Origin: Trichococcus shcherbakoviae
GTDB taxonomy: Bacteria > Bacillota > Bacilli > Lactobacillales > Aerococcaceae
Length of the DNA: 64,000 bases
Direction: 5' to 3'
Assembly (NCBI RefSeq): GCF_963666195.1
Contig: NZ_OY762653.1
Span: 620,001-684,000 of the forward strand
In this document: in pieces, positions 1 to 64,000 of the stretch
Numbering within the stretch: position 1 is the stretch's first letter
Layout: every line of letters starts with the position of its first letter
Program-made: the position numbers and the translations under genes
The notes under the pieces: generated by a model
The model's input: the letters and a program-made list of their open reading frames with translations, nothing else
Database searches by the model: none
Told to the model about the DNA's origin: nothing

Positions 1-629
1 GCTCTAACGAGCTCTGCTATACTCGCTTTGACTTTTCCGTGGATTTCTCTTGCAACTACTTCTTCAGTAATTTTTTCACCATTGATAAACAAAGTCAAAA
101 GAGCCTTACCTGTTTTTCCAAAGATATTGGACAAATAGCTGGTCAACTTTATATTGGCTCTCTGCAAAATATTATGGATTTCATTAACGCGCTTCGTTTT
201 TTCTTGCTTTACTGAAGACCGCTGCCTTGTTAAATAACGCAATTCCTGTGTTTCTTTATCAGGAACGTAGCTGGCATTAACCAAGCCACAGCGACCTAAT
301 AGCGCTATCCACTCCGCATCTTTCATATCTGTTTTTCTTCCAGGTACATTTTTTATGTGTTGTGGGTTGGCTAAAATCAGGTGAAAATCTTCGGGTTCCA
401 ATATGTTCCAGACTGGTTTCCAATACTGTCCTGTACTTTCCATCAGCACATGCGACACTTCCAGCTCTTTCAGCCATTCGGAAAGAGACCGTAGGTCAAA
501 AGTGGTTGTGCCAAATGTTTTTTGGGTCTTTTTGGGACGACTTGAAGTAAGTTTTCCAACGAGCACACAGGCTGTGATAGATTTTTGATGAACATCCAAT
601 CCACAGCAATGAATCACCATTACTTCCAT
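1..629 (-). mobile_element. IS110-family transposase, 5' part only (runs off the left edge)
   Basis: The frame is open from an ATG at 629 to position 1, giving about 209 residues of the N-terminal half of an IS110-type DEDD recombinase; the C-terminal serine-containing part lies outside the window. Motifs seen are the first acidic residue in CGLDVHQKS near residue 12, MESTGQYWKP near residue 60, and the KTDMKDAEW signature near residue 95, followed by a basic helical region (LRYLTRQRSSVKQEKTKR). An AGGAGAGG site 6-9 nt upstream supports the ATG at 629 over the ATG at 620. IS110 transposases insert by an RNA-guided, RuvC-like mechanism. An acidic N-terminal domain with non-coding DNA upstream of the gene is the layout of the IS110 subgroup, as opposed to IS1111. 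Whether the gene is intact cannot be judged here. Confidence 0.9.
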
Positions 630-840
630 TAGAATCCTCTCCTAATTGAAATATTAGAAAGCAGCGGATTTATCCTTTTGGAATTACAAAGTAATTTTAT
701 ATTCATGCTCAAGGCATAGTCGGTTTATCTCGAAAGGATAAATCATTCAGTTTCCTAGACGGGTTCGGGAACACCACTTAGTATATCGAATTTGTACCGC
801 TTTCCATTTTCATTATACTAGAAGAAATATTGTTTTCAGA
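630..840 (-). ncRNA. IS110 non-coding end, candidate bridge RNA (seekRNA) source
   Basis: About 200 bases lie between the transposase start and the likely element end. On the plus strand GATTTATCCTTTT (667-679) is the inverted complement of GAAAGGATAAATC (732-744): 13 pairs counting one wobble, around a 52-base loop. Inside the loop AATTAC (682-687) and GTAATT (691-696) form a small hairpin. Published work on IS110 elements shows that this upstream end encodes a structured RNA whose two internal loops pair with target and donor DNA. The length, the side of the gene and the long stem with an internal loop fit that. The exact element boundary, core dinucleotide and guide loops cannot be fixed without the right end of the element. 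Confidence 0.5.
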
Positions 841-849
841 AGTGGTTTG

Positions 850-866
850 GATTGCGGAACGCAATC
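850..866. other. Short perfect inverted repeat
   Basis: GATTGCG-GAA-CGCAATC is a perfect 7-bp stem with a 3-base loop, located between the IS110 end and the sprT terminator. It could belong to the IS end or to the flanking DNA; no function can be assigned. Confidence 0.35.
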
Positions 867-891
867 TTATTGTTTCCTAGTTATGGAACAA

Positions 892-937
892 AAAAGATGG
901 GACCCCAATCAATTATTGATCGCGGTCCCATCTTTTT
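892..937 (-). terminator. Rho-independent terminator of the phosphatase-tex-sprT operon
   Basis: AAAAGATGGGACC (892-904) pairs perfectly with GGTCCCATCTTTT (924-936). The loop contains a second small dyad (ATCAA/TTGAT). The A-rich left arm gives a U-run in the minus direction, 31 bases past the sprT-like stop codon. The T-run on the right also makes it usable in the plus direction. Confidence 0.85.
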
Positions 938-967
938 ATGTGCCATTGAATCCTGCTTGCCGCAAAG

Positions 968-1420
968 TTAACCCGTTATCTTCAGCTTCCCCTTGCACTT
1001 ACCGCAGACATACTTCTTCAGATCGATCCTTCTTTTCCTCGGATACATCTGTCCGCAGGCACTGCAACTGTAAAGCCATTTCGGCGGCGCAACAATTCCA
1101 GCCTGGCGCAGGTCCTTTACGAACCGGCTCCCCCCGCTCGCCTTCAGCAAGTTCAGGAAATCGGCATCCCGATGCTGGTAGCCCCGGCCTTCCAGATGCA
1201 AGTGGTAGTGGCAGAGTTCGTGTTTGACAACCTTCTCCAGTTCTTCCATTCCGTGCAACTCCAGCACCAACGGATTGAAATCCAAATCGTGGCTTCCCAG
1301 GTGGTAGCGCCCGCCTGTCGTCTTGAGGCGGCGGTTAAAACTGGCGCGGTGGCGGAACGGTTTCCGGAAAATGGTAATCGAAATGTGTTCCACCAACCGT
1401 TGCAGTTCTTGTTCGTTCAT
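968..1420 (-). CDS. SprT-family zinc metalloprotease-like protein
   Basis: A 150-residue protein with a central HELCHYHLH zinc-binding motif (HExxH type, near residues 66-74) and a C-terminal zinc ribbon (CSACGQMYPRK ... CGKCKG). This is the standard architecture and length of bacterial SprT-like proteins, relatives of eukaryotic SPRTN, which cleaves DNA-protein crosslinks. The bacterial role is not settled. Its stop codon is followed by a strong terminator, and its ATG lies 14 bases after the tex stop, so it is the last gene of the tex operon. The ATG at 1420 has a GAGGAAC ribosome site. Recognition is from the HExxH plus zinc-ribbon pattern; substrate and function are inferred from the family only. 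Confidence 0.88.
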   Translation of the reverse strand: MNEQELQRLVEHISITIFRKPFRHRASFNRRLKTTGGRYHLGSHDLDFNPLVLELHGMEELEKVVKHELCHYHLHLEGRGYQHRDADFLNLLKASGGSRFVKDLRQAGIVAPPKWLYSCSACGQMYPRKRRIDLKKYVCGKCKGKLKITG

Positions 1421-1434
1421 CTATTTGTTCCTCA

Positions 1435-3612
1435 TTATTTTTGTGGCAGCATCGTCAGGGCAACGCGGCCTTTGTTCGTGTCGACATGATCGACCCAAAC
1501 GGTCACGATATCGCCGACCGCGACCACATCGGAAGGGTGCTTGACGAAGCGGTTGCTGAGTTTGGAGATGTGGACCATGCCGTCCTGTTTGACGCCGATA
1601 TCGACGAAGGCGCCGAAGTCGACGACGTTGCGGACGGTCCCTTGCAGTTCCATGCCCGGCTTCAGGTCTTCCATCGAGAGAACATCCTGGCGCAGCAATG
1701 GTTGGGCGATGTCATCGCGCGGATCGCGGCCCGGTTTCGTCAAACCGGCGATGATGTCCTGCAGCGTTTCCTTACCGAGTCCGGTTGCTTCGCGGGCTTT
1801 GGTGCGATCCAACGCTCCCAGCGCTTCGCGGGCTTGTTCGGTTCCGATGTCCTTCAGGCTAAGCCCAGCCAGTGCCAGCACTTCTTTGGCGGCCGGATAG
1901 GATTCGGGATGAATATCGGTGTTGTCAAGGATGTTCTTGCCCCCGGCGATGCGCATGAAGCCGACCGATTGTTCGAAAGCTTTCGGGCCGAGACGCGGCA
2001 CTTTCTTCAATTGTTGGCGGCTGTCGAAGGCGCCATTCTCTTCACGTAAAGTGACAATGTTGTTGGCGATGGTTTTGTTCAGGCCGGCAACGTGCTGCAG
2101 CAATGGCGCACTGGCCGTGTTCAGGTTGACGCCGACTTGGTTCACGGCGGTTTCGACGACGAAGTCCAAGCGTTCGCCCAACTGTTTTTGGGAAACGTCA
2201 TGCTGGTATTGGCCGACGCCGACCGATTTCGGATCGATCTTCACCAATTCGGCCAACGGATCCTGCAGGCGGCGCGCGATGCTGACGGCACTTCGTTCTT
2301 CGACCTGGAAATCAGGAAATTCTTCGCGGGCGATATCGCTGGCGGAATAAACCGAAGCGCCCGCTTCATTGACGATAGCGTAGTAGACCGTATTCGGCAC
2401 TTGCTTGATCTGCTCGGATACGAACAGTTCGGATTCGCGGCTAGCGGTTCCGTTCCCGATGGCGACCATTTCGACTTTGTAGTCCTGAAGCATTTTGCGG
2501 AAAGCCGGACCGGCAGCAGCGCGTTTTTCCTGGTTGGCTGGTTTGTGCGGATAAATAACGCTCTTCGCCAATACTTTACCGGTCGCATCGACGATCGCCA
2601 ACTTGCAGCCGGTACGGTAAGCCGGATCCAAACCAAGCACCACTTTGCCTTTCAAAGGCGGCTGCAGCAACAGGTTGCGCAGGTTGTCGCCGAATACATC
2701 GATCGCTTGCGCGTCGGCGGCTTCAGTCAATTCATTGCGCAGTTCGCGTTCGATAGCCGGTCCGATGAAACGGCGGTAGCTGTCTTCATAGGCGGCTTTC
2801 ACGTATGATGCGGCAATGCTGTTCGGGTTCTTCACTACCTTTTTCGCCAAGTAAGCGAAGATTTTCTCCTCATCGACCGCGATTGAAACCTTCAGGATGC
2901 CGGTTTTTTCGCCGCGGTTCATGGCCAGGATGCGGTGCGGTACGGCCGTGGCCACACCCTGGGAAAAATCATAGTACATCTCGAAGACACCCTTCTCATC
3001 GCTTTCGGCATCCTTCACCGTGCTGACGACCTGGCCGTTTTTGCGCGTGAACTCGCGGATGTGTTCGCGGTACGCTGGCTCGTCGCTGACGATTTCGGCG
3101 ATGATTTCATGGGCTCCTGCCAAAACGTCTTCTATAGTAGAAAGTTCCATTTCTTCATTAAGGAATTCCTTGGCTTTCGTCTCTACGGATCCGTTCATTG
3201 GACCGCTTAATAGCCACTCGGCAAACGGAGCCAGTCCTTTTTCGCGGGCGATTGCGGCTTTCGTGCGGCGCTTCTGTTTATAGGGACGGTACAGGTCTTC
3301 GACGCGTTGCATCTTTTCGGCGCGTTCGATATCCGCTTTGAGCTTCGGCGTCAGCTTGCCTTGTTCCTCGATGATGCGGATGACTTCTTCCTTGCGCTTG
3401 TGCAGGTTCGTAGCGTACTGGTGGCGCTCTTCGATTTGGCGGATTTCTACCTCATCAAGCGAGCCCGTAACTTCCTTCCGGTAGCGTGCGATGAACGGGA
3501 CGGTATTGCCCTCTTCCAATAGTTGCAGTACTTTTTCGATCTGTGCGGGTCTGAATTGGTTAAGTTCGGCTTTCACCAAGTCCAAAACGATTTGTTGTGC
3601 TGTTTCTGTCAT
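1435..3612 (-). CDS. tex: Tex family RNA-binding transcription accessory protein
   Basis: About 725 residues, the usual Tex length. The order is an N-terminal helical region (QFRPAQIEKVLQLLEEGNTV ..), a YqgF/RuvC-like domain around residues 320-450 (GLDPAYRTGCKLAIVD), helix-hairpin-helix segments near 490-560 (NTASAPLLQHVAGL), and a C-terminal S1 RNA-binding domain (GMELQGTVRNVVDFGAFVDIG ... GMVHISKLS). Tex binds nucleic acid and influences transcription and, in some species, toxin expression. The ATG at 3612 has AGGAG 11 bases upstream; an in-frame TTG at 3621 would sit too close to that site. It follows the phosphatase gene by about 50 bases and precedes the sprT-like gene by 14, so the three are probably co-transcribed. 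Confidence 0.95.
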   Translation of the reverse strand: MTETAQQIVLDLVKAELNQFRPAQIEKVLQLLEEGNTVPFIARYRKEVTGSLDEVEIRQIEERHQYATNLHKRKEEVIRIIEEQGKLTPKLKADIERAEKMQRVEDLYRPYKQKRRTKAAIAREKGLAPFAEWLLSGPMNGSVETKAKEFLNEEMELSTIEDVLAGAHEIIAEIVSDEPAYREHIREFTRKNGQVVSTVKDAESDEKGVFEMYYDFSQGVATAVPHRILAMNRGEKTGILKVSIAVDEEKIFAYLAKKVVKNPNSIAASYVKAAYEDSYRRFIGPAIERELRNELTEAADAQAIDVFGDNLRNLLLQPPLKGKVVLGLDPAYRTGCKLAIVDATGKVLAKSVIYPHKPANQEKRAAAGPAFRKMLQDYKVEMVAIGNGTASRESELFVSEQIKQVPNTVYYAIVNEAGASVYSASDIAREEFPDFQVEERSAVSIARRLQDPLAELVKIDPKSVGVGQYQHDVSQKQLGERLDFVVETAVNQVGVNLNTASAPLLQHVAGLNKTIANNIVTLREENGAFDSRQQLKKVPRLGPKAFEQSVGFMRIAGGKNILDNTDIHPESYPAAKEVLALAGLSLKDIGTEQAREALGALDRTKAREATGLGKETLQDIIAGLTKPGRDPRDDIAQPLLRQDVLSMEDLKPGMELQGTVRNVVDFGAFVDIGVKQDGMVHISKLSNRFVKHPSDVVAVGDIVTVWVDHVDTNKGRVALTMLPQK

Positions 3613-3664
3613 GTTATTCAATACTCCTGCCTTTCAAAATAAAACTGCCCTTTCGGCAACTTCA

Positions 3665-4372
3665 TCATTTCTTTATAATATGGTCCTCTTTCAGACCGTT
3701 TTTGTCAAACACAACGCCATGCAGCGAACCGCCGTAGACGGCTCCGCCATCGATGCCGATTTTGTCGTCCGAAATCCAAAGATCCGAACGGTCATTGTCA
3801 CCATGCAGGTAAAAGGTCGGGGTATGCCCGAATACGATTGTTTTCCCGGTGCGGTTCTTCTTTTTGTGGAATGGTTCGCGGATCCAGAGAAAGTCCTCCT
3901 CGGTGCTGTCGTGCCAATCTTTTTTGCTCAGATCAACACCGGCATGGACAAAAACGTACTGTTCCCATTCGTAGTACAAAGGAAGCTCGGTCAAAAAAGC
4001 GAGCAGATCCTTGTAATAGTGTTTCATCATCAGCGCGATTTCGGTAGGCGAATACTCCTCGTTGATGTGCTCATGCAGGAAACTTTCCAAGGAACCCAAC
4101 CCGCCGTTCAGGAAATAATTGCCTGCGAATTCCTCCGGCTTTGCGATGAAATTCAGCAGGATGCCCTCATGATTGCCCTTCAGATAGATCGCACCTTGTT
4201 TTTCCACAAGCTCCTTCGCCAGCAGAAAACAAGCTTTCGAATTTTCGCCGCGGTCCCCCAAATCACCGATAAAAATCAACTGTTGCTTCTCCCGGTCCCA
4301 CTTTTCCAATAATTTCTTCAGTAAGGTGATCTCCCCATGGACATCGCCCACCACAAACACTTCGTCTTTCAC
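3665..4372 (-). CDS. Calcineurin-like metallophosphatase (PrpE/ApaH-like serine/threonine phosphatase)
   Basis: A 235-residue phosphoesterase of the PPP type with the signature blocks GDVHGE, GDLGDRGENS and GNHEG, which hold the two metals, and later histidines in FVHAGVD and FGHTPT. These are the motifs of bacterial serine/threonine phosphatases and diadenosine tetraphosphatases; which substrate is used cannot be read from the sequence. The start is uncertain: GTG 4381, ATG 4378 and GTG 4372 are in frame. I favour 4372 because AGAAGG at 4381-4386 is then 8 bases away. It is the first gene of a probable operon with tex and the sprT-like gene; a possible extended -10 (TGCTAAAAT, 4414-4422) lies upstream. 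Confidence 0.88.
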   Translation of the reverse strand: MKDEVFVVGDVHGEITLLKKLLEKWDREKQQLIFIGDLGDRGENSKACFLLAKELVEKQGAIYLKGNHEGILLNFIAKPEEFAGNYFLNGGLGSLESFLHEHINEEYSPTEIALMMKHYYKDLLAFLTELPLYYEWEQYVFVHAGVDLSKKDWHDSTEEDFLWIREPFHKKKNRTGKTIVFGHTPTFYLHGDNDRSDLWISDDKIGIDGGAVYGGSLHGVVFDKNGLKEDHIIKK

Positions 4373-4587
4373 AATCATCACCTTCTAACTTTCAGACTGT
4401 TTCGCTCCTTATCATTTTAGCATATCACCCACTTTCCTGCTCAGGCAGATTCACCAAAAAAAGCACCTAATTTCCTGAAATGCTAACGTTAAGTTGTAGG
4501 GACGGCATTTTTGATGCGCTTTCATTATCGATTCAAGCAAATCACGAACATTAAAGTGATAAATTGATTAAATCATTCACTTATTTA

Positions 4588-4616
4588 TTGCAAGCTTTTG
4601 TGTGATTGGTTATAAT
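4588..4616 (+). promoter_or_regulatory. Sigma-A promoter of the purine permease gene
   Basis: TTGCAA (4588-4593), a 17-base spacer and TATAAT (4611-4616). This gives a leader of about 90 bases. I looked for a purine riboswitch in that leader and saw none. Apart from this promoter, nothing else was recognised in the gap 4373-4710. Confidence 0.75.
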
Positions 4617-4710
4617 AGTCGAGTGGTAAGCAAGGAAAGCATATGAAATCATTTATTGTTACTGTTTCCTGTCGCTGCCGAAAAAAATTCAGATGGGAGA
4701 TCTTTTCAAA

Positions 4711-6174
4711 ATGGAAAATTTCTTTAAACTCAAAGAACACGGAACAACAGTTTCCACAGAAGTTGTTGCGGGGATCACAACTTTCTTCGCAATGTCGTAT
4801 ATCATTTTCGTCAATCCGGCAATCCTTTCTTTATCTGGGATGCCTAGCCAAGCAGTCTTCTTGGCAACAATCATTTCCGCTGCAGTCAGCACTTTGGTGA
4901 TGGGCCTTTTCGCAAACGTACCTTATGCTTTGGCACCGGGTATGGGCTTGAACGCCTTCTTCACTTTCACTGTCGTCTTCTCACTTGGTTTCACTTGGCA
5001 ACAAGCTTTGGCCATGGTATTCATCTGTGGGATGGTCAACGTTCTGATCACAGTAACAAAAATCAGAAAAATGATCATCAAATCGATCCCTGAAAGCCTG
5101 CAGCACGCAATCAGCGGCGGTATCGGCATCTTCATCGCTTATATCGGGATCAAAAACGCCGGCTTCTTGGAATTCACTTCCGACGCTGGCTCCATCACTG
5201 CAATCAACGGCGCTCCTTATGACGCAACAGCTGAGACTTTCACTGGCGGAGTAGGATCAGTCATAACTGGCGGCGGCATCGTCCCTGCCTTGGTTAATTT
5301 CACGCAAATGCCTGCATTATTGGCTTTGATTGGTTTGGTCATTACAGCTGTACTGATGGTCAAAAATGTCCGCGGCGCCATCCTTATCGGTATCGTTGCC
5401 ACTACTCTTTTGGGTATCCCGATGGGTGTTGTTGATATTTCAACAGCAAGCCTGCAAGCAAACTCGCTTGCAACAGCTATTTCCGAATTAGGGGTAACAT
5501 TCGGTGCTGCATTCGGTTCAGAAGGTCTTTTGTCCTTGTTCTCCGATGTTTCCCAACTGCCATTAGTATTGATGACCATCTTCGCATTCAGCCTTTCCGA
5601 TACTTTCGACACAATCGGTACATTCATCGGAACTGGCCGTCGTACTGGTATCTTCTCTGCAGAAGATGAAAAAGCGCTTGAAGAAGGATCCGGATTCAGT
5701 TCGAAAATGGATAAAGCTTTGTTCGCCGATTCAGTCGGTACGGTAATCGGTTCGATCTTCGGTACATCCAATACTACTACTTACGTTGAGAGTGCTGCCG
5801 GTATCGGTGCTGGCGGACGTACTGGTTTGACTGCGGTTGTTGTTGCCGGCATGTTCATCATCAGCGCATTCTTCGCACCGCTGATCGGTGTTGTTCCCGC
5901 TGCTGCAACAGCTCCTGCTTTGATCCTCGTCGGTATTTTGATGATGGGATCATTCACAGAAATCAACTGGCATGATCTGGAAGATGCGATCCCTGCTTTC
6001 TTCGCATCCATCTTCATGGGTCTTTCTTACAGCATTTCCTACGGTATCGCAGCCGGCTTCTTCTTCTACTGCATCGTGAAAGTCGTAAAAGGAAAGTCGT
6101 ACGAAATCCACCCGATCGTGTGGTTCTCTTCGGCTTTATTCTTGGCCAACTTCATCATTTTGGCATTGCTTTAA
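4711..6174 (+). CDS. NCS2-family purine permease (AzgA/PbuG/PbuO-like)
   Basis: A 487-residue polytopic membrane protein. The N-terminus (FKLKEHGTTVSTEVVAGITTF, then FFAMSYIIFVNPAILS) and the GTSNTTTYVESAAGIGAGGRTG segment are hallmarks of the AzgA branch of the NCS2 family. That branch imports hypoxanthine, guanine or adenine by proton symport. Hydrophobic segments run throughout, with the family's helix-rich C-terminus. GGGAGA (4695-4700) is 10 bases before ATG 4711; an upstream in-frame ATG at 4693 overlaps that ribosome site and is rejected. It is monocistronic with its own promoter and a terminator at 6184-6221. Which purine it carries cannot be told. Confidence 0.93.
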   Translation: MENFFKLKEHGTTVSTEVVAGITTFFAMSYIIFVNPAILSLSGMPSQAVFLATIISAAVSTLVMGLFANVPYALAPGMGLNAFFTFTVVFSLGFTWQQALAMVFICGMVNVLITVTKIRKMIIKSIPESLQHAISGGIGIFIAYIGIKNAGFLEFTSDAGSITAINGAPYDATAETFTGGVGSVITGGGIVPALVNFTQMPALLALIGLVITAVLMVKNVRGAILIGIVATTLLGIPMGVVDISTASLQANSLATAISELGVTFGAAFGSEGLLSLFSDVSQLPLVLMTIFAFSLSDTFDTIGTFIGTGRRTGIFSAEDEKALEEGSGFSSKMDKALFADSVGTVIGSIFGTSNTTTYVESAAGIGAGGRTGLTAVVVAGMFIISAFFAPLIGVVPAAATAPALILVGILMMGSFTEINWHDLEDAIPAFFASIFMGLSYSISYGIAAGFFFYCIVKVVKGKSYEIHPIVWFSSALFLANFIILALL

Positions 6175-6183
6175 TATGACTGG

Positions 6184-6221
6184 GCGCATTTCCGATTGAT
6201 CGGAAATGTGTCCATTTTTTT
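6184..6221 (+). terminator. Terminator of the purine permease gene
   Basis: CATTTCCGA (6187-6195) pairs with TCGGAAATG (6200-6208) across a TTGA loop, followed by TGTCCATTTTTTT. Confidence 0.85.
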
Positions 6222-6249
6222 AATTGTTTTCGTTTTCGGTAATAAATTG

Positions 6250-6278
6250 TTGCGATTACATGATTTTGTCGATATAAT
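6250..6278 (+). promoter_or_regulatory. Sigma-A promoter of the Mn riboswitch leader
   Basis: TTGCGA (6250-6255), a 17-base spacer and TATAAT (6273-6278), placing the transcript start near 6285, some 20 bases before the aptamer. Confidence 0.75.
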
Positions 6279-6299
6279 AAATTCGAGTGTTAAACTGAA

Positions 6300-6449
6300 T
6301 ATCTCCATAGGGGAGTAACTAGCAGTACAAGGCTGTGGTAATGTCAACAATAAGTAGAGTAATCCTATCTGCTGGTGTTACCTTAAATAGTGAGACTTAT
6401 GCATACAGTGTTGTCTGAAAGACAATTTTATGCATAGGTCTCTTTTCAT
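6300..6449 (+). promoter_or_regulatory. yybP-ykoY manganese riboswitch with terminator expression platform
   Basis: The leader carries the conserved yybP-ykoY core: AGGGGAGTAAC (6309-6319), GTCAACA near 6343-6349, and GAGACTTATG closing the aptamer. P1 forms between CATAGG (6306-6311) and CTTATG (6396-6401). The same CTTATG is part of a long terminator stem, GAGACTTATGCATA (6392-6405) with TATGCATAGGTCTC (6429-6442). That stem has an inner TTGTC/GACAA hairpin and ends in TTTTCATTTT. P1 and the terminator are therefore mutually exclusive. Known members of this class bind Mn2+ and turn expression on, and the arrangement here predicts the same. It ends about 40 bases before the GTG start of the P-type ATPase. 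Confidence 0.92.
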
Positions 6450-6489
6450 TTTAACACTACTACATTCAGGTCAAGAGAGGGGAAATACT

Positions 6490-9162
6490 GTGTCAAAAGA
6501 ACAACTGAATAAAGCGTTCTTCGCGCAAACGGAAGAGGAAGTCTTAGCAGAACTTAATTCGACCAGAGGTGGACTTACTAACGAGGAAGCCGCGAAGAGA
6601 TTGGCTGAGTATGGCGAGAACGTACTAGAAGCAGGTGAAAAACGCACCACTTTACAAAAATTCTTGGATCAATTCAAGGACTTCATGATTCTCGTTCTAT
6701 TGGCTGCAGCTATCATATCTGGTACTATCGGTCATGAAATCGCTGATGCTATCATCATCTTAGCTGTTGTTATCATCAACGCATTCCTAGGTGTCTTCCA
6801 AGAAAACAAGGCAGAAGAAGCGATCGAAGCTTTGAAGAAAATGGCTTCACCACTCGCTAACGTAAAACGTGGCGGAGAAGTCATCCAAGTCAAGTCCGAA
6901 TTACTTGTGCCTGGTGACATCATCGTTTTGGAAGCCGGAGATGTTGTTCCTGCAGATATCCGCCTTTACGATGTAAATTCGCTTAAAGTTGAAGAAGCTG
7001 CCTTGACTGGTGAGTCTGTACCGGTCGAAAAAGACTTGCGCGACGTTGAAACCGATGCTGCTTTGGGTGACCGCAAGAACATGGCGTTCTCAAGTACAAA
7101 CGTAACTTATGGCCGCGCTGAAGGTGTCGTCGTCCTTACAGGGATGAACACAGAAGTCGGACATATCGCGAACATGCTGCAAAACGCTGAAGAGAAGAAA
7201 ACCCCATTACAGATCAACCAAGATCAAATGGGTAAATCTTTGACTATTCTGATTTTGGTCATCGCTGTATTGATGTTCATCATCGGCTTCGGTTTCAATG
7301 GCCGTCCTTGGTTGGATATGTTGATGGTTTCCATCTCCGTAGCCGTTGCCGCTATTCCTGAAGGTTTGCCCGCCATCACGACAATCATCTTGGCATTGGG
7401 TACGCAAAAAATGGCAAGCAGAAATGCGCTTGTCCGCAAATTACCTGCTGTTGAAACATTGGGTGGTACTGAAGTCATCTGTTCCGACAAAACCGGTACA
7501 TTGACTCAAAACAAAATGACGATCGAAAAAGTTTACTACGATGGCCAAGTCCACGATGCCGATGAAAACATCGACTTGGAATTGCCTGTCATGAAGATCA
7601 TGAACTTGGCGAATGACACAAAAATTGCTCATGACAAATCATTGATCGGTGACCCTACTGAAACAGCAATGGTTCAATATGGTTTGGAAAAAGGTTTTGA
7701 CCTTTCCGCTAAATTGGTTGACATGCCGCGTGTTGCTGAGGTTCCTTTTGAATCCGATCGTAAATTGATGTCAACGATCCACCCTGAAGGCAACCAATTC
7801 ATGATCGCTACAAAAGGTGCTCCTGATGAATTGTTGAAACGTTGCACGCACATCATCAAAGCTGGCGTCATTTCACCAATCACAGAAGCTGACAGAAACG
7901 CAATCCTGGACACAAACCACAGCTTGGCTATCCAAGCATTGCGCGTATTGGCGATGGCATTCAAAAACGTCGCTGCTGTACCTGCAAAAATGACGACTGA
8001 AGCAGTCGAAACGGACTTAGTCTTTGCCGGTCTGATCGGTATGATCGACCCAGAGCGTCCGGAAGCAAAAGAAGCAATCGCTCAAGCCCAAAAAGCGGGT
8101 ATCCGTACAGTCATGATCACTGGTGACCACAGAGACACTGCATCTGCTATCGCAACGCGTTTAGGTATTTTGAATGAGAACTCTTCTGCTAAAGCAGTCA
8201 TCACGGGTGCTGAATTGAATGATATCTCTGATGATGATTTCTTGCGCACGGTTCAAAACTACTCTGTATACGCTCGTGTTTCTCCTGAGCACAAAGTACG
8301 TATCGTTAAAGCTTGGCAAGATCAAGGTAAAGTTGTTGCCATGACTGGTGACGGTGTAAACGATGCTCCTTCATTGAAACAAGCTGACATCGGTATCGGT
8401 ATGGGTATCACAGGTACGGAAGTATCTAAAGGCGCTTCCGATATGGTATTGGCTGATGATAACTTCGCAACAATCGTTCACGCGGTTGAAGAAGGACGTA
8501 AAGTTTTCGCAAACATCCAAAAAGCGGTTCAATACTTGCTTTCCGCTAACTTGGGTGAAGTATTAACATTGTTCATCGCAACTGTTTTGGGATGGCAGAT
8601 CCTTGAGCCAATCCACTTATTGTGGATCAACTTGGTTACTGACGTATTCCCTGCTATCGCTTTAGGTTTGGAAGAAGCTGAGAAAGATGTTATGGAACAA
8701 GCGCCTCGTGGCCGTTCTTCCAACTTCTTCTCGAACGGCGTATTCGCCAGCATGATCTACCAAGGTATCTATGAAGGTGGGATCACCTTGTTCGTATTCT
8801 GGTTGGCAACTGGTTACTATGGCTTTGAACTGCACATCGGTGAAGCTATGGCCTTCTTGACATTAGGATTCATCCAATTGTCGCATGCCTTCAACTGTAA
8901 ATCAGTATTCAAATCATTGTTCTCGGTCAACCCGTTCGGCAATAAAATGTTCAACTATGCAATCTTGCTGTCGTTAGCATTGATGCTGATGGTGGCATTC
9001 ACACCTGGATTGAACAGAATCTTCGGCATCTACGACATGACTGGCCAACAATGGATGATCGTTGTAGCAGCTGCATTGTCAGTTATCCCATTCGTAGAGA
9101 TTATGAAAGCAATCTTACGTGCTGTCGGATATGACAAAAAAGTGAACCAAATCAAAGAATAA
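6490..9162 (+). CDS. P-type (P2-type) cation-transporting ATPase, probably Mn2+/Ca2+ export
   Basis: An 890-residue P2-type ATPase. It contains the N-terminal cation-ATPase domain, TGES in the actuator domain, PEGLP in membrane helix 4, the phosphorylation site DKTGTLT near residue 335, TGD, and [13 protein letters not shown] in helix 6 is typical of SERCA/PMCA-like pumps. The start is GTG 6490, with AGAGAGGGG ending 7 bases upstream; an in-frame ATG at 6430 lies inside the riboswitch terminator and is rejected. Control by a Mn riboswitch matches lactococcal YoaB and pneumococcal MgtA, which export manganese or calcium. The family alone would also allow a calcium pump, so the manganese role rests on the riboswitch. 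Confidence 0.93.
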
Positions 9163-9175
9163 TAAATATAAGTGG

Positions 9176-9218
9176 AAAACCCCGTCGCGACTTATGGTCG
9201 TGGCGGGGTTTTCTTTTT
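9176..9218 (+). terminator. Terminator of the P-type ATPase gene
   Basis: AAAACCCCGTCGCGAC pairs with GGTCGTGGCGGGGTTTT around a TTAT loop, followed by CTTTTT. Confidence 0.9.
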
Positions 9219-9296
9219 GACGAGGGACGAGGTTATTGGTTCATTCGGAAACAACAAACGGAAATCCGAAATGCTGGTTTTAATTGCAGTTTTACA

Positions 9297-9482
9297 TTAC
9301 TCTTGTTCCGTAGTGCCCGCAGTATTGAACTTTTCAATCAATTCATCAAATCGCTTTTTCCCTTCGTATTCGTTTTTTAGCTCGAGAAAATAATCGTAAT
9401 CTTCGCTTGTCAAATCCATCCGTGAAGACAATACTTCATAAGTTTTCAAAAGCTTCGGTTTCGTCCGCTCTTTGTACGCCAT
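9297..9482 (-). CDS. Short protein resembling the N-terminus of NERD-domain proteins, probably a remnant
   Basis: A 61-residue, charged protein starting MAYKERTKPKLLKTYEVLSS and ending with an acidic tail. From memory of the family, proteins with a nuclease-related (NERD) domain often begin with a similar YKERTKP...YE block and continue with a GYxGE...D segment, which NEYEGKKRFDEL resembles. Full-length NERD proteins are several hundred residues, and nothing of the domain follows the stop codon here. It may be a truncated gene that still has a good ribosome site (GGAGGTGATC before ATG 9482) or a small protein in its own right. The longer frame from 9548 would start upstream of that site. The family link is an inference. 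Confidence 0.5.
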   Translation of the reverse strand: MAYKERTKPKLLKTYEVLSSRMDLTSEDYDYFLELKNEYEGKKRFDELIEKFNTAGTTEQE

Positions 9483-9689
9483 AATGATCACCTCCATATT
9501 TGTGTTCAAAGATAATATACGCGCAGGATCCGTGATTGCTTTTCGCATTCTTGAACTTTGAGCAATCCGGATTTATTTTTTTGCCTGAATATCCAAATTG
9601 CCGGCAAAACCAAGAACTGAGAGTAGACGCCTCAGTCTGGTATCAGTTAAATGGATACACACGTCACACCTCCGGAAAGGATTGAAAGA

Positions 9690-10179
9690 ATGTACGCAAC
9701 AATCAAAAAAAACAAAATGAGTCAATAATCGCCGAATTCAACAGAATAATCCCCCACCCGATCGAATCCGTCTGGCGGATGCTTACGGTCAATGAGCAGC
9801 TGCAAAAATGGTTCCCACAACTGGAAATCGAACAGTTGAAGCCCGACGGAAAAATCAGATTCGACTTCGGAAACGGGTCCTACGAAGAGATGACGTTACT
9901 TAAAGTTTCCGAACCATCAAGCCTCGCCTTTACATGGGACACAAACATTATGCGTTTTGAATTGTCCGGGACTGCTTAGGGCAAACTGCTCAGAAGCTCA
10001 GCGAAGACATCGTCGAGGTTACCCCGCATACACCCCAGGATATCGCCGGCTGGCACGCTTGCCTGGAAAACATCATTGCTATTCTGGATGGATATGCCGT
10101 TAATCCCGGTCCTTCGGAAAATTGGGACGAATTTTATCAGTACTACAAAAATGAATTCGAGACATTGGCTGAAGAGTAG
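9690..10179 (+). pseudogene. SRPBCC/AHSA1-family gene broken by at least two frameshifts
   Basis: Three consecutive reading frames together spell one START-like (SRPBCC, AHSA1-type) protein. Frame one starts at ATG 9690 after a GGAAAGGA site (MYATIKKNKM...) and is lost near 9722. The second frame reads AEFNRIIPHPIESVWRMLTV ... QKWFPQLEIE ... FDFGNG ... LAFTW and stops at 9979. The third, from about 9985, reads SEDIVEVTPHTPQDIAGWHA followed by CLENIIAILDG and stops at 10179. HPIESVW, the FTW block and TPHTPxDxAGWHxCL are all in the order expected for intact homologues of about 150-160 residues. There may also be a small deletion at the second junction. A terminator follows. Confidence 0.8.
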
Positions 10180-10182
10180 AAA

Positions 10183-10236
10183 AAGAAACCATTTGAGCGG
10201 CACCGTTGAAGAGGCGCTCAAATAGTTTCTTTTCTT
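10183..10236 (+). terminator. Terminator behind the SRPBCC pseudogene
   Basis: AGAAAC.ATTTGAGCG pairs with GCGCTCAAAT.GTTTCT around a 14-base loop, followed by TTTCTTTG. The retained terminator supports the view that the upstream gene was once functional. Confidence 0.75.
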
Positions 10237-10280
10237 TGTCTATCTCACATGCGAATAATCATGCTCTATCAAACGCGTTC

Positions 10281-10380
10281 TGAATCCCAGAAATCTCCTT
10301 CTAAGCTGACTAGGTCAAGCGACCAAAAAGTGGCCGCTTTGTGCTAGTCCTCTTAATGCTCGATTTCTACCCGGGATTCA
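10281..10380 (-). repeat. Long imperfect hairpin directly downstream of the glutathione reductase gene
   Basis: Plus-strand TGAATCCC-AGAAATC (10281-10295) pairs with GATTTCT-x-GGGATTCA (10362-10380). Inside, GACTAG (10308-10313) pairs with CTAGTC (10344-10349), AGCG (10318-10321) with CGCT (10335-10338) and CCA with TGG. The whole is a 100-base stem-loop starting 10 bases after the gor stop on the gor strand. It resembles in position, and in a GAGCAT motif read on the minus strand, the two covarying hairpins at 23241 and 55472, but the stems and loop are otherwise different. It may serve as a 3'-end stabiliser or terminator; there is no U-run. Confidence 0.5.
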
Positions 10381-10389
10381 TCTCGCTCT

Positions 10390-11739
10390 CTATCTCATAG
10401 TCACGAATTCTTCCGCGCCAGTCGGATGGATGGCTACGGTGTTGTCGAAGTCGGCTTTGGTGGCGCCCATTTTGATGGCAACCGCAAAGCCTTGGATCAT
10501 TTCATCGACGCCATAGCCGATTCCGTGGAGTCCGACTACTTTCTCGTTTTCTCCTACACAGACCAGTTTCATCTTCACAAGCTGACGATGGGCTGTAACG
10601 GCCGTGTACATCGATGCAAAAGTGGACTTGTATACTTTCACCTGATCGGCGCCAAACTTCTCTATGGCGTCTTTTTCGCTCAATCCGATGCTGCCGATTG
10701 GAGGGTGGCTGAAGATCACGGTTGGGATGTTGTCGTAGTCCAACTTTTCATTCGGCTTGTTGTTGAATAGGCGTTCCGACAGTCTGCGTCCGGCTGCAAT
10801 CGCAACAGGCGTCAGCATGTTTTTGCCGGTTACGTCCCCTACCGCGTAGATGCCGTCAACTGAGCTATTCTCGTACTCGTCGACGATGATGAATTTTTTG
10901 TCGCTGACTTTCACATCCGTCGCTTCGATGTTTAAACCGTCTATGTTGGCGGTCCGGCCGATCGCCCAGATGATTTTATCGAAAATTTCCGATCTGCCGT
11001 CCTCAAGATGCAGCGTCAAAGTACCGTCTGCATTCTTTTCGACTGCTTTTGAGACAGCATGTGTGTGCAGCGTCGGACCGTCTTTTTCAATTTCCTGCAT
11101 CAAGCCTTCGATGATGCTGTCATCGTATTTGCGCAATGGCGTGTCGTAACGGACATACAGATGTGTATCCACGCCCAAATTATGCAGCACGCCGGCCAAT
11201 TCGATGGCAATGTAACCCGCACCGACGACAGCGACTTTTTCCGGTAATTCTGTCCATTCGAAGAACGTATCTGATACGTCGCCGAGCTTTGCTCCAGGAA
11301 TCCGTGGACGGATCGGTTTTGCGCCGGTCGCAATCAGGATGTGCTTGGAGCGGATCAGCTCCCCGTTCACTTCAACGGTATGGTTGTCGACGAATTTGGC
11401 GAAGCCTTCGATCACATCGACATTGCGGCGTTCGAATCCGGCTTGATAGGAGTTGCGGGAGCGTTCGACGTAGGCATCCCGGTTCTTCAATAAGGTCGGG
11501 AAGTCGATTTTGTGCGCGCCTATATCGAACCCATAATCCGGTCCGTATTTGTGGATCGCCTCGGATATTTGGGACGCATACCACATGATTTTTTTCGGTA
11601 CGCAACCGATGTTTACGCAGGTTCCCCCCAATAATTTCCCTTCAATAACAGCGGTTTTGGCACCATATTCTGATGCACGGTTCATCGTTGCGATGCCGCC
11701 GCTGCCGCCTCCGATGGCGATAAAATCATATTCCCTCAT
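10390..11739 (-). CDS. gor: Glutathione-disulfide reductase
   Basis: A 449-residue class I pyridine nucleotide-disulfide oxidoreductase. The N-terminal FAD motif GGGSGG is followed by the redox-active [13 protein letters not shown]; the NAD(P) motif GAGYIA lies near residue 175, the second FAD block YAVGDVTG near 300, and the C-terminal dimer-interface signature HPTGAEE carries the catalytic His-Glu pair. The GCVPKK/HPTGAEE combination, a Met after PKKI (PKKIMW) and the 450-residue size point to glutathione reductase rather than dihydrolipoamide dehydrogenase or mercuric reductase. It keeps glutathione reduced using NADPH. The gene starts 30 bases after the stop of the cysteine-peptidase-like gene, so the two may share a transcript. 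Confidence 0.92.
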
Positions 11740-11769
11740 TTTGTTCCTCCGTTACTATCTATAGTATTC

Positions 11770-12345
11770 TCAATTATTTTTTCTTTCTTCCAACCAAACA
11801 CACCCGATCGTCTGCGATGCCGGCAAAATGGCCTGGTAGCGGCCATGGTTATCGTAAGCTTTATAGAAAAGCTTGCCGTCTTCGTTGTAGCCGTAAGCAT
11901 AGACGACCACCCAATGGTTCTTGTACTTGCTGTTGAATAGACGCGTCGTTCCCACTATGACGGGAACCGGAACCGGGCGATCCAACAACGCCGGAACGAT
12001 TTTTTCCGTGATGAGGCCCGATTTCACGGTCCAATCCGGAATGTCCGCCAGCAAGACTTTCAGGCCGTGCTGCACATCCCAGAAGAAGGTGCCTTTGTAG
12101 GGCAGAAATTCGTCAACGACCGTCAGCAAACCTGCCAGCAACGTATCTTTATCAAGGGAATGCTTGTATTTCTGCAGAACCGCATCATGTACCAGCACGG
12201 CGCTGCAATACGTTCCGCAGATCCCTGGGCTGCCGCTGTTGATCCAACTGCGGTACTTTGCGAAACGTGATGGCTTCAGGCCGTGCCACTTCTTAGGCAG
12301 ATTCTTTTTAGACTGAAGCTCTTTACCTGTATGGTTTGACGTCAT
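11770..12345 (-). CDS. Putative papain-like (C39-like) cysteine peptidase fold protein, function unknown
   Basis: 191 residues, no signal peptide or membrane segment. I do not recognise a characterised homologue. Three blocks are spaced like a papain-like catalytic triad: Cys in GICGTYCSAVL (residues about 42-52), His in NHWVVVYAYGY (about 143-153), and an Asp/Asn pair in YDNHGRY. Butelase- and C39-type peptidases and bacteriocin-exporter peptidase domains use the same order. The N-terminus is strongly basic (KELQSKKNLPKKWHGLKPSR). It precedes gor by 30 bases, but a link to glutathione metabolism is only positional. It could equally be an inactive relative. Confidence 0.55.
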   Translation of the reverse strand: MTSNHTGKELQSKKNLPKKWHGLKPSRFAKYRSWINSGSPGICGTYCSAVLVHDAVLQKYKHSLDKDTLLAGLLTVVDEFLPYKGTFFWDVQHGLKVLLADIPDWTVKSGLITEKIVPALLDRPVPVPVIVGTTRLFNSKYKNHWVVVYAYGYNEDGKLFYKAYDNHGRYQAILPASQTIGCVWLEERKNN

Positions 12346-12399
12346 GACAAGTTCCTTTCTTGACGAAGTGAATGTGCTATTTTTTCATTATACACCCTG

Positions 12400-12963
12400 T
12401 CAGCTGAATAAATGGAAGAGGATGCTCACGGCTCCCGATACGAGTATCAGCCAGATCGAATCGATTTTAGTGGTCCGGAGCGCGTACAGTGCCGCAAGGA
12501 AGATTGCCACCGCCAGGAAATTGATGGTGATCCCACCGATGGCTGTCCCGCCGGATTGGAATAAGGCTGCCACAAAGAGCACCAGTCCAGCCGCAGCAAT
12601 CAAAGCCACGACTGCCGGACGGAGCCCGCCGAGGATTCCCTGCATGATTTTGATGTCGCGGTACTTGTAGTAGGCCCATGCCAGAATCAGCGAAAGGATG
12701 ATCGAAGGCGTGACCGTACCGAGTGTCGCGACAATTGCGCCGGCGAAACCACCCACTTTTGTCCCGACGAAAGTCGCCGAATTGATGGCGATCGGACCCG
12801 GGGTGATCTGCGATATCGTGATGATGTCCGTGTATTCCTGCATCGTGAGCCAGCCCTGATTCGTGACGATTTCATCCCGAATCAGCGGCAAGGAAGCATA
12901 GCCCCCGCCGATCGTGAATAAGCCGATCTGGAAAAAAGACCAGAATAATTGAAGATAGATCAT
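12400..12963 (-). CDS. Chromate transporter (CHR) family protein, second half of a two-gene pair
   Basis: 187 residues of one CHR domain: about six hydrophobic segments, with FFQIGLFTIGGGYASLPLI at the N-terminus and QITPGPIAINSATFVG plus GTVTPSIILSL inside. These are the PxxGGGY and TPGP motifs of the ChrA superfamily. Single-domain CHR proteins are usually encoded as adjacent pairs whose products work together. This gene overlaps its partner upstream by 4 bases (ATGA type), a typical translational coupling. Chromate export is proven only for some members, and the natural substrate of short CHR pairs in Firmicutes is often unknown. Confidence 0.9.
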   Translation of the reverse strand: MIYLQLFWSFFQIGLFTIGGGYASLPLIRDEIVTNQGWLTMQEYTDIITISQITPGPIAINSATFVGTKVGGFAGAIVATLGTVTPSIILSLILAWAYYKYRDIKIMQGILGGLRPAVVALIAAAGLVLFVAALFQSGGTAIGGITINFLAVAIFLAALYALRTTKIDSIWLILVSGAVSILFHLFS

Positions 12964-13538
12964 TTGCCCACCCCCATCTTCGCGCGGTAGCTCAAGTTGA
13001 TGAAACCGATCAGCCCGGCCAGGAAAATGATCAGGACTACGTGGACATCAAAAAAGTAAGAAGCTATGAATGCTGAAATCAACAACAAGGTGTTGATGAT
13101 GTCCCGTTGTTTGACGACGCCACTGACCATGCCGATGACGACATTGACGATGACCGCAGCCACACCGGCCTGCATCCCGATCATCAAAGCATCCACAATC
13201 GGATTTTCACGGAAATTCATGTAAAAATAGGAAATGAGCGTGATGATGATAAGCGGCGGCGTAACTGTCCCGAAAACCGTCACCAATGCCCCAAAAAATC
13301 CCGCCATCCGGTAGCCGATCAGAATGGACGTATTGACGGCGATCGCACCCGGAGCGGACTGCCCCAAAGCGACCAGATCCAGCATCTCGTCCGCCTCGAT
13401 CCACTTGAGTTCTTCCACGAATTTCTTTTGCATCAACGGCACGATCACGTAGCCGCCGCCGAATGTGAATGCGCTCAGCACAAACGTTGATTTGAACAGC
13501 GTCCAAAACAATCGGCCTGATTTTTCTTTATTTGCCAA
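12960..13538 (-). CDS. Chromate transporter (CHR) family protein, first half of a two-gene pair
   Basis: 192 residues from the proposed start, with one CHR domain: STFVLSAFTFGGGYVIVPLM, LGQSAPGAIAVNTSILIGYR and GTVTPPLIIITL. It has the same architecture as its downstream partner but QSAPGA in place of QITPGP, as commonly seen between the two halves of such pairs. The start chosen is TTG 13538, with AGGTGGGGAG 5 bases upstream; the longer frame to 13592 would put that site inside the coding region. It forms an operon with the second CHR gene (4-base overlap). Confidence 0.88.
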   Translation of the reverse strand: MANKEKSGRLFWTLFKSTFVLSAFTFGGGYVIVPLMQKKFVEELKWIEADEMLDLVALGQSAPGAIAVNTSILIGYRMAGFFGALVTVFGTVTPPLIIITLISYFYMNFRENPIVDALMIGMQAGVAAVIVNVVIGMVSGVVKQRDIINTLLLISAFIASYFFDVHVVLIIFLAGLIGFINLSYRAKMGVGK

Positions 13539-13705
13539 AGTTTCTCCCCACCTCTTCTTCAATTTCAACTCATATACTTTTGATTCTACCAAAGTTGCCT
13601 ATCGATGTAAAAAGAACGATTCGAAGGACACACGTTGGAACAGGTTGTGGGCATGATTCTGACTTCAATTTCTGATAGGATTTTCTTAAGAATGTTCAAA
13701 ATAAA

Positions 13706-13733
13706 TTGAAAATGCCGGTGCTTCGTGTATAGT
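13706..13733 (+). promoter_or_regulatory. Promoter of the dedA-like gene
   Basis: TTGAAA (13706-13711), a 16-base spacer and TATAGT (13728-13733), about 55 bases ahead of the coding region. Confidence 0.6.
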
Positions 13734-13785
13734 TAGATTAGAACATTGGAATAATATAGAACTATTTTTAGAGGAGTGAATCACT

Positions 13786-14406
13786 ATCGAAGCTTGGATT
13801 CAAAGCATTATGGAGCAATTTGGCTACTTCGGTGTAGCATTTTTGATTATGATCGAAAATCTTTTTCCGCCGATCCCTTCTGAAGTCATTTTGACTTTTG
13901 GCGGTTTTATGACAACCACTACGGAGCTCAATATCCCCTTGATGATCGTCGCTGCCACAATCGGTGCAGTCGTCGGGGCCGCGATTCTTTATGGTCTCGG
14001 TACCTTATTGGATGTCGAAAGACTGGACAAAATCGTCGACAAGTACGGCAACATCCTGCGCATCACGCATGCTGATATCCACAAAGCAGATTCTTGGTTC
14101 GATCGCTATGGCTTCTGGACGGTTTTCTTCTGCCGCTTCGTGCCTTTGATCAGGAGCTTGATCTCTTTACCAGCCGGAATGGCGAACATGAACTTCGGTC
14201 TTTTCCTTCTGTTCACGACTATCGGAACCGTCATCTGGAACACAGTCCTGATCTATCTGGGCGCGGCTGTCGGCTCGCAGTGGGAAACGATTGTCCATTA
14301 TATGGATATTTATTCCAACATCGCCTACGTGATCATCGCTATTATCGGGATTGCCGTCATCATTTGGTATATCCGCAAACGAAAACAGCCTGTTAAAACA
14401 GACTGA
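13786..14406 (+). CDS. DedA-family membrane protein, apparent ATC start
   Basis: A DedA/VTT-domain protein with the family blocks NLFPPIPSEVILTFGGF, GAVVGAAILYGLG, FCRFVPLIRSLISLPAG and a hydrophobic C-terminus (YVIIAIIGIAVIIWYI). DedA proteins are involved in lipid-carrier flipping and membrane homeostasis. The first ATG in frame is at 13810, which has no ribosome site. GAGGAG (13771-13776) is instead 9 bases before an in-frame ATC codon at 13786, giving (I/M)EAWIQSIMEQFGYFG. I place the start there; if 13810 is used the protein is 198 residues. No terminator was clear before the next gene. Confidence 0.85.
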   Translation: MEAWIQSIMEQFGYFGVAFLIMIENLFPPIPSEVILTFGGFMTTTTELNIPLMIVAATIGAVVGAAILYGLGTLLDVERLDKIVDKYGNILRITHADIHKADSWFDRYGFWTVFFCRFVPLIRSLISLPAGMANMNFGLFLLFTTIGTVIWNTVLIYLGAAVGSQWETIVHYMDIYSNIAYVIIAIIGIAVIIWYIRKRKQPVKTD

Positions 14407-14553
14407 CAAGCCTGGCCATCCTCCATCCGGAAGATGGCTTTTCTTGTTTTTTGGGCCATATGTCGTATACTTATAGTAAGAATACACAACCGGATAGGCA
14501 GTTTCCCCGAACGGTCACTTGCGGTTAACATACAGAAAGAAAGGGATTATATT

Positions 14554-14883
14554 ATGAAATTCACTTTTACCGATTCCGCCATCGCGGAAATCCAAAAACG
14601 TTACGACCTTAAGGACATCAGCCTGTTCTATGCAGTCGGTGAAGATTGCGGCTGCCCGAGCACCGGTATTTTCATGCTGAAGGTCAATGATGCCGGAATG
14701 GCGGAATACGATGCCGTAATCGAAACGAACATCGGACCTGTTCCTGCTCAAAAATGGGCACTGGTTTTCCTCGACAGCGACAATGTCGTTGACTTCAACG
14801 CCACTAAGCACGCTTTCCAACTGAAAAGCGAGCGCGGCTTCCTGAACATGAACCTGTTGCTGGAACAGACTGTCGCACAATAA
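14554..14883 (+). CDS. HesB-like iron-sulfur cluster biosynthesis family protein
   Basis: A 109-residue protein of the HesB/IscA-like (Fe-S_biosyn) fold group found in Firmicutes. It begins MKFTFTDSAIAEIQK and carries EDCGCPSTGIFMLKV, the only cysteine-bearing stretch (CGC), then beta-rich segments to a hydrophobic C-terminus. Classical IscA proteins have three conserved cysteines, including a C-terminal CxC; that pair is absent here, so a direct role in cluster assembly is doubtful. The ATG at 14554 has AAAGGG upstream; the longer frame from 14434 overlaps the intergenic region and is rejected. Monocistronic, followed by a strong hairpin shared with the convergent gcv operon. Confidence 0.75.
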   Translation: MKFTFTDSAIAEIQKRYDLKDISLFYAVGEDCGCPSTGIFMLKVNDAGMAEYDAVIETNIGPVPAQKWALVFLDSDNVVDFNATKHAFQLKSERGFLNMNLLLEQTVAQ

Positions 14884-14901
14884 GCAGCACAAATACAGCA
14901 A

Positions 14902-14945
14902 ACAGCCCCCGATTATCCATTAATCAATGGATAATCGGGGGCTGT
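14902..14945. terminator. Bidirectional hairpin terminator between the hesB-like gene and gcvPB
   Basis: A perfect 20-bp stem (14902-14921 with 14926-14945) with a 4-base loop (AATC); the stem core is GCCCCCGATTATCC. It sits between two convergent genes, 18 bases from each stop. U-runs are short on both sides. Confidence 0.8.
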
Positions 14946-14963
14946 TCTCTTTATGAAAATAAA

Positions 14964-16412
14964 TCAGTATTTCACCTTGATCACCCTAGCGGCGCGCACT
15001 TCATCCAGTCGTCTGACCGATGTATGATGCGGCGCTTGGGTGACGGTTTCAGGCGTTTCGGCAGCTTCGCGGGCGATTGCGATCAGCGCGCCCGCGAAGT
15101 CATCGAGCGTTTCCTTGCTCTCGGTTTCCGTCGGTTCGATCATCAAGGCTTCTTCGACGATCAGCGGGAAATAGACGGTCGGAGCGTAATAACCGTAATC
15201 CAGCAAGCGTTTGGCTATATCCAAAGTCCTTACGCCGCCTTTCTTCTGGCGGTTGCCGGAGAGGACGAATTCATGTTTGCAGATGACCGGGTACGGCGTG
15301 TCAAAATCATTTTCGAGAAGCTTGCGCAGATAATTGGCATGCAGCACAGCGCTCTCGGAAACTTTGCGCAAGCCGACCGGACCCATCGTGCGGATGTAGG
15401 TGTAGGCCCGCACCAGGACGCCGAAGTTGCCGTAATAGCCTTTGACCGGGCCGATTGAAGCGGGATGATTGCTGTTAAGCACATAGCCATCTTCCGTCTT
15501 TTCCACTCTCGGGATCGGCAGGAACTCCTTGATATGTGCTTTTACGCCTACCGGACCGGCTCCCGGTCCGCCGCCGCCATGCGGCGTGCTGAAGGTCTTG
15601 TGCAGATTCAGATGGACGATATCGAAGCCCATCGTGCCCGGCGTCGTTTTGCTGAGGATGGCGTTCAGGTTCGCTCCGTCGTAATAAAGCAATCCGCCGG
15701 CTCCATGGATGATTTCCGCGATCTGAATGATGTCGCGTTCGAACAGGCCAAGCGTATTCGGATTCGTCAGCATCAAGGCGGCAGTCTGGTCATCAACTGC
15801 ATTGCGCAAGGCTTCGAGATCGACCAAACCTTCAGCGGTCGATGGGATGCTTACCACATCGAACCCCGCGATATGGGCACTGGATGGGTTGGTTCCATGG
15901 GCACTATCCGGCACGAAAACCTTCGTGCGCTGGAGATCGCCATTCTTTTCATGGTAAGCCCGCACCATCATCAATCCGGTCCATTCGCCGTGCGCACCGG
16001 CTGCCGGTTGCAGGGAAACACCGTCCATGCCGGTGATGACGGCCAGATCTTCCTGCAGCTCATGCATCAACTGTAACGCGCCTTGGACGGTCTCCACAGG
16101 TTGATAAGGATGGATATTGGCGAAGCCGTCCAAGCGGGCGGTCACCTCATTGATTTTCGGATTGTATTTCATTGTGCAGGAACCCAGCGGATAAAAGCCG
16201 TTTTCCACACCGAAGTTGTCCTGGGAAAGGTTGGTGTAATGGCGCATCAGCTGCAGTTCACTGATTTCAGGCAGTTCTGCAGGTTGTTTGCGGACGAGAT
16301 GCTCCGGTAATTTGGCTTTGAAGTCCGTTTTCGGGACATCACTCTTCGGCAAGCTGTAGCCGATGCGACCCGGACGGCTTAATTCAAAGATCATATTTTT
16401 CGTTTTACGCAT
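14964..16412 (-). CDS. gcvPB: Glycine dehydrogenase (decarboxylating) subunit 2
   Basis: 482 residues, the C-terminal half of the P-protein in its two-subunit form. It holds the PLP site: [14 protein letters not shown] contains the Schiff-base lysine (about residue 270) and the glycine-rich loop. Upstream blocks are [20 protein letters not shown] and [13 protein letters not shown]. With gcvPA it decarboxylates glycine and passes the aminomethyl group to lipoyl-GcvH. The reading frame overlaps the end of gcvPA by 8 bases, so the two subunits are probably translationally coupled and made in equal amounts. It is the last gene of the gcvT-gcvH-gcvPA-gcvPB operon. Confidence 0.96.
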
Positions 16413-17760
16413 GGTTCATACCCTCCAATACCGCAATGAATCGGTCGATTTCTTCCTTCGTGCGTTTTTCGGTGGCACAAACCAACAATTGATTTGGTTT
16501 TTTATAGGTTTCCGCCAAGCTGTAGCCGCCGATGATGCCCGCCTCCAGCAGAGCGCGGTTGGCTTCTTCGGCCGGGAAAGGCAGATCGATGACGAACTCA
16601 TTGAAGAACGGCGACTGGTTCAGGATAGCGAAGCCTTTATCCTGCAAAGCTTGGGCAAGATAAGCCGCTTTGTCGACGTTCAGTTGCGCCATTTCCTGGA
16701 CACCCTGTTTCCCGAGGGCTGCCATGCAGACGGCGGAGGCCAAGGCATTCAAGGCTTGGTTCGAACTCATGTAGGAAGTCGCTTTTTCGCGGCGGATATG
16801 CTGCTCCCTGCTCTGGAGCGTCAGGACAAACGCGCGCTCTCCATCGGCATCAAGCGTTTCCCCTACGATTCTGCCGGGAACTTTGCGGATATGCTTCTGG
16901 TTCACGGAGAAGTAACCGCAGTGAGGGCCGCCGAATGACATCGGCAAACCGAACGGCTGCGTGTCGCCGACGACGATATCCGCACCTAAGTTTCCAGGTG
17001 CTTCGAGGATTCCCAGCGCCAATGGATTGGCCATCACGATCAACAGCGCGCCTTTGTCTTCGGCGATTTTTTTGACGACAGCCAAATCTTCGACCGATCC
17101 GAAGAAATTCGGATACTGGACAACGATTGCCGCTGTATCAGGTGTCGTCAGGCATCGCGTCACATTGAAATTGGTGACGTCCTTCTCCATCAACACTTCG
17201 ATGACATCCAGTCCGCGGCCTTTTGCAGAAGCGTGGACGACAGCACGAGCGTTCGGGTGGACTGACTGCGAGAGGACGATTTCGTTCCTTTTCGTGACTG
17301 CCGCTGCCAAACCGACTGCTTCGCTCAAGGAAGCGAAACCATCATATAAGGAAGAGTTTGTCGCTTCCATTCCGGTCAATTCGCTGATCATCGATTGGAA
17401 TTCGAAAATCGCCTGCAGTTCCCCTTGGCTGGCTTCCGCCTGATAAGGGGTATAGGCCGTATAGAATTCGGAGCGCGAAATCACGGCATCGACCACGCTC
17501 GGAATGTAATGATCATAAGTACCGGCGCCCATGAAGATCGGCATCTGCCCGGCGCTGACGTTTTTTTCGGCCAAATCTTTCATTTGTTTCAATAGTTCCG
17601 ATTCGGAAACGGCAGCCGGAATCGCCAGTTCTTCCTTCAGGAGGATCTGTTCAGGGATATCCGTGAACAGATCCTCCATGCTCTCGACCCCGATTACGGC
17701 CAGCATTTCCTTTTCATCTTCGGCTGTATCCGGTAGATAACGGAATTGCTCCTCAGTCAT
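16405..17760 (-). CDS. gcvPA: Glycine dehydrogenase (decarboxylating) subunit 1
   Basis: 451 residues, the N-terminal half of the glycine cleavage P-protein. Typical blocks are [19 protein letters not shown] at the N-terminus, [51 protein letters not shown] and [10 protein letters not shown]. It forms the active heterotetramer with GcvPB. The start is ATG 17760, with GGAGGAAGCG from the end of gcvH upstream; it begins only one base past the gcvH stop codon region. The longer frame from 17793 runs back into gcvH and is rejected. Confidence 0.96.
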
Positions 17761-17761
17761 T

Positions 17762-18157
17762 TTACGCTTCCTCCTCGGCCACGAATGCTTCATACTCGTC
17801 GTAGCTCAATAATTCATCCAATTCGCTGGCATCGCTCAAGGTCATTTCGTACATCCAGCCGCCTGCAAAAGCTTCCGCATTGACGGTTTCCGGCGCATCA
17901 GCCAAAGCTTCATTTTGCTTGATCACCGTTCCGGACACAGGCGCGTAGACTTCCGAGACTGATTTTACGGATTCGACAGTGACCGCTTCGTCCCCTTTGG
18001 CCAATTCCGCATCCAGATCGGCCACGAAATCCACGAACACGATGTCGCCCAATTGTTCAGCCGCATGTTCCGTGATGCCGATGCGTACCGTATCTTCCGT
18101 GATTTTTTCTACCCATTCATGCTCTTTTGTGTAATAAAAATTTTTGTGGTCTGCCAT
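17762..18157 (-). CDS. gcvH: Glycine cleavage system H protein
   Basis: 131 residues, the lipoyl carrier of the glycine cleavage system. The lipoylated lysine is in ESVKSVSEVYAPVSG (about residue 63), preceded by GDIVFVDF and followed by GGWMYEMTLSD, all standard for GcvH. The acidic C-terminus (YEAFVAEEEA) is also common. The start ATG 18157 follows GGAAGGA by 8 bases; the upstream in-frame ATG at 18166 overlaps that site. In some Firmicutes GcvH also relays lipoyl groups to other enzymes; no lipoate genes are present in this window to judge that. Confidence 0.96.
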   Translation of the reverse strand: MADHKNFYYTKEHEWVEKITEDTVRIGITEHAAEQLGDIVFVDFVADLDAELAKGDEAVTVESVKSVSEVYAPVSGTVIKQNEALADAPETVNAEAFAGGWMYEMTLSDASELDELLSYDEYEAFVAEEEA

Positions 18158-18227
18158 TTTGATCATCCTTCCGCGCGGTGCGCTGGTTTATTATTTTTTT
18201 CATTAGTATGAGTGCTTATTAGTTTTT

Positions 18228-19343
18228 TTATTTCGCTCTTTTGTAGAAAGGTTTTGGAATGATTGTCGCTTGGATGCGTTTGTTGCGTATTTCAATCTGG
18301 ATTTCTGTGCCGATGGCGGCCGCTTCCGACTTGACCAAGGCCATCCCGATACTTTTCTTCAAAGTCGGCGATTGCGTTCCGGAAGTGACGATCCCGATTT
18401 CTTCCCCGGCCGCTGAAAAGATTTTGTAGCCTTCGCGCGGGATCCCTCTTTCAGTTGCTTCGAAACCGATGATCTTTTCGGTTGGTCCGTTTTCGCGGAT
18501 TGCCGTCAAGGCAGCTTTGCCGATAAAATCGCTCGTTTTTTTCGTCTTGACCGCAAATCCCAGCCCGGCCGCCAACGGATTGATTTCCTCGGACAATTCA
18601 TGCCCATAGAGCGGCATCCCAGCTTCCAGGCGCAGCGTGTCCCGCGAACCGAGTCCGCAAGGCAATACCCCGTAGGCTTCTCCGGCGGCCAACAGTTTTT
18701 CCCATAAGGAAGCGGTCTGCTCGCTCCCCAGATACAATTCAAAGCCATCTTCGCCGGTATAGCCCGTCCTCGAAATCAGGACATGCGGAATGCCCGCAAC
18801 TTCCTGGTCCGCGATGAAATGGTAATTTCCGATGGCATCCAGATCGGCTTCCGTCAGTTCCTTCAGGATCTTGATGGCTGCCGGTCCCTGCAGGGCGAGC
18901 AGGCCGATGCTGTCGGAAATATTGTTGAGGATCGCTTCCAATCCGTTGTTTTGCTGCATCCACGCATAGACTTTATCCGTGTTGGAAGCATTGCAGACCA
19001 ACAGGTAACTTTCTTTTTCCATTTTGAAAAGGATGACATCATCCACTGCCCCGCCATCCGGATAACACATGATATTGTATTGGGCTTGTCCGATGCTCAT
19101 CACGCTGACATCATTCGTCAGCAGCCCGTTCAGGTAGCTTTCCGCTTCCCCACCGGATATTTCAATTTCCCCCATATGCGAACAATCGAACAGTCCGGCC
19201 CGTTCACGGACTGCTTCATGTTCGGCAAGAATTCCGGAAAATTGGATCGGCATCTCCCATCCCCCGAAATCAATCAGCTTCACGCCGTTCGCTTTATAAT
19301 AATCAAATAATGGCGTGCGTTTACCTATAATTGGTTCACTCAC
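18228..19343 (-). CDS. gcvT: Aminomethyltransferase (glycine cleavage T protein)
   Basis: 371 residues, the normal length for GcvT. Motifs include [20 protein letters not shown] at the start, [27 protein letters not shown] and [12 protein letters not shown]. The enzyme moves the methylene group from lipoyl-GcvH to tetrahydrofolate and releases ammonia. The start is GTG 19343, with AAAGGGG 8 bases upstream; the longer frame to 19430 would add 29 basic residues absent from the family and covers the 5' leader. First gene of the operon; 70 bases separate it from gcvH. No glycine riboswitch was seen upstream, but a palindrome lies in the leader. Confidence 0.95.
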
Positions 19344-19413
19344 GTACAAATCCCCCTTTTCTTTCCTGGATTCCGCATTTTTTACGACTGTTTTTCGGCT
19401 TTCCGTCACATTA

Positions 19414-19454
19414 ACGTGTAAACGCTTCACGTCCCTTTGTTATCTATTTTAGCA
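19414..19454 (-). promoter_or_regulatory. gcv operon promoter (extended -10) with a leader palindrome
   Basis: On the minus strand TGCTAAAAT (19454-19446) is an extended -10; a good -35 is not visible. Just downstream lies ACGTGTAAACGCTTCACGT (19414-19432, plus strand), an imperfect 19-base palindrome with 7 of 9 symmetric pairs. It recalls LacI/CcpA-type operators but is not a clean cre site. At about +7 to +25 it could act as a repressor block. Confidence 0.45.
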
Positions 19455-19642
19455 CAGAAAACAGGCAATATACTCTCATAATAGATTGTTCGCATTAAAC
19501 GCAAATCCATTCTCACAATAGCATGGTTCATTTCAAATTACGAAATATATGCTTACGTTATTAAGATTTATTATTTAAATCGTTCGTATTTTGTCCAAAA
19601 ATGACATTTTACTCAATTATTAACAGATTCTTAAAAAGGTAG

Positions 19643-19671
19643 TTGTAAACAAGCAGAATAATGTGTAAAAT
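19643..19671 (+). promoter_or_regulatory. Promoter of the pyruvate carboxylase gene
   Basis: TTGTAA (19643-19648), a 17-base spacer and TAAAAT (19666-19671). In the leader, CGCCAAA (19703-19709) and TTTGGCG (19718-19724) form a 7-bp hairpin or operator dyad about 30 bases downstream of the start point. The remainder of the gap is AT-rich. Confidence 0.65.
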
Positions 19672-19797
19672 GAATAATTAAAAAGATATAATTGATTTCT
19701 CTCGCCAAATTTTCATCTTTGGCGGAAATCACGAATCATTTTTAATCATTGTATAAGAAATGTTTCTGAATTTAATAAAACTGGCGAGGTGGAAATA

Positions 19798-22700
19798 TTG
19801 AAAAAAGTTTTGGTTGCAAATCGCGGCGAAATCGCGATACGTGTATTTCGTGCACTGACTGAACTGAAAATCCCTACTGTTGGCGTTTACGCGCAAGAGG
19901 ATGAAGGTTCTGTGCACCGTTTTAAAGCAGATGAAGCCTATTTGGTCGGAAAAGGCAAAAAGCCTATCGACGCCTATCTGGACATCGAAGACCTGATCCG
20001 CATCGCTAAAGAATCCGGTGCAGACGGCATTCATCCTGGATATGGTTTCTTATCTGAAAATATCGACTTCGCTAGACGTTGCCAAGAAGAAGGCATCAAA
20101 TTCATCGGCCCTTCTTTGGAACATCTGGACATTTTTGGCGATAAAATCAAAGCAAAAGTTGCAGCTGTGGAAGCCGGCATCCAGTCAATCCCTGGTTCGG
20201 ACGGTCCAGTCGCAAACATCGACGAAGTCATCGAGTTTGCGGAAACCTACAACTACCCGATCATGATCAAAGCGGCTTTAGGTGGCGGCGGACGCGGCAT
20301 GCGTATGGCCTTCAACGAACAAGAAGCCCGCGAAGGTTTCGAAAGAGCCCGCAGTGAAGCTTTGGCAGCATTCGGCAGCGATGAAATTTATGTCGAAAAA
20401 TACATTCAAGATCCAAAGCACATCGAAATTCAGATTTTAGGTGATGAGCATGGCAACATCGTTCACCTTTACGAGCGCGACTGCTCCGTGCAACGCCGCC
20501 ATCAAAAAGTTGTCGAAGTGGCACCATGCGTTTCCATGTCGGATCAAGTCCGCCATGAAATCTGTAACTCTGCACTTCAATTGATGAAACACGTCGGCTA
20601 TGTGAATGCTGGAACTGTTGAATTCCTTTTGGAAGGCGACCAATTCTACTTCATCGAAGTGAATCCGCGTGTCCAAGTGGAGCACACAATCACAGAATTG
20701 ATCACAGGAGTCGATATCGTGCAATCACAGATCCTGATCGCCCAAGGACAAGATCTGCATAAAGAAATCGGTATCCCGCAACAGGCAAATATCCCGTTGA
20801 TCGGCGCTGCTATCCAATGCCGGATCACGACGGAAGATCCGTTGAACAATTTCTTCCCTGACACCGGAAAAATCAACACTTACCGTTCTCCAGGCGGCTT
20901 CGGTATCCGATTGGATGCTGGTAACGGATTCCAAGGTACGGTCGTAACACCGTTCTTCGACTCCTTATTGGTTAAATTATGCGTACACGCTTCGACATTT
21001 GATCAAGCCGTCAGCAAAATGGAACGTTCGCTGATCGAATTTCGTATCCGTGGCGTGAAAACGAACATCCCGTTCATGTTCAACGTCATCACGCACCCGA
21101 TCTTTGTATCAGGCGATGCGAAAACGACATTCATCGATACGACGCCGGAATTGTTCGAATTCCCTAAAACGCGCGACCGTGGTAACAAAACGATGCAGTA
21201 CATCGGAAACATTACCGTTAATGGCTTCCCGGGCATCCAAAAAGGCCACAAGAAATTCTATGACAAGCCTAGAATCCCGACTGACATTGTCGTGCCGGAA
21301 CAAAAAATCATTACCGCCAAAAATATTTTGGATGAAAAAGGCCCTGCAGCCGTCAGCCAATGGATCAAGGACCAAAACCATGTGCTCTTGACGGACACGA
21401 CTTTCCGTGACGCGCACCAAAGTTTGTTGGCTACCCGTATCCGCACAAACGAAATGCAAGCCATCGCAGCTGAAACGCAAGCAGCAATTCCACAATTGTT
21501 CTCTTCGGAAATGTGGGGAGGAGCTACCTTCGACGTGGCCTACCGCTTCCTGAGCGAAGATCCTTGGAAACGATTGAAGAAACTGCGCTCGCAGATGCCG
21601 GATACTTTATTGCAGATGCTGTTCCGTGGATCGAATGCAGTCGGATACCAAAACTATCCCGACAACGGTTTGGAAGAGTTCATCAGACTTGCAGCTAAAA
21701 ACGGGATCGACGTTTTCCGTATCTTCGATAGCTTGAACTGGACGAAGCAGATGGAAAGAAGCATCCAGTACGTACGCGACAACGATAAGATCGCTGAAGC
21801 AGCCATCTGTTACACAGGCGATATCAATGATCCGACACAAACGAAATATACAATCCAATACTACAAAGAGATGGCCAAAGAGCTGGAATCATTGGGCGCA
21901 CACATTATCGCAATCAAGGATATGGCAGGTCTTTTGAAACCGCAAGCGGCTTACCGTCTGATCAGCGAGTTGAAGGATACTGTCGATCTGCCGATCCATC
22001 TGCATACGCATGATACAAGCGGAAACGGCATCTACACATACTCAGAAGCGATCAAAGCCGGCGTCGACATCGTAGACGTGGCAATGAGTGCCATGAGCGG
22101 TACGACTAGCCAACCGAGCATCAGCAGCTTGTACTATGCTTTGGAAGGTTCTGAACACGAGCCGGACATCAACATCCATAACGTGCACAAAATCAACCGT
22201 TATTGGGAAGATATCCGTGACTACTACGAAGAATTCGAAGGCGGCATCCAAACGACTTCAACAGAAGTCTACGACCACCAAATGCCGGGCGGACAATACA
22301 CGAACCTGCAACAACAGGCGAATGCTGTCGGCTTGAACGACGAGTGGGATAAAGTCAAAGAAATGTATGCTGACGTGAACAAAATGTTCGGCGACATCGT
22401 GAAAGTGACACCATCTTCAAAAGTTGTCGGCGATATGGCCCTGTTCATGGTCCAAAATAAATTGAATGAAGAAGATGTCTACGCAAAAGGCGAAACCATC
22501 GACTTCCCTGAATCCGTCATCAGCTTCTTCAAAGGCGATTTGGGTCAACCGACAGGCGGATTCCCTGAAAGATTGCAAGAGATCATCCTGAAAGGCAAAC
22601 AAGCCATCACAGTAAGACCTGGCAGCCTGCGTGAACCGATTGACTTCGTTGCTTTGAAGGCCGAGTTGGAGGAGAAAATCCAACGCACAGCCAGCGATGA

Positions 22701-23229
22701 GGACGTCATCAGCTACCTGATGTACCCGCAAATCTTCCTGGATTATATCGCAGTCTACGATAAGTTCGGCGATGTCACTAAGCTTGACACTCCTACTTTC
22801 TTCCACGGCATGCGTATGGGCGAGCAGATCGAAGTCCAGATTGAAAAAGGAAAAACCTTGATCATCAAACTGAACTCGATCGGGGAGCCTGATTCGGACG
22901 GGATGCGCATCCTTTACTTCGACCTGAATGGCCAAGGCCGTGAAATTGAAGTCAAAGACATGTCCATCACCAGCACGAAAGCGATCCGCAAAAAAGCGGA
23001 ACCTACAAACAAAGAACACGTCGGCGCAACAATGCCGGGTTCTGTATTGGAAGTTCTCGTCAAACGCGGCGACCGCGTTTCGCAAGGCGATCCAGTCGTG
23101 ATCACCGAAGCGATGAAGATGGAAACGATGATCCGTTCCACAATCAACGGTGTCGTCGATCAGATCTATGTCATCGACGGCGATCAGATCGAAGCCGGAG
23201 ACCTATTGATCGAAATCGAAGCAAAATAA
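19798..23229 (+). CDS. pyc: Pyruvate carboxylase
   Basis: 1143 residues, a complete single-chain pyruvate carboxylase. In order: biotin carboxylase domain (residues 1-450; KKVLVANRGEIAIRVFRA, ATP-grasp loop GGGGRGMRMA, EVNPRVQVEH); carboxyltransferase domain (about 530-800; TDTTFRDAHQSLLATR, metal-binding HLHTHDTSG); tetramerisation/PYC-OADA region; and a C-terminal biotinyl domain with EAMKMETM. It makes oxaloacetate from pyruvate, refilling the precursor pool for aspartate and glutamate. The start is TTG 19798 with GAGGTGG 5 bases upstream; an in-frame GTG at 19789 overlaps that site. Monocistronic. A long structured element follows the stop at once. Confidence 0.97.
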   Translation: MKKVLVANRGEIAIRVFRALTELKIPTVGVYAQEDEGSVHRFKADEAYLVGKGKKPIDAYLDIEDLIRIAKESGADGIHPGYGFLSENIDFARRCQEEGIKFIGPSLEHLDIFGDKIKAKVAAVEAGIQSIPGSDGPVANIDEVIEFAETYNYPIMIKAALGGGGRGMRMAFNEQEAREGFERARSEALAAFGSDEIYVEKYIQDPKHIEIQILGDEHGNIVHLYERDCSVQRRHQKVVEVAPCVSMSDQVRHEICNSALQLMKHVGYVNAGTVEFLLEGDQFYFIEVNPRVQVEHTITELITGVDIVQSQILIAQGQDLHKEIGIPQQANIPLIGAAIQCRITTEDPLNNFFPDTGKINTYRSPGGFGIRLDAGNGFQGTVVTPFFDSLLVKLCVHASTFDQAVSKMERSLIEFRIRGVKTNIPFMFNVITHPIFVSGDAKTTFIDTTPELFEFPKTRDRGNKTMQYIGNITVNGFPGIQKGHKKFYDKPRIPTDIVVPEQKIITAKNILDEKGPAAVSQWIKDQNHVLLTDTTFRDAHQSLLATRIRTNEMQAIAAETQAAIPQLFSSEMWGGATFDVAYRFLSEDPWKRLKKLRSQMPDTLLQMLFRGSNAVGYQNYPDNGLEEFIRLAAKNGIDVFRIFDSLNWTKQMERSIQYVRDNDKIAEAAICYTGDINDPTQTKYTIQYYKEMAKELESLGAHIIAIKDMAGLLKPQAAYRLISELKDTVDLPIHLHTHDTSGNGIYTYSEAIKAGVDIVDVAMSAMSGTTSQPSISSLYYALEGSEHEPDINIHNVHKINRYWEDIRDYYEEFEGGIQTTSTEVYDHQMPGGQYTNLQQQANAVGLNDEWDKVKEMYADVNKMFGDIVKVTPSSKVVGDMALFMVQNKLNEEDVYAKGETIDFPESVISFFKGDLGQPTGGFPERLQEIILKGKQAITVRPGSLREPIDFVALKAELEEKIQRTASDEDVISYLMYPQIFLDYIAVYDKFGDVTKLDTPTFFHGMRMGEQIEVQIEKGKTLIIKLNSIGEPDSDGMRILYFDLNGQGREIEVKDMSITSTKAIRKKAEPTNKEHVGATMPGSVLEVLVKRGDRVSQGDPVVITEAMKMETMIRSTINGVVDQIYVIDGDQIEAGDLLIEIEAK

Positions 23230-23240
23230 AAAAATAGAAA

Positions 23241-23354
23241 AGCGGAACGGGTTCGTTCAGCCCTGAAAGAATTTTAGGAAATCGTGCCGACTGAGCATCG
23301 TAGAGCGCAATAGGTACGATTTATCTAAATTCCGAAGGGCTTACCCGTGTAGCT
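23241..23354 (+). repeat. Structured 3'-end hairpin element, copy A
   Basis: A stem-loop of about 110 bases beginning 12 bases after the pyc stop. Stems: ACGGG (23247-23251)/CCCGT (23344-23348); AGCCCT (23259-23264)/AGGGCT (23336-23341); GAATTTTAG (23269-23277)/CTAAATTC (23325-23332) with one bulge; AAATCGT (23279-23285)/ACGATTT (23316-23322). The loop contains GAGCATCGTAGAGCGCAAT. Copy B at 55472 has the same loop (GAGCATCGCAGAGCGCAAT) and the same layout, but different base pairs in the outer and inner stems, so pairing is conserved while sequence is not. Both copies end in GCTAGACA. There is no U-run, so it is not a plain terminator. Confidence 0.8.
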
Positions 23355-23370
23355 AGACAACTTATTATAA

Positions 23371-23412
23371 GCACAAGAAGGGGAGGCTCCAAAGGAGACC
23401 TCCCTTTCGTGC
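23371..23412 (+). terminator. Probable terminator hairpin downstream of pyc
   Basis: GGGAGG-CTCC (23381-23390) pairs with GGAG-A-CCTCCC (23394-23404), flanked by GCAC...GTGC, with only a short T-stretch (CTTTC) after the stem. The weak tail keeps confidence modest. Confidence 0.45.
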
Positions 23413-23439
23413 CGCTTTCCCTAGCGTCATATCAGTAAA

Positions 23440-23622
23440 TGTCCGATAACCATAAGGAATCGGACATCCAGCTACCACACGCTTCGGGCGTTGTCCGATA
23501 ACCGCAAAGAATCGGACATTCAGTTACCACTCGCCTCGAGGGTTGTCCGATAACTGCAATGAATCGGACATCCAGCTACCAACCGCTTCGAGCGTTGTCC
23601 GATAACCGCAAGGAATCGGACA
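23440..23622. repeat. 52-bp tandem hairpin array, locus 1 (four copies)
   Basis: Four copies of TGTCCGAT-N11-ATCGGACA start at 23440, 23492, 23544 and 23596, an exact 52-base period. Each dyad has an 8-bp perfect stem and an 11-base loop (AACCGCAAAGA type). The 25-base linkers resemble one another (CCAGCTACC...CGCTTCGAGCG) and contain a small CGCT-TCG-AGCG stem. The same dyad, loop length and period recur at 59809-60138 with an unrelated linker. It is not CRISPR: linkers are near-copies, the period is constant and no cas genes are present. Confidence 0.9.
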
Positions 23623-23711
23623 TCTAGCGACCTATCAGCAAGAAGAGAGACAGCTCATCCTGCGATCGCTCTTTCATATCCGTAATGAACTGCCCCAAGG
23701 AGGAACCTTTT

Positions 23712-24149
23712 TTGAAAAATGAATTAAAGCCCTATGTCCACGTCGCCCAATACTACGAAACTGATCAGATGAAGATCATCCACCACTCCAATTACATCCG
23801 TTGGTTCGAGGAAGCCCGCATCGACTTCTTGGATCAAATCGGTGCAAATTACGCAAACTTGGAAGCGAACGGCATCGTAAGCCCGGTGCTGACAGTCGAA
23901 GCCCAATATAAGGCAATGGTCCGCTATGGCGACTCCGTCTATGTCCTGCCCGAAATCGATTCATACAACGGAATCAAATTGTGTCTGGCCTACCGCGTCA
24001 TCGATGTCGCAACTGGCGAGTTGCGCACGACCGGCAAAAGCAAGCATTGCTTCCTGAACGAGACTGGCCGACCTGTTTCGTTGAAGAAAGTCCAACCACA
24101 TGTACATGCTAGCTTCGAAAAGTATCGGGATCATGTTTTCAGCGTTTGA
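23712..24149 (+). CDS. Acyl-CoA thioesterase (hotdog fold, YbgC/4-hydroxybenzoyl-CoA thioesterase type)
   Basis: 145 residues with the hotdog-fold thioesterase signature YETDQMKIIHHSNYIRWFEEAR, in which the Asp of YxTDxMxxxHHxxYxxWFEEAR is catalytic; VEAQYKAMVRYGDSVYV follows. The length matches YbgC-type acyl-CoA thioesterases that hydrolyse short-chain acyl-CoA. The start is TTG 23712: AGGAGG at 23698-23703 is 8 bases upstream, whereas the longer frame from 23685 begins before that site. It stands alone, after the hairpin array and convergent with the Nudix gene. Confidence 0.88.
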   Translation: MKNELKPYVHVAQYYETDQMKIIHHSNYIRWFEEARIDFLDQIGANYANLEANGIVSPVLTVEAQYKAMVRYGDSVYVLPEIDSYNGIKLCLAYRVIDVATGELRTTGKSKHCFLNETGRPVSLKKVQPHVHASFEKYRDHVFSV

Positions 24150-24313
24150 TCAGGTGTTTTAGGCAGCCACCAGTAAAAATATCTGACACAAGCACCAAAT
24201 AGCCTCTCAGCTTCGTAAAAGCGGCCTTTAAGAGTTAAACCTGTTTCGGATGCGCCAATATACTCATCACCAGAACATGCCAGCAAGGTGTCTTTATCTA
24301 TCGCAAAAAGCAT
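24131..24313 (-). other. Doubtful 60-codon frame, possible gene fragment
   Basis: This frame, containing LACSGDEYIGASETGLTLKG and ending within the thioesterase 3' end, has no ribosome site, and its ATG lies inside the terminator stem at 24305-24344. The composition looks protein-like, so it might be the tail of a lost gene. I would not call it a gene. Confidence 0.15.
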
Positions 24314-24346
24314 GAGCCCTCAAATGAATGGGCTCATGCTTTTTAT
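24305..24346. terminator. Bidirectional terminator between the thioesterase and Nudix genes
   Basis: AAAAAGCATGAGCCC (24305-24319) pairs perfectly with GGGCTCATGCTTTTT (24330-24344) around a 10-base loop; A- and T-tracts serve both directions for two convergent genes. Confidence 0.88.
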
Positions 24347-24966
24347 TCTGCGTTCTGATTTTCATTTTGTTCCAATATGCTCACGAAGCGGTCGGTCAGG
24401 TTCGCGGTGAATCCCCAGAGTCGATGGGTCTCCAGATGGTAGAACGGGACGCTATGGACGCCGATCCTGAATTTGTAGTCCCTGCCGTTCGGAATCAGTT
24501 CGAACGGGAAATCATCCGGGTGCTCCAGCCGAACCGTCGAAGAGTAGTAAGTCGGCCGGTTATCCATGAAATACTGAAGCGGCACCGTGAAAATTTCCTG
24601 AACTTCCTTATTGAAGCGGATATCATCCTTGTCCACGCCGACGATTTCGCCGACATAGCAATGAATGATTGCACGCTCGTTCATGATATAGTCCATTTCC
24701 CCCAAAATATTGATATTGTCCCTTTTTATGTTCAACTCTTCCATTGTTTCGCGGATCGCCGTTTCTTCAAAGCTCTCCCCAGACTCTACTGCGCCGCCCG
24801 GGAATGAGGTATCCCCTGGTTGGGAGATATGCTCGCCCCGCACCTCATAAAGGACATGCAGCGCTCCGTCCACCCTGATCAAAGGGAGCAGGACGGAGAA
24901 ATAGCGCTGTTCCCCGATCGGCTCGGGTTCGTGTTCCGCCAATATTTTTTTGATATCCTCCAGCAT
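24343..24966 (-). CDS. Nudix hydrolase, probably CoA pyrophosphatase type
   Basis: 207 residues with a complete Nudix box: GGAVESGESFEETAIRETME followed by EL (GX5EX7REUXEEXGU), near residues 57-79. Ahead of it the stretch SVLLPLIRVDGALHVLYEVRG resembles the LLPL pattern seen in CoA diphosphatases (YeaB/NUDT7 group). That group hydrolyses CoA or acyl-CoA to phosphopantetheine and 3',5'-ADP. The assignment to that subgroup is tentative; other nucleotide diphosphates are possible. It lies 88 bases after yjbQ and is convergent with the thioesterase gene. Confidence 0.85.
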   Translation of the reverse strand: MLEDIKKILAEHEPEPIGEQRYFSVLLPLIRVDGALHVLYEVRGEHISQPGDTSFPGGAVESGESFEETAIRETMEELNIKRDNINILGEMDYIMNERAIIHCYVGEIVGVDKDDIRFNKEVQEIFTVPLQYFMDNRPTYYSSTVRLEHPDDFPFELIPNGRDYKFRIGVHSVPFYHLETHRLWGFTANLTDRFVSILEQNENQNAE

Positions 24967-25054
24967 CGTGTCCTCACCTACCGCTTGTTTTTCTTATATT
25001 ATACACGCTATTATCTCGAATTCGAAACAATATGCTTGAGCCATTTTTTTTAAC

Positions 25055-25462
25055 CTATCCGGCGATGATCTTCACGTGGAATTTGCGGTTGCGCGGGCCA
25101 TCGTAATCCCAGAAGTAGATGCTTTGCCAAGTCCCCAGCAGCATCTTTCCTTCCGTCAAGATGATCGTTTCGCCGGCACCGGTCAAGGATGACTTGATGT
25201 GGGCATCGGAATTGCCTTCGACGTGCCTGTAGCTCCCCTTGTTCGGAAACGTATCCGTATAACCCCAATTCATGTCCTTCTGCACATCCGGATCGGCATT
25301 TTCATTGATCGTGATGGCGGCTGTCGTGTGCGGACAGAAGACGCCCATGATGCCGTCCTTCACGCCGCTTTTTGCCAAAGCATCCTCGAGATAGACATCG
25401 ATGTTCGTCAACGACTGTTTGCCGCTTGTTTGGATTCGGTACGTGAACAGATTTTGGCTCAT
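25055..25462 (-). CDS. YjbQ/UPF0047 family protein (secondary thiamine-phosphate synthase family)
   Basis: 135 residues with the UPF0047 signature: FCPHTTAAITINENADPDV (histidine and asparagine of the proposed active site), the HVEGNSDAHIKSSLTGAG block, and GTWQSIYFWDYDGPRNRKFH at the C-terminus. Members complement thiamine-phosphate synthase mutants weakly, and their physiological role is unclear. It starts 31 bases after the stop of the tocopherol-cyclase-like gene, so the two are probably on one transcript. Confidence 0.93.
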   Translation of the reverse strand: MSQNLFTYRIQTSGKQSLTNIDVYLEDALAKSGVKDGIMGVFCPHTTAAITINENADPDVQKDMNWGYTDTFPNKGSYRHVEGNSDAHIKSSLTGAGETIILTEGKMLLGTWQSIYFWDYDGPRNRKFHVKIIAG

Positions 25463-25493
25463 TTCCCTTTCCTCCCTTCCGCTCTACAAAAAT

Positions 25494-26462
25494 TTAGCGC
25501 ACGACTTCGATGCCGGCTACATTCCCGACATCGTGATAATTTTTCCCGGTTTTCTTGTCGCTGAAGTCAACCGTGACGATGCCGGAAAGTCCTTCTTTGA
25601 TCAACTTATTCATCCCCTGTTCGGTCGGTGCCAGTAAAGCCCCGCCGTGGAGCACTTCCGCACAGATGGTAAGGGAGGCGGAGGCATGGGAAACTTCGAT
25701 TTCGATGCGGTCATCGGTCAATAATCCCAAAGTGAATTTGCTGCGGTTATAGGTCGCAAATCGGTATTCCTCTCCTTCCACGATAAAGTTGCAGATGAAA
25801 CCCTCGAATGAGGATCCGCGAAAAGGGATTTTCGCCACCGAGAAGAAAAGGCTGGTGCCCTCGTCCCGGAAATGATTGCACTGGATCCAGACATACTCTT
25901 CCGGAAAAGACGTCCCCCAGTCCTTTTCAAGGTAGCCTTTGCCCCCTGTAAAATCGCGGGTCTTGGTTCCAATCGCCACAGTTCCGTCGATGGCGTGATT
26001 CATGCTGATGACGCCGTGGTAACATTCCATGTTCGGGATGTAGGCGAAGAAACCCATGATGGATGGCGACACCGGTGTGCGTTTGACCGCTTGGAATGGC
26101 CCTAGTTTCAGGATGCCTTCTATCCGGAAATCCTCCTCTTCCAGATGCACACTGACGAGCGTTTCCGAAAAAACGCTGTTGCCGACTTTCAGCACAAATG
26201 GCGTTTGGTTGTATTGAAACGCAGACAATGGATAACGGATGTAGCCGGTCCGCAGCTCTTTATCGAGCGCTTCTCCGACATGGACATAGGAATATTGGAT
26301 GAAACAGTGCGGGTCTTCCTCGGTGATCGAAATGCCGGGAATCAGGCTGAGGACGGTTTTTTCATCTGCTGAAACACTTTTGAAATACCATCCTTCAAAA
26401 TAGGGACCTTGCTTTTTCAGGTCGCCTTGAAACAAGATCGGATGGGTCACTTTGTTTGCCAT
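25494..26462 (-). CDS. Tocopherol-cyclase-like family protein
   Basis: 322 residues, beta-rich, no signal peptide. It contains GPYFEGWYFKSVSADEKTVL at the N-terminus, YLEKDWGTSFPEEYVWIQCN in the middle, and SPSIMGFFAYIPNMECYHGV. FEGWYFK and KDWGxSxPxxWIWxQxN are the marks of the family that includes plant tocopherol cyclase (VTE1). In bacteria without tocopherol the function is unknown; carotenoid or lipid chemistry has been suggested for relatives. The start ATG 26462 follows AAAGGAAG; the long upstream frame to 26780 is the translated hairpin array. Downstream partner: yjbQ. Confidence 0.85.
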   Translation of the reverse strand: MANKVTHPILFQGDLKKQGPYFEGWYFKSVSADEKTVLSLIPGISITEEDPHCFIQYSYVHVGEALDKELRTGYIRYPLSAFQYNQTPFVLKVGNSVFSETLVSVHLEEEDFRIEGILKLGPFQAVKRTPVSPSIMGFFAYIPNMECYHGVISMNHAIDGTVAIGTKTRDFTGGKGYLEKDWGTSFPEEYVWIQCNHFRDEGTSLFFSVAKIPFRGSSFEGFICNFIVEGEEYRFATYNRSKFTLGLLTDDRIEIEVSHASASLTICAEVLHGGALLAPTEQGMNKLIKEGLSGIVTVDFSDKKTGKNYHDVGNVAGIEVVR

Positions 26463-26603
26463 GGCGCAGCGCTTCCTTTCGCATGCATTCTTATCTTTAC
26501 TATGCAACAACACCCCTTGTTCCGTCAATTTTTTGCATTTGCAGGAGAGTCGTTTTTTCGTTTTATCCGGTTGTTTAGCCAATGGTTGTTTTTTGAATGT
26601 CAG

Positions 26604-26763
26604 CTCCGCTGAGAGTGCCCTCATCGGAGAACGGTATTGCGCCAGGGAGCTCAATTCCGACGAGCGAATGTCCGCCGGAGTTGCCTGCGTAGCGGACGGC
26701 TGCACTCCGGCGAAGCCGCCGTGGTCGGAGGTGATGATCTTTTTGGATCTTTTCCTCCGGCGA
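26604..26763. repeat. Hairpin array of the CTCCGG family, locus 2a (period about 50)
   Basis: Degenerate copies of CTCCGGCGA-N8-TCGCCGGAG start near 26604, 26655, 26705 and 26755, about 50 bases apart. The clearest are CTCCGCTGA...TCATCGGAG (26604-26629) and CTCCGGCGA...TGGTCGGAG (26705-26730). It fills most of the gap between the tocopherol-cyclase-like gene and the 525-residue membrane protein, and makes false open frames. Confidence 0.7.
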
Positions 26764-26791
26764 ATCAACAGCACCCTCATTCGTGCGCAAC

Positions 26792-26826
26792 AAAAAAGAG
26801 CCCACCTTCAAATGAGGCAGACCCTT
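26792..26826 (-). terminator. Terminator of the membrane protein gene
   Basis: On the minus strand GGGTCTGCCT pairs with AGGTGGGCTC (10 pairs, several wobbles) and is followed by TTTTTT, 14 bases past the stop codon. Confidence 0.65.
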
Positions 26827-26839
26827 CTTCCAATTGTAC

Positions 26840-28417
26840 TTATTGTTTGATGATGGATACGACGCGTGCGCCGTCCACTTCTATCGTCACGCTGTCGCCG
26901 GCTTTGATGAACGGCAACTGCTTGTCGATGGACACTTTAGCGATATAGATGGTTTCTGCATCGCCTTCCAACGTGAAGTAGTAAGTCGTTTCGCCGTCGA
27001 TGACGACTGATTCCAAAGCAGTGATGGCACCGCTGATGGTTTCGGTCTCGACGACCTCTTCTTCCTCATCCGTTGTTGTGGAAACAACGCCACCTGTATA
27101 GGCGTTCCACGCAGCAGCCAAGGAATTGCCGGTCCCGACTTTCTGATAGTTCGTCGCATTCACAAAGGCGTACATTTTGATCAAGCCGGCATCATCCTTC
27201 AAGGATAACTGATAGACTGGCTTGTTTTCCATATTGAACAAAAGCGGGAATGTGCTGATGTAGCCTTTTTCCTGCACCGATCCCTGGGCGCTCTCCATGG
27301 CACTCCATTCGGTCGCTGTGCTGATGTTGTAGCGTTTCGATTCCTTGGTCCTGGAATTGACCAGCACAAAGCCGATATTCGATTCATCTGCCGCGACGGA
27401 AGTCAAACCGGTATACAGATACAGATCATCATTCAGCACGATGTAATTGTAGCCCTGTGCATTTTGGATGACACCCTTCTTGCTGATGACGCTGTTCAGG
27501 TAACCGCCTTGGTATTGCCCGTTGTAATTGATCTGCGTCATCACCATGTTCGCCGGGAACACGCGATCGACCCAATCAGGAACATCGGCAACGCTATAAC
27601 GCGTGATGTCACCGGAGGAAGCATCCACAACGAAAATACCGACGACTTCCTTAGGCCCCATGAAGCTGAATTTTTTTTCAACGATAGGCGCGATGTAATA
27701 GGGATTGCCCTCTTCGTCCAATTCAAAGACCGGATTTTCAAACATTACAGTCGGATAGTTGAAAAAGATATGCCGCGTAATATCATCCCCGAAAAAGCCG
27801 GAATGGGAGTAATGAATGTTCTTCTCCAGATTCACCAATTCAGAATCTCCCGTCACCATATCGACGGTCACATAATGCGGAATGCCATCAGCGCGGTTGT
27901 TCAACCAGCGGAAAAAGCTGACGTATTCCAATGGCGAAACGCGGACCGAACCGCCTTTATAAGCGATCTGCGTGTATTCCGTGCTAACGTCGAATTGCGA
28001 AACCAAATTGAGGACTTCGCCCAGCTTGCGGCTTCCCAGACGCTCCGCCATATCGCGGTCGATCGTTGGTATCTGCGAAGGGTCCGTGATGGTCAGGTCC
28101 TCTTCAAAATTGCCTTCTGTATGCGTAATCAAGCTGGCGTAATCTTTGGCCCTGAAAATTTGGGAACCAAAAAGCATCCCACCAATCAAGAAGACAATAC
28201 TGATTCCAATTATTGCTCCAGAAACTTTGTTGACTTTATCAGCTTTCGACCGATCCAAGACATTCATCAATGCTGCACTTGCGACCAAATACAAAAACAT
28301 ATTCGTCCAAAACTCCGGTGACTGGATCGACACTGGGGTCAACGCCGAATACCAATATCCTAAAAGAACGACTGCTGGTAGGCTATAGGCAATCGCCACA
28401 CTTTTCCAATTTTTCAC
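26840..28417 (-). CDS. Membrane-anchored protein of unknown function
   Basis: 525 residues that I do not recognise. The N-terminus has three hydrophobic segments (about 8-28, 37-52, 65-86), followed by a large, presumably extracytoplasmic region with no cysteine-rich or enzymatic motif I can name. The chain is rich in aromatic residues with repeated YI/YxVxxxxG patterns (VDMVTGD, VVDASSGDITRY), suggesting beta-propeller-like or PepSY-like repeats. A low-complexity acidic linker (TTTDEEEEVVETET, near residue 445) separates a small C-terminal beta domain. It is monocistronic, with a hairpin array on each side. A cell-envelope role is likely from topology only. Confidence 0.85.
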   Translation of the reverse strand: MKNWKSVAIAYSLPAVVLLGYWYSALTPVSIQSPEFWTNMFLYLVASAALMNVLDRSKADKVNKVSGAIIGISIVFLIGGMLFGSQIFRAKDYASLITHTEGNFEEDLTITDPSQIPTIDRDMAERLGSRKLGEVLNLVSQFDVSTEYTQIAYKGGSVRVSPLEYVSFFRWLNNRADGIPHYVTVDMVTGDSELVNLEKNIHYSHSGFFGDDITRHIFFNYPTVMFENPVFELDEEGNPYYIAPIVEKKFSFMGPKEVVGIFVVDASSGDITRYSVADVPDWVDRVFPANMVMTQINYNGQYQGGYLNSVISKKGVIQNAQGYNYIVLNDDLYLYTGLTSVAADESNIGFVLVNSRTKESKRYNISTATEWSAMESAQGSVQEKGYISTFPLLFNMENKPVYQLSLKDDAGLIKMYAFVNATNYQKVGTGNSLAAAWNAYTGGVVSTTTDEEEEVVETETISGAITALESVVIDGETTYYFTLEGDAETIYIAKVSIDKQLPFIKAGDSVTIEVDGARVVSIIKQ

Positions 28418-28569
28418 AACTCTACACCCTTTCTTTTCCTGTGAATCTTCCTTGATAAATCACTTAAGGATTTGATGCTAGTATTATACCATTTTTTTGA
28501 GGTATATTTCGAATTTCAATATATGGGATTATTTAGGCTGTCGGAAAAGATTGGGACTCTGAATCAGCG

Positions 28570-28761
28570 CTCCGGGCGAATGCAGGAAATGCGGGTTCAC
28601 CGGAGGACGGCACTCCGGGATGAGCGGCTGCTCCGGCCAGGCGGATGCCCGCCGGAGTTGGCATCCATTTCCGCCTTCCTCCTCCGGCCGCCGCGGCTTC
28701 ACCGGAGTTCACCCTTTTATCCGATCCCCACCTCCGGCCAAGCGCTCTTGGCTGGAGGTGG
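28570..28761. repeat. Hairpin array of the CTCCGG family, locus 2b
   Basis: CTCCGG half-sites at 28570, 28613, 28631, 28682 and 28732, with partner CCGGAG half-sites at 28600-28605, 28652-28657 and 28702-28707. Spacing of the better units is about 50 bases. The last unit is a strong hairpin, CCACCTCCGGCCAAG with CTTGGCTGGAGGTGG (28729-28761). GC-rich against its surroundings. It occupies the 415-base gap upstream of the membrane protein and downstream of gltD. Confidence 0.7.
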
Positions 28762-28783
28762 GCACTTAATGTTGCCGCGACAC

Positions 28784-28824
28784 AAAAAAACCGAAGCAGC
28801 GATTGCCCGCTGCTTCGGTTTTTT
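28784..28824 (-). terminator. Terminator of the gltB-gltD operon
   Basis: AAAAAACCGAAGCAGC pairs perfectly with GCTGCTTCGGTTTTTT around a short loop, 9 bases past the gltD stop; poly-A on the left gives the U-run for the minus strand. Confidence 0.9.
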
Positions 28825-28832
28825 AAACTGAA

Positions 28833-30314
28833 TTAGTAGATGTCAGTGTCGCCTGACAAGAAACGGTCCACTTCGCCTGCGGCTAGTTTACCTTCTTGCA
28901 AAGCCCACACGACCAAGCTTTGTCCACGGCGCATGTCGCCGCATGTAAAGACTTTTTCCACGTTTGTTTTGTAGTCGGTCTCTGTCGCTTGGATATTGCT
29001 GCGCAGATCGCGTTTCAAAGCTAATTCATCCGGAATCGTATCTTCTGGACCGGTGAAGCCCATCGCCAGCAAGACTAAGTCCGCTTTCCAGACTTTTTCG
29101 GTTCCTTCGACGGGTACTGGATTCATTCTGCCTAACGCATCACGTTTCCATTCGATCTGTACAGTATGGACAGCCGTAACTTCGCCTGCCTCATTCTTTT
29201 CGACTTTCGTCGTGTTGATCTCATAGTTGCGCGGGTCGGAGCCGGTCAAGTAGATCGCTTCTTCTTGGCCGTAGTCCGTTTTCAGCTTTTTAGGCCATTC
29301 TGGCCATGGGTTCGTATCTGCATCACGTTTGTCCGGAGCTTGCGGCATGATTTCGAATTGATGCACGCTCTTCGCGCCATGACGGATGGATGTGCCGACA
29401 CAGTCGGTACCGGTATCCCCACCACCGATTACGATGACGTGTTTGTCTTTGGCAGAGATTTTGCTTTCCTGCGGTTCGCCCGCAAGGATATTTTGTGTGT
29501 TTGCAGTCAGGAAATCCATAGCCATGTGCACGCCTTTTGCGTCATTGCCTTCGACATTGATGCCGCGCGCGCGGGTTGCGCCGCCGCACAGAACGACCGC
29601 ATCATACGTATCAACCAATTCCTGGGCTGTGATGTCTTTGCCGATTTCGGTGTTGCAGACAAATGCCACGCCAGCTTCTTCCAGGATGTCCAATCTTCTT
29701 TGGATGATATCCTTGTCCAATTTCATGTTCGGGATACCGTACATCAACAAACCACCCGGACGGTCGCTTCTTTCGAAGACAGTGACCGCATGCCCGACTG
29801 AAGTCAAGTAGTGCGCAGTCGCAAGGCCGGCAGGACCGGAGCCGACAACCGCAACGCGTTTGCCGGTAGCCGGAGCTTTAGCCGGTTTTACCCAACCGTT
29901 CTGGAAAGCGTGTTCGATGATTTCGTATTCGATGCTGCTGATCGTAACGGGTTCACCGATAAGTCCGACTGTACAAGACCCTTCACAAGGAGCAGGACAG
30001 ACACGTCCTGTAAATTCCGGAAACGGATTGGTCAAGGATAAACGTTCGTACGCTTCTTTCCATTGACCGCGATACACCATGTCATTCCACTCGGGGATGA
30101 GATTGTGCAGAGGGCAACCGGACGCACCGTTCGGCAACATGATGCCTGCTGAACAGAACGGAATGCCACAGCTCATACAACGGGACGCTTGAGTCCGAAT
30201 TTTTTCTTCTGATGTTTCTTCACGCATCTCGCCCCAATTTTTGATACGGACTTCCGGAGAAATCTTTTCATAATTGGAACGGCTATATTCCTTAAATCCA
30301 GTAATTTTTCCCAT
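28833..30314 (-). CDS. gltD: Glutamate synthase (NADPH) small subunit
   Basis: 493 residues. The N-terminal cysteine clusters CMSCGIPFC, GCPLHN and CPAPCEGSC bind two [4Fe-4S] centres. They are followed by an FAD motif (VVGSGPAGLATAHYL, about 150) and an NADPH motif (VIGGGDTGTDCVG, about 295), then GDMRRGQSLVVWAL near the end. It takes electrons from NADPH and passes them to GltB for the conversion of 2-oxoglutarate and glutamine into two glutamates. It begins 14 bases after the gltB stop and ends in a strong terminator. Confidence 0.97.
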   Translation of the reverse strand: MGKITGFKEYSRSNYEKISPEVRIKNWGEMREETSEEKIRTQASRCMSCGIPFCSAGIMLPNGASGCPLHNLIPEWNDMVYRGQWKEAYERLSLTNPFPEFTGRVCPAPCEGSCTVGLIGEPVTISSIEYEIIEHAFQNGWVKPAKAPATGKRVAVVGSGPAGLATAHYLTSVGHAVTVFERSDRPGGLLMYGIPNMKLDKDIIQRRLDILEEAGVAFVCNTEIGKDITAQELVDTYDAVVLCGGATRARGINVEGNDAKGVHMAMDFLTANTQNILAGEPQESKISAKDKHVIVIGGGDTGTDCVGTSIRHGAKSVHQFEIMPQAPDKRDADTNPWPEWPKKLKTDYGQEEAIYLTGSDPRNYEINTTKVEKNEAGEVTAVHTVQIEWKRDALGRMNPVPVEGTEKVWKADLVLLAMGFTGPEDTIPDELALKRDLRSNIQATETDYKTNVEKVFTCGDMRRGQSLVVWALQEGKLAAGEVDRFLSGDTDIY

Positions 30315-30328
30315 CTTATCCCTCCTCC

Positions 30329-33300
30329 TTAGTTTGTCACAACTGGTTTGTAGCGCTCATCAAAGGCATAACGCATTGCGTCTTGACCAGTGATGCCCAT
30401 CTGGTTCGCTATTTCGATGTTTTCCAGTATGAACTTGTAGTCGTTGGAGATGACCTTAGTGAAGCGGGATTTCATTTGATCCCAGTTAGCCAAGATATTT
30501 TGCGCTTTTGGACTTCCCGTAAAGATCATATGCTCCTGCAGCATGCGCTTGATTGTGTCATGCTCTGTGTCATTCAAATCTGTCGTTGCGCTGACCATTT
30601 CCATGTTCAGGTTGTCTTCGTCGAAATCAAGGATATAAGCTACCCCGCCCGACATCCCGGCAGCGAAGTTACGACCGGTTTTTCCGATGATCAGAACCGT
30701 TCCGCCAGTCATGTATTCACAACCGTGGTCGCCGATTCCTTCAACAACAGTATCCACGCCACTGTTACGGACGCAGAAACGTTCTCCGGCGATTCCGTTG
30801 ATGTATGCTTTACCACTGGTTGCGCCATAGAAAGCGACGTTACCTGTGATGATGTTTTCTTCAGGTGCGAATGTAGCCTCATTCGGTACGCGCACGATGA
30901 TTTTACCACCGGACAAGCCTTTACCGATGTAGTCATTTGAATCGCCTTCCAGCGTCAATGTCATCCCTTTCGGAATGAATGCGCCGAAACTTTGTCCTGC
31001 CGAGCCCACGAATGTCAATTGGATCGTATCTTCAGGCAAGCCTTCAGCACCATATTTTTTCGATATTTCGCTGCCGATGATGGTTCCGACAACGCGGTCG
31101 ATGTTCTGGATGGCTGATTTAGCTACGATGCGTTTCTTGGAGTCGATTGCCGGTTTCACGATTCTCAACAGACGACGCATATCCAATGTTTTCTCTAATT
31201 CATGGTCTTGCTCCGTCATGTTGTATCTGCCGACATTCGGTGCTGCATATGGTTGGTACAATACGCTGGACAGATCGACTGTCTTCGCTTTCCAATGCTT
31301 CACATTTTCTTTCATCTTCAGCTTGTCGCTGCGTCCGACCATTTCATTGATCGTGCGGAAGCCTAATTTCGCCATGATTTCACGCAATTCCTCGGCAACG
31401 AACATCATGAAGTTCACGACGTATTCCGGTTTTCCTTGGAAGTTTTTGCGCAATGTTTCATCTTGCGTTGCGATACCCACTGGACATGTGTTCAAGTGGC
31501 AGACACGCATCATGACGCAGCCGATAGCCACTAGCGGTGTTGTCGCAAAGCCGAATTCCTCGGCACCCAACATACAGGCGATCGCAACATCGCGGCCAGT
31601 CAATAATTTACCATCCGTTTCGACGCGGACACGGTCACGCAATTTGTTCAACACCAAGGTTTGGTGCGCTTCAGCCAAGCCCAGTTCCCACGGCAAGCCG
31701 GTATTACGGATGCTGGTTCTTGGTGCTGCACCTGTACCGCCGTCATAACCACTGATCAGGATCGTATCGGCATTTGCTTTCGCAACACCTGCTGCGATCG
31801 TACCAACGCCGGCTTCGGAAACCAATTTCACGTTGATGCGCGCATGACGGTTGGCATTCTTCAAGTCGAAGATCAATTCTTTCAAATCTTCGATGGAGTA
31901 GATATCGTGATGCGGAGGTGGTGAAATCAGGCCTACACCCGCGATGGAGCCACGTGTTTTAGCGATTTCAGGATACACTTTCGGTCCTGGCAATTGTCCG
32001 CCTTCACCCGGTTTTGCACCTTGGGCCATCTTGATTTGAATTTCCTTCGCGTTCACCAAGTAATGGCTCGTAACGCCGAAACGTCCGGAAGCGACTTGTT
32101 TGATGGCACTGTTGCGGGAATCTCCGTTTTCATCCAATTCATAACGGCTTGGATCTTCTCCACCTTCACCAGAGTTGCTCATCCCGCCGAGACGGTTCAT
32201 AGCGATCGCTAAGGTTTGGTGTGCTTCGATACTGATCGATCCGTAAGACATCGCTCCAGTCTTGAAGCGTTTCACGATGCTTTCAGCCGATTCGACTTCT
32301 TCGATCGGAATCGCGTCTTGTGCGTTTGGCTTGAATTGCATCAGTTGACGCAGTGTATAAGCCTTCGTATCAGCATTGATTTCGCGAGAGAACTCTTTGT
32401 ATTGCTCATAGTCCCCTTGGCGAGTCGCTTGCTGCAGTCGGTAGATCGTGCTCGGATTGTACAAGTGTTCTTCACCCATTGCCGAGTATTGGAAATGACC
32501 GCCCACTCCAAGCGTTTCGCTGTAAGGCGCTGTAGCTTTATAGGCACTGTCATGACGCATTCTGTTTTCTGTAGCAATTTCCTGCAGACCGATACCTTCG
32601 ATGCGGGTAGGCGTGCCTGTGAAGTATTTAGCGACAACTTCGCTGTTGACTCCCAATGCTTCAAAAATTTGCGCCCCATGATAACTGCGCATTGTTGAAA
32701 TACCCATTTTTGTCAATACTTTGGACATACCGTGGACAGCTGCGTGGATGTAGTTCGCTTCCGCTGCCTCAGCATCCAGTCCGTCCAACAAACCTTCTTC
32801 AGCAAGTTCGCGGATGGTCGCATAAGTCAAGTAAGGATTGACCGCGTTACAGCCATATCCTACTAATGTACAGTAATGATGCACTTCTCTTGGTTCACCG
32901 GATTCCAGCACAAGGCCGACGCTTGTGCGTGTTTCTTCGCGGATCAAGTGATGATGCAGACCGGAAACAGCCAATAAAGCCGGAATGGCTGCCCATTCAG
33001 CGTTCACACCACGGTCGGAAAGGACCAAAATGTTGGCGCCTGAGTCAATTGCCTTGTCCGCAGCACTGAAAAGACGTTCCAAAGCTTTTTCCATCCCTTT
33101 TGCATCTTCTTCGACGCGGTAAAGCAGGGAAAGCGTGACTGTTTTGAATTTATCGTCCTGCAACGCTTTGATTTTCGCTAATTCAGCATCCGTCAAAATC
33201 GGGCTATCCAAGTAGATGGCATGCGTGTCCGCATTATCCGGATCTAAAAGGTTACCGCAATTTCCGACAAGCATGGTATCGGAAGTAACGATTTCCTCAC

Positions 33301-34906
33301 GGATCCCATCAATCGGAGGGTTCGTAACTTGCGCAAATAATTGTTTGAAGTACAGATACAGCATCTGTGGTTTGTCAGATAAGACTGCCAATGGAGAATC
33401 GATCCCCATCGCTCCGACTGAATCGCCACCTGTGACGGCCATCGGTTTGATCAGTAACTGGATGTCCTCGAACGTATAACCGAAAGCTTTCTGTTGGTGA
33501 AGCAATTCTTCAGGTTCAACCGTTGCGGTCAACGGAGCTGGCGCAAAGTCCTTCATCTTGGAAATGTGCTTCTCAGCCCATTCTCCGTAAGGTTGTTTAG
33601 CAGCTACAGTTTCTTTGATTTCTTCATCCGAGATGATACGTTTTTGCTTCGTATCAATCAACAGCATCTTGCCTGGCTCCAGACGGCCTTTATAGGCTAC
33701 ATCTTCCGGACGCACATTCACGACACCTACTTCGGATGAAAGGATTACGCGATCATCTTTCGTCACATAGTAACGGGATGGACGCAAACCGTTTCTATCC
33801 AACACGGCTCCGACGATTTCGCCATCCGTGAAGCCCATTGCTGCAGGGCCATCCCATGGTTCCATCAGGAAGTTGTTGAAGTTATAGAAATCTTTTTTGG
33901 ATTTCGACATTGTTTTGTTCTTTTCCCAAGGCTCAGGAACCATCATCATGACAGCTTCCGGCAAGGAGCGGCCGTTCAGATACAAGAATTCCAGATTGTT
34001 GTCGAACTGGGAAGAGTCACTCCCTGTTTCGTCGACGATCGGATAGATCTTTTCGCTGGCATCCAACAGATCCTGGGACATGCTGCCTTGACGGGCGCGC
34101 ATCCAATTGATGTTTCCGCGGATTGTGTTGATTTCGCCATTGTGGATCAAGTAACGGTTTGGATGGGCTCTTTCCCAGCTCGGGAAGGTATTCGTACTGA
34201 AACGGGAATGGACCATCGCCAAAGCGGATGTGAAGTCCAAATCAGTCAAATCAAGATAGAAGCTGCGCAATTGTTCTGCAGTCAACATCCCTTTGTAGAC
34301 GATCGTTTTCGAAGAGAAACTGGCAAAATAGAACGAGCCACCTCTTTTTTCGCTCATCGGCACGATTTGTTTTTCGGATAATTTACGGATGACGAACAAT
34401 TTGCGTTCGAAATCCATCTCAGTCATATCAGGGTTTCCTTTACCGACAAAGACCTGGATGAAACGCGGAATAGCTGCTTTTGCAGTCACACCGATTTCGG
34501 AGCTGTCGATCGGAACCTCACGCCAACCCAACACTTTTTGACCTTCGGAAGTGATGATCTCTTCCACCATTCTCATTTGTTCGTGACGTAGATCTTCGTA
34601 TTTATGGGCAAAGAGCATCCCTACTCCATAATCACCTTTTTTAGGCAAATGGATTCCCAGGACGTCGCACTCCCTGCTGAAAAAATGATGAGGAATCTGC
34701 ACCATGATACCTGCTCCGTCACCTGTTTTGGCATCAGCGCCGGAAGCACCCCTATGCTCCATGTTTTCCAATAAATCCAACGCATCAGAGACTAATTTAT
34801 AAGAGCCATTACCATTGATATCAACGACAAATCCCATACCGCATGCATCATGCTCGTAGGCGGGATCATACATTCCTTGTTTTTTTGGAGGAGTGTAACT
34901 ATTCAT
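30329..34906 (-). CDS. gltB: Glutamate synthase large subunit
   Basis: 1525 residues. The N-terminal glutamine amidotransferase domain begins [10 protein letters not shown]; the cysteine becomes the catalytic N-terminus after removal of about 21 residues. A central domain follows, then the FMN-binding synthase domain (about 800-1190; [36 protein letters not shown]), the [3Fe-4S] motif [11 protein letters not shown], and a C-terminal GXGXG beta-helix domain. Together with GltD it assimilates ammonia delivered through glutamine. The full-length sequence shows no break. A promoter lies about 40 bases upstream. Confidence 0.97.
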
Positions 34907-34941
34907 TTCGGCGTCCCTACTTTCTATTATGTTATTCTGAT

Positions 34942-34970
34942 ATTATAATCAAACTCTAATTTAAATACAA
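34942..34970 (-). promoter_or_regulatory. Promoter of the gltB-gltD operon
   Basis: On the minus strand TTGTAT (34970-34965), a 17-base spacer and TATAAT (34947-34942). The remaining AT-rich stretch 34971-35200 between the glt promoter and the speB terminator holds nothing else I can identify. Confidence 0.7.
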
Positions 34971-35204
34971 TCCATTTTCATTCATTTTTTCACAATTAGT
35001 TGCATCTTTTTTTTGATAGTAACAATATTAACTTTGGAAAAAACATTTGATATAACACAATTATACAACCTGACGACCGGTTACTGACTTGTGATAGATT
35101 TCATAACATCACCATGTAAATAATTACCGTTTTCATTACTTTTTAATGCAAGATGCCTTCATCATGACATTCTGATAGAAAATAGCTGATTTTTATTAAA
35201 AAAT

Positions 35205-35234
35205 ACCCGACCTTGATTATTTTTAAGGTCGGGT
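35205..35234 (-). terminator. Terminator of the speA-speB operon
   Basis: ACCCGACCTT (35205-35214) pairs perfectly with AAGGTCGGGT (35225-35234); on the minus strand it is followed by ATTTTTTAATAAAAA. Confidence 0.88.
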
Positions 35235-35247
35235 AATTGATTTTGTT

Positions 35248-36105
35248 CTATTTAGTAAGTGTCAACAGCATTTCTCTGACGGTCTTGCAGGCCATAGCAG
35301 TCGAAGCACCTGACGGATCGTATTGCGGAGAAAGCTCCACGACGTCGGCTGAAACGATCTGGTTCAAGTCCTGCAACGCAGCGATACACGCCAATAATTC
35401 CTTGTAGGTGATTCCACCCGGCTCAGGTGTGCCTGTTCCAGGGAAAGTGCCTGGGTCCAATACATCCAGATCGATTGTCACATAAACGGGAACATCCTTC
35501 AATTGCTGCACTATCTTCGGCAACGTATCGATGGTGAATTTCTCCATATAAGTGTGCTCTTTCGCCCATTCAAATTCTTCCTTCAAACCGGAACGGATGC
35601 CGAATTGGAAAATGCGGCCGTCTCCCAGGAAGTCGAAGCAGCGGCGGATGACCGAAGCATGAGACAAGGATTCTCCCATGTAGTCTTCACGCAAATCTGT
35701 ATGGGCATCGATATGGATGACATGCAGATCTGGGTATTTTTCATAGGCAGACTCGATGGTGGGCAGGCTCACGAGGTGCTCGCCGCCGACCATCAGAAAT
35801 TTCTTGCCATTGTCCAATATTTCTTTTGTATAGGTTGCAATATCGCTCAATACGCGCTCTGTGTTGCCGAAAGGCAGATCCAGATCTCCGCCATCATGGA
35901 TGGCTTCTTCTTCCAGATCACGATCCAAATAAGGGGAATAACTTTCCAAGCCGAATGAATCTTGGCGGATCGCCTGCATGGCAAAACGCGTGCCTGGCCG
36001 GAAACTGGTTGTTCCATCGAATGGGATCCCGAATAATACGGTAGATGCTTCTTCAAATGAAGATTCGCAGCCGATAAAGGTCTGGATGTTCATGTTATTT
36101 TTCAC
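35248..36105 (-). CDS. speB: Agmatinase
   Basis: 285 residues of the arginase/ureohydrolase family with all metal-binding blocks: GGEH (about 110), IDAHTDLREDYMGESLSHAS (about 131-150) and TIDLDVLDPGTFPGTGTPEPGG (about 212-233), plus the ending ADVVELSPQYDPSG. The conserved aspartates and histidine bind two manganese ions. It cleaves agmatine to putrescine and urea. It follows speA by 47 bases, completing the arginine decarboxylase route to putrescine. The start is GTG 36105 with GGAGG 10 bases upstream; an ATG at 36093 would be too far from it. Confidence 0.94.
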   Translation of the reverse strand: MKNNMNIQTFIGCESSFEEASTVLFGIPFDGTTSFRPGTRFAMQAIRQDSFGLESYSPYLDRDLEEEAIHDGGDLDLPFGNTERVLSDIATYTKEILDNGKKFLMVGGEHLVSLPTIESAYEKYPDLHVIHIDAHTDLREDYMGESLSHASVIRRCFDFLGDGRIFQFGIRSGLKEEFEWAKEHTYMEKFTIDTLPKIVQQLKDVPVYVTIDLDVLDPGTFPGTGTPEPGGITYKELLACIAALQDLNQIVSADVVELSPQYDPSGASTAMACKTVREMLLTLTK

Positions 36106-36152
36106 TTTCTGCCGTCCTCCAACTGTATGCTATTTATTGTTGATTCGATTAA

Positions 36153-37694
36153 TTAGTCTTTCAGGACTTTGATCTGATGAGGCATTTTTTCCTCAGTCAG
36201 TACATTGCCTAAGGTTTCATTGTAGTAGTGGTAATGCTGCACGACTGCCTCAGAAATCACTTCACCAGGGATGATCAATGGAATTCCTGGCGGGTAGATC
36301 ATGATCGAGTCGGCACTGATGCGGCCGATCGCGTCGTCGATGCTGACAACTTCATTGTCGGCATAAAAGGCGTCGCGCGGGCTGCAAGCCAATTCGTTGA
36401 TGCTGCAAGTCATCACGTGCGCATCGAAATGTTGGCTTTCTTTTTTGTAGCGTCTGCGGACATCCATCAAGGCATCAACCAGTCTTCCGATTGATTCGCG
36501 CGTATCTGCTGTGCTGATGACTGCCATCACGACGTAGCCTTCAGCCAGCTCCAATTGGATGCCATATTCTTCCTTCATGATCGTGTAGACTTCGAAGCCG
36601 GTCAGGCCGATATCATTTACACGGATCACTAATTTAGTCCAGTCATAAGTTTGGTAGAATTTATCTTTGATGTAGTCGGATTTCAATACTTCATAGTCGC
36701 CGAATGCTTCGATCGCTTCAATCGCTTCGCTGACGATCGGGCGCAATTTCTTGTAGCGGTCTTTGCCGTACATCGCCAATTCGCTGCGTGCAGCATCGAT
36801 GGAGCTCATCAACAAGTAATTCGCGCTGGTCGATTGCAGCATGTTCAGCACTTTTTGTAATTTTGTAGCGGAAATGCGATCCCCTTGCATCACCATCAAG
36901 GAACTTTGCGTCAAGGATCCGCCGGTTTTGTGCATGGAATAAGTCACCGCATCGGCTCCTGCTTTCATCGGATCCTTCATTTTTCCAGGCATGAACGGCA
37001 AATGCGCTCCGTGCGCACTGTCGACGATGACCACAACACCGCGTTCGTGCGCGATATCACAGATCGTTTCCAAATCGTTCAAAGAACCGAAATAAGTCGG
37101 ATAAGTGACCAAAAGAGCTTTCGCTTTAGGATTTTCATCCAAGCCTTTGATGATGCGTTCCACGGAGATGCCATGGGAAATTCCGAAGGCCAAATCCATT
37201 TCGGGCTGGATGAAGATCGGCTTTGCGCCGCTCAGGATCAACCCGTTCATTACTGATTTATGGCAGTTGCGGGGAACCAAGATTGTATCGTTCGGTCCCA
37301 CAACGCTCATGATCATCGCTTGTATGCCAACTGTCGTGCCGTTCACCAAGAAAAAGGCTTGATCGGCATTGTATGCTTTTGCAGCCAATTCTTGTGCTTC
37401 TTTTATGACGGATTGCGGATGACTCAACAAGTCCAATTCTTTCATGGAGTTGACATCCATCTGCATCGTCATATCACCGACTGCCATTTTAAATGGCGTC
37501 ATCTGCGCACCCATTTTATGTCCAGGGACATCGAAAGGCGTAACGTCCTGTTTCGCATATTTAACAAGCGCTTCGAAAAGCGGCATTTTGATATGTGTAA
37601 TATTTTTTGCTTTAACGTTAGAAATTTGGTAAGTAATTTTATCGGAATGACCTTCCAAATAAGTGTCTGAATTGAATAAAACCTTTTCAGCCAA
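36153..37694 (-). CDS. speA: Arginine (or lysine) decarboxylase, Orn/Lys/Arg decarboxylase class I fold
   Basis: 513 residues, a PLP enzyme of the Orn/Lys/Arg decarboxylase family without the N-terminal wing domain, like Bacillus SpeA. Motifs: PFDVPGHKMG near residue 55, FLVNGTTVGIQAMIM, VDSAHGAHLPF, and the PLP lysine in YSMHKTGGSLTQSSL (about residue 260). The agmatinase gene right behind it argues for arginine as substrate and agmatine as product. The start is TTG 37694 with AAGGGGG 8 bases upstream; the longer frame to 37748 runs into the leader terminator. The leader (37695-37931) holds a structured element and an intrinsic terminator. Confidence 0.9.
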   Translation of the reverse strand: MAEKVLFNSDTYLEGHSDKITYQISNVKAKNITHIKMPLFEALVKYAKQDVTPFDVPGHKMGAQMTPFKMAVGDMTMQMDVNSMKELDLLSHPQSVIKEAQELAAKAYNADQAFFLVNGTTVGIQAMIMSVVGPNDTILVPRNCHKSVMNGLILSGAKPIFIQPEMDLAFGISHGISVERIIKGLDENPKAKALLVTYPTYFGSLNDLETICDIAHERGVVVIVDSAHGAHLPFMPGKMKDPMKAGADAVTYSMHKTGGSLTQSSLMVMQGDRISATKLQKVLNMLQSTSANYLLMSSIDAARSELAMYGKDRYKKLRPIVSEAIEAIEAFGDYEVLKSDYIKDKFYQTYDWTKLVIRVNDIGLTGFEVYTIMKEEYGIQLELAEGYVVMAVISTADTRESIGRLVDALMDVRRRYKKESQHFDAHVMTCSINELACSPRDAFYADNEVVSIDDAIGRISADSIMIYPPGIPLIIPGEVISEAVVQHYHYYNETLGNVLTEEKMPHQIKVLKD

Positions 37695-37728
37695 ATAGAT
37701 TTCCCCCTTTGATATAAAAAATGGGCAT

Positions 37729-37757
37729 AAAAAAAGCTCTCCAACCAAAGGAAAGCT
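37729..37757 (-). terminator. Leader terminator (attenuator) ahead of speA
   Basis: On the minus strand AGCTTTCC (37757-37750) pairs with GGAGAGCT (37742-37735), 8 pairs with one wobble, then TTTTTTT. It lies between the structured leader and the speA ribosome site. A competing pairing is possible: GGAAAAGC (37781-37774), which touches the P1 3' arm, with GCTTTCC of the terminator. Confidence 0.75.
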
Positions 37758-37780
37758 TCGATATCTATCAGCTGCTTTTC

Positions 37781-37916
37781 CTCTTATTGCTCATAGGACT
37801 TGGATAATCCTACGCTCAGGTTGGGCACCCAATATCAATCTGTACTGAAAAAAAATTAGATTGATTGGTTTGCCACCGTATCTTCGACCCCTCGTCTCAA
37901 CGGCTATTAATAAGAG
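37781..37916 (-). promoter_or_regulatory. Riboswitch-like structured leader of speA-speB, class not recognised
   Basis: In minus-strand order: P1 CTCTTATT (37916-37909) with AATAAGAG (37788-37781), 8 perfect pairs. P2 is CCGT/ACGG (37903-37900 with 37879-37876) with inner GAC/GTC. P3 is TGCC..., that is GGCA (37874-37871) with TGCC (37827-37824), stacked on CCAAT-CAATCT (37868-37858) with AGATTG-AT-ATTGG (37841-37829). P4 is TAGGA/TCCTA (37812-37808 with 37798-37794). The layout, and the GGCAAACC...GGGTGCC strands of P3, recall the SAM-I clan. The canonical GUGGAGGGA and UGAAACC blocks are missing. A terminator follows 24 bases later, as in transcription-control riboswitches. Confidence 0.65.
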
Positions 37917-37938
37917 ATATTCAATTTATGCAAGCTAA

Positions 37939-37967
37939 ATTCTATACAAATATACTGTATATGTCAA
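37939..37967 (-). promoter_or_regulatory. Promoter of the speA leader
   Basis: On the minus strand consensus TTGACA (37967-37962), a 17-base spacer and TAGAAT (37944-37939). The start is predicted near 37932, so the leader is about 240 bases long. Confidence 0.8.
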
Positions 37968-38106
37968 TGATTTTGGACATAAATTTATATTTTTTTTCAA
38001 ACGGTTTTTCCGAACGATACTTTAACAGTTGTTTCGCAACATTCATGAATCACTGTGAACGCCCTCGTATTCTGAAAAAGTTGTATTCGCCTTTCCTATA
38101 TTCCTG

Positions 38107-38232
38107 CTCCGGCGAGAAGATCCTCACCGGAGTTGAAGGTCGATTTCTCCCCTGTCCTCCGGCGAACCTCACCTCGTCGGAGTTGCGGTCCGGATTTCTG
38201 TTGGCCTCCGGTGAAAACCCGATTCACCGGAG
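38107..38232. repeat. Hairpin array of the CTCCGG family, locus 2c (three copies)
   Basis: Three clear dyads: CTCCGGCGA...TCACCGGAG (38107-38132), CTCCGGCGA...TCGTCGGAG (38157-38182) and CTCCGGTGA...TCACCGGAG (38206-38232), 50 and 49 bases apart. The linkers resemble one another (GATTTCT core). Located between the speA promoter and the putP terminator. Confidence 0.85.
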
Positions 38233-38280
38233 ATCAGGTCTGGTTATCGGATTTTACTTGCACACCCGGCACTACGCCAT

Positions 38281-38310
38281 AAAAAAACACAACCCGTATG
38301 GATTGTGTTT
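38281..38310 (-). terminator. Terminator of putP
   Basis: AAACACAA (38285-38292) pairs with TTGTGTTT (38303-38310), extended by CC/GG; the poly-A to the left gives the U-run for the minus strand. Confidence 0.8.
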
Positions 38311-38327
38311 CTTTATGCGCACTATTT

Positions 38328-39881
38328 TTAGGCTTTCGACTGGCTTTTCACCATTTCGAACTCCTCTTCCATCGCAGCGGACGGTTTTTCCCCGATCAAG
38401 GAGAAGATCACGATTGCCACGCAGGAAAGGATGAATGCCGGCAACAGTTCGTAGATGCCGAACACGCCGCCAATCGGTTTAATCAGAAGTTTCCAGATGA
38501 AAACAGCGATTCCGCCTGTCATCATACCGGCGATAGCGCCTTGACGCGTTGTTTTTTTCCAGAATAAGGAGAACAGCATCAACGGTCCGAATGTCGCACC
38601 GAAGCCCGCCCAGGCGAAAGATACGATCGTGAAGATGACGGAGTTCTCATCCAATGCGATGATGATGCCTACGATTGCCAAAACAATCAAGATCATCCGC
38701 GTCATTGCCATGATTTGCTGATCGGATGCATCCTTGCGCAATACGCCTTTGTAGATATTTTTTGAAAAAGCACTTGCGGCAATCAGCAGATATGAATCCG
38801 CAGAACTGATAGTAGCTGCCAAAATGCCTGACATGACGATTCCGGCCAATAGCGGCGGGAACAACAGTGTCGCCATTTCGATGAAAATTGTTTCCGAAGT
38901 TGCTGCTGTCGTCAACGCCATCGGGAACATCGCGCGCCCGATCAGACCGATCAGGACGGCAGCGGTCAAGGAAAGGGTCGACCAAATGATGCCGATGCGG
39001 CGTGATTGTTTGATATCTTCAGCAGAACGGATAGCCATAAAACGCAACAACACTTGCGGCATACCAAAATAGCCGAGACCCCAAGCCATGCTGGAAGCAA
39101 TTGTGATCAGCCCGTATTTGCCTGCAGGTCCAAAGGCAGCCATCGCGCCGTCAGCCTGTTGCACCCCATCGACCAATGTCGGTGTCGCGATACCGAAGAA
39201 ATCCAAAAATCCGGGGATGCCTTTCAGGTTATCGATGACCGCTCCCGGACCCCCTGCATGCAATACGCCTCCGACCAAAACTACAGCCAAAGCCGCAATC
39301 ATGATGATGCCCTGCATAAAGTCGGAGACACTCTCCGCCAAAAATCCGCCGATGAACGTGTAGAACACGACGAACACCGCTCCGGCAATCATCACAGGGA
39401 TGTAAGGCACTTCGAACAAGGTTGCGAAGAGCTTGCCTACCGTCACAAAACAGCTGGCTGCATAGACGGAAAAGAAGACGAAAATGAACGTCGATGATAC
39501 CGTCAAAATAACGCGCTTGTCCTCATGGAATCGATTGCTGAAGAATTCCGGCAACGTGATTGCTTCCGCTGATTCGGAATAATGACGCAACCGTTTTGAG
39601 ACGATGATCCAGTTCAGCGCTGTTCCCAGTGCCAAGCCGATTGCTGTCCAGAATGCGTCTGACAATCCTGACCAATAAGCTACGCCCGGAAGTCCCATCA
39701 AGAGCCAACCGCTCATGTCCGAAGCTCCCGCACTGATTGCGGCGACCCAAGGGCCCAGACTGCGTCCGCCCAAGAAGAAATTATCGGAACTTTCGTTCGA
39801 CCGCTTGTAGTAATAAAAACCGATACCGATGATGATCGACATATAGCCTGCCATCGCCATAAAAATTAATGCTTTATCCAT
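38328..39881 (-). CDS. putP: Sodium/proline symporter
   Basis: 517 residues of the sodium:solute symporter (SSS) family, with about 13 hydrophobic segments. Signature blocks are SAGASDMSGWLLMGLPG near residue 52, WGLGYFGMPQVLLRFMAI near 265, and GILAATISSADSYLLIAASA near 350, all characteristic of PutP. It imports proline with sodium, for osmoprotection or as a nitrogen source. Monocistronic, with a promoter at 39956-39985 and a terminator at 38281-38310. The close PutP match makes proline the probable substrate, but this is an inference. Confidence 0.94.
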   Translation of the reverse strand: MDKALIFMAMAGYMSIIIGIGFYYYKRSNESSDNFFLGGRSLGPWVAAISAGASDMSGWLLMGLPGVAYWSGLSDAFWTAIGLALGTALNWIIVSKRLRHYSESAEAITLPEFFSNRFHEDKRVILTVSSTFIFVFFSVYAASCFVTVGKLFATLFEVPYIPVMIAGAVFVVFYTFIGGFLAESVSDFMQGIIMIAALAVVLVGGVLHAGGPGAVIDNLKGIPGFLDFFGIATPTLVDGVQQADGAMAAFGPAGKYGLITIASSMAWGLGYFGMPQVLLRFMAIRSAEDIKQSRRIGIIWSTLSLTAAVLIGLIGRAMFPMALTTAATSETIFIEMATLLFPPLLAGIVMSGILAATISSADSYLLIAASAFSKNIYKGVLRKDASDQQIMAMTRMILIVLAIVGIIIALDENSVIFTIVSFAWAGFGATFGPLMLFSLFWKKTTRQGAIAGMMTGGIAVFIWKLLIKPIGGVFGIYELLPAFILSCVAIVIFSLIGEKPSAAMEEEFEMVKSQSKA

Positions 39882-39955
39882 AATTACCCTCCAAAATAAA
39901 TAATGACATGTTTCTTCATTCTAATTTAATTAAAATTTAATGAATGCACTACGCC

Positions 39956-39985
39956 ATCATAGCACAAGAGTAAAATTGTAAGCAA
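39956..39985 (-). promoter_or_regulatory. Promoter of putP
   Basis: On the minus strand TTGCTT (39985-39980), an 18-base spacer and TATGAT (39961-39956), with a TGn extension of the -10. Confidence 0.6.
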
Positions 39986-40030
39986 CCTTATTTTCAGGAT
40001 AAGCAGGAATCGGTCTCTGTCAAACAATCA

Positions 40031-40540
40031 TCAAGTCAAATTATGGAGCTCGTCGATTTTCTTGCTGCATGCCATAGCCTGCTTCAGGAAAACCAATGCA
40101 AGCATTGTCAAAAGCAAAGACATGAATAGGAGCATCGGCTCCTTTGTTTGGATTGAATTGTACCACTGCGGGATGGAAAGCAGGAATTCCACAATGGCCA
40201 ATCGGATAAATATCTTACGGATGCGTTCGAATTGTTTGATTTGGCTTTCCGGATCCGTATACAATTCAAAGTTCCCTTTTTTCCGGAAGATTGCCCATAT
40301 TCCCCAAGTCTGCACAAGTTCCCCGCCGGAGTCACGTATCAGATCGTAAAGTTCATTGCGTTGCTCGACCGTCTTATCGCTGATCAGATCCACCCGGTAG
40401 GTATATTCCCCCGGCTGGCATTTTTCGAAAGTATACAATCCCAAGAAAAAACGTTTCATGGCGTAGCCTTTTGCGGACATCTCATTCAGGAATGCTTCTT
40501 CCTTATCTTTGTCGTAGTAGAGCCTAAATTTTTTCATCAT
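40031..40540 (-). CDS. DUF2812 domain-containing membrane protein
   Basis: 169 residues. The first 110 form a DUF2812 domain (KKFRLYYDKDKEEAFLNEMS, then KGYAMKRFFLGLYTFEKCQPGEYTYRVDL and the WGIWAIFRKKG block); two hydrophobic segments follow (IRLAIVEFLLSIPQW and MLLFMSLLLTMLALVFL). Such proteins are very often encoded directly after a PadR-family regulator, as here, and are thought to be its target or effector; their biochemical role is unknown. The start is the ATG at 40540, inside the 3' end of padR (17-base overlap), indicating translational coupling. The frame extension to 40597 is rejected because it runs through padR. Confidence 0.85.
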   Translation of the reverse strand: MMKKFRLYYDKDKEEAFLNEMSAKGYAMKRFFLGLYTFEKCQPGEYTYRVDLISDKTVEQRNELYDLIRDSGGELVQTWGIWAIFRKKGNFELYTDPESQIKQFERIRKIFIRLAIVEFLLSIPQWYNSIQTKEPMLLFMSLLLTMLALVFLKQAMACSKKIDELHNLT

Positions 40541-40844
40541 TTTCCATCGCCTTTCTGCCGTTTTCGAAAAGTTCGCCCAGTCTGGCGATTTCCTCATTCA
40601 GAACTTCTTTTCCAAGTGCCGTGATCAGATATTCCTTCTTTTTGCGGGATTGGTCGTCCTGGCTGTGCAACATGATCCATTTTTTCTCCAACAGCGTATT
40701 CAATGCGCCATACAGCGTACCTGCTCCCAGAGCGACCCTGCCCTTCGTCAGCTCCTCAACCTGTTGCATGATGCCGTAACCGTGGTTCGGCTGCAGCAAA
40801 GAAAGCAGGATGTAAAACATCGATTCCGTCAGTGGTGCCCCCAT
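40524..40844 (-). CDS. PadR-family transcriptional regulator
   Basis: 106 residues, a small PadR-type winged helix protein. It contains LTESMFYILLSLLQPNHGYGIMQQVEEL, then VALGAGTLYGALNTLLEKKWI (recognition helix and wing) and a C-terminal dimerisation helix (ALGKEVLNEEIARLGELFEN). The start is ATG 40844 with AGGGGAG 7 bases upstream. Promoter and a likely autoregulatory dyad lie at 40861-40914. It controls itself and the overlapping DUF2812 gene, by analogy with other PadR-DUF2812 pairs. The inducer is unknown. Confidence 0.93.
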   Translation of the reverse strand: MGAPLTESMFYILLSLLQPNHGYGIMQQVEELTKGRVALGAGTLYGALNTLLEKKWIMLHSQDDQSRKKKEYLITALGKEVLNEEIARLGELFENGRKAMENDEKI

Positions 40845-40860
40845 CACATATCTCCCCTTC

Positions 40861-40914
40861 CGATATATCATGTATCGTTATATATAATATATCGCCTCCC
40901 GATGTATTTGTCAA
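40861..40914 (-). promoter_or_regulatory. padR promoter overlapped by a perfect operator dyad
   Basis: On the minus strand TTGACA (40914-40909), a 17-base spacer and TATATT (40891-40886). CGATATAT (40861-40868) and ATATATCG (40887-40894) are perfect inverted repeats 18 bases apart, one arm covering the -10. PadR proteins bind AT-rich dyads of this kind; autorepression is inferred. Confidence 0.7.
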
Positions 40915-40942
40915 CGAATTACCTCCTAACACATATAAATAA

Positions 40943-40992
40943 AAAAAAACTTACCTGGTTTCTCCAATTCCGGAAAAATCAGGCAAGCTTAA
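40943..40992 (-). terminator. Terminator of the alpha/beta hydrolase gene
   Basis: On the minus strand AAGCTTGCCTG pairs with CAGGTAAGTTT (11 pairs including two wobbles), followed by TTTTTTT; it lies 15 bases after the stop codon. Confidence 0.75.
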
Positions 40993-41006
40993 AATTTTTA
41001 TGCCGA

Positions 41007-41948
41007 TCAAAGAGATTCCAAACGAGCAAAAATCCACTCGATTATGTCTTGCGCTACTTCATCTTTGTTCGTCTCGTTCAGCAGTTCATGGCGGGCACCC
41101 TCATATAGTTTGCAGCTTACATTCAGAAGGCCAGCTTGTTGATAAACCCTGCATATCTGGACAATGCCTTTTCCGGCCTTGCCTCCAACCGGATCGGCGG
41201 TGCCTGAAATGAAGTGCAGCGGCAGGTCTTTCGGTGTCGATTGGATATTCGTAGCATCATTCATGTCCAGCAATCCGCTGAAGAAATCATGGAAATAACC
41301 GGCCGAACCGATCTTTCCGCGCAACGGATCCGCCAGAAATTTATCCACTTCCACTGGGTCCCGGCTGATCCAATCCAAATCCGTCCGAGCGGGCTTGAAA
41401 CCCCGGTTGAAGTTCTGGAAGACCAGTTTGTCCAGCAAACGACTTGGATGGGCGCGACCATTTCTTTTGATTTCCGAAACTGCCACGACTGTCCCAAGTT
41501 TCAGCAAGGCATTCGAAAACACACCTGAACCTGACAGAATTGCGCCAGCAAGATCTCCCCCGTACAGTTGGATGTAGCGTCTGGTCAACATCGAGCCCAT
41601 GCTGTGACCAAACAAGAACAGCGGAATGTCGGGATTTTCTGTTTGGATGATTTCAGTCAGCGCGCGCATATCCGCGACGACCTTATCGAATCCAGCCTCA
41701 TCCGCAAAACAGATTGCTTCGCCTAAATTCCTGTTCGTTTTGCCATGGCCACGATGATCATTTCCGTAGACGACTATCCCTGCTTCCGCCAGTTTGCTTG
41801 CAAAAGCATCATAGCGTCCGATATGTTCTGCGTAACCATGCGCAAGTTGGACGGCAGCTTTCGGTTTCTGAAGACCTTCCGGCGACCATTTCATCGCGAA
41901 AATTTCCGTTCCGTCGGTTGATGGAAAAGTGAATGATGCTGCTGTCAT
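41007..41948 (-). CDS. Alpha/beta hydrolase (monoacylglycerol lipase / lysophospholipase-like)
   Basis: 313 residues with the Hydrolase_4 (serine aminopeptidase S33-like) pattern. HGYAEHIGRYDAFASKLAEAG and GNDHRGHGKTNR lie in the N-terminal half; the nucleophile is in LFGHSMGSMLTRRY (GHSMG, about residue 107); acidic and histidine positions are in ISGTADPVGG and GARHELLNE. This arrangement is that of bacterial monoglyceride lipases and lysophospholipases; the natural ester is not identifiable. No signal peptide, so cytoplasmic or membrane-associated. Monocistronic, with a terminator behind it. Confidence 0.88.
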   Translation of the reverse strand: MTAASFTFPSTDGTEIFAMKWSPEGLQKPKAAVQLAHGYAEHIGRYDAFASKLAEAGIVVYGNDHRGHGKTNRNLGEAICFADEAGFDKVVADMRALTEIIQTENPDIPLFLFGHSMGSMLTRRYIQLYGGDLAGAILSGSGVFSNALLKLGTVVAVSEIKRNGRAHPSRLLDKLVFQNFNRGFKPARTDLDWISRDPVEVDKFLADPLRGKIGSAGYFHDFFSGLLDMNDATNIQSTPKDLPLHFISGTADPVGGKAGKGIVQICRVYQQAGLLNVSCKLYEGARHELLNETNKDEVAQDIIEWIFARLESL

Positions 41949-42078
41949 GTGCGGACCCCGCTTCTGGTATCAGGTTATACAATTGTTTACTGAACATGGA
42001 TAACGATATCCTTTTCTCCAATTTAGCGATACCGGTTCAAATTGTCAAGCACCACAACAGCAGGATAACGAATCGCTT

Positions 42079-43023
42079 TTACTGACTCAATCCTTCATGA
42101 ATCTTTTCTACATTCCATTTCATCATGTCATAATAACTGTCGCCGTCTTCCCCTTGCTTCGCGATGGAATCCGTGAACAGATTGCTGTAAACGGGAAGAT
42201 CCACCTCATTTGATAATCGTTCCATGCTTCTGTGATCGACACTCGTCTCCACAAAGAGAACCGGAACTTCAGAATCTCGGACTTTTTCAATGATTTGCTT
42301 CATCTGATCAGGCGTGCCTTGACTTTCGGTATTGATTTCCCAAATATAGGCGGCTTGTAATCCGTAAGCTTGGGAGAAATATTTGAAAGCTCCTTCGCTT
42401 GTCACCAAAAGCTTCTTTTCCTCGGGGATATCAGCAAATTCTTTTTTTGCTTGGCTGTCCAGTTCCGTCAAATCGGCAATGTAAGCTTCCGCATTTTTTT
42501 CATAGGCTACTTTATTTTCAGGATCTTTTTCGCTCATGACACGAGAGATTTCGGTGATGTACTGAATGCCGTTTGAAATGTCCAACCAGGCATGCGGATC
42601 TTGCTGCGAGCTGTTTCCTGTCAGATAGATTGGTTCGACATTTTTACTGACAACGAAGTAGTCCTCATCTTCTGCTTTACCCGCAGTTTCCATCAATTTA
42701 TCAAACCAGCCATTGCCTGTTTCCAAATTCAAGCCGTTGTAGAACACGACATCTGCCTCGCTGGCTTTTCGGATGTCTTCCGGCAGGGGTTCGTATTCGT
42801 GCGGGTCGGTCCCGACAGGCACGATACTGTGCGCATCGATCAGATCCCCTCCAATTTTTTCTACCATGTCGCCGATAATGGAATTGGTTGAGACCACTTT
42901 AAGCTTGGTTTCAGTTGTTTCTGGTGCAGCCGCACTTCCTTTACCATCATCCGGAGAATTTCCGCATCCTCCCAAAACACCTACAAACAGCACTGCAGCA
43001 AGCAACAATAATTTATTCTTCAT
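42079..43023 (-). CDS. Metal ABC transporter substrate-binding lipoprotein (Mn/Zn, PsaA/MntA type)
   Basis: 314 residues. A lipoprotein signal peptide (LLLAAVLFVGVLGGCGNSP; lipobox LGGC) anchors it outside the membrane. The cluster 9 (ZnuA/PsaA) fold is shown by VVSTNSIIGDMVEKIGGDLI, GTDPHEYEPLPEDI (first metal histidine), DPHAWLDISNG (second), a glutamate around VTSEGAFKYFSQAYG, and an aspartate near the C-terminus. Lack of a histidine-rich loop favours manganese over zinc. It overlaps the permease gene by 11 bases and is the last gene of an ATPase-permease-binding protein operon under a DtxR/MntR-type operator. Confidence 0.93.
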   Translation of the reverse strand: MKNKLLLLAAVLFVGVLGGCGNSPDDGKGSAAAPETTETKLKVVSTNSIIGDMVEKIGGDLIDAHSIVPVGTDPHEYEPLPEDIRKASEADVVFYNGLNLETGNGWFDKLMETAGKAEDEDYFVVSKNVEPIYLTGNSSQQDPHAWLDISNGIQYITEISRVMSEKDPENKVAYEKNAEAYIADLTELDSQAKKEFADIPEEKKLLVTSEGAFKYFSQAYGLQAAYIWEINTESQGTPDQMKQIIEKVRDSEVPVLFVETSVDHRSMERLSNEVDLPVYSNLFTDSIAKQGEDGDSYYDMMKWNVEKIHEGLSQ

Positions 43024-43879
43024 AACGTAAATTCTCCTTTCTTAATTGACCGATAAGGCCCTTCTTCGGTGCAAAAATAAATGCCACAATGAAAAACATA
43101 GCCGCTGCCATGACGATCGTCGCCCCGGACGGCAAGTTATAACTGTAGCTGAAGTAAAGCCCTACGATAGAGCTGAGGGTTCCAAATACTGTCGACAGGA
43201 CAATCATGACAAGCAATTTATCGGTCAGTTGGTAGGCAGTCGCAGCCGGGGTGATCAGCATTGCGATCACCAAAATCGTCCCGACTGTTTGCAGCGAAGT
43301 CACCGCCACAAGCGTCAGCAAAAACATTAACCCATAATTGATTGCACTGATATTCCAACCATATGATTTTGCAATCGTCGGCGCAAAAGAAGTCAGTTTT
43401 AATTGTTTATAGAATAGCGGCACTGAGATCAAGACGATAATAAGCACAGCGGCTGTCAACAACATGTCAGAATCCCGGACAGCAAGAACATTCCCGAAGA
43501 GGATATGATACAAATCCGTGGAACTTCTGGCGAAGGAAATCAAGATGATCCCTAGAGCAAAAAATGCGCTGAAGACGATGCCGATTGCCGTATCGTTTTT
43601 TAAACGACTGTGTTTCGTGACAAAACCAATGAGAGCGGCCGACGCCATCCCAAAAACCGTGGCACCGATGATATAACTGCTCCCCAGCATGTAAGATAGA
43701 GCCACTCCCGGTAATACTGCGTGCGAGATGGCATCCCCCATTAAAGACATCCCTCGCAGAATGATGAAGCAACCGATGATTCCGGCAGATATCCCAACCA
43801 TAACGGAAGTGATCAAAGCGTTCTGCAGGAATTGGAAATCCAAGAGTCCTTGAATAAAATCATTTAACATTTGTTCCAC
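43013..43879 (-). CDS. Metal ABC transporter permease (Mn/Zn, ABC-3 family)
   Basis: 288 residues, an ABC-3 family permease with about eight or nine membrane segments. Family blocks are NALITSVMVGISAGIIGCFIILRGMSLMGDAISHAVLPGVALSYM at the N-terminus (read in pieces: RGMSLMGDAISHAVLPG is the conserved core) and VGTILVIAMLITPAATAYQL near residue 205. It forms the channel of the importer. It overlaps the ATPase gene by 20 bases and the binding protein gene by 11, a tightly coupled operon. Confidence 0.94.
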   Translation of the reverse strand: MEQMLNDFIQGLLDFQFLQNALITSVMVGISAGIIGCFIILRGMSLMGDAISHAVLPGVALSYMLGSSYIIGATVFGMASAALIGFVTKHSRLKNDTAIGIVFSAFFALGIILISFARSSTDLYHILFGNVLAVRDSDMLLTAAVLIIVLISVPLFYKQLKLTSFAPTIAKSYGWNISAINYGLMFLLTLVAVTSLQTVGTILVIAMLITPAATAYQLTDKLLVMIVLSTVFGTLSSIVGLYFSYSYNLPSGATIVMAAAMFFIVAFIFAPKKGLIGQLRKENLRYEE

Positions 43880-44609
43880 CCCCTAGACTGATCATTTCGG
43901 AAATTGCTTCCCCATAAGCCCTCCCCATATTATTGGCAGTAAACACCTCAGATACAGGACCATTGGCAACCACTTCTTTATTGATCAGGACAATATTATC
44001 AAAATATGACTGTACTTTATGCAGATCATGATGCACGATCACGATTGATTTGCCTTCATCTCGGAGTTGTTTCAAGAGCTCAATGATGATTTTCTCGCTG
44101 GTAGCATCGATCCCGGCAAAAGGTTCGTCAAGCAGCAACCATTCAGCTTCCTGTGCCAACGCCCGTGCAATGAACACGCGCTGCAGCTGTCCACCGGATA
44201 ATTCACTGATGTGCCGATCTTTAAAAGCTGCCATTCCGACTTTCTCTAAAGATTTTAAAGCCAAATCCTTCTCTTTTTGCTTCGGTCTTTGGAAAAAGCC
44301 TAAATTTGCATAGGTGCCAAAAAGTACGGTTCCGAAAACATCTATCGGAAATGAGAGATCGATTTCTTGTCTCTGTTCGACATAGGCTATCTTGTTTATC
44401 ATTTCCTTCAGTGGTTTGCCGTAAAGACTTACTGCTCCAGTATTTAACGGCGTCAAGCCCATGATCCCTTTCAATAAGGTTGATTTCCCGGCTCCATTTG
44501 GTCCTACGATCCCTGTTAATTTGTTCGGCTCAAACGCAAGCGTTGCATTTTTGATTGCAGACTGCCCTTGATAGGCTATGTTCATATTCTGGATTATTAA
44601 ATTTTCCAT
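43860..44609 (-). CDS. Metal ABC transporter ATP-binding protein (Mn/Zn)
   Basis: 249 residues, a complete ABC ATPase. Walker A is GPNGAGKSTLLKG (about residue 36), the Q-loop is in YVEQRQEID, the signature motif LSGGQLQRVF (about 137), Walker B LLLDEPFAGID and the switch histidine in VHHDL. It is most like the MntB/PsaB/ZnuC group and energises import through the neighbouring permease. First gene of the operon; the operator-promoter region is at 44699-44752. Confidence 0.95.
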   Translation of the reverse strand: MENLIIQNMNIAYQGQSAIKNATLAFEPNKLTGIVGPNGAGKSTLLKGIMGLTPLNTGAVSLYGKPLKEMINKIAYVEQRQEIDLSFPIDVFGTVLFGTYANLGFFQRPKQKEKDLALKSLEKVGMAAFKDRHISELSGGQLQRVFIARALAQEAEWLLLDEPFAGIDATSEKIIIELLKQLRDEGKSIVIVHHDLHKVQSYFDNIVLINKEVVANGPVSEVFTANNMGRAYGEAISEMISLGGGTNVK

Positions 44610-44698
44610 GATGCGTCGATCCCTTCTCGTTTTTATTTTCCTGTCTCTGAATTTGTGTTGAGCATTCCACAGGCCATAAGGTTCAATTAAACATATTA

Positions 44699-44712
44699 TT
44701 AGGCACGCCTAA
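44699..44712. promoter_or_regulatory. DtxR/MntR-type operator of the metal importer operon
   Basis: TTAGGC-AC-GCCTAA is a perfect palindrome of the TTAGG(N)nCCTAA class bound by metal-dependent DtxR-family repressors (MntR, ScaR, SirR, EfaR). It lies 12 bases downstream of the -10, covering the expected transcript start, so a metal-loaded repressor would block the mnt promoter. The regulator gene is not in the window. Confidence 0.75.
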
Positions 44713-44723
44713 CTTTTTGTTTA

Positions 44724-44752
44724 AGTTTAGCTTATTTAATCCAAGTAAGCAA
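44724..44752 (-). promoter_or_regulatory. Promoter of the metal importer operon
   Basis: On the minus strand TTGCTT (44752-44747), a 17-base spacer and TAAACT (44729-44724). Between 44610 and 44698 nothing else was identified. Confidence 0.6.
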
Positions 44753-44801
44753 GTGTTTCGCATTTCTAACAGACTTTCTCAGTAGCTGCTTTCTATGAAC
44801 G

Positions 44802-44872
44802 CAAAAAAATCACCTTTTTAGGTCATATACATGAATGAAGGTCATTCATACAACAACTTAAAAAGATGATTT
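44802..44872 (-). terminator. Terminator of coaA-guaA
   Basis: AAATCACCTTTTTA (44807-44820) pairs with TAAAAAGATGATTT (44859-44872), 14 pairs, with an inner TGAATGA/TCATTCA hairpin; on the minus strand TTTTTTT follows. Confidence 0.75.
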
Positions 44873-44934
44873 CTGTTTTATTGCACTATACAGCCCGTCA
44901 AATTAATATTTGCAAGGTTCTATATGTGAAAAGT

Positions 44935-46488
44935 TTACTCCCACTCGATGGTCGATGGTGGCTTGCTCGTAATGTCGTACACTATGCGGTTGACGTGCTT
45001 CACTTCATTTACGATGCGTCGGGAAATTTTGTCCAACACTTCGTAAGGGATGCGAGCCCAGTCGGACGTCATGCCATCGATCGATGTCACGGCGCGGATA
45101 CCGATTGTGTAATCATACGTGCGGCCGTCGCCCATTACGCCTACGCTGCGGAAGCCTGGCAGGACAGTGAAATATTGCCATACATCGCGGTCCAAACCAG
45201 CATTCGCGATTTCTTCGCGCAGGATGTAGTCTGATTCGCGGACGATCTCCAATTTTTCTTCGGTGATTTCGCCGATGACGCGGATACCCAAACCAGGGCC
45301 CGGGAATGGTTGACGCCAAACGATGCTGTCAGGCATGCCAAGTTGTGTTCCCAATTCGCGGACTTCGTCTTTGAACAATGTGTTCAATGGTTCGATCAAT
45401 TTGAATTGCATATCTTCAGGCAGTCCGCCTACGTTGTGGTGGGACTTGATTGTTTGGGCAGTCTCCGTTCCACTTTCGATCACGTCGGTGTAAAGCGTTC
45501 CTTGCGCCAAGAAGTCGATGCCTTGTAATTTCGTAGCTTCATCGTCGAATACGTAAACGAATTCGTTACCGATGATTTTACGTTTTTGTTCCGGATCGCT
45601 GACGCCTGCCAGTTTGTCCATGAAACGTTTTTTCGCATCAACGCGGATGATGTTCAAGCCGAATTTGCCTACAAGGCTTTCCATAACTTGATCGCCTTCG
45701 CCTTTGCGCAACAGGCCGTGGTCAACAAAGATACAAGTCAATTGCGAGCCGATCGCTTTGTGCAGCAACACGCCGACTACGCTTGAATCAACCCCGCCGG
45801 ACAGTCCCAACAAGACTTTTTTGTCGCCGACAGTTTCTCTGATTTTTTTGGTTTCGATTTCGATGAAGTTGGCGATTGACCAGTTGCCTGAGCAGCCGCA
45901 GACTTCGAAGGCGAAGTTTTTCAGCATCTCATTGCCGTGTACAGAGTGCTGTACTTCCGGATGGAATTGGACGCCGTAGAAGTTTTCTGCTGTATTGGCG
46001 AAGGCTGCAACAGGACAGTTGTCGTTTGTAGCAGTCACTTTGAAGCCAGCAGGGATTTCAGTGATTTTGTCACCATGGCTCATCCAGACAGTCTCGATGT
46101 CGGAAAGGCCTTTGAACATTGGCGTATCCAAATCAGGGATTTGGATGTCGGAACGTCCGTATTCTCTTTCATCAGCAGGAATGACTTTTCCGCCGAAATG
46201 GTCGGTCATCAATTGCATGCCGTAGCAAATTCCCAATACAGGGATGCCCAAAGCGAAAATAGCCGGATCGACTTTGAAAGCGTCGTCTTCATAGACGCTG
46301 TTCGGGCCGCCAGAGAATATAACCCCTTTGACGTTCCCCATCGCTTTGATATCTTCAGCAGTTGTGCGGTGTGAAACCAACTCTGAGAATACGCCGAATT
46401 CACGGATGCGTCGTGTAATCAATTGGTTGTATTGACTACCGAAATCCAGTACGACGATTTTTTCCAACTCGGTAAATTGCTCTATCAT
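44935..46488 (-). CDS. guaA: GMP synthase (glutamine-hydrolysing)
   Basis: 517 residues. The N-terminal class I glutamine amidotransferase has [10 protein letters not shown] (catalytic Cys near residue 86) and [11 protein letters not shown] (His and Glu of the triad). The ATP pyrophosphatase domain has [12 protein letters not shown] (P-loop), and the C-terminal dimerisation domain ends [10 protein letters not shown]. It converts XMP to GMP, the last step of guanine nucleotide synthesis. The gene starts 21 bases after coaA, so the two are probably co-transcribed. No purine riboswitch lies between them. Confidence 0.97.
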
Positions 46489-46509
46489 CTAATAATCTCT
46501 CCAATTTCT

Positions 46510-47433
46510 TTAATATTTTTTTATGTACAATTCATCAATAAAGTGATTTGTTGTTTTGTGAATCACTAAATTTGCCCGTGTGATCGTGGGATAGATATAC
46601 TCCCGAAGGTTTTTGAGGTTGACCCTTTTCCAGACGCCTCTGGCCATCTCGATGGCATCCTCACGTTTGCCGATTGCATAGTTGTAGTAATAATTGTCCG
46701 GTTGATCGATTGCCAGGTCCATCAGCATTTCGAAACGTTCGATGTACCATTTTTCGATCATCTCTTCCTCGGCATCCACATAGATGGAAAAGTCAAAGAA
46801 GTCGCTGACGTAAATCTGTTGATTGCTCGGCAACTGCAGCACATTGATCCCTTCCACGATCAGGATATCCGGATGATTCACTTCCTCATAATCGCCAGGG
46901 ACGATATCATAGATCCGGTGGGAATAAACCGGAAACCGGACATTCGGCTTGCCTGTCTTCACATCCAAAAGGAATTGCACCAAATTTTCCATATCATAGC
47001 TTTCCGGGAATCCTTTGCGATCCATGATGTTGCGTTCCCTTAATACCCGGTTCGGATACAGGAAACCATCCGTCGTCACCAATTCGACTGCTTTTGTAGG
47101 ATAGGCCCGTTTCAAAAGATTCTGCAGGACACGTGCTGTCGTACTTTTCCCGACTGCGACGCTACCCGTAACACCGATGATGAGCGGAGACGGTTCATAG
47201 GATCTGCCAAGAAATCTGCTTTTATCCCTCTGAAGATTCCGGTACTGTTGCAAGTAAATATCGAACATATGCACCAAAGGCACATAGACATCCTTAACAT
47301 CTTCCAATGAAAGCCTATCATTCAATGATGTCAATTCCTTCAGTTCCTCTTCCGTGATTGTCGGAATGGAATCTTGATGAAAAGTTTGCCATTCTTCACG
47401 ATGGATTTCGTAGTAGTTTCTATCTTCTATCAT
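46510..47433 (-). CDS. coaA: Type I pantothenate kinase
   Basis: 307 residues of the prokaryotic (bacterial type I) pantothenate kinase family, with the P-loop GVTGSVAVGKSTTARVLQN (about residue 92), VTTDGFLYPN, KGFPESYDME and the C-terminal PTITRANLVIHKTTNH region. It phosphorylates pantothenate, the first and usually feedback-controlled step of coenzyme A synthesis. Start ATG 47433, with AGAAGGGAA upstream. First gene of the coaA-guaA pair. Confidence 0.96.
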   Translation of the reverse strand: MIEDRNYYEIHREEWQTFHQDSIPTITEEELKELTSLNDRLSLEDVKDVYVPLVHMFDIYLQQYRNLQRDKSRFLGRSYEPSPLIIGVTGSVAVGKSTTARVLQNLLKRAYPTKAVELVTTDGFLYPNRVLRERNIMDRKGFPESYDMENLVQFLLDVKTGKPNVRFPVYSHRIYDIVPGDYEEVNHPDILIVEGINVLQLPSNQQIYVSDFFDFSIYVDAEEEMIEKWYIERFEMLMDLAIDQPDNYYYNYAIGKREDAIEMARGVWKRVNLKNLREYIYPTITRANLVIHKTTNHFIDELYIKKY

Positions 47434-47725
47434 AGCTTTTCCCTTCTGGAAATAATCAAACTTTTGGTAATTGTATCACACTTTTCTGAAAATTTAACCC
47501 CCATCAAATACGAACATTTAATTTTAATTGAAACCTAATCTTTGCATTCTGCGGCAGGATAGCTTTTTAAGTTTCCGTAAAATCCCAAAGATTTGATTTA
47601 CTTTGCATTTTTGCTCCGATACAATGAAAATGATGAAAGAAAATAGCGAAAAATATGTGCTGAATTTGTCAAAATTTATTTAAAAAAGAATTTAAAAGCG
47701 AATGATCCGGCGAAATCATGCCGAT

Positions 47726-47754
47726 TTGCAAAATCCATGTACAGCAAGCATAAT
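47726..47754 (+). promoter_or_regulatory. Promoter of the mevalonate operon
   Basis: TTGCAA (47726-47731), a 17-base spacer and CATAAT (47749-47754), about 70 bases before mvk. The rest of the 392-base gap 47434-47825 is AT-rich and shows no further feature. Confidence 0.6.
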
Positions 47755-47825
47755 AGAAGACGCGTAAGAATCAGCGACAGTACGACTTTTCCGCTTGATT
47801 CATAACCAGTAAAGGACGATCCTAT

Positions 47826-48779
47826 ATGATAAAAACTCGTTGCTCAACCGGCAAATCTCACGGCAAAATCATCCTGATGGGTGAACATGCTGTCGTCCAC
47901 GGGGAGCCATCCATTGCACTGCCCTTTCCGGCAGTCGAAATGACCGCGACCGTATGCGAAGCGGAAGGTCCCTTGACCATTGATTGTTCCTATTATAACG
48001 GCATCGCTGCAGAAATGCCTGAAATCTTGGAAAGCATGCGGACAGCCATCCAATCGGCATTGGCCGAACTGCAGGTATCGGACGAAAACCTAGCGATTTC
48101 GCTCGCGAGCACCATACCGGCTGAAAGAGGCATGGGTTCCAGCGCTGCCGTGTCAGTGGCCTTGACCCGCGCCCTTTTCGCCTACTTCGATAAACCGTTG
48201 GACCAAGCGACCTTGCTCCGGCTCGTCAACATATCCGAAAAGGTCGCACACGGAAACCCAAGCGGCCTGGATGCCGCCACGGCAAGCGGCGAGGCACCGC
48301 TATTTTACATCAAAGGCCAGCCTTTCGAAGCTTTCCCTTTGAACCTGAAGGCTTACATGATTGTCGGCGATACCGGCGTGACCGGCCAAACAAAGGAAGC
48401 GGTAGCCAGCATCGCCATGAAACTGAACGGAGCAAATCCGCAACCTTACCGAGACGCCATCACCCGTTTGGGCGGTCTTGCTCAAACGGCGAAGTCCGCG
48501 ATCGAAGCGAATGATCCGCAACAATTGGGGCAATTGATGAACCAAGCCCATGAGGTGTTGTCTTTTCTGGAAGTATCCAGTCCTGATCTGGACAGACTCG
48601 TATCAGCCGCCCTTTCGGCAGGAGCACTGGGCGCCAAACTGACAGGCGGCGGACGCGGCGGTTGCATGATCGCATTGGCGAGTACCCGCTCCGAAGCGGA
48701 AAAAGTGGAAGAAGCTATACGCCAAGCCGGGGCAATCCGGACTTGGATCTATCAAATGGGAGGAAATGAAGATGCCTAA
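47826..48779 (+). CDS. mvk: Mevalonate kinase
   Basis: 317 residues of the GHMP kinase family. GKIILMGEHAVVHGEPSIAL at the N-terminus contains the substrate-binding motif. The phosphate loop IPAERGMGSSAAVSVALTRA lies near residue 97, GNPSGLDAATA in the middle, and KLTGGGRGGCMIAL near the C-terminus. It phosphorylates mevalonate, the first kinase step toward isopentenyl diphosphate. AAAGGA precedes ATG 47826. First of four genes, overlapping mvaD by 8 bases. Confidence 0.96.
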   Translation: MIKTRCSTGKSHGKIILMGEHAVVHGEPSIALPFPAVEMTATVCEAEGPLTIDCSYYNGIAAEMPEILESMRTAIQSALAELQVSDENLAISLASTIPAERGMGSSAAVSVALTRALFAYFDKPLDQATLLRLVNISEKVAHGNPSGLDAATASGEAPLFYIKGQPFEAFPLNLKAYMIVGDTGVTGQTKEAVASIAMKLNGANPQPYRDAITRLGGLAQTAKSAIEANDPQQLGQLMNQAHEVLSFLEVSSPDLDRLVSAALSAGALGAKLTGGGRGGCMIALASTRSEAEKVEEAIRQAGAIRTWIYQMGGNEDA

Positions 48780-49779
48780 GAAAGCTTATGTCCGAGCGCA
48801 TACCAACATCGCGCTGATCAAATATTGGGGGAAGCGGGATGAAACCGACTTTCTTCCTATGAACAGCAGCCTTTCCCTGACCTTGGACAAACTCTACACG
48901 GATACGATGGTCGTCTTCGATGAAGCCCTCCCGAAGGATTCCTTCTATCTGAACGGCGAGAAGCAAGGCGAAAAAGAGACGCAAAAAATATCCAACTTCC
49001 TTGATCTGTTCCGTGAAGAAAAAAACACAGCCATGCGTGCACGCGTTGAAAGCATCAACCATGTCCCTACCGCAGCCGGATTGGCATCCTCCGCCTCCGC
49101 CTTCGCTGCTTTGGCAGGAGCTGCCAACTTGGCCTTGGGTCTTGATTTGGATCCGCAGCGATTGTCAACCTTCGCAAGACGCGGAAGCGGCAGTGCGACG
49201 CGCAGCATCTACGGCGGTTTTGTGGAATGGGATATGGGTACTTGTTCCGATGATTCCTTCGCGGTACCGGTCGACGATGCCGGCTGGGATATCGGCATGG
49301 TCATCGTTGCGGTCAACCAGAAAGCGAAGGAAGTCTCCAGCCGCATCGGAATGAAGCGGACTGTCGAGACTTCGCCCTTCTATCCCGCTTGGGTGGAATC
49401 GGCGAAAAGAGATATCCTGGACATCAAAGCAGCCATCGCCGCGAAGGATTTCATCCGCTTGGGTGAAATCACCGAAGCGAATGGCATGAAGATGCACGGA
49501 ACCATGTTGGGTGCGGAACCGCCTTTTTCCTATTGGGAACCGGACAGCATCGTCGCCATCAAGACCGCTCAGGCTTTGCGCAAGCAAGGCATTGCCTGTT
49601 ATGTCACAATGGATGCCGGTCCGAATGTGAAGGTGCTGTGCCGCCTTTCGCAAGCCGAAACGATAAAAGAAGCGTTGTTGGAGCATTTCACAGAGGATAA
49701 ATTGATCATCACCAAGCCCGGAAAAGGAATACGGGAATTGACTGCAGCCGAACGCGCTGTCTACAATTGGAACGATTAA
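48772..49779 (+). CDS. mvaD: Diphosphomevalonate decarboxylase
   Basis: 335 residues. AHTNIALIKYWGKRDE (the conserved N-terminal IALIKYWGK motif), then SINHVPTAAGLASSASAFAA with the P-loop-like GHMP segment, and AVVNQKAKEVSSR (IVAVNQKAKEVSSRIGM). It converts mevalonate 5-diphosphate to isopentenyl diphosphate with ATP and loss of CO2. Of two in-frame ATGs, 48772 has GGGAGG 8 bases upstream and is preferred to 48766. It overlaps the end of mvk. Confidence 0.96.
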   Translation: MPKKAYVRAHTNIALIKYWGKRDETDFLPMNSSLSLTLDKLYTDTMVVFDEALPKDSFYLNGEKQGEKETQKISNFLDLFREEKNTAMRARVESINHVPTAAGLASSASAFAALAGAANLALGLDLDPQRLSTFARRGSGSATRSIYGGFVEWDMGTCSDDSFAVPVDDAGWDIGMVIVAVNQKAKEVSSRIGMKRTVETSPFYPAWVESAKRDILDIKAAIAAKDFIRLGEITEANGMKMHGTMLGAEPPFSYWEPDSIVAIKTAQALRKQGIACYVTMDAGPNVKVLCRLSQAETIKEALLEHFTEDKLIITKPGKGIRELTAAERAVYNWND

Positions 49780-49803
49780 TCAGGAATAGAGAGGGTTGAA
49801 CGT

Positions 49804-50919
49804 ATGACTGTAACAGAAGCAAGTGCTCCGGGTAAATTGTTCATCGCCGGAGAATATGCGGTAGTGACGCCGGGCCATCCGTCGATTTTGGTCGCCTTGG
49901 ATCAGTTCATTACAGTGTCTTTGGAAGAAGCCGATACGACCGGAACGATCCGGTCGGCGCAGTATGGCGGTTTGCCTATTCCTTGGACCCGCGAAGAAGA
50001 TCAGTTGGTCATCGACCAGCGCGAAAATCCGTTCCTCTACATCACCGAAGCTGTCAAGGTGACGGAACGCTATATCAAAGAAACCGGGGTACCGTTATCC
50101 TATTTCCATCTTTCCGTGAAGAGCGAGTTGGACAACGCCAGCGGGAAAAAATACGGGCTGGGATCGAGCGGTGCGGTGACGGTCGCGACGATCAAAGCGT
50201 TGCTGAAATTTTATGCGATCGATCCGGATTTTGAGTTGGTCTACAAATTGGCTGCTTTGGCGCATCTATCCGTCAAAAGCAACGGCTCTTTCGGTGATAT
50301 TGCCGCAAGCACCTACGGCGGCTGGATCGCTTATGCCTGCTTCGACAGGGAATGGGTAATGAAACAAGCAGCCGAGTTGACGCTCACCGAGTTGTTGGAA
50401 TCACCCTGGCCGCAATTGATGATCCGGCCCTTGACACCACCAGCCAATCTGCGGTTGGTGATCGGCTGGACCGGCTCGCCGGCTTCGACCACCCATCTTG
50501 TCGACCGCGTCAACGATGTCCGTGGAGGCATCGACGATTATTACAAAACTTTCCTGGAGGCCAGCAAAAAGTGCGTTAATGCCATGATCACCGCTTTCGA
50601 AAAAGCCGATCTGCAGGCGATTCAGGCAGGCATCCGCGAGAACCGTTTGTTGTTGCAGCAATTGACTGCGCATACCGGCGTCGTCATCGAGACACCCCCA
50701 TTGACGCAGTTATGCGACTTGGCCGAAAAGAATCTGGGTGCGGCAAAATCATCCGGTGCTGGCGGTGGAGACTGCGGCATCGTCATCATCGATAGGCAAT
50801 CGGGCATCATCCCCTTGATTTCCGAATGGGAAAAAGTCGGGATCATGAACTTGCCGCTGCATGTCTTCAGCTACGTTAGAAGTGCAGCAGCCATCGAATG
50901 GAAAGGAGCTTCCGAATGA
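49804..50919 (+). CDS. Phosphomevalonate kinase
   Basis: 371 residues, a GHMP kinase. ASAPGKLFIAGEYAVVTPGH at the N-terminus, KYGLGSSGAVTVATIKALL as the phosphate loop (about residue 118), and GAGGGDCGIVIIDR near the C-terminus distinguish it from mevalonate kinase and match the Firmicute phosphomevalonate kinases (mvaK2). It adds the second phosphate to mevalonate 5-phosphate. GAGAGGG precedes ATG 49804 by 7 bases. The stop codon overlaps the fni start (ATGA). Confidence 0.95.
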   Translation: MTVTEASAPGKLFIAGEYAVVTPGHPSILVALDQFITVSLEEADTTGTIRSAQYGGLPIPWTREEDQLVIDQRENPFLYITEAVKVTERYIKETGVPLSYFHLSVKSELDNASGKKYGLGSSGAVTVATIKALLKFYAIDPDFELVYKLAALAHLSVKSNGSFGDIAASTYGGWIAYACFDREWVMKQAAELTLTELLESPWPQLMIRPLTPPANLRLVIGWTGSPASTTHLVDRVNDVRGGIDDYYKTFLEASKKCVNAMITAFEKADLQAIQAGIRENRLLLQQLTAHTGVVIETPPLTQLCDLAEKNLGAAKSSGAGGGDCGIVIIDRQSGIIPLISEWEKVGIMNLPLHVFSYVRSAAAIEWKGASE

Positions 50920-51983
50920 CGCTTGATTCAAACAGAAAAGACCAGCATGTCGATCTGGCCGAAAAACAGTATCAGCCAGCCGACCTTTCCGATTTCGGGA
51001 AGATGCGCTTTGTTCATCACTCTTTGCCCAATTTGAAAGTGGCGGACATTTCCTTGCATACGGAGTTTGCCGGGATGAGCTTGGCTGCGCCTTTCTACAT
51101 CAACGGCATGACCGGCGGCAGCGAACGGACCAAACAGATCAATGCCGATCTGGCGACTGTCGCGAAAATGACCGGCTTGGCGATGGCTTCCGGCTCCGTC
51201 AGTGCGGCGTTGAAGGACCCCAGCGTAAGCGACAGCTTTGCAATCATCCGCAAGGTGAACCCTAATGGTCAGGTGTTCGCGAATATCGGCGCCCACCATT
51301 CGCTTGAGAATGCCAAGCGCGCTGTGGATATTCTCGAGGCCGATGCTTTGCAGATTCACATCAATGCACCGCAGGAAATGATCATGCCGGAAGGCGACCG
51401 TGATTTCACGATGTGGCTGCGCCAGATCGAGGAGATCACAGCGCATGTCGGCGTCCCCGTCATCGTGAAGGAAGTCGGTTTCGGCATGAGTCGGGAAACA
51501 ATCGCGCAGCTGATTGCTGTAGGTGTCCGGACGATCGATGTCTCCGGCAAAGGTGGCACGAACTTTGCGGCGATCGAAAACGCAAGGCGGACAGCACTAG
51601 CCTATGATGAGTTGGAAAACTGGGGCCAATCGACTTTGATTTCGCTGTTGGAAGCCGATGCTCACCGCGGAAAAGCGGAGTTCCTTGCATCAGGCGGCAT
51701 CAAAACACCGCTGGACATCGTCAAGGCTTTGAGCTTGGGCGCGAAGGCTGTCGGACTTTCCGGCCAGTTCCTGCATATGGTACTGAGCAATGGACCGGAG
51801 AAGACTGCCGAAACGGTCGAAGCTTGGAAGGAACAGATCACGACGGTGATGGCGATGCTTGGCAAAACATCGGTTGCCAATCTGGCTCGGACGGATCTCA
51901 TCTTCCAAAGGGACATCATCGACTGGTGCGAGATGCGCGGGATCGACTACCGTCAGTACGCCAATCGTTCAGTAAAAAGTTGA
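50916..51983 (+). CDS. fni: Isopentenyl-diphosphate delta-isomerase, type 2 (FMN)
   Basis: 355 residues of the FMN- and NADPH-dependent type 2 isomerase. FVHHSLPNLKVADISL at the N-terminus, FYINGMTGGSERTKQIN, MASGSVSAAL, NINAPQE-type active-site stretch (IHINAPQEMIMPEGDRDF), DVSGKGGTNFAAIE and LASGGIKTPLDIVKAL are all conserved. It interconverts IPP and DMAPP. The ATG at 50916 is coupled to the pmk stop by ATGA and has GAAAGGAG upstream; the longer frame from 50898 is within pmk. Last gene of the operon. Confidence 0.96.
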   Translation: MTLDSNRKDQHVDLAEKQYQPADLSDFGKMRFVHHSLPNLKVADISLHTEFAGMSLAAPFYINGMTGGSERTKQINADLATVAKMTGLAMASGSVSAALKDPSVSDSFAIIRKVNPNGQVFANIGAHHSLENAKRAVDILEADALQIHINAPQEMIMPEGDRDFTMWLRQIEEITAHVGVPVIVKEVGFGMSRETIAQLIAVGVRTIDVSGKGGTNFAAIENARRTALAYDELENWGQSTLISLLEADAHRGKAEFLASGGIKTPLDIVKALSLGAKAVGLSGQFLHMVLSNGPEKTAETVEAWKEQITTVMAMLGKTSVANLARTDLIFQRDIIDWCEMRGIDYRQYANRSVKS

Positions 51984-51993
51984 ATATAATATA

Positions 51994-52040
51994 AACGCGC
52001 CAGCGAACGGTAGGAAGATACTGATCGTTGGCGCGTTTTT
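51994..52040 (+). terminator. Terminator of the mevalonate operon
   Basis: AACGCGCCAGCGA (51994-52006) pairs with TCGTTGGCGCGTT (52025-52037), one wobble, followed by TTTGTTTTTTT, 11 bases after the fni stop. Confidence 0.88.
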
Positions 52041-52121
52041 GTTTTTTTGATCCGTTCGACCGACAGATCAGTTTTTCTCCGCATCCGGTAACCTCAGCTC
52101 ACGCCTACCCAGTGCCACTCC

Positions 52122-52153
52122 AAAAAAAGAAGCTCATCCGCAATTGGATGAGC
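52122..52153 (-). terminator. Terminator of the TrpX-type binding protein gene
   Basis: GCTCATCC (52132-52139) pairs with GGATGAGC (52146-52153); poly-A at 52122-52128 gives the U-run on the minus strand. The gene is thus monocistronic. Confidence 0.8.
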
Positions 52154-52169
52154 CCCCCATATATGACTA

Positions 52170-53195
52170 TTATTCAGCCAATTCCACAAACACCGCATCG
52201 GCTTTGACGTCTTCCGGAATCGTCAAGCCCAGTTCGTCCACTTTGGCTTGGTTGATGTAAACGGAATTCTCTTTGACCAGTTGGACCGGATAAGTCGCCG
52301 GGTCAGCGCCTTTCAGGATGTCGACCGCGATTTGGCCGATCTGGGTGCCCATGCCGTATTGGCTTGGCGCGAAAGTCGCAACACCGCCGTCTTTCACCAT
52401 CGTATCAGCTGCCGGGAAAACCGGGATGCCGAACGCATCGGCCGCATCCACCAAGGTTGCCATCCCGCTCGCGATGACATTGTCATTCGGTACGTAGATT
52501 GCGTCCACTTCTTTAGCCAGACTTTCCGCCGCTTGGGCGATGTCGTTCGAAGTAGTGATCGTTCTCGTGACGACATCGAAGCCTAAATCTGCTGCCGCTT
52601 GCTCAGCGCGTTGGCCGGAGATGATCGCATTGTCTTCGGCAGTCGTGTACATGACACCGATTGTTGTGGCATCCGGCAGGAATTGCTTGATCAAAGCCAT
52701 CTGCTCGTTCGAAGGTGTCCGGTTCGACAGCCCCGTTGCATTGCTGCCGGGAATTTCCAAGGATTCAACCAGTCCAGCGCCGACTGGATCCTGGACCGCG
52801 CCAAGGATCACCGGAATCTCATCTGAGGCATTCTTCAGCGCTTGCGCGGCTGGCGTCGCGACGCCGATCATGATGTCTGCGTCATGGCTGACGAAGCTTT
52901 CGGCGATCGATTTCATGTTCGCCTGGTCCCCTTGCGCATTCTGGAAATCGATGGTGGCATTCTCGCCGTCGACATAGCCGGCCGCCGCCAACTCATCCAG
53001 GATGCCTTCCGTGATCTGATCCAAGGCTGGATGCGTCGTCAACTGCAGGATGCCGATATAAACCTGTTCCTGTTCGCTTTCATTTGTAGCCGCAGAAGAA
53101 TCATTTTCCGACGCTGTGTTTCCGCAAGCAGCCAACAACCCGATCGCCACTACCGAGCTCAATCGCAACATATTTTTCATCCCATTTTTCATCAT
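52170..53195 (-). CDS. ABC transporter substrate-binding lipoprotein (TrpX/ABC_sub_bind family)
   Basis: 341 residues from ATG 53195 (GGAGG 7 bases upstream). A lipoprotein signal (VVAIGLLAACGNTASE; lipobox LAAC) precedes a bilobal ABC_sub_bind domain: YIGILQLTTHPALDQITEGI, VGVATPAAQALKN, PVILGAVQDPVGAGLV, GLSNRTPSNEQ, YVPNDNVIASGM and PVFPAADTMVKDGG. This is the TrpX/YtrF-like family; the streptococcal member was linked to tryptophan uptake, others to unknown solutes. Unlike trpXYZ operons, no permease or ATPase gene follows; it ends in its own terminator. The leader carries an attenuator with a small peptide containing one tryptophan. Confidence 0.88.
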   Translation of the reverse strand: MMKNGMKNMLRLSSVVAIGLLAACGNTASENDSSAATNESEQEQVYIGILQLTTHPALDQITEGILDELAAAGYVDGENATIDFQNAQGDQANMKSIAESFVSHDADIMIGVATPAAQALKNASDEIPVILGAVQDPVGAGLVESLEIPGSNATGLSNRTPSNEQMALIKQFLPDATTIGVMYTTAEDNAIISGQRAEQAAADLGFDVVTRTITTSNDIAQAAESLAKEVDAIYVPNDNVIASGMATLVDAADAFGIPVFPAADTMVKDGGVATFAPSQYGMGTQIGQIAVDILKGADPATYPVQLVKENSVYINQAKVDELGLTIPEDVKADAVFVELAE

Positions 53196-53266
53196 CCATA
53201 TTCCTCCATTTTTATATTTTCTTTTTCTGCACATCATAATCCGGATAAAAAAGCGTTTTTGGATAC

Positions 53267-53301
53267 AAAAAAACCGCAGAGACCCTGATAGTCTTTGCGG
53301 T
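53267..53301 (-). terminator. Leader terminator (segments 3 and 4 of the attenuator)
   Basis: On the minus strand ACCGCA (53301-53296) pairs with TGCGGT (53278-53273) and AGAC with GTCT inside, followed by TTTTTTT; about 70 bases before the binding-protein start codon. Confidence 0.88.
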
Positions 53302-53335
53302 GATGGTTTCCTGAATAAGTAAAAGAAGGAAAAAT

Positions 53336-53415
53336 CCGCATAGACGCTAATCCAGATTAAATCTGAGGTTGCATCTATGGACAGTCCTGTCACACGATCA
53401 ACCTACACTATGCGG
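53336..53415 (-). promoter_or_regulatory. Attenuator leader structure (segments 1 and 2) ahead of the TrpX-type gene
   Basis: On the minus strand segment 1 CCGCATAG (53415-53408) pairs perfectly with segment 2 CTATGCGG (53343-53336). Between them GGTTG/CAACC (53403-53399 with 53371-53367) encloses GACAG/CTGTC, and CAGAT/ATCTG forms a further hairpin. Segment 2 can instead pair through TGCGG with CCGCA, the 5' arm of the terminator (segment 3). The 1:2, 2:3 and 3:4 pairings are mutually exclusive, as in classical amino acid operon attenuators. Segment 1 overlaps the last codons of a leader peptide. Confidence 0.75.
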
Positions 53416-53465
53416 CTTTGCCAGCTTTTTCCGTTCATTGCTGTAACACGCGTGATCGTTTGCAT
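53403..53465 (-). CDS. Leader peptide of the TrpX-type attenuator
   Basis: A 20-codon frame, MQTITRVTAMNGKSWQSRIV, too short for normal gene calls. It has a perfect GAGGAGG ribosome site (53479-53473) 7 bases before its ATG and lies about 20 bases downstream of a near-consensus promoter. The single tryptophan codon (53423-53421) is 5 bases before pairing segment 1. A ribosome stalled there would cover segment 1, allow the 2:3 antiterminator and switch on the transporter gene. One tryptophan codon is few compared with enterobacterial trp leaders, so arrest by another signal is possible. No T-box motif (TGGNACCGCG) is present. Confidence 0.7.
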   Translation of the reverse strand: MQTITRVTAMNGKSWQSRIV

Positions 53466-53494
53466 TCGACTGCCTCCTCTTCTTTTATGCATTC

Positions 53495-53523
53495 ATCATA
53501 ATCAAGAAACAAAAGTATGTCAA
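53495..53523 (-). promoter_or_regulatory. Promoter of the TrpX-type leader
   Basis: On the minus strand TTGACA (53523-53518), a 17-base spacer and TATGAT (53500-53495); predicted start near 53488, so the leader is about 290 bases. Confidence 0.82.
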
Positions 53524-53573
53524 CAGAATTATGAAAATAAGATGGCAAAGCAATTAAAAAAAGGAAAGTAAAA

Positions 53574-53897
53574 TCAAAGTACCCACACCATCAGACTGAT
53601 GCCCACGATGCCGACGATGACGGAGAGAATCATATTTTTCGAATAATAAGCCACCACTGCAGTCACAAGCGACGGCAATAGTTTGGCGTTTCCCAATATA
53701 TTCAAGGAAACATTGCCTTCCCAGAAAAAGATATCCGAAGCGATCAATGCCGAAAAGATGGAAACCGGCAGGAAGCTCATCCATTTCTGGAACCAGATTG
53801 GAATCCGCGCGTTCTTCAAGGCAACAATCGGGAGCCATCTGGGCAGAAAAGTCACCAAACCGCCACCCAAAATGAGCCATAATGCTTTATCATCCAC
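53574..53897 (-). CDS. azlD: AzlD-family branched-chain amino acid transport protein
   Basis: 107 residues with four hydrophobic segments (LWLILGGGLVTFLPRWLPIVAL; SFLPVSIFSALIASDIFF; SLVTAVVAYY; ILSVIVGIVGISLMVWVL), typical of AzlD. FLPRWLP and FLPVSIFSAL are family features. It works with AzlC as an exporter of branched-chain amino acids and analogues. The start is GTG 53897 with AGGAGGGG 7 bases upstream, overlapping the azlC stop by 8 bases; the longer frame to 53945 lies within azlC. Confidence 0.9.
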   Translation of the reverse strand: MDDKALWLILGGGLVTFLPRWLPIVALKNARIPIWFQKWMSFLPVSIFSALIASDIFFWEGNVSLNILGNAKLLPSLVTAVVAYYSKNMILSVIVGIVGISLMVWVL

Positions 53898-54594
53898 GCA
53901 AAATCCCCTCCTTTTCGTCTTTCTTATTCTGAAGGTACAGCCCAAATCCGGAGGCCAGAATCGACGTCAGGACGATGGCGATGTTATGGTGCAGCAGACT
54001 CATCAACAGGACTGCTATGATGCTGGAAAATACAGCCGTCCAGAACACGATACGGTTCTCAATCTGGGAAATGAGCAGGAAGATGAACATCGCAATGAGG
54101 ATGTAATTCATCACAACCGGCGACAAAGCGATGCTCTTACCGGCCATCGCCCCGATCCCGGTGCTCAAAATCCAGGTAGCGTAGGCCGTGAGATTTGCGG
54201 CAATTGCTTTCGTTGGATTCCACATGCCTTCGGTTTTGAAATACAGCGTGTTGACAGCGAACGATTCATCGGTGATCGTCTGCGCAAAGAATATGCTGAA
54301 AACCGTGCTCTTCTCGCGGATTCTGTGGGCCAGGCTTGAACTCATCAAGAGATGCCTCAGATTGATGAAAAAGATCATGATCACCATTTCCAGTAGACCT
54401 GCCCCTGCCGCAGTCATCGAAGCGATCATGAACTGCGAAGCGCCCCCGTAGATGATCAGGCTCATCAGCATGACAGCCAACCAATGATAGCCGGCTTGCT
54501 GCAGCAGCACCCCGCAGGCCAAACCCATCGGAATGTAACCGAAACAAACCGGATAGATGGCTTTCATCCCAGCCAGCCACTCTTTTTTCGACAT
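53890..54594 (-). CDS. azlC: AzlC-family branched-chain amino acid permease
   Basis: 234 residues with several membrane segments and the AzlC blocks YPVCFGYIPMGLACGVLLQQ, IYGGASQFMIASMTAAGAG and INLRHLLMSSSLAHRIRE. The last is the signature of the family. AzlC and AzlD together export leucine, isoleucine or valine and confer 4-azaleucine resistance in Bacillus. GGAGGGAC precedes ATG 54594. A two-gene operon with azlD; no Lrp-type regulator is adjacent. Confidence 0.93.
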   Translation of the reverse strand: MSKKEWLAGMKAIYPVCFGYIPMGLACGVLLQQAGYHWLAVMLMSLIIYGGASQFMIASMTAAGAGLLEMVIMIFFINLRHLLMSSSLAHRIREKSTVFSIFFAQTITDESFAVNTLYFKTEGMWNPTKAIAANLTAYATWILSTGIGAMAGKSIALSPVVMNYILIAMFIFLLISQIENRIVFWTAVFSSIIAVLLMSLLHHNIAIVLTSILASGFGLYLQNKKDEKEGILRG

Positions 54595-54762
54595 ATTGTC
54601 CCTCCTCTAATCAAAAATTCATGTTAATTCCCATTTTATCACATGAGGAAGGAAGAATCGGCGTGATTCTGCATATTTTCAGAAAATCGTCATTTCCTTT
54701 TACAGAATACTGCAGATGCTTTAAAATAGAAGAAATGCTCTATTTTGAAAGGGGGGACTGCT

Positions 54763-55467
54763 GTGTATTCCATCAGCACATTGGAAATAACGATGCGCTT
54801 GCTTGCGGCGGTATTTGTCGGTGGCATCATCGGCTATGAACGCGAAGAGAATCGTCAAGCAGCGGGTCTGCGTACGAACATCATCGTTTCCGTTTCAGCT
54901 TGCCTCATCACCTTGATTCAGCTCGAGATCGCTTTTTACAGTCTGAACTTGGCGATTGCGAATCCGGATATCGCATCCAGCATCACGGTCGACTTCACGC
55001 GCATCATCGCCCAGATCGTCAGCGGTATCGGGTTCCTCGGCGCCGGCACGATCCTCATCACCAAACGGGATACGGTCACCGGCCTGACATCGGCAGCAAC
55101 GATTTGGACGGTCGCCGGTCTCGGGATTGCCGTCGGGATGGGTTATTATTTCCTATCTTTCATCGGCTGCCTGATTCTTTATGTCGTTCTGCATATCATC
55201 AAAAAACTCAGGACTTCCATCGGCGGGCTGCATGTGGAAATCCATTATCGCCACCAGGATTTGAAGAAAGCGATCGAATTGTTCCTTTCCGAGAACAACA
55301 TCGAGACTTCGGACATGAAGTTTCTGATCGAGAATCCGGAGAGCGATTACCCGAAATATATCGTCATCTACGGAATCGATTTGCCGCATTACTACAAGAA
55401 AAAGGATCTGGTGAACGATCTGATGAACATGAGCAAGGACATCACGAACGTAACCTTCGACCAATAG
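54763..55467 (+). CDS. MgtC/SapB-family membrane protein
   Basis: 234 residues. The N-terminal MgtC domain has about four membrane segments with RLLAAVFVGGIIGYEREENR and AGLRTNIIVSVSACLITL, then QIVSGIGFLGAGTILITKRD and GLTSAATIWTVAGLGIAVGMG, all diagnostic. A soluble C-terminal domain follows (HVEIHYRHQDLKKAIELFLS...), longer than in Salmonella MgtC and like the SapB branch. MgtC proteins affect magnesium homeostasis and ATP synthase; the role here is unknown. The start is GTG 54763 with AAAGGGGGG 6 bases upstream. Copy B of the structured element begins 5 bases past the stop. Confidence 0.9.
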   Translation: MYSISTLEITMRLLAAVFVGGIIGYEREENRQAAGLRTNIIVSVSACLITLIQLEIAFYSLNLAIANPDIASSITVDFTRIIAQIVSGIGFLGAGTILITKRDTVTGLTSAATIWTVAGLGIAVGMGYYFLSFIGCLILYVVLHIIKKLRTSIGGLHVEIHYRHQDLKKAIELFLSENNIETSDMKFLIENPESDYPKYIVIYGIDLPHYYKKKDLVNDLMNMSKDITNVTFDQ

Positions 55468-55471
55468 GAAA

Positions 55472-55587
55472 AGCGGTACAAGCCCGCTCTGCCTCGAAAG
55501 AAATTTAGGAAATCTGGTCCTGAATGAGCATCGCAGAGCGCAATGGGTCAGATTTATCTAATTTCCGAGAGGCAGGCTTGTACCGCT
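55472..55587 (+). repeat. Structured 3'-end hairpin element, copy B
   Basis: Stems: AGCGGTACAAGCC (55472-55484)/GGCTTGTACCGCT (55575-55587), 13 perfect pairs; CTGCCTC (55489-55495)/GAGGCAG (55569-55575); GAAATTTAG (55500-55508)/CTAATTTC (55558-55565) with one bulge; AAATCTG (55510-55516)/CAGATTT (55549-55555). The loop carries GAGCATCGCAGAGCGCAAT. Compared with copy A at 23241, the stem positions pair in both but with different bases (AAATCTG/CAGATTT against AAATCGT/ACGATTT; CTGCCTC/GAGGCAG against AGCCCT/AGGGCT). It begins 5 bases past the stop of the MgtC-family gene. Confidence 0.85.
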
Positions 55588-55685
55588 AGACATCATTTTT
55601 GATGCATGAAATATTTTACAAACCCGTAAAACATCTACAGTGATGCACCTTTGGATTGAAAATGTTTTATACTTGTCTAATATTT

Positions 55686-55736
55686 AAAAAGCATCCGAAC
55701 TGCACACATTTTATCGTGTGCGGCTCGGATGCTTTT
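55686..55736. terminator. Terminator of rpiA-pdp, usable in both directions
   Basis: AAAAGCATCCGA (55687-55698) pairs with TCGGATGCTTTT (55725-55736), with TGCACAC/GTGTGC(G) above it. It lies between the convergent MgtC-family and pdp genes. Confidence 0.88.
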
Positions 55737-55740
55737 GTGT

Positions 55741-57042
55741 TCAATCTAAGATGACACTGTGGATCAGCGTGATTTCTTTTTGTTCTTCACCGATGGAATA
55801 GGCTTCCTGGATCAGCTTTTCGGCCTGACCGAAATCTGCTTTGTTGGCGAACATTCTGACGATTGCTTCGCCTTTTTGAACTGGATCACCGACTTTTTTC
55901 AGAATCTTCAGTCCAGCCGACAGATCGATCGTGCTTTCTTTCGTGGCGCGTCCAGCCCCTAAAAGCATAGCGGCCACTCCGATATCATCCGCAACGATTT
56001 CCGTCACATACCCGGATGCTACTGCCAAAACATCCTGTTGGAGCGAGGCTTGCGGCATCAATGAATAATCATCCACGACTGCCGGGTTCCCGCCTTGGGA
56101 GGCTACAAAAACTTTGAATTTCTCCAAGGCTTTGCCGTTGCGGAGGTTTTCTGTCACAAGTGCACGGGCTTCAGCCAAATCAGCCGATTTCCCGCCCAGA
56201 TAGACCATCTGGCTTCCCAATTCGATACAGAGCGCCTCCAGGTCTTTCGGCCCGTTGCCCTTCAACGTTTCGATCGCTACTTCAACTTCCAAGGCGTTCC
56301 CTACAGCCACACCCAAAGGCTGGCTCATGTCGGAAATGATCGCCATCGTTTTGCGGCCGGCCAGATTGCCGATTTTGACCATCGCATGGGCAAGTGCCCG
56401 CGCATCCTCTTCCGTCTTCATGAACGCTCCGGCTCCGATTTTCACATCGAGCACGATCGCATCCGCACCGGCTGCGATTTTTTTGCACATGATCGAACTT
56501 GCGATCAGCGGCAATGAGTTCACGGTTCCGGTCACATCCCGCAGCGCATATAATTTTTTGTCTGCAGGGCAGAGGTTGCCGGATTGCCCGATTACGGCGA
56601 CCTTGTTTTCATTCACGATGGACGCAAAGGTCGCTTCGTCGATCTCCACGTGGAAGCCGGGGATCGATTCCAGTTTATCCAGCGTTCCGCCTGTATGCCC
56701 CAGTCCGCGTCCGCTCATTTTCGCTACCGGCACGCCGCAGCTGGCGACCAATGGAGCCAAAACCAACGTCGTCGTGTCGCCGACGCCACCGGTTGAATGT
56801 TTGTCGACTTTTATTCCTTCAATGGCGGAAAGATCGATCTGATCGCCGGACTCAGCCATGGCCATCGTCAATTCCATCCGCTCCTCATCGGTCATGTCCT
56901 GGAAAAATACGGCCATCGCCCATGCGCTCATCTGATAATCAGGGATCGACCCATCCGTGTAGCCATCGATGATGAAACGGATCTCTTCTTTCGTCAATGC
57001 TTTGCCTTCTTGTTTCTTGATAATTAAATCTACCATTCTCAT
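55741..57042 (-). CDS. pdp: Pyrimidine-nucleoside phosphorylase
   Basis: 433 residues of the thymidine/pyrimidine phosphorylase family. [20 protein letters not shown] at the N-terminus, [13 protein letters not shown] (phosphate site; KxSTGGVGD), [20 protein letters not shown], and a C-terminal PYNP domain. It splits uridine, thymidine or deoxyuridine to base and (deoxy)ribose 1-phosphate. The start is ATG 57042 with GGAGG 8 bases upstream. It follows rpiA by 78 bases; together they feed pentose from nucleosides into central metabolism. Confidence 0.95.
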
Positions 57043-57120
57043 AGGCTTTTCCTCCATCTGAATCTGACTTTTCGAATATCAAGCACAGCGCAAAACGTTT
57101 TTGTGCATCTGAGTTGAAGC

Positions 57121-57798
57121 TTATCTTTTCGCTTCGATCACTTTCACGCCGTCTTTTGTACCGACCAAAACGGTATCCACACAATCCAGGAACAAACCAT
57201 GCTCCACGACACCGGTCAGATGGATCAGGTCCTCGGCAAGTGCCTTCGGATCCAAAATTTCACCCAGATGCAGATCGATGATGTTATTCTTCTCATCAGT
57301 CAAATAATAGTCCCCGGTTGCCGTCTTACGGAATTCCGGATTGTAGCCTTTTTCGTTGAATTTATTGAACAGTTGGATCGATCCGTAGCAGACAACTTCC
57401 ACTGGCAGCGGGAATGCGCCCAGATGTTTCACCATTTTGCTTTCATCGACGATCCAGATGACTTTCTTGGAATTATCGGCAACGATCTTTTCGAACAGCA
57501 AGGCTCCGCCGCCGCCTTTGATCCCTTGGAAATCTTCGCTGATTTCATCGGCTCCGTCCACTGTGATGTCGATGCAAGTAACTTCATCCACACTCTTCAA
57601 CGGAATCCCTAACGACTCAGCCAATTCCTTCGTTTGGATAGAAGTCGTCACCCCAGTGATCTTCAATCCTTCCTCGTTCACACGTCTACCGATTTCCTTC
57701 ACAAAATAATAAGCAGTCGAGCCCGTCCCCAGACCTACTGTCATACCGTCTTTGATGTATTCTGCAGCTTTTAATCCAACCAGTTCTTTTAGTTCCAT
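57121..57798 (-). CDS. rpiA: Ribose-5-phosphate isomerase A
   Basis: 225 residues, standard RpiA length. The motifs [12 protein letters not shown] (residues about 22-33), [26 protein letters not shown] (active-site Asp and Lys; key parts DGADE and KGGGGAL) and VDESK are all present. It interconverts ribose 5-phosphate and ribulose 5-phosphate. Start ATG 57798. It precedes pdp, a common pairing for pentose recovery from nucleosides. The region 57799-58087 upstream shows no clear additional feature beyond a TATAAT (58041-58046) ahead of sdaAB. Confidence 0.96.
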
Positions 57799-58087
57799 TT
57801 TCTCACGCGTTCCTTTCAGGATGATGAGGTCATTATATCATATGAAAAGGAAGCGTTACTATGCCGGAATGCCGATAATGAGAGAGCTTTTGCAATACCA
57901 CATGAAAATTTCATTTTATGGATGAATCAGAAAGACACACACATTGTCCAGGTAATTTAATTTCTCGATTATTATTCATGTGTCATTAGAATCTGCTAAA
58001 AAGCGTGTTGGCGTCCTGTCATTCCTACAGCCTTTTCGCTATAATGAAATGCAAGCTTTCACGAATCGATAAGGAAAGGGGATCTTC

Positions 58088-58768
58088 ATGAGCCATACAT
58101 TCAGAAGCATATTCGACATCATCGGACCGGTGATGGTCGGCCCTTCCAGTTCGCATACTGCCGGCGCCCTGGCATTGGGGAAAGCGGCGGCGCAGCTGTT
58201 CGAGGTCAAGCCGAAAAAGGTCACGATCCACTACTACGAATCGTTCGCGGATACCCATCTCGGGCACGGCACCGATTTTGCGATCCTCGGCGGCATACTT
58301 GGTTTTGCGGCGGATGATCCGATGATTCCGCAATCCCTGAAGATGGCCGAATCCCAAAAGATAGCCGTGACATTCATCGAAGAGATCGGCGACTCCCCCG
58401 TCGGCCACCCGAACACAGCCAAGATGGTGTTGGAACGGGACAAGAAAAAAATATCCGTCACGGGCAGTTCCATCGGGGGCGGCTCGATCGTCCTGAACCA
58501 TGTTGCCATCGACAACTTTTCGATGCGTTTGGATGCGCATCTGCCTATCTATTTCATCCATCAGAATACGCTCCAATACCATCTTTACAGCGAGGCAGAA
58601 TGGCAGAATTATTTCGCATTCAAAGGCTATCCCCTGAATGATATCCGCATTTTCAGGGAGAGCGATACCGAATGGGTCATCCTCTATCTGGATACGGTCC
58701 CCACCAAAGAAATAATCTACGAAATCAACGAGCTGCCTTTCATCGAAAAGGCGATATTGATAAGTTAG
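58088..58768 (+). CDS. sdaAB: L-serine dehydratase, iron-sulfur-dependent, beta subunit
   Basis: 226 residues. The N-terminal block SIFDIIGPVMVGPSSSHTAGA is the conserved start of the beta chain (SSSHT binds substrate or phosphate), followed by a C-terminal ACT-like domain (WVILYLDTVPTKEIIYEINEL). With the alpha chain it deaminates L-serine to pyruvate and ammonia. AAGGGGATC precedes ATG 58088. It is followed after 18 bases by sdaAA. Confidence 0.95.
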   Translation: MSHTFRSIFDIIGPVMVGPSSSHTAGALALGKAAAQLFEVKPKKVTIHYYESFADTHLGHGTDFAILGGILGFAADDPMIPQSLKMAESQKIAVTFIEEIGDSPVGHPNTAKMVLERDKKKISVTGSSIGGGSIVLNHVAIDNFSMRLDAHLPIYFIHQNTLQYHLYSEAEWQNYFAFKGYPLNDIRIFRESDTEWVILYLDTVPTKEIIYEINELPFIEKAILIS

Positions 58769-58786
58769 GAAAGAAGGAATACGGCT

Positions 58787-59725
58787 TTGTACAATAAGAT
58801 TGCAGAACTGGTTACGGCCGCGGAGGAAAGCGGCAAACCGATTTCCGAATTGATGCTGCTGCAGGAAATGGCCAAGAGCCACCGAACGCGCGAGGATATT
58901 TGGGAACAGATGCGCAACAATTACCACGTCATGAAAGCCGCTGTCGAAAAAGGCTTAACTGGCGATGGCGTATTTTCCCCCACTGGTTTGACAGGCGGCG
59001 AAGCCGTGAAACTGCGGAACTACCGCCAACGCGGCAATACCCTTTCAGGCGACGACCTGCTGATTGCAGTGGAGAGCGCCATCGCCACGAACGAAGTCAA
59101 TGCTTCGTTGGGCATCATCTGCGCCACTCCGACTGCCGGTTCATCGGGGACTTTGCCCGGTGTTATGTTCGCGATCAAGGACAAGCTTGGGCTGACGGAG
59201 GAGCAGATGGTCCAAATGCTCTTCTGCGCCAGCGGGTTCGGCATGGTGATCGCCAACAATGCCATGATCGCGGGAGCCGCTGGAGGCTGCCAGGCCGAAG
59301 TCGGGAGTGCGTCCGGGATGGCAGCCGCTGCTGCCGTCGAAATCGCGGGTGGCACGCCAGAGCAGGCATCGGAAGCGATGGCGATGGCCATCAGCAATCT
59401 GCTCGGACTCGTCTGCGATCCGGTTGCCGGACTGGTGGAAATCCCCTGCGTCAAGCGCAATGCGATCGGTGCAGTCAACGCCTTGATCAGCGCCGATATG
59501 GCCTTGGCCGGACTGACGAACAAGATACCCGCCGACGATGTGATCGAAGCGATGCGCAAAGTCGGAAAAAACCTTCCCGCTTCCCTGCGCGAAACCGGCT
59601 TGGGCGGCCTTGCAGCCACCCGTGAAGGCGTACGCCTGAAAATGATGATCTTCGGCCAGCAGCTGGAAGTCAAGCCGGAATGGGTGGATGATCAGCCACC
59701 GGTCAAAGCGAATCCATTCGAATAG
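58787..59725 (+). CDS. sdaAA: L-serine dehydratase, iron-sulfur-dependent, alpha subunit
   Basis: 312 residues, the catalytic chain with an oxygen-sensitive [4Fe-4S] cluster. ICATPTAGSSGTLPGVMF (about 110-127), GAAGGCQAEVGSASGMA and VCDPVAGLVEIPCVKRNA hold the cysteines and substrate-binding residues. The start is TTG 58787 with GAAGGAA upstream, 18 bases after sdaAB. The enzyme yields 2-aminoacrylate as an intermediate, which the nearby RidA homologue could hydrolyse. The 52-bp hairpin array begins 84 bases downstream. Confidence 0.96.
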   Translation: MYNKIAELVTAAEESGKPISELMLLQEMAKSHRTREDIWEQMRNNYHVMKAAVEKGLTGDGVFSPTGLTGGEAVKLRNYRQRGNTLSGDDLLIAVESAIATNEVNASLGIICATPTAGSSGTLPGVMFAIKDKLGLTEEQMVQMLFCASGFGMVIANNAMIAGAAGGCQAEVGSASGMAAAAAVEIAGGTPEQASEAMAMAISNLLGLVCDPVAGLVEIPCVKRNAIGAVNALISADMALAGLTNKIPADDVIEAMRKVGKNLPASLRETGLGGLAATREGVRLKMMIFGQQLEVKPEWVDDQPPVKANPFE

Positions 59726-59808
59726 TGGGCGTCTCTCTCCTAATTGATTGACCTGAGATTCATCGTGCTGCATCCACATCAATGCTAGGAATGTCTAATA
59801 AAGCGGAA

Positions 59809-60138
59809 GAATCGGACATACAGAACACATTCAGATCGATTGTTGTCCGATATCTCATATGAATCGGACATCCCGAACACGTCCAGATCCAAACTTGTCC
59901 GATAACCCGCATGAATCGGACATCCCGAACACGTCCAGATCCAAACTTGTCCGATAACCCGCATGAATCGGACATCCCGAACACGTCCAGATCCAAACTT
60001 GTCCGATAACCCGCATGAATCGGACATCCCGAACACGTCCAGATCCAAACTTGTCCGATAACCCGCATGAATCGGACATCCCGAACACGTCCAGATCTAA
60101 ACTTGTCCGATAACCCGCATGAATCGGACATCCCGAAC
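59809..60138. repeat. 52-bp tandem hairpin array, locus 2 (seven right arms, six complete dyads)
   Basis: GAATCGGACAT recurs at 59809, 59861, 59913, 59965, 60017, 60069 and 60121: an exact 52-base period. Complete dyads are TGTCCGAT-N11-ATCGGACA with loop AACCCGCATGA; the first unit is diverged. Linkers (CCCGAACACGTCCAGATCCA plus AACT) are nearly identical, which shows recent expansion. The dyad and period equal those of the array at 23440-23622, while the linker is different. Because 52 is not a multiple of three, long false frames appear on the minus strand with a repeating protein pattern. It lies between sdaAA and the terminator of ridA. Confidence 0.93.
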
Positions 60139-60154
60139 ACAGTCCTATCAAATA

Positions 60155-60196
60155 AAAGAAGAACGGCTTCTCCAAGTGAGATAGCCGTTCTTCTTT
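60155..60196. terminator. Terminator between the array and ridA
   Basis: AAAGAAGAACGGCT (60155-60168) pairs perfectly with AGCCGTTCTTCTTT (60183-60196), serving ridA on the minus strand and, with its T-rich right arm, possibly sdaAA on the plus strand. Confidence 0.82.
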
Positions 60197-60203
60197 ATTA
60201 GTA

Positions 60204-60581
60204 TCAGTCTTTTCCTGCGATGGCTTCGATTTCGATGACGGCATCTTTCGGTAAAGCGGCAACCTGCACCAATGAACGGGCTGGTTTATGTTCGCCGAAG
60301 AATGCAGTGTATGCGCCGTTGATGGCGTCAAAATCGTTGATGTCCTTCACGAACACGTTGACTTTCACGATCGATTCCAACGATCCGCCGCCCGCTTTGA
60401 CGATTGTCAAAACATTGTTCAAGCTGGCTGTTGTCGCTGCTGCAGGGTCAGTCACAAGCTCTTTCGTTTCCATATCGATCGGTAATTGTCCGGATGAAAA
60501 GATGAAGCCGTTCTTTCTTGTTCCTTGCGAATAAGGTCCGATAGCTGCGGGCGCTTTGTCTGTACTTATGAATTTAGTCAA
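60204..60581 (-). CDS. ridA: RidA family reactive intermediate/imine deaminase
   Basis: 125 residues, standard length for RidA (YjgF/YER057c/UK114). The conserved blocks are APAAIGPYSQGTR, FIFSSGQLPID, NVLTIVKAGGGSLESIVKVN and the C-terminal PARSLVQVAALPKDAVIEIEA with the active-site arginine. It hydrolyses 2-aminoacrylate and related imines released by PLP and Fe-S serine/threonine dehydratases; the sda genes lie directly across the repeat array. The start is TTG 60581 with AGAAGG upstream. Confidence 0.95.
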   Translation of the reverse strand: MTKFISTDKAPAAIGPYSQGTRKNGFIFSSGQLPIDMETKELVTDPAAATTASLNNVLTIVKAGGGSLESIVKVNVFVKDINDFDAINGAYTAFFGEHKPARSLVQVAALPKDAVIEIEAIAGKD

Positions 60582-60716
60582 GAGATTACCTTCTTTCTTT
60601 TTAATCTTATTTTAATGATAGCACAACCTTGCGCGGATTGTGAAGCGGAATTTCTGCGACAGACTTATTGAGTATATTGTGAGTGCGTCTGCCAAACCAA
60701 TACAATCCAACTGATT

Positions 60717-61220
60717 TCAATCAGAAACCTTGGTAACAGATATTTCCCCTGTCAATTCTTTGATATGTTCTCCCCCTGAAACAGCTATTCCCAAATCATA
60801 CAACCCCCGATAACGTCCAAAGCTGCCATAATACATGACGACATTTCCCCATGGTTCGAAATATGCAAGTGTGCCAGCAGGACCTTCTGCACTTGGAGTG
60901 TTACTGGTATTCAGTTTTGTTGGCGGATAAAATATTTTTTCGTTGTTCCCATAATTCTCCACCATTATTTTCAACGGAAGCTGCTTATAGAGTGATCCTG
61001 CCGCAACACTATTATTTAGCATAAATACAACAGTATGCGTGTTATCTTGAATTTGTATCTGCATTTTATCTCCTCCACTCTCAATACCATTTTCTGACGA
61101 TTGGTTAATCTGTAGTCCTGAGTTCAAATCTATCTCACCTCTTTCAAAAGTTTGTCTAAAGCAAGCGGCTAATAGACAAACTGCGAAGAGCATGAAAGTT
61201 AGCAAGATTCTCTTTCTCAT
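60717..61220 (-). CDS. Putative lipoprotein with a cyclophilin-like fold
   Basis: 167 residues. Signal peptide MRKRILLTFMLFAVCLLAAC with lipobox LAAC; the mature protein begins at Cys20. After a linker of about 35 residues, MQIQIQDNTHTVVFMLNNSV, LPLKIMVENYGNNEKIFYPP and GTLAYFEPWGNVVMYYGSFG follow the pattern of the small cyclophilin-like family: sheet, LPLxxxxxxxxxxEK, then a GxLxYxxPxxxxxxFYG stretch. Members are usually stand-alone cytoplasmic proteins; a lipoprotein form is less usual. No clear terminator or partner gene; it lies between ridA and potD on the same strand. Fold assignment is tentative, function unknown. Confidence 0.72.
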   Translation of the reverse strand: MRKRILLTFMLFAVCLLAACFRQTFERGEIDLNSGLQINQSSENGIESGGDKMQIQIQDNTHTVVFMLNNSVAAGSLYKQLPLKIMVENYGNNEKIFYPPTKLNTSNTPSAEGPAGTLAYFEPWGNVVMYYGSFGRYRGLYDLGIAVSGGEHIKELTGEISVTKVSD

Positions 61221-61309
61221 TATCCCGCCTCGCTTAAATGAAATTCTAGTATGTTTCTATGCAAGCTTACCTCTTAACCTTAAGATTAAGTCAATATTTT
61301 TCTCCACAC

Positions 61310-61335
61310 AAAAAGCGACTTCTCAGCCGCTTTTT
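61310..61335 (-). terminator. Probable terminator of the pot operon
   Basis: On the minus strand AAAAAGCG...CGCTTTTT (61335-61310) forms a hairpin ending in T-residues, 67 bases after the potD stop. The gap 61221-61401 holds nothing else recognised. Confidence 0.5.
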
Positions 61336-61401
61336 GAAGAAAATTAGAATACTGACACTAAAAATGTTAGCTTATCCCCTACCCGCAATTCATCGTATCC
61401 T

Positions 61402-62472
61402 CTATTTCCGGAACATTTTGATTTCGAGGAACAAGTCATTATACGTTCCCAGGGTTTTGGCGCCTAGGTTTTCGTAGACCTCGAGTTTGTCCATGATTTC
61501 GTCGGAAGGATAAAACTGTTCGTCGCTGGTGATCTCGGGATCCATCAGCTCGATGGCAGTTTTGTTCGGTGTCGCGTAGCCGACGTATTCCGCATTGATT
61601 GCAGCATTTTCAGGTTCCAGCATGAAATTGATGAAGGCATAAGCGCCATCGATATTTCTTGCGGTCTTCGGTATGACGATATTGTCGAACCAGAGATTGG
61701 AGCCTTCCTCAGGGATTACGTAATGAAGATTTTCATTTTCCCAGAGCATCTCGCTGGCTTCTCCGGAGAAAGTCACGGCGATGGCCGCCTCCTCCTGGAT
61801 CATGTACATCTTGATTTCATCGGCAACGATCGCTTTGACGTTCGGCGTAATGTCCTTCAATTTCTCCGCAATCTCAGTCAAGATCATCGGGTCGGTTTCG
61901 TTCAGCGAGTAGCCTTCACTTTGGAGGGCCAGCCCCATTACTTCACGCGCCCCGTCGATCAGAAGCAGACTGTTCGCATAGCTCGGATCCCACAGATCGG
62001 ACCAGGAAGTGATCTCTTCCGTGACCATTTTGTCGTTGTAGATGATGCCCAAGGTTCCCCAGAAATAAGGGATAGAGTATTTGTTGCCTTCGTCGAACGG
62101 CAAATCCAGGAAGCGCGGATCGATATTCTCCAGACCATCGATCTTCGAATGGTCCAGTTCGATCAGCAAGCCCTCTTCAGCCATTTTGTCGATCATGTAC
62201 TCCGAAGGGATACTCAGATCGTAGGCCGTTCCGCCCTGTTTGACTTTGGTGTACATCGCCTCGTTCGAATCGAACGTTTCGTATGAAACTTTATACCCGG
62301 ACTCCTCTTCGAATTTTGTGATCAGCTCCGGTTCGATATAATCGCCCCAGTTGTAAATCGTCAGCGTATTCCCATCCGAAAAACCTTGCGCTCTGTTCAA
62401 GGAGTTAATTCCGAAAGCGATGACCGCACAAGCAAGCAGCACAGCAACCGCCATTCCCATTAATTTTTTCAT
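61402..62472 (-). CDS. potD: Spermidine/putrescine ABC transporter substrate-binding protein
   Basis: 356 residues of the PotD family. The N-terminal hydrophobic segment (GMAVAVLLACAVIAFGINSL) acts as signal or anchor; LLAC resembles a lipobox but hydrophobic residues continue beyond it. The mature part has LTIYNWGDYIEPELITKFEE, YKVSYETFDSNEAMYTKVKQ, YDLSIPSEYMIDKM, FWGTLGIIYND, and a C-terminal VGYATPNKTA. It captures polyamines outside the membrane for PotB-PotC. Its start overlaps the potC stop by 4 bases, and it is the last gene of the operon. Confidence 0.95.
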   Translation of the reverse strand: MKKLMGMAVAVLLACAVIAFGINSLNRAQGFSDGNTLTIYNWGDYIEPELITKFEEESGYKVSYETFDSNEAMYTKVKQGGTAYDLSIPSEYMIDKMAEEGLLIELDHSKIDGLENIDPRFLDLPFDEGNKYSIPYFWGTLGIIYNDKMVTEEITSWSDLWDPSYANSLLLIDGAREVMGLALQSEGYSLNETDPMILTEIAEKLKDITPNVKAIVADEIKMYMIQEEAAIAVTFSGEASEMLWENENLHYVIPEEGSNLWFDNIVIPKTARNIDGAYAFINFMLEPENAAINAEYVGYATPNKTAIELMDPEITSDEQFYPSDEIMDKLEVYENLGAKTLGTYNDLFLEIKMFRK

Positions 62473-63320
62473 CCGCGCTTCACCGCCTTATCCGAACCGG
62501 CGCGTTTTCCAATCGCCTTTAATTGTTGCGCACGTTTATTGTGCCCGTATTGTTGAATGAAATAGTAGCCCAAGACCAACAGCAGCGTGAACAGGAACAT
62601 CAGCGCACTGAGCGCATTGATTTCCAGGCTGACACCACGGCGGGCCCGCGAATAGATTTCCACCGCCAAAGTGGTGAAGCCGTTCCCCGTCACGAAAAAG
62701 GTAACCGCAAAATCATCCAAGGAATAGGTGAAGGCCATGAAGAAACCGCTCAGGATCCCTGGAGTGATACTCGGGATCAGGATTCTGCTGAACACTTGGC
62801 CAGAGCTGGCGCCCAGATCCTGGGCCGCACTGATCATCGAATCGTTCATCTCATAAAGCTTCGGCAGTACCATCAGCACGACGATCGGAATCGAAAAAGC
62901 GATGTGCGACAGCAGCACTGAAGAGAATCCCAGCGAAAAGCCGAGCAACGTGAAAAGGATCAACAGGCTCGCCCCGATGATGACGTCAGGGGAAACCATC
63001 AACACGTTGTTCAGACTCAGAAGCGCATTTTTGGTGCTGCGTTTTTTTGTGTAATAAATGAAGATTGCACCCATCGTACCGATTGCAGTTGCGCTGAGGG
63101 CCGAAAGCAAGGCAACTAAAAATGTGTTCAAAACGATACCGATCAAGCGCGTGTCCTCAAAGACAGCTTGGTAATGCTCCCATGTAAACCCAGTGAAGGA
63201 ATTCATGGTACCGCCGGCATTGAACGAATAAAAAATCAGATAAAAAATCGGCAGGTACAGCAAGGCGAAAACAAGCGCAAGGAACGCATTGTTCCACTTC
63301 GTGTTGGCTGTTGTCTTCAT
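62469..63320 (-). CDS. potC: Spermidine/putrescine ABC transporter permease PotC
   Basis: 283 residues, about six membrane segments, a binding-protein-dependent permease. FYSFNAGGTMNSFTGFTWEHY, the EAA-like loop AAQDLGASSGQVFSRILIPSI (cytoplasmic contact with the ATPase) and FMAFTYSLDDFAVTFFVTG match PotC. It overlaps potB by 4 bases and potD by 4, so all three are coupled. The C-terminus is strongly basic (NKRAQQLKAIGKRAGSDKAV). Confidence 0.95.
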   Translation of the reverse strand: MKTTANTKWNNAFLALVFALLYLPIFYLIFYSFNAGGTMNSFTGFTWEHYQAVFEDTRLIGIVLNTFLVALLSALSATAIGTMGAIFIYYTKKRSTKNALLSLNNVLMVSPDVIIGASLLILFTLLGFSLGFSSVLLSHIAFSIPIVVLMVLPKLYEMNDSMISAAQDLGASSGQVFSRILIPSITPGILSGFFMAFTYSLDDFAVTFFVTGNGFTTLAVEIYSRARRGVSLEINALSALMFLFTLLLVLGYYFIQQYGHNKRAQQLKAIGKRAGSDKAVKRG

Positions 63321-64000
63321 TTAGCTCCCCTGCCTTTCTTCCTTTTGTCACTCGTCAGGGACATGATGGCAATCATGCTGATGATCAGAATGACGCCGAT
63401 CGTCGATCCCATCCCCCAGTTCTGGGTGACGAGAAAATGCTGCTCAACTGCGGTTCCCAGCGTGATTACCCGGTTTCCGCCGATCAGACGCGTCAGCATG
63501 AACAGCGACAACGACGGAATGAAGACGGCCTGAAAGCCACTGCGCACGCCGCTCATCGTCAAAGGAAAGATGACCCGAGTCAACGTCTGCATCCTTGTCG
63601 CACCCAAGTCCTCGCTTGCTACGATCAAGGACGGGTTCAGCTCTTCGATCGAATTGAAGATTGGCAGTATCATAAAAGGCAGCTCGATGTAGGCCGCCAC
63701 GAAAATGAAACTGAAGTCCGTGAACAGGATCTGTTGGGGACTTATGCCCATGAAGCCAAGGAATTGATTGACCGTACCACTCTGACTGAACAAACCGATG
63801 AAGGCATAGGCCTTCAGCAAGAGATTGATCCATGTCGGCAGAATGATTAAGGACAGCCAAAGTTGCTTGTGCTGCGTCCGGCTCAGGAACAGCGCCGTCG
63901 GGTAACTGATCAGGAAAGTCACGAGGGTGATGATGAACGCATAAAGGAACGAATTCATGGTCATCCGCAGATAATTTCCCGAGCTGAAATAGGTCGCGTA
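63317..64000 (-). CDS. potB: Spermidine/putrescine ABC transporter permease PotB, cut by the right edge
   Basis: The frame is open from 64000 to the stop at 63317 (227 residues seen); an ATG at 63964 is internal, since YATYFSSGNYLRMTMNSFLY reads on without a break in front of it. Membrane segments follow, with ASEDLGATRMQTLTRVIFPL as the EAA-type loop, YIELPFMILPIFNSIEEL, and GGNRVITLGTAVEQHFLVTQ. It pairs with PotC to form the polyamine channel. The ATPase gene potA is expected just outside the window. The stop overlaps potC by 4 bases. Confidence 0.93.
   Translation of the reverse strand, partial: YATYFSSGNYLRMTMNSFLYAFIITLVTFLISYPTALFLSRTQHKQLWLSLIILPTWINLLLKAYAFIGLFSQSGTVNQFLGFMGISPQQILFTDFSFIFVAAYIELPFMILPIFNSIEELNPSLIVASEDLGATRMQTLTRVIFPLTMSGVRSGFQAVFIPSLSLFMLTRLIGGNRVITLGTAVEQHFLVTQNWGMGSTIGVILIISMIAIMSLTSDKRKKGRGAK

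Follow-up and report, generated by a model that had tools for sequence, protein, structure and literature searches.

The leader of an orphan trpX-type gene in Trichococcus shcherbakoviae is, with a probability of about 0.88, a transcription attenuator read by the translating ribosome. It lies in a contiguous stretch of 64,000 nucleotides, hereafter called the window, and carries a short open reading frame (ORF) preceded by a Shine-Dalgarno (SD) site, predicted to be translated, with a control codon that matches the downstream gene. The element belongs to a large Bacillota group that includes the Rfam trpB motif (RF04312) and across which control codons for Trp, His, Leu or Phe/Tyr can replace one another. 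We consider it probable that RF04312 itself is not a riboswitch but a widespread modular leader-peptide attenuator of Bacillota, with control codons exchanged like cassettes to fit the gene that follows. It would be an analogue of the T-box that works through translation and is OFF by construction when its leader is not translated (pairing A:D around B:C, Table 1). A few dozen bases upstream of the motif would then turn an unsolved trpB motif candidate into a testable leader-peptide attenuator, and an open orphan-riboswitch candidate would be resolved as a modular attenuator family in which one RNA scaffold changes its amino-acid specificity. The class of mechanism is known; new are the identity with RF04312, the swapping of control codons and the logic of the six segments.

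The leader and its orphan trpX gene

A preliminary description of the window, made from its letters, had proposed a classical amino acid attenuator at this position, and the parts that it named are in place: a consensus promoter, a 20-codon frame behind a GAGGAGG site, a sole Trp codon 5 nt before CCGCATAG (segment A, its segment 1), and three pairings, 1:2, 2:3 and 3:4, among four segments corresponding to A, D, E and F. Pairing 2:3 is longer than had been stated, GTCTATGCGG:CCGCAAAGAC, with 9/10 positions matching; CTATGCGG lies within segment D at 53343-53336 (minus strand). The folding z of the leader is -3.2 relative to dinucleotide shuffles. Ribosome-mediated attenuation at the Trp codon, the core of that proposal, is supported and is the best reading of the leader. 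Its pairing scheme is incomplete, however, having missed C:D and B:C. The local hairpin C:D, spanning 53380-53336, competes for D and is broken by helix B:C. Because C:D also holds segment 2, freeing that segment from segment 1 is insufficient, and a stalled ribosome must leave segment B available to pair with C.

Table 1. Coordinates of the leader, its pairing segments and the downstream gene within the window.
Feature	Position	Strand	Remarks
Leader as a whole	53523-53267	minus	promoter, ORF, exclusive pairings, terminator, then the orphan trpX gene
Promoter TTGACA-17-TATGAT	53495..53523	minus	11/12 consensus positions; basis is the consensus match only
Leader ORF, MQTITRVTAMNGKSWQSRIV-stop	53403..53465	minus	20 codons; Shine-Dalgarno GAGGAGG upstream
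Trp control codon	53421..53423	minus	sole Trp of the leader ORF; read from sequence
Segment A, CCGCATAG	53408..53415	minus	pairs with D
Segment B, TAGGTTGATC	53396..53405	minus	stop codon inside; pairs with C, 6 bp in the window
Segment C, CCATAGATGCAACCT	53366..53380	minus	left arm of Rfam hairpin P1; pairs with B or D
Segment D, GTCTATGCGG	53336..53345	minus	segment 2 of the preliminary description; pairs with A, C or E
Segment E, ACCGCAAAGAC	53291..53301	minus	segment 3; terminator left arm (53301-53291), or antiterminator with D
Segment F and U-run, GTCTCTGCGGT + T7	53267..53283	minus	right arm (53283-53273) of the putative intrinsic terminator; seven T at 53273-53267
RF04312 (trpB motif) match	53262..53381	minus	43.3 bits, E 8.8e-5
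TrpX-type ABC substrate-binding lipoprotein gene	52170..53195	minus	NF041285 390 bits (cut-off 390); PF04392

T-boxes are common before such genes in Firmicutes, and a covariance search (RF00230) returned 26 T-box matches in this genome, which could suggest that the leader reads uncharged tRNA-Trp directly. None of the 26 lies at the leader, where the preliminary description had likewise seen no T-box motif, and we give a T-box next to no chance here.

The downstream gene, whose start codon we picked from a GGAGG site, has no adjoining permease or ATPase genes and matches TrpX families, in agreement with its earlier designation as an orphan TrpX-type binding protein. AzlC/AzlD-like genes are located upstream and a type 2 IPP isomerase gene downstream on the opposite strand. 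The closest solved structures by sequence are 3lft, 3lkv and 6hni. The protein shares 96-98% identity with its counterparts in named Trichococcus records and in a record that bears the title Sedimentibacter sp. SX930 (L049, L054). As in Trichococcus records, both trpX copies are present in the latter, one 98% and the other 60% identical to the window gene, and its title may be wrong.

Three TrpX homologues are found in the genome. The second copy (L002/L198) possesses its own W leader, MSAYTRVSKLNFFDWQSHVE, and an RF04312 match of 42.5 bits, and is followed by ORFs that resemble, by eye, a permease and an ATPase, forming a trpXYZ-like run. The third (G000:C1:745768-746646; L199 2245-3249, minus strand) lacks an RF04312 match. 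Upstream of it is a short SD-preceded ORF, MQPQTKVPQSHHQ, with a stop codon abutting a terminator-like hairpin, AAGCCCATTTGG...GAATGGGCTTTTT, possibly a different attenuator; the gene after this homologue resembles 2-isopropylmalate synthase.

RF04312 and the Trp leaders of Lactobacillales

An Rfam search of the window at the gathering threshold gave no match at the leader; RF04312 appears only at a relaxed threshold, its score falling below the gathering score of 59. The window nevertheless has the RF04312 arrangement of hairpin P1 followed by a terminator upstream of an amino-acid transporter gene. Its C:D hairpin and E:F terminator align over the full model (positions 1-107), and the gene classes associated with the motif, amino-acid ABC transporter and trpB, are the same. 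The model begins at C; A, B and the leader ORF lie outside it. According to the available portion of its 2024 publication, the trpB motif (SRC-39-1) ranks as a strong riboswitch candidate. Its more than 900 representatives come from Firmicutes and Fusobacteria and usually stand before an uncharacterised ABC transporter, sometimes before trpB; the authors did not exclude a classic attenuator (PMC11109978). A full-text literature search for 'trpB motif' returned this paper alone. Elsewhere in the window are a SAM riboswitch match (37781-37916, minus strand; 44.4 bits, exactly the gathering score) and, at 59809-60145 just downstream of a serine dehydratase-like gene, a 52-base unit repeated in tandem (6.5 copies, 95% matches).

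Of 76 genomes in the family of the window, 46 have RF04312 matches (E<=1e-3), as do 172 of 395 Lactobacillales genomes (E<=1e-4; 59/395 have a match above the cut-off) and 2 of 398 genomes of a phylum-wide sample. The preliminary description had regarded ribosome-mediated attenuation of this kind as unusual in Firmicutes. The Lactobacillales count does not bear this out, and the structured part of the element was already in Rfam; ribosome-mediated attenuation appears to be common in this order, where credit usually goes to T-boxes. Six weak matches in the genome of the window (L003-L008, E 0.12 to 1.35) were taken as chance and excluded from all counts; one of them, L007, has W ORFs and the other five have none.

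We examined 58 of the RF04312 matches found in Lactobacillales (L001, L002, L009-L037 and L129-L155), accepting as a leader any ORF that is 7-30 codons long, has an SD site before it and W close to its end, and stops no more than 40 nt from the motif. Such an ORF lies just upstream of the motif at all 58 loci. Over 50 trials with shuffled upstream sequence the mean was 0.84 and the maximum 3 of 58; when the test was shifted to five other positions, it gave 0 to 2 of 58. The genes behind these matches are TrpX-like in 47 cases by motif and in 5 more by eye, and trpB in 4, with L009, L018 and L136 confirmed by TIGR00263. At L129/L200 an ORF for a group II intron-type reverse transcriptase separates the attenuator from the TrpX-like ORF; this locus has the highest RF04312 score in the order. 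L132/L201, with a W leader and an RF04312 score of 70.6 bits, is not followed on the same strand by any ORF of 120 codons for about 4 kb and is perhaps an orphaned attenuator.

Among 80 named TrpX loci, 70 have an SD-preceded W leader within 700 bases upstream (a second candidate ORF at L028 was set aside), while none was found by the criteria used at the other 10. The string WQS occurs in 48 of the 70 leaders. In a set of 113 distinct leaders selected for W, and hence with W in 113/113, a single Trp is present in 63. The codon after W is CAA in 101/113 and never CAG, and the second codon after W is AGC/AGT or AAC/AAT in 98/113 and never TCN. Because of this codon use, the WQS signature follows RNA pairing and not the peptide.

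The same observation bears on an arrest peptide. In TnaC, the nascent chain mediates ribosome stalling by free Trp, and a single conserved Trp, with Gln-Ser or Gln-Asn after it in most leaders, could be read in that way. The residues preceding W vary freely, however, the codon constraint after it points to RNA pairing, and Trp is swapped for His, Leu or Phe/Tyr along with gene function (see below). Stalling at high Trp would also be expected to induce an uptake gene, the wrong direction. Arrest of the TnaC type is extremely unlikely on this evidence, and stalling at a control codon for want of charged tRNA is the reading that we follow.

Co-evolving segments and a predicted three-state switch

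For a total of 88 loci, sequences were cut into A (ORF end), B (stop codon to motif), C and D (P1 arms) and E and F (terminator arms); for L031, whose own fold has no P1, the position of D was taken from L002. The duplex energies of cognate segments were compared with those of partners swapped between loci, using 40 non-redundant loci and 5000 permutations, and pairing and covariation were counted with custom scripts. Cognate partners have an advantage for A:D (z -8.2), B:C (z -12.4) and D:E (z -5.2) as well as for C:D (z -9.8) and E:F (z -15.1), where scores are biased because those segments were chosen by folding (all p<=0.0002). The advantage is weak for A:C (z -3.2, p 0.0014) and A:F (z -2.4, p 0.011), and the remaining eight segment pairs are not significant among the 40 loci. 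The outcome for D:E is sensitive to the limits chosen for E, since a first pass with cruder segments gave only z -2.5 for this pair; B:D stood at z -5.9 in that pass because B overlapped A, and the segments were redefined afterwards. The five-pairing pattern recurs within Lactobacillales (25 of 58 loci) and within a second family described below (15 of 30), where D:E is weak (p 0.023).

Compensating change in helix B:C was followed column by column. One position in its fixed columns has GC in 27, TA in 10, TG in 5, CG in 4 and AT in 3 of 52 distinct pairs, and non-anchor columns are paired in 0.827 of cells versus 0.657 after permutation (maximum 0.712); L013, L018 and L129, which have no TTG anchor, were left out of this count. 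Judged from aligned segments, the predicted terminator and antiterminator are mutually exclusive and are kept so through compensating change. The preliminary description had named conservation across relatives as one check of its proposal. In the relatives compared, the ORF, the Trp codon and the pairings recur and the partners co-evolve; neither loss of the peptide frame nor uncompensated breakage of the pairings was found.

These segments lead to a proposed switch with three states. When Trp-tRNA is scarce, the ribosome would wait at the Trp codon and cover A; free B would pair with C, so that D could pair with E, the E:F terminator would be blocked and trpX would be transcribed (ON). When Trp is plentiful, the ribosome would reach the stop codon and cover B, allowing C:D to form and E:F to terminate transcription (OFF). 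In an untranslated leader, D would be taken up either in A:D, which encloses B:C, or in C:D, and E:F would again terminate (OFF).

Folding predictions were made for transcripts ended before F, assuming a ribosome footprint of 13 nt downstream of the A site. The predicted probability of D:E, averaged over 40 loci, is 0.51 with the ribosome at the control codon, 0.11 with the ribosome at the stop codon and 0.12 without a ribosome; the corresponding values for the window are 0.79, 0.33 and 0.06. The stalled state has the highest D:E probability in 33/40 loci and not in the other 7/40. Before E is made, C:D (0.46) and B:C (0.42) are about balanced in this state. Ribosome-free transcripts folded from upstream of the ORF favor C:D (0.56) over A:D (0.15), as does the window (0.73 over 0.05), whereas those folded from the control codon favor A:D (0.62) over C:D (0.12), in 34/40 loci. 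The two folds disagree on the partner of D because the folded stretch starts at different points, and D is sequestered either way. We infer stalling, termination, anti-termination and a response to tryptophan at this leader.

An attenuator by ancestry could have decayed at the orphan copy of trpX. The gene is an orphan paralogue, the second copy with its own W leader heads the trpXYZ-like run, and A:D and D:E in the window each contain single mismatches. Decay is nonetheless highly improbable, given that frame, Trp codon and pairings are maintained in the named Trichococcus loci (L049-L053) and that the window itself yields the expected three-state prediction. A functional attenuator at the orphan gene is the preferred reading.

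The trp and his attenuators of E. coli combine a leader ORF with control codons, mutually exclusive hairpins and an intrinsic terminator. All three features are shared by the leaders described here, as is the alternative chain of the his attenuator, B:C + D:E versus C:D + E:F, outlined in the available portion of PMC9413887. In contrast to the E. coli systems, D in the ribosome-free leader may be held by A (A:D around B:C) instead of A pairing with B, the sequence is unrelated and there is often a single control codon.

Control codons in a second family

Through a match in the phylum-wide sample (L156) we reached a distant family in which 25 of 116 genomes have RF04312 matches (E<=1e-3), none above the cut-off; its order has matches in 31 of 225 genomes (E<=1e-4). 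The first 30 loci of this second family (L156-L185) have leaders in which Trp is replaced, for example MINIVVMKSKVEFHHHR, MNAFNIKLINFIHHHH, MNIKINMFISKLNNLLLLANLR and MNYINNSNIKTEIFFNSHFR; the leader of L181 was missed by the SD list used and was read by eye. Among loci fetched after the idea of a codon swap had formed, such leaders are present in 12/12 and 10/12. The matches L207 and L212 (E 1.9e-4 and 8.4e-4) have no leader, look like plain chance hairpins and are outside the resulting set of 52 loci with leaders.

Gene classes were assigned by motifs scored anywhere in the oriented locus (for L210 by motif only). His-run leaders account for 8/52 and all 8 precede hisS or hisZ, as do 0/44 of the other leader loci. 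Two of the eight, L163 and L174, were missed by the his-gene motif and are both hisS by NCBIfam, while L157 is a hisZ below its NCBIfam cut-off (218 of 272 bits). Leu-run leaders account for another 8/52, all 8 of which stand before NSS transporters of a single clade (Fisher p 1.3e-9, compared with p 1.4e-6 for the 6/8 his genes found by motif alone, both values overstating independence because the loci are related). The remaining 36/52 have Phe/Tyr codons, a loose class for which an F or Y anywhere among the final 12 residues sufficed and which includes leaders with isolated Phe codons (L158, L180, L184, L209, L211); they precede other NSS transporters (22), BrnQ (6) and TrpX/TrpY-type ABC genes (8). 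Switching of the control codon with the downstream gene argues for amino-acid-specific ribosome stalling.

This variation also weighs on the riboswitch interpretation, in which the RNA itself would bind an amino acid or related ligand and the ORF would be incidental. The published standing of the trpB motif as a strong candidate favors it, in a paper whose available portion left a classic attenuator possible (PMC11109978). A leader ORF at 58/58 loci, control codons that vary with the gene while the RNA stays constant, and a translation-dependent switch that accounts for both hairpins of the motif all speak against it, and we regard a riboswitch as very unlikely. If RF04312 is instead a leader-peptide attenuator, leader codons would predict the signal for each of its copies and therefore also the substrates of poorly assigned transporters (NSS, BrnQ, TrpX-type).

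Leader-peptide attenuation before his genes has been described in other Firmicutes, with His leader peptides before Bacillus hisS*/hisZ (PMC2965389) and his attenuators in C. difficile relatives and others (PMC9413887); the available portions of both papers link them neither with RF04312 nor with versions for Trp, Leu or Phe/Tyr. A Leu-rich attenuator peptide of branched-chain genes in Staphylococcus aureus, seen in the available portion of PMC5794164, is likewise a Firmicutes case using Leu codons. Listings and the opening parts of abstracts contained no report of a Trp leader peptide or attenuator for Lactobacillales. The trpB motif as an attenuator, switching among four codon classes on one scaffold and the A-F network were not found in the literature searched.

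Proteins encoded behind the second-family leaders differ along with the control codons. One NSS protein of the Phe/Tyr clade has 4us3, which we take to be MhsT, as its best solved match, and the Leu clade matches LeuT and animal transporters. All eight TrpX/TrpY-type ABC genes of this family (L161, L171, L175, L180, L184, L209, L211 and L213) have Phe and not Trp leaders, which suggests, as far as leader codons can indicate a substrate, that they transport phenylalanine and not tryptophan, contrary to the TrpX annotation.
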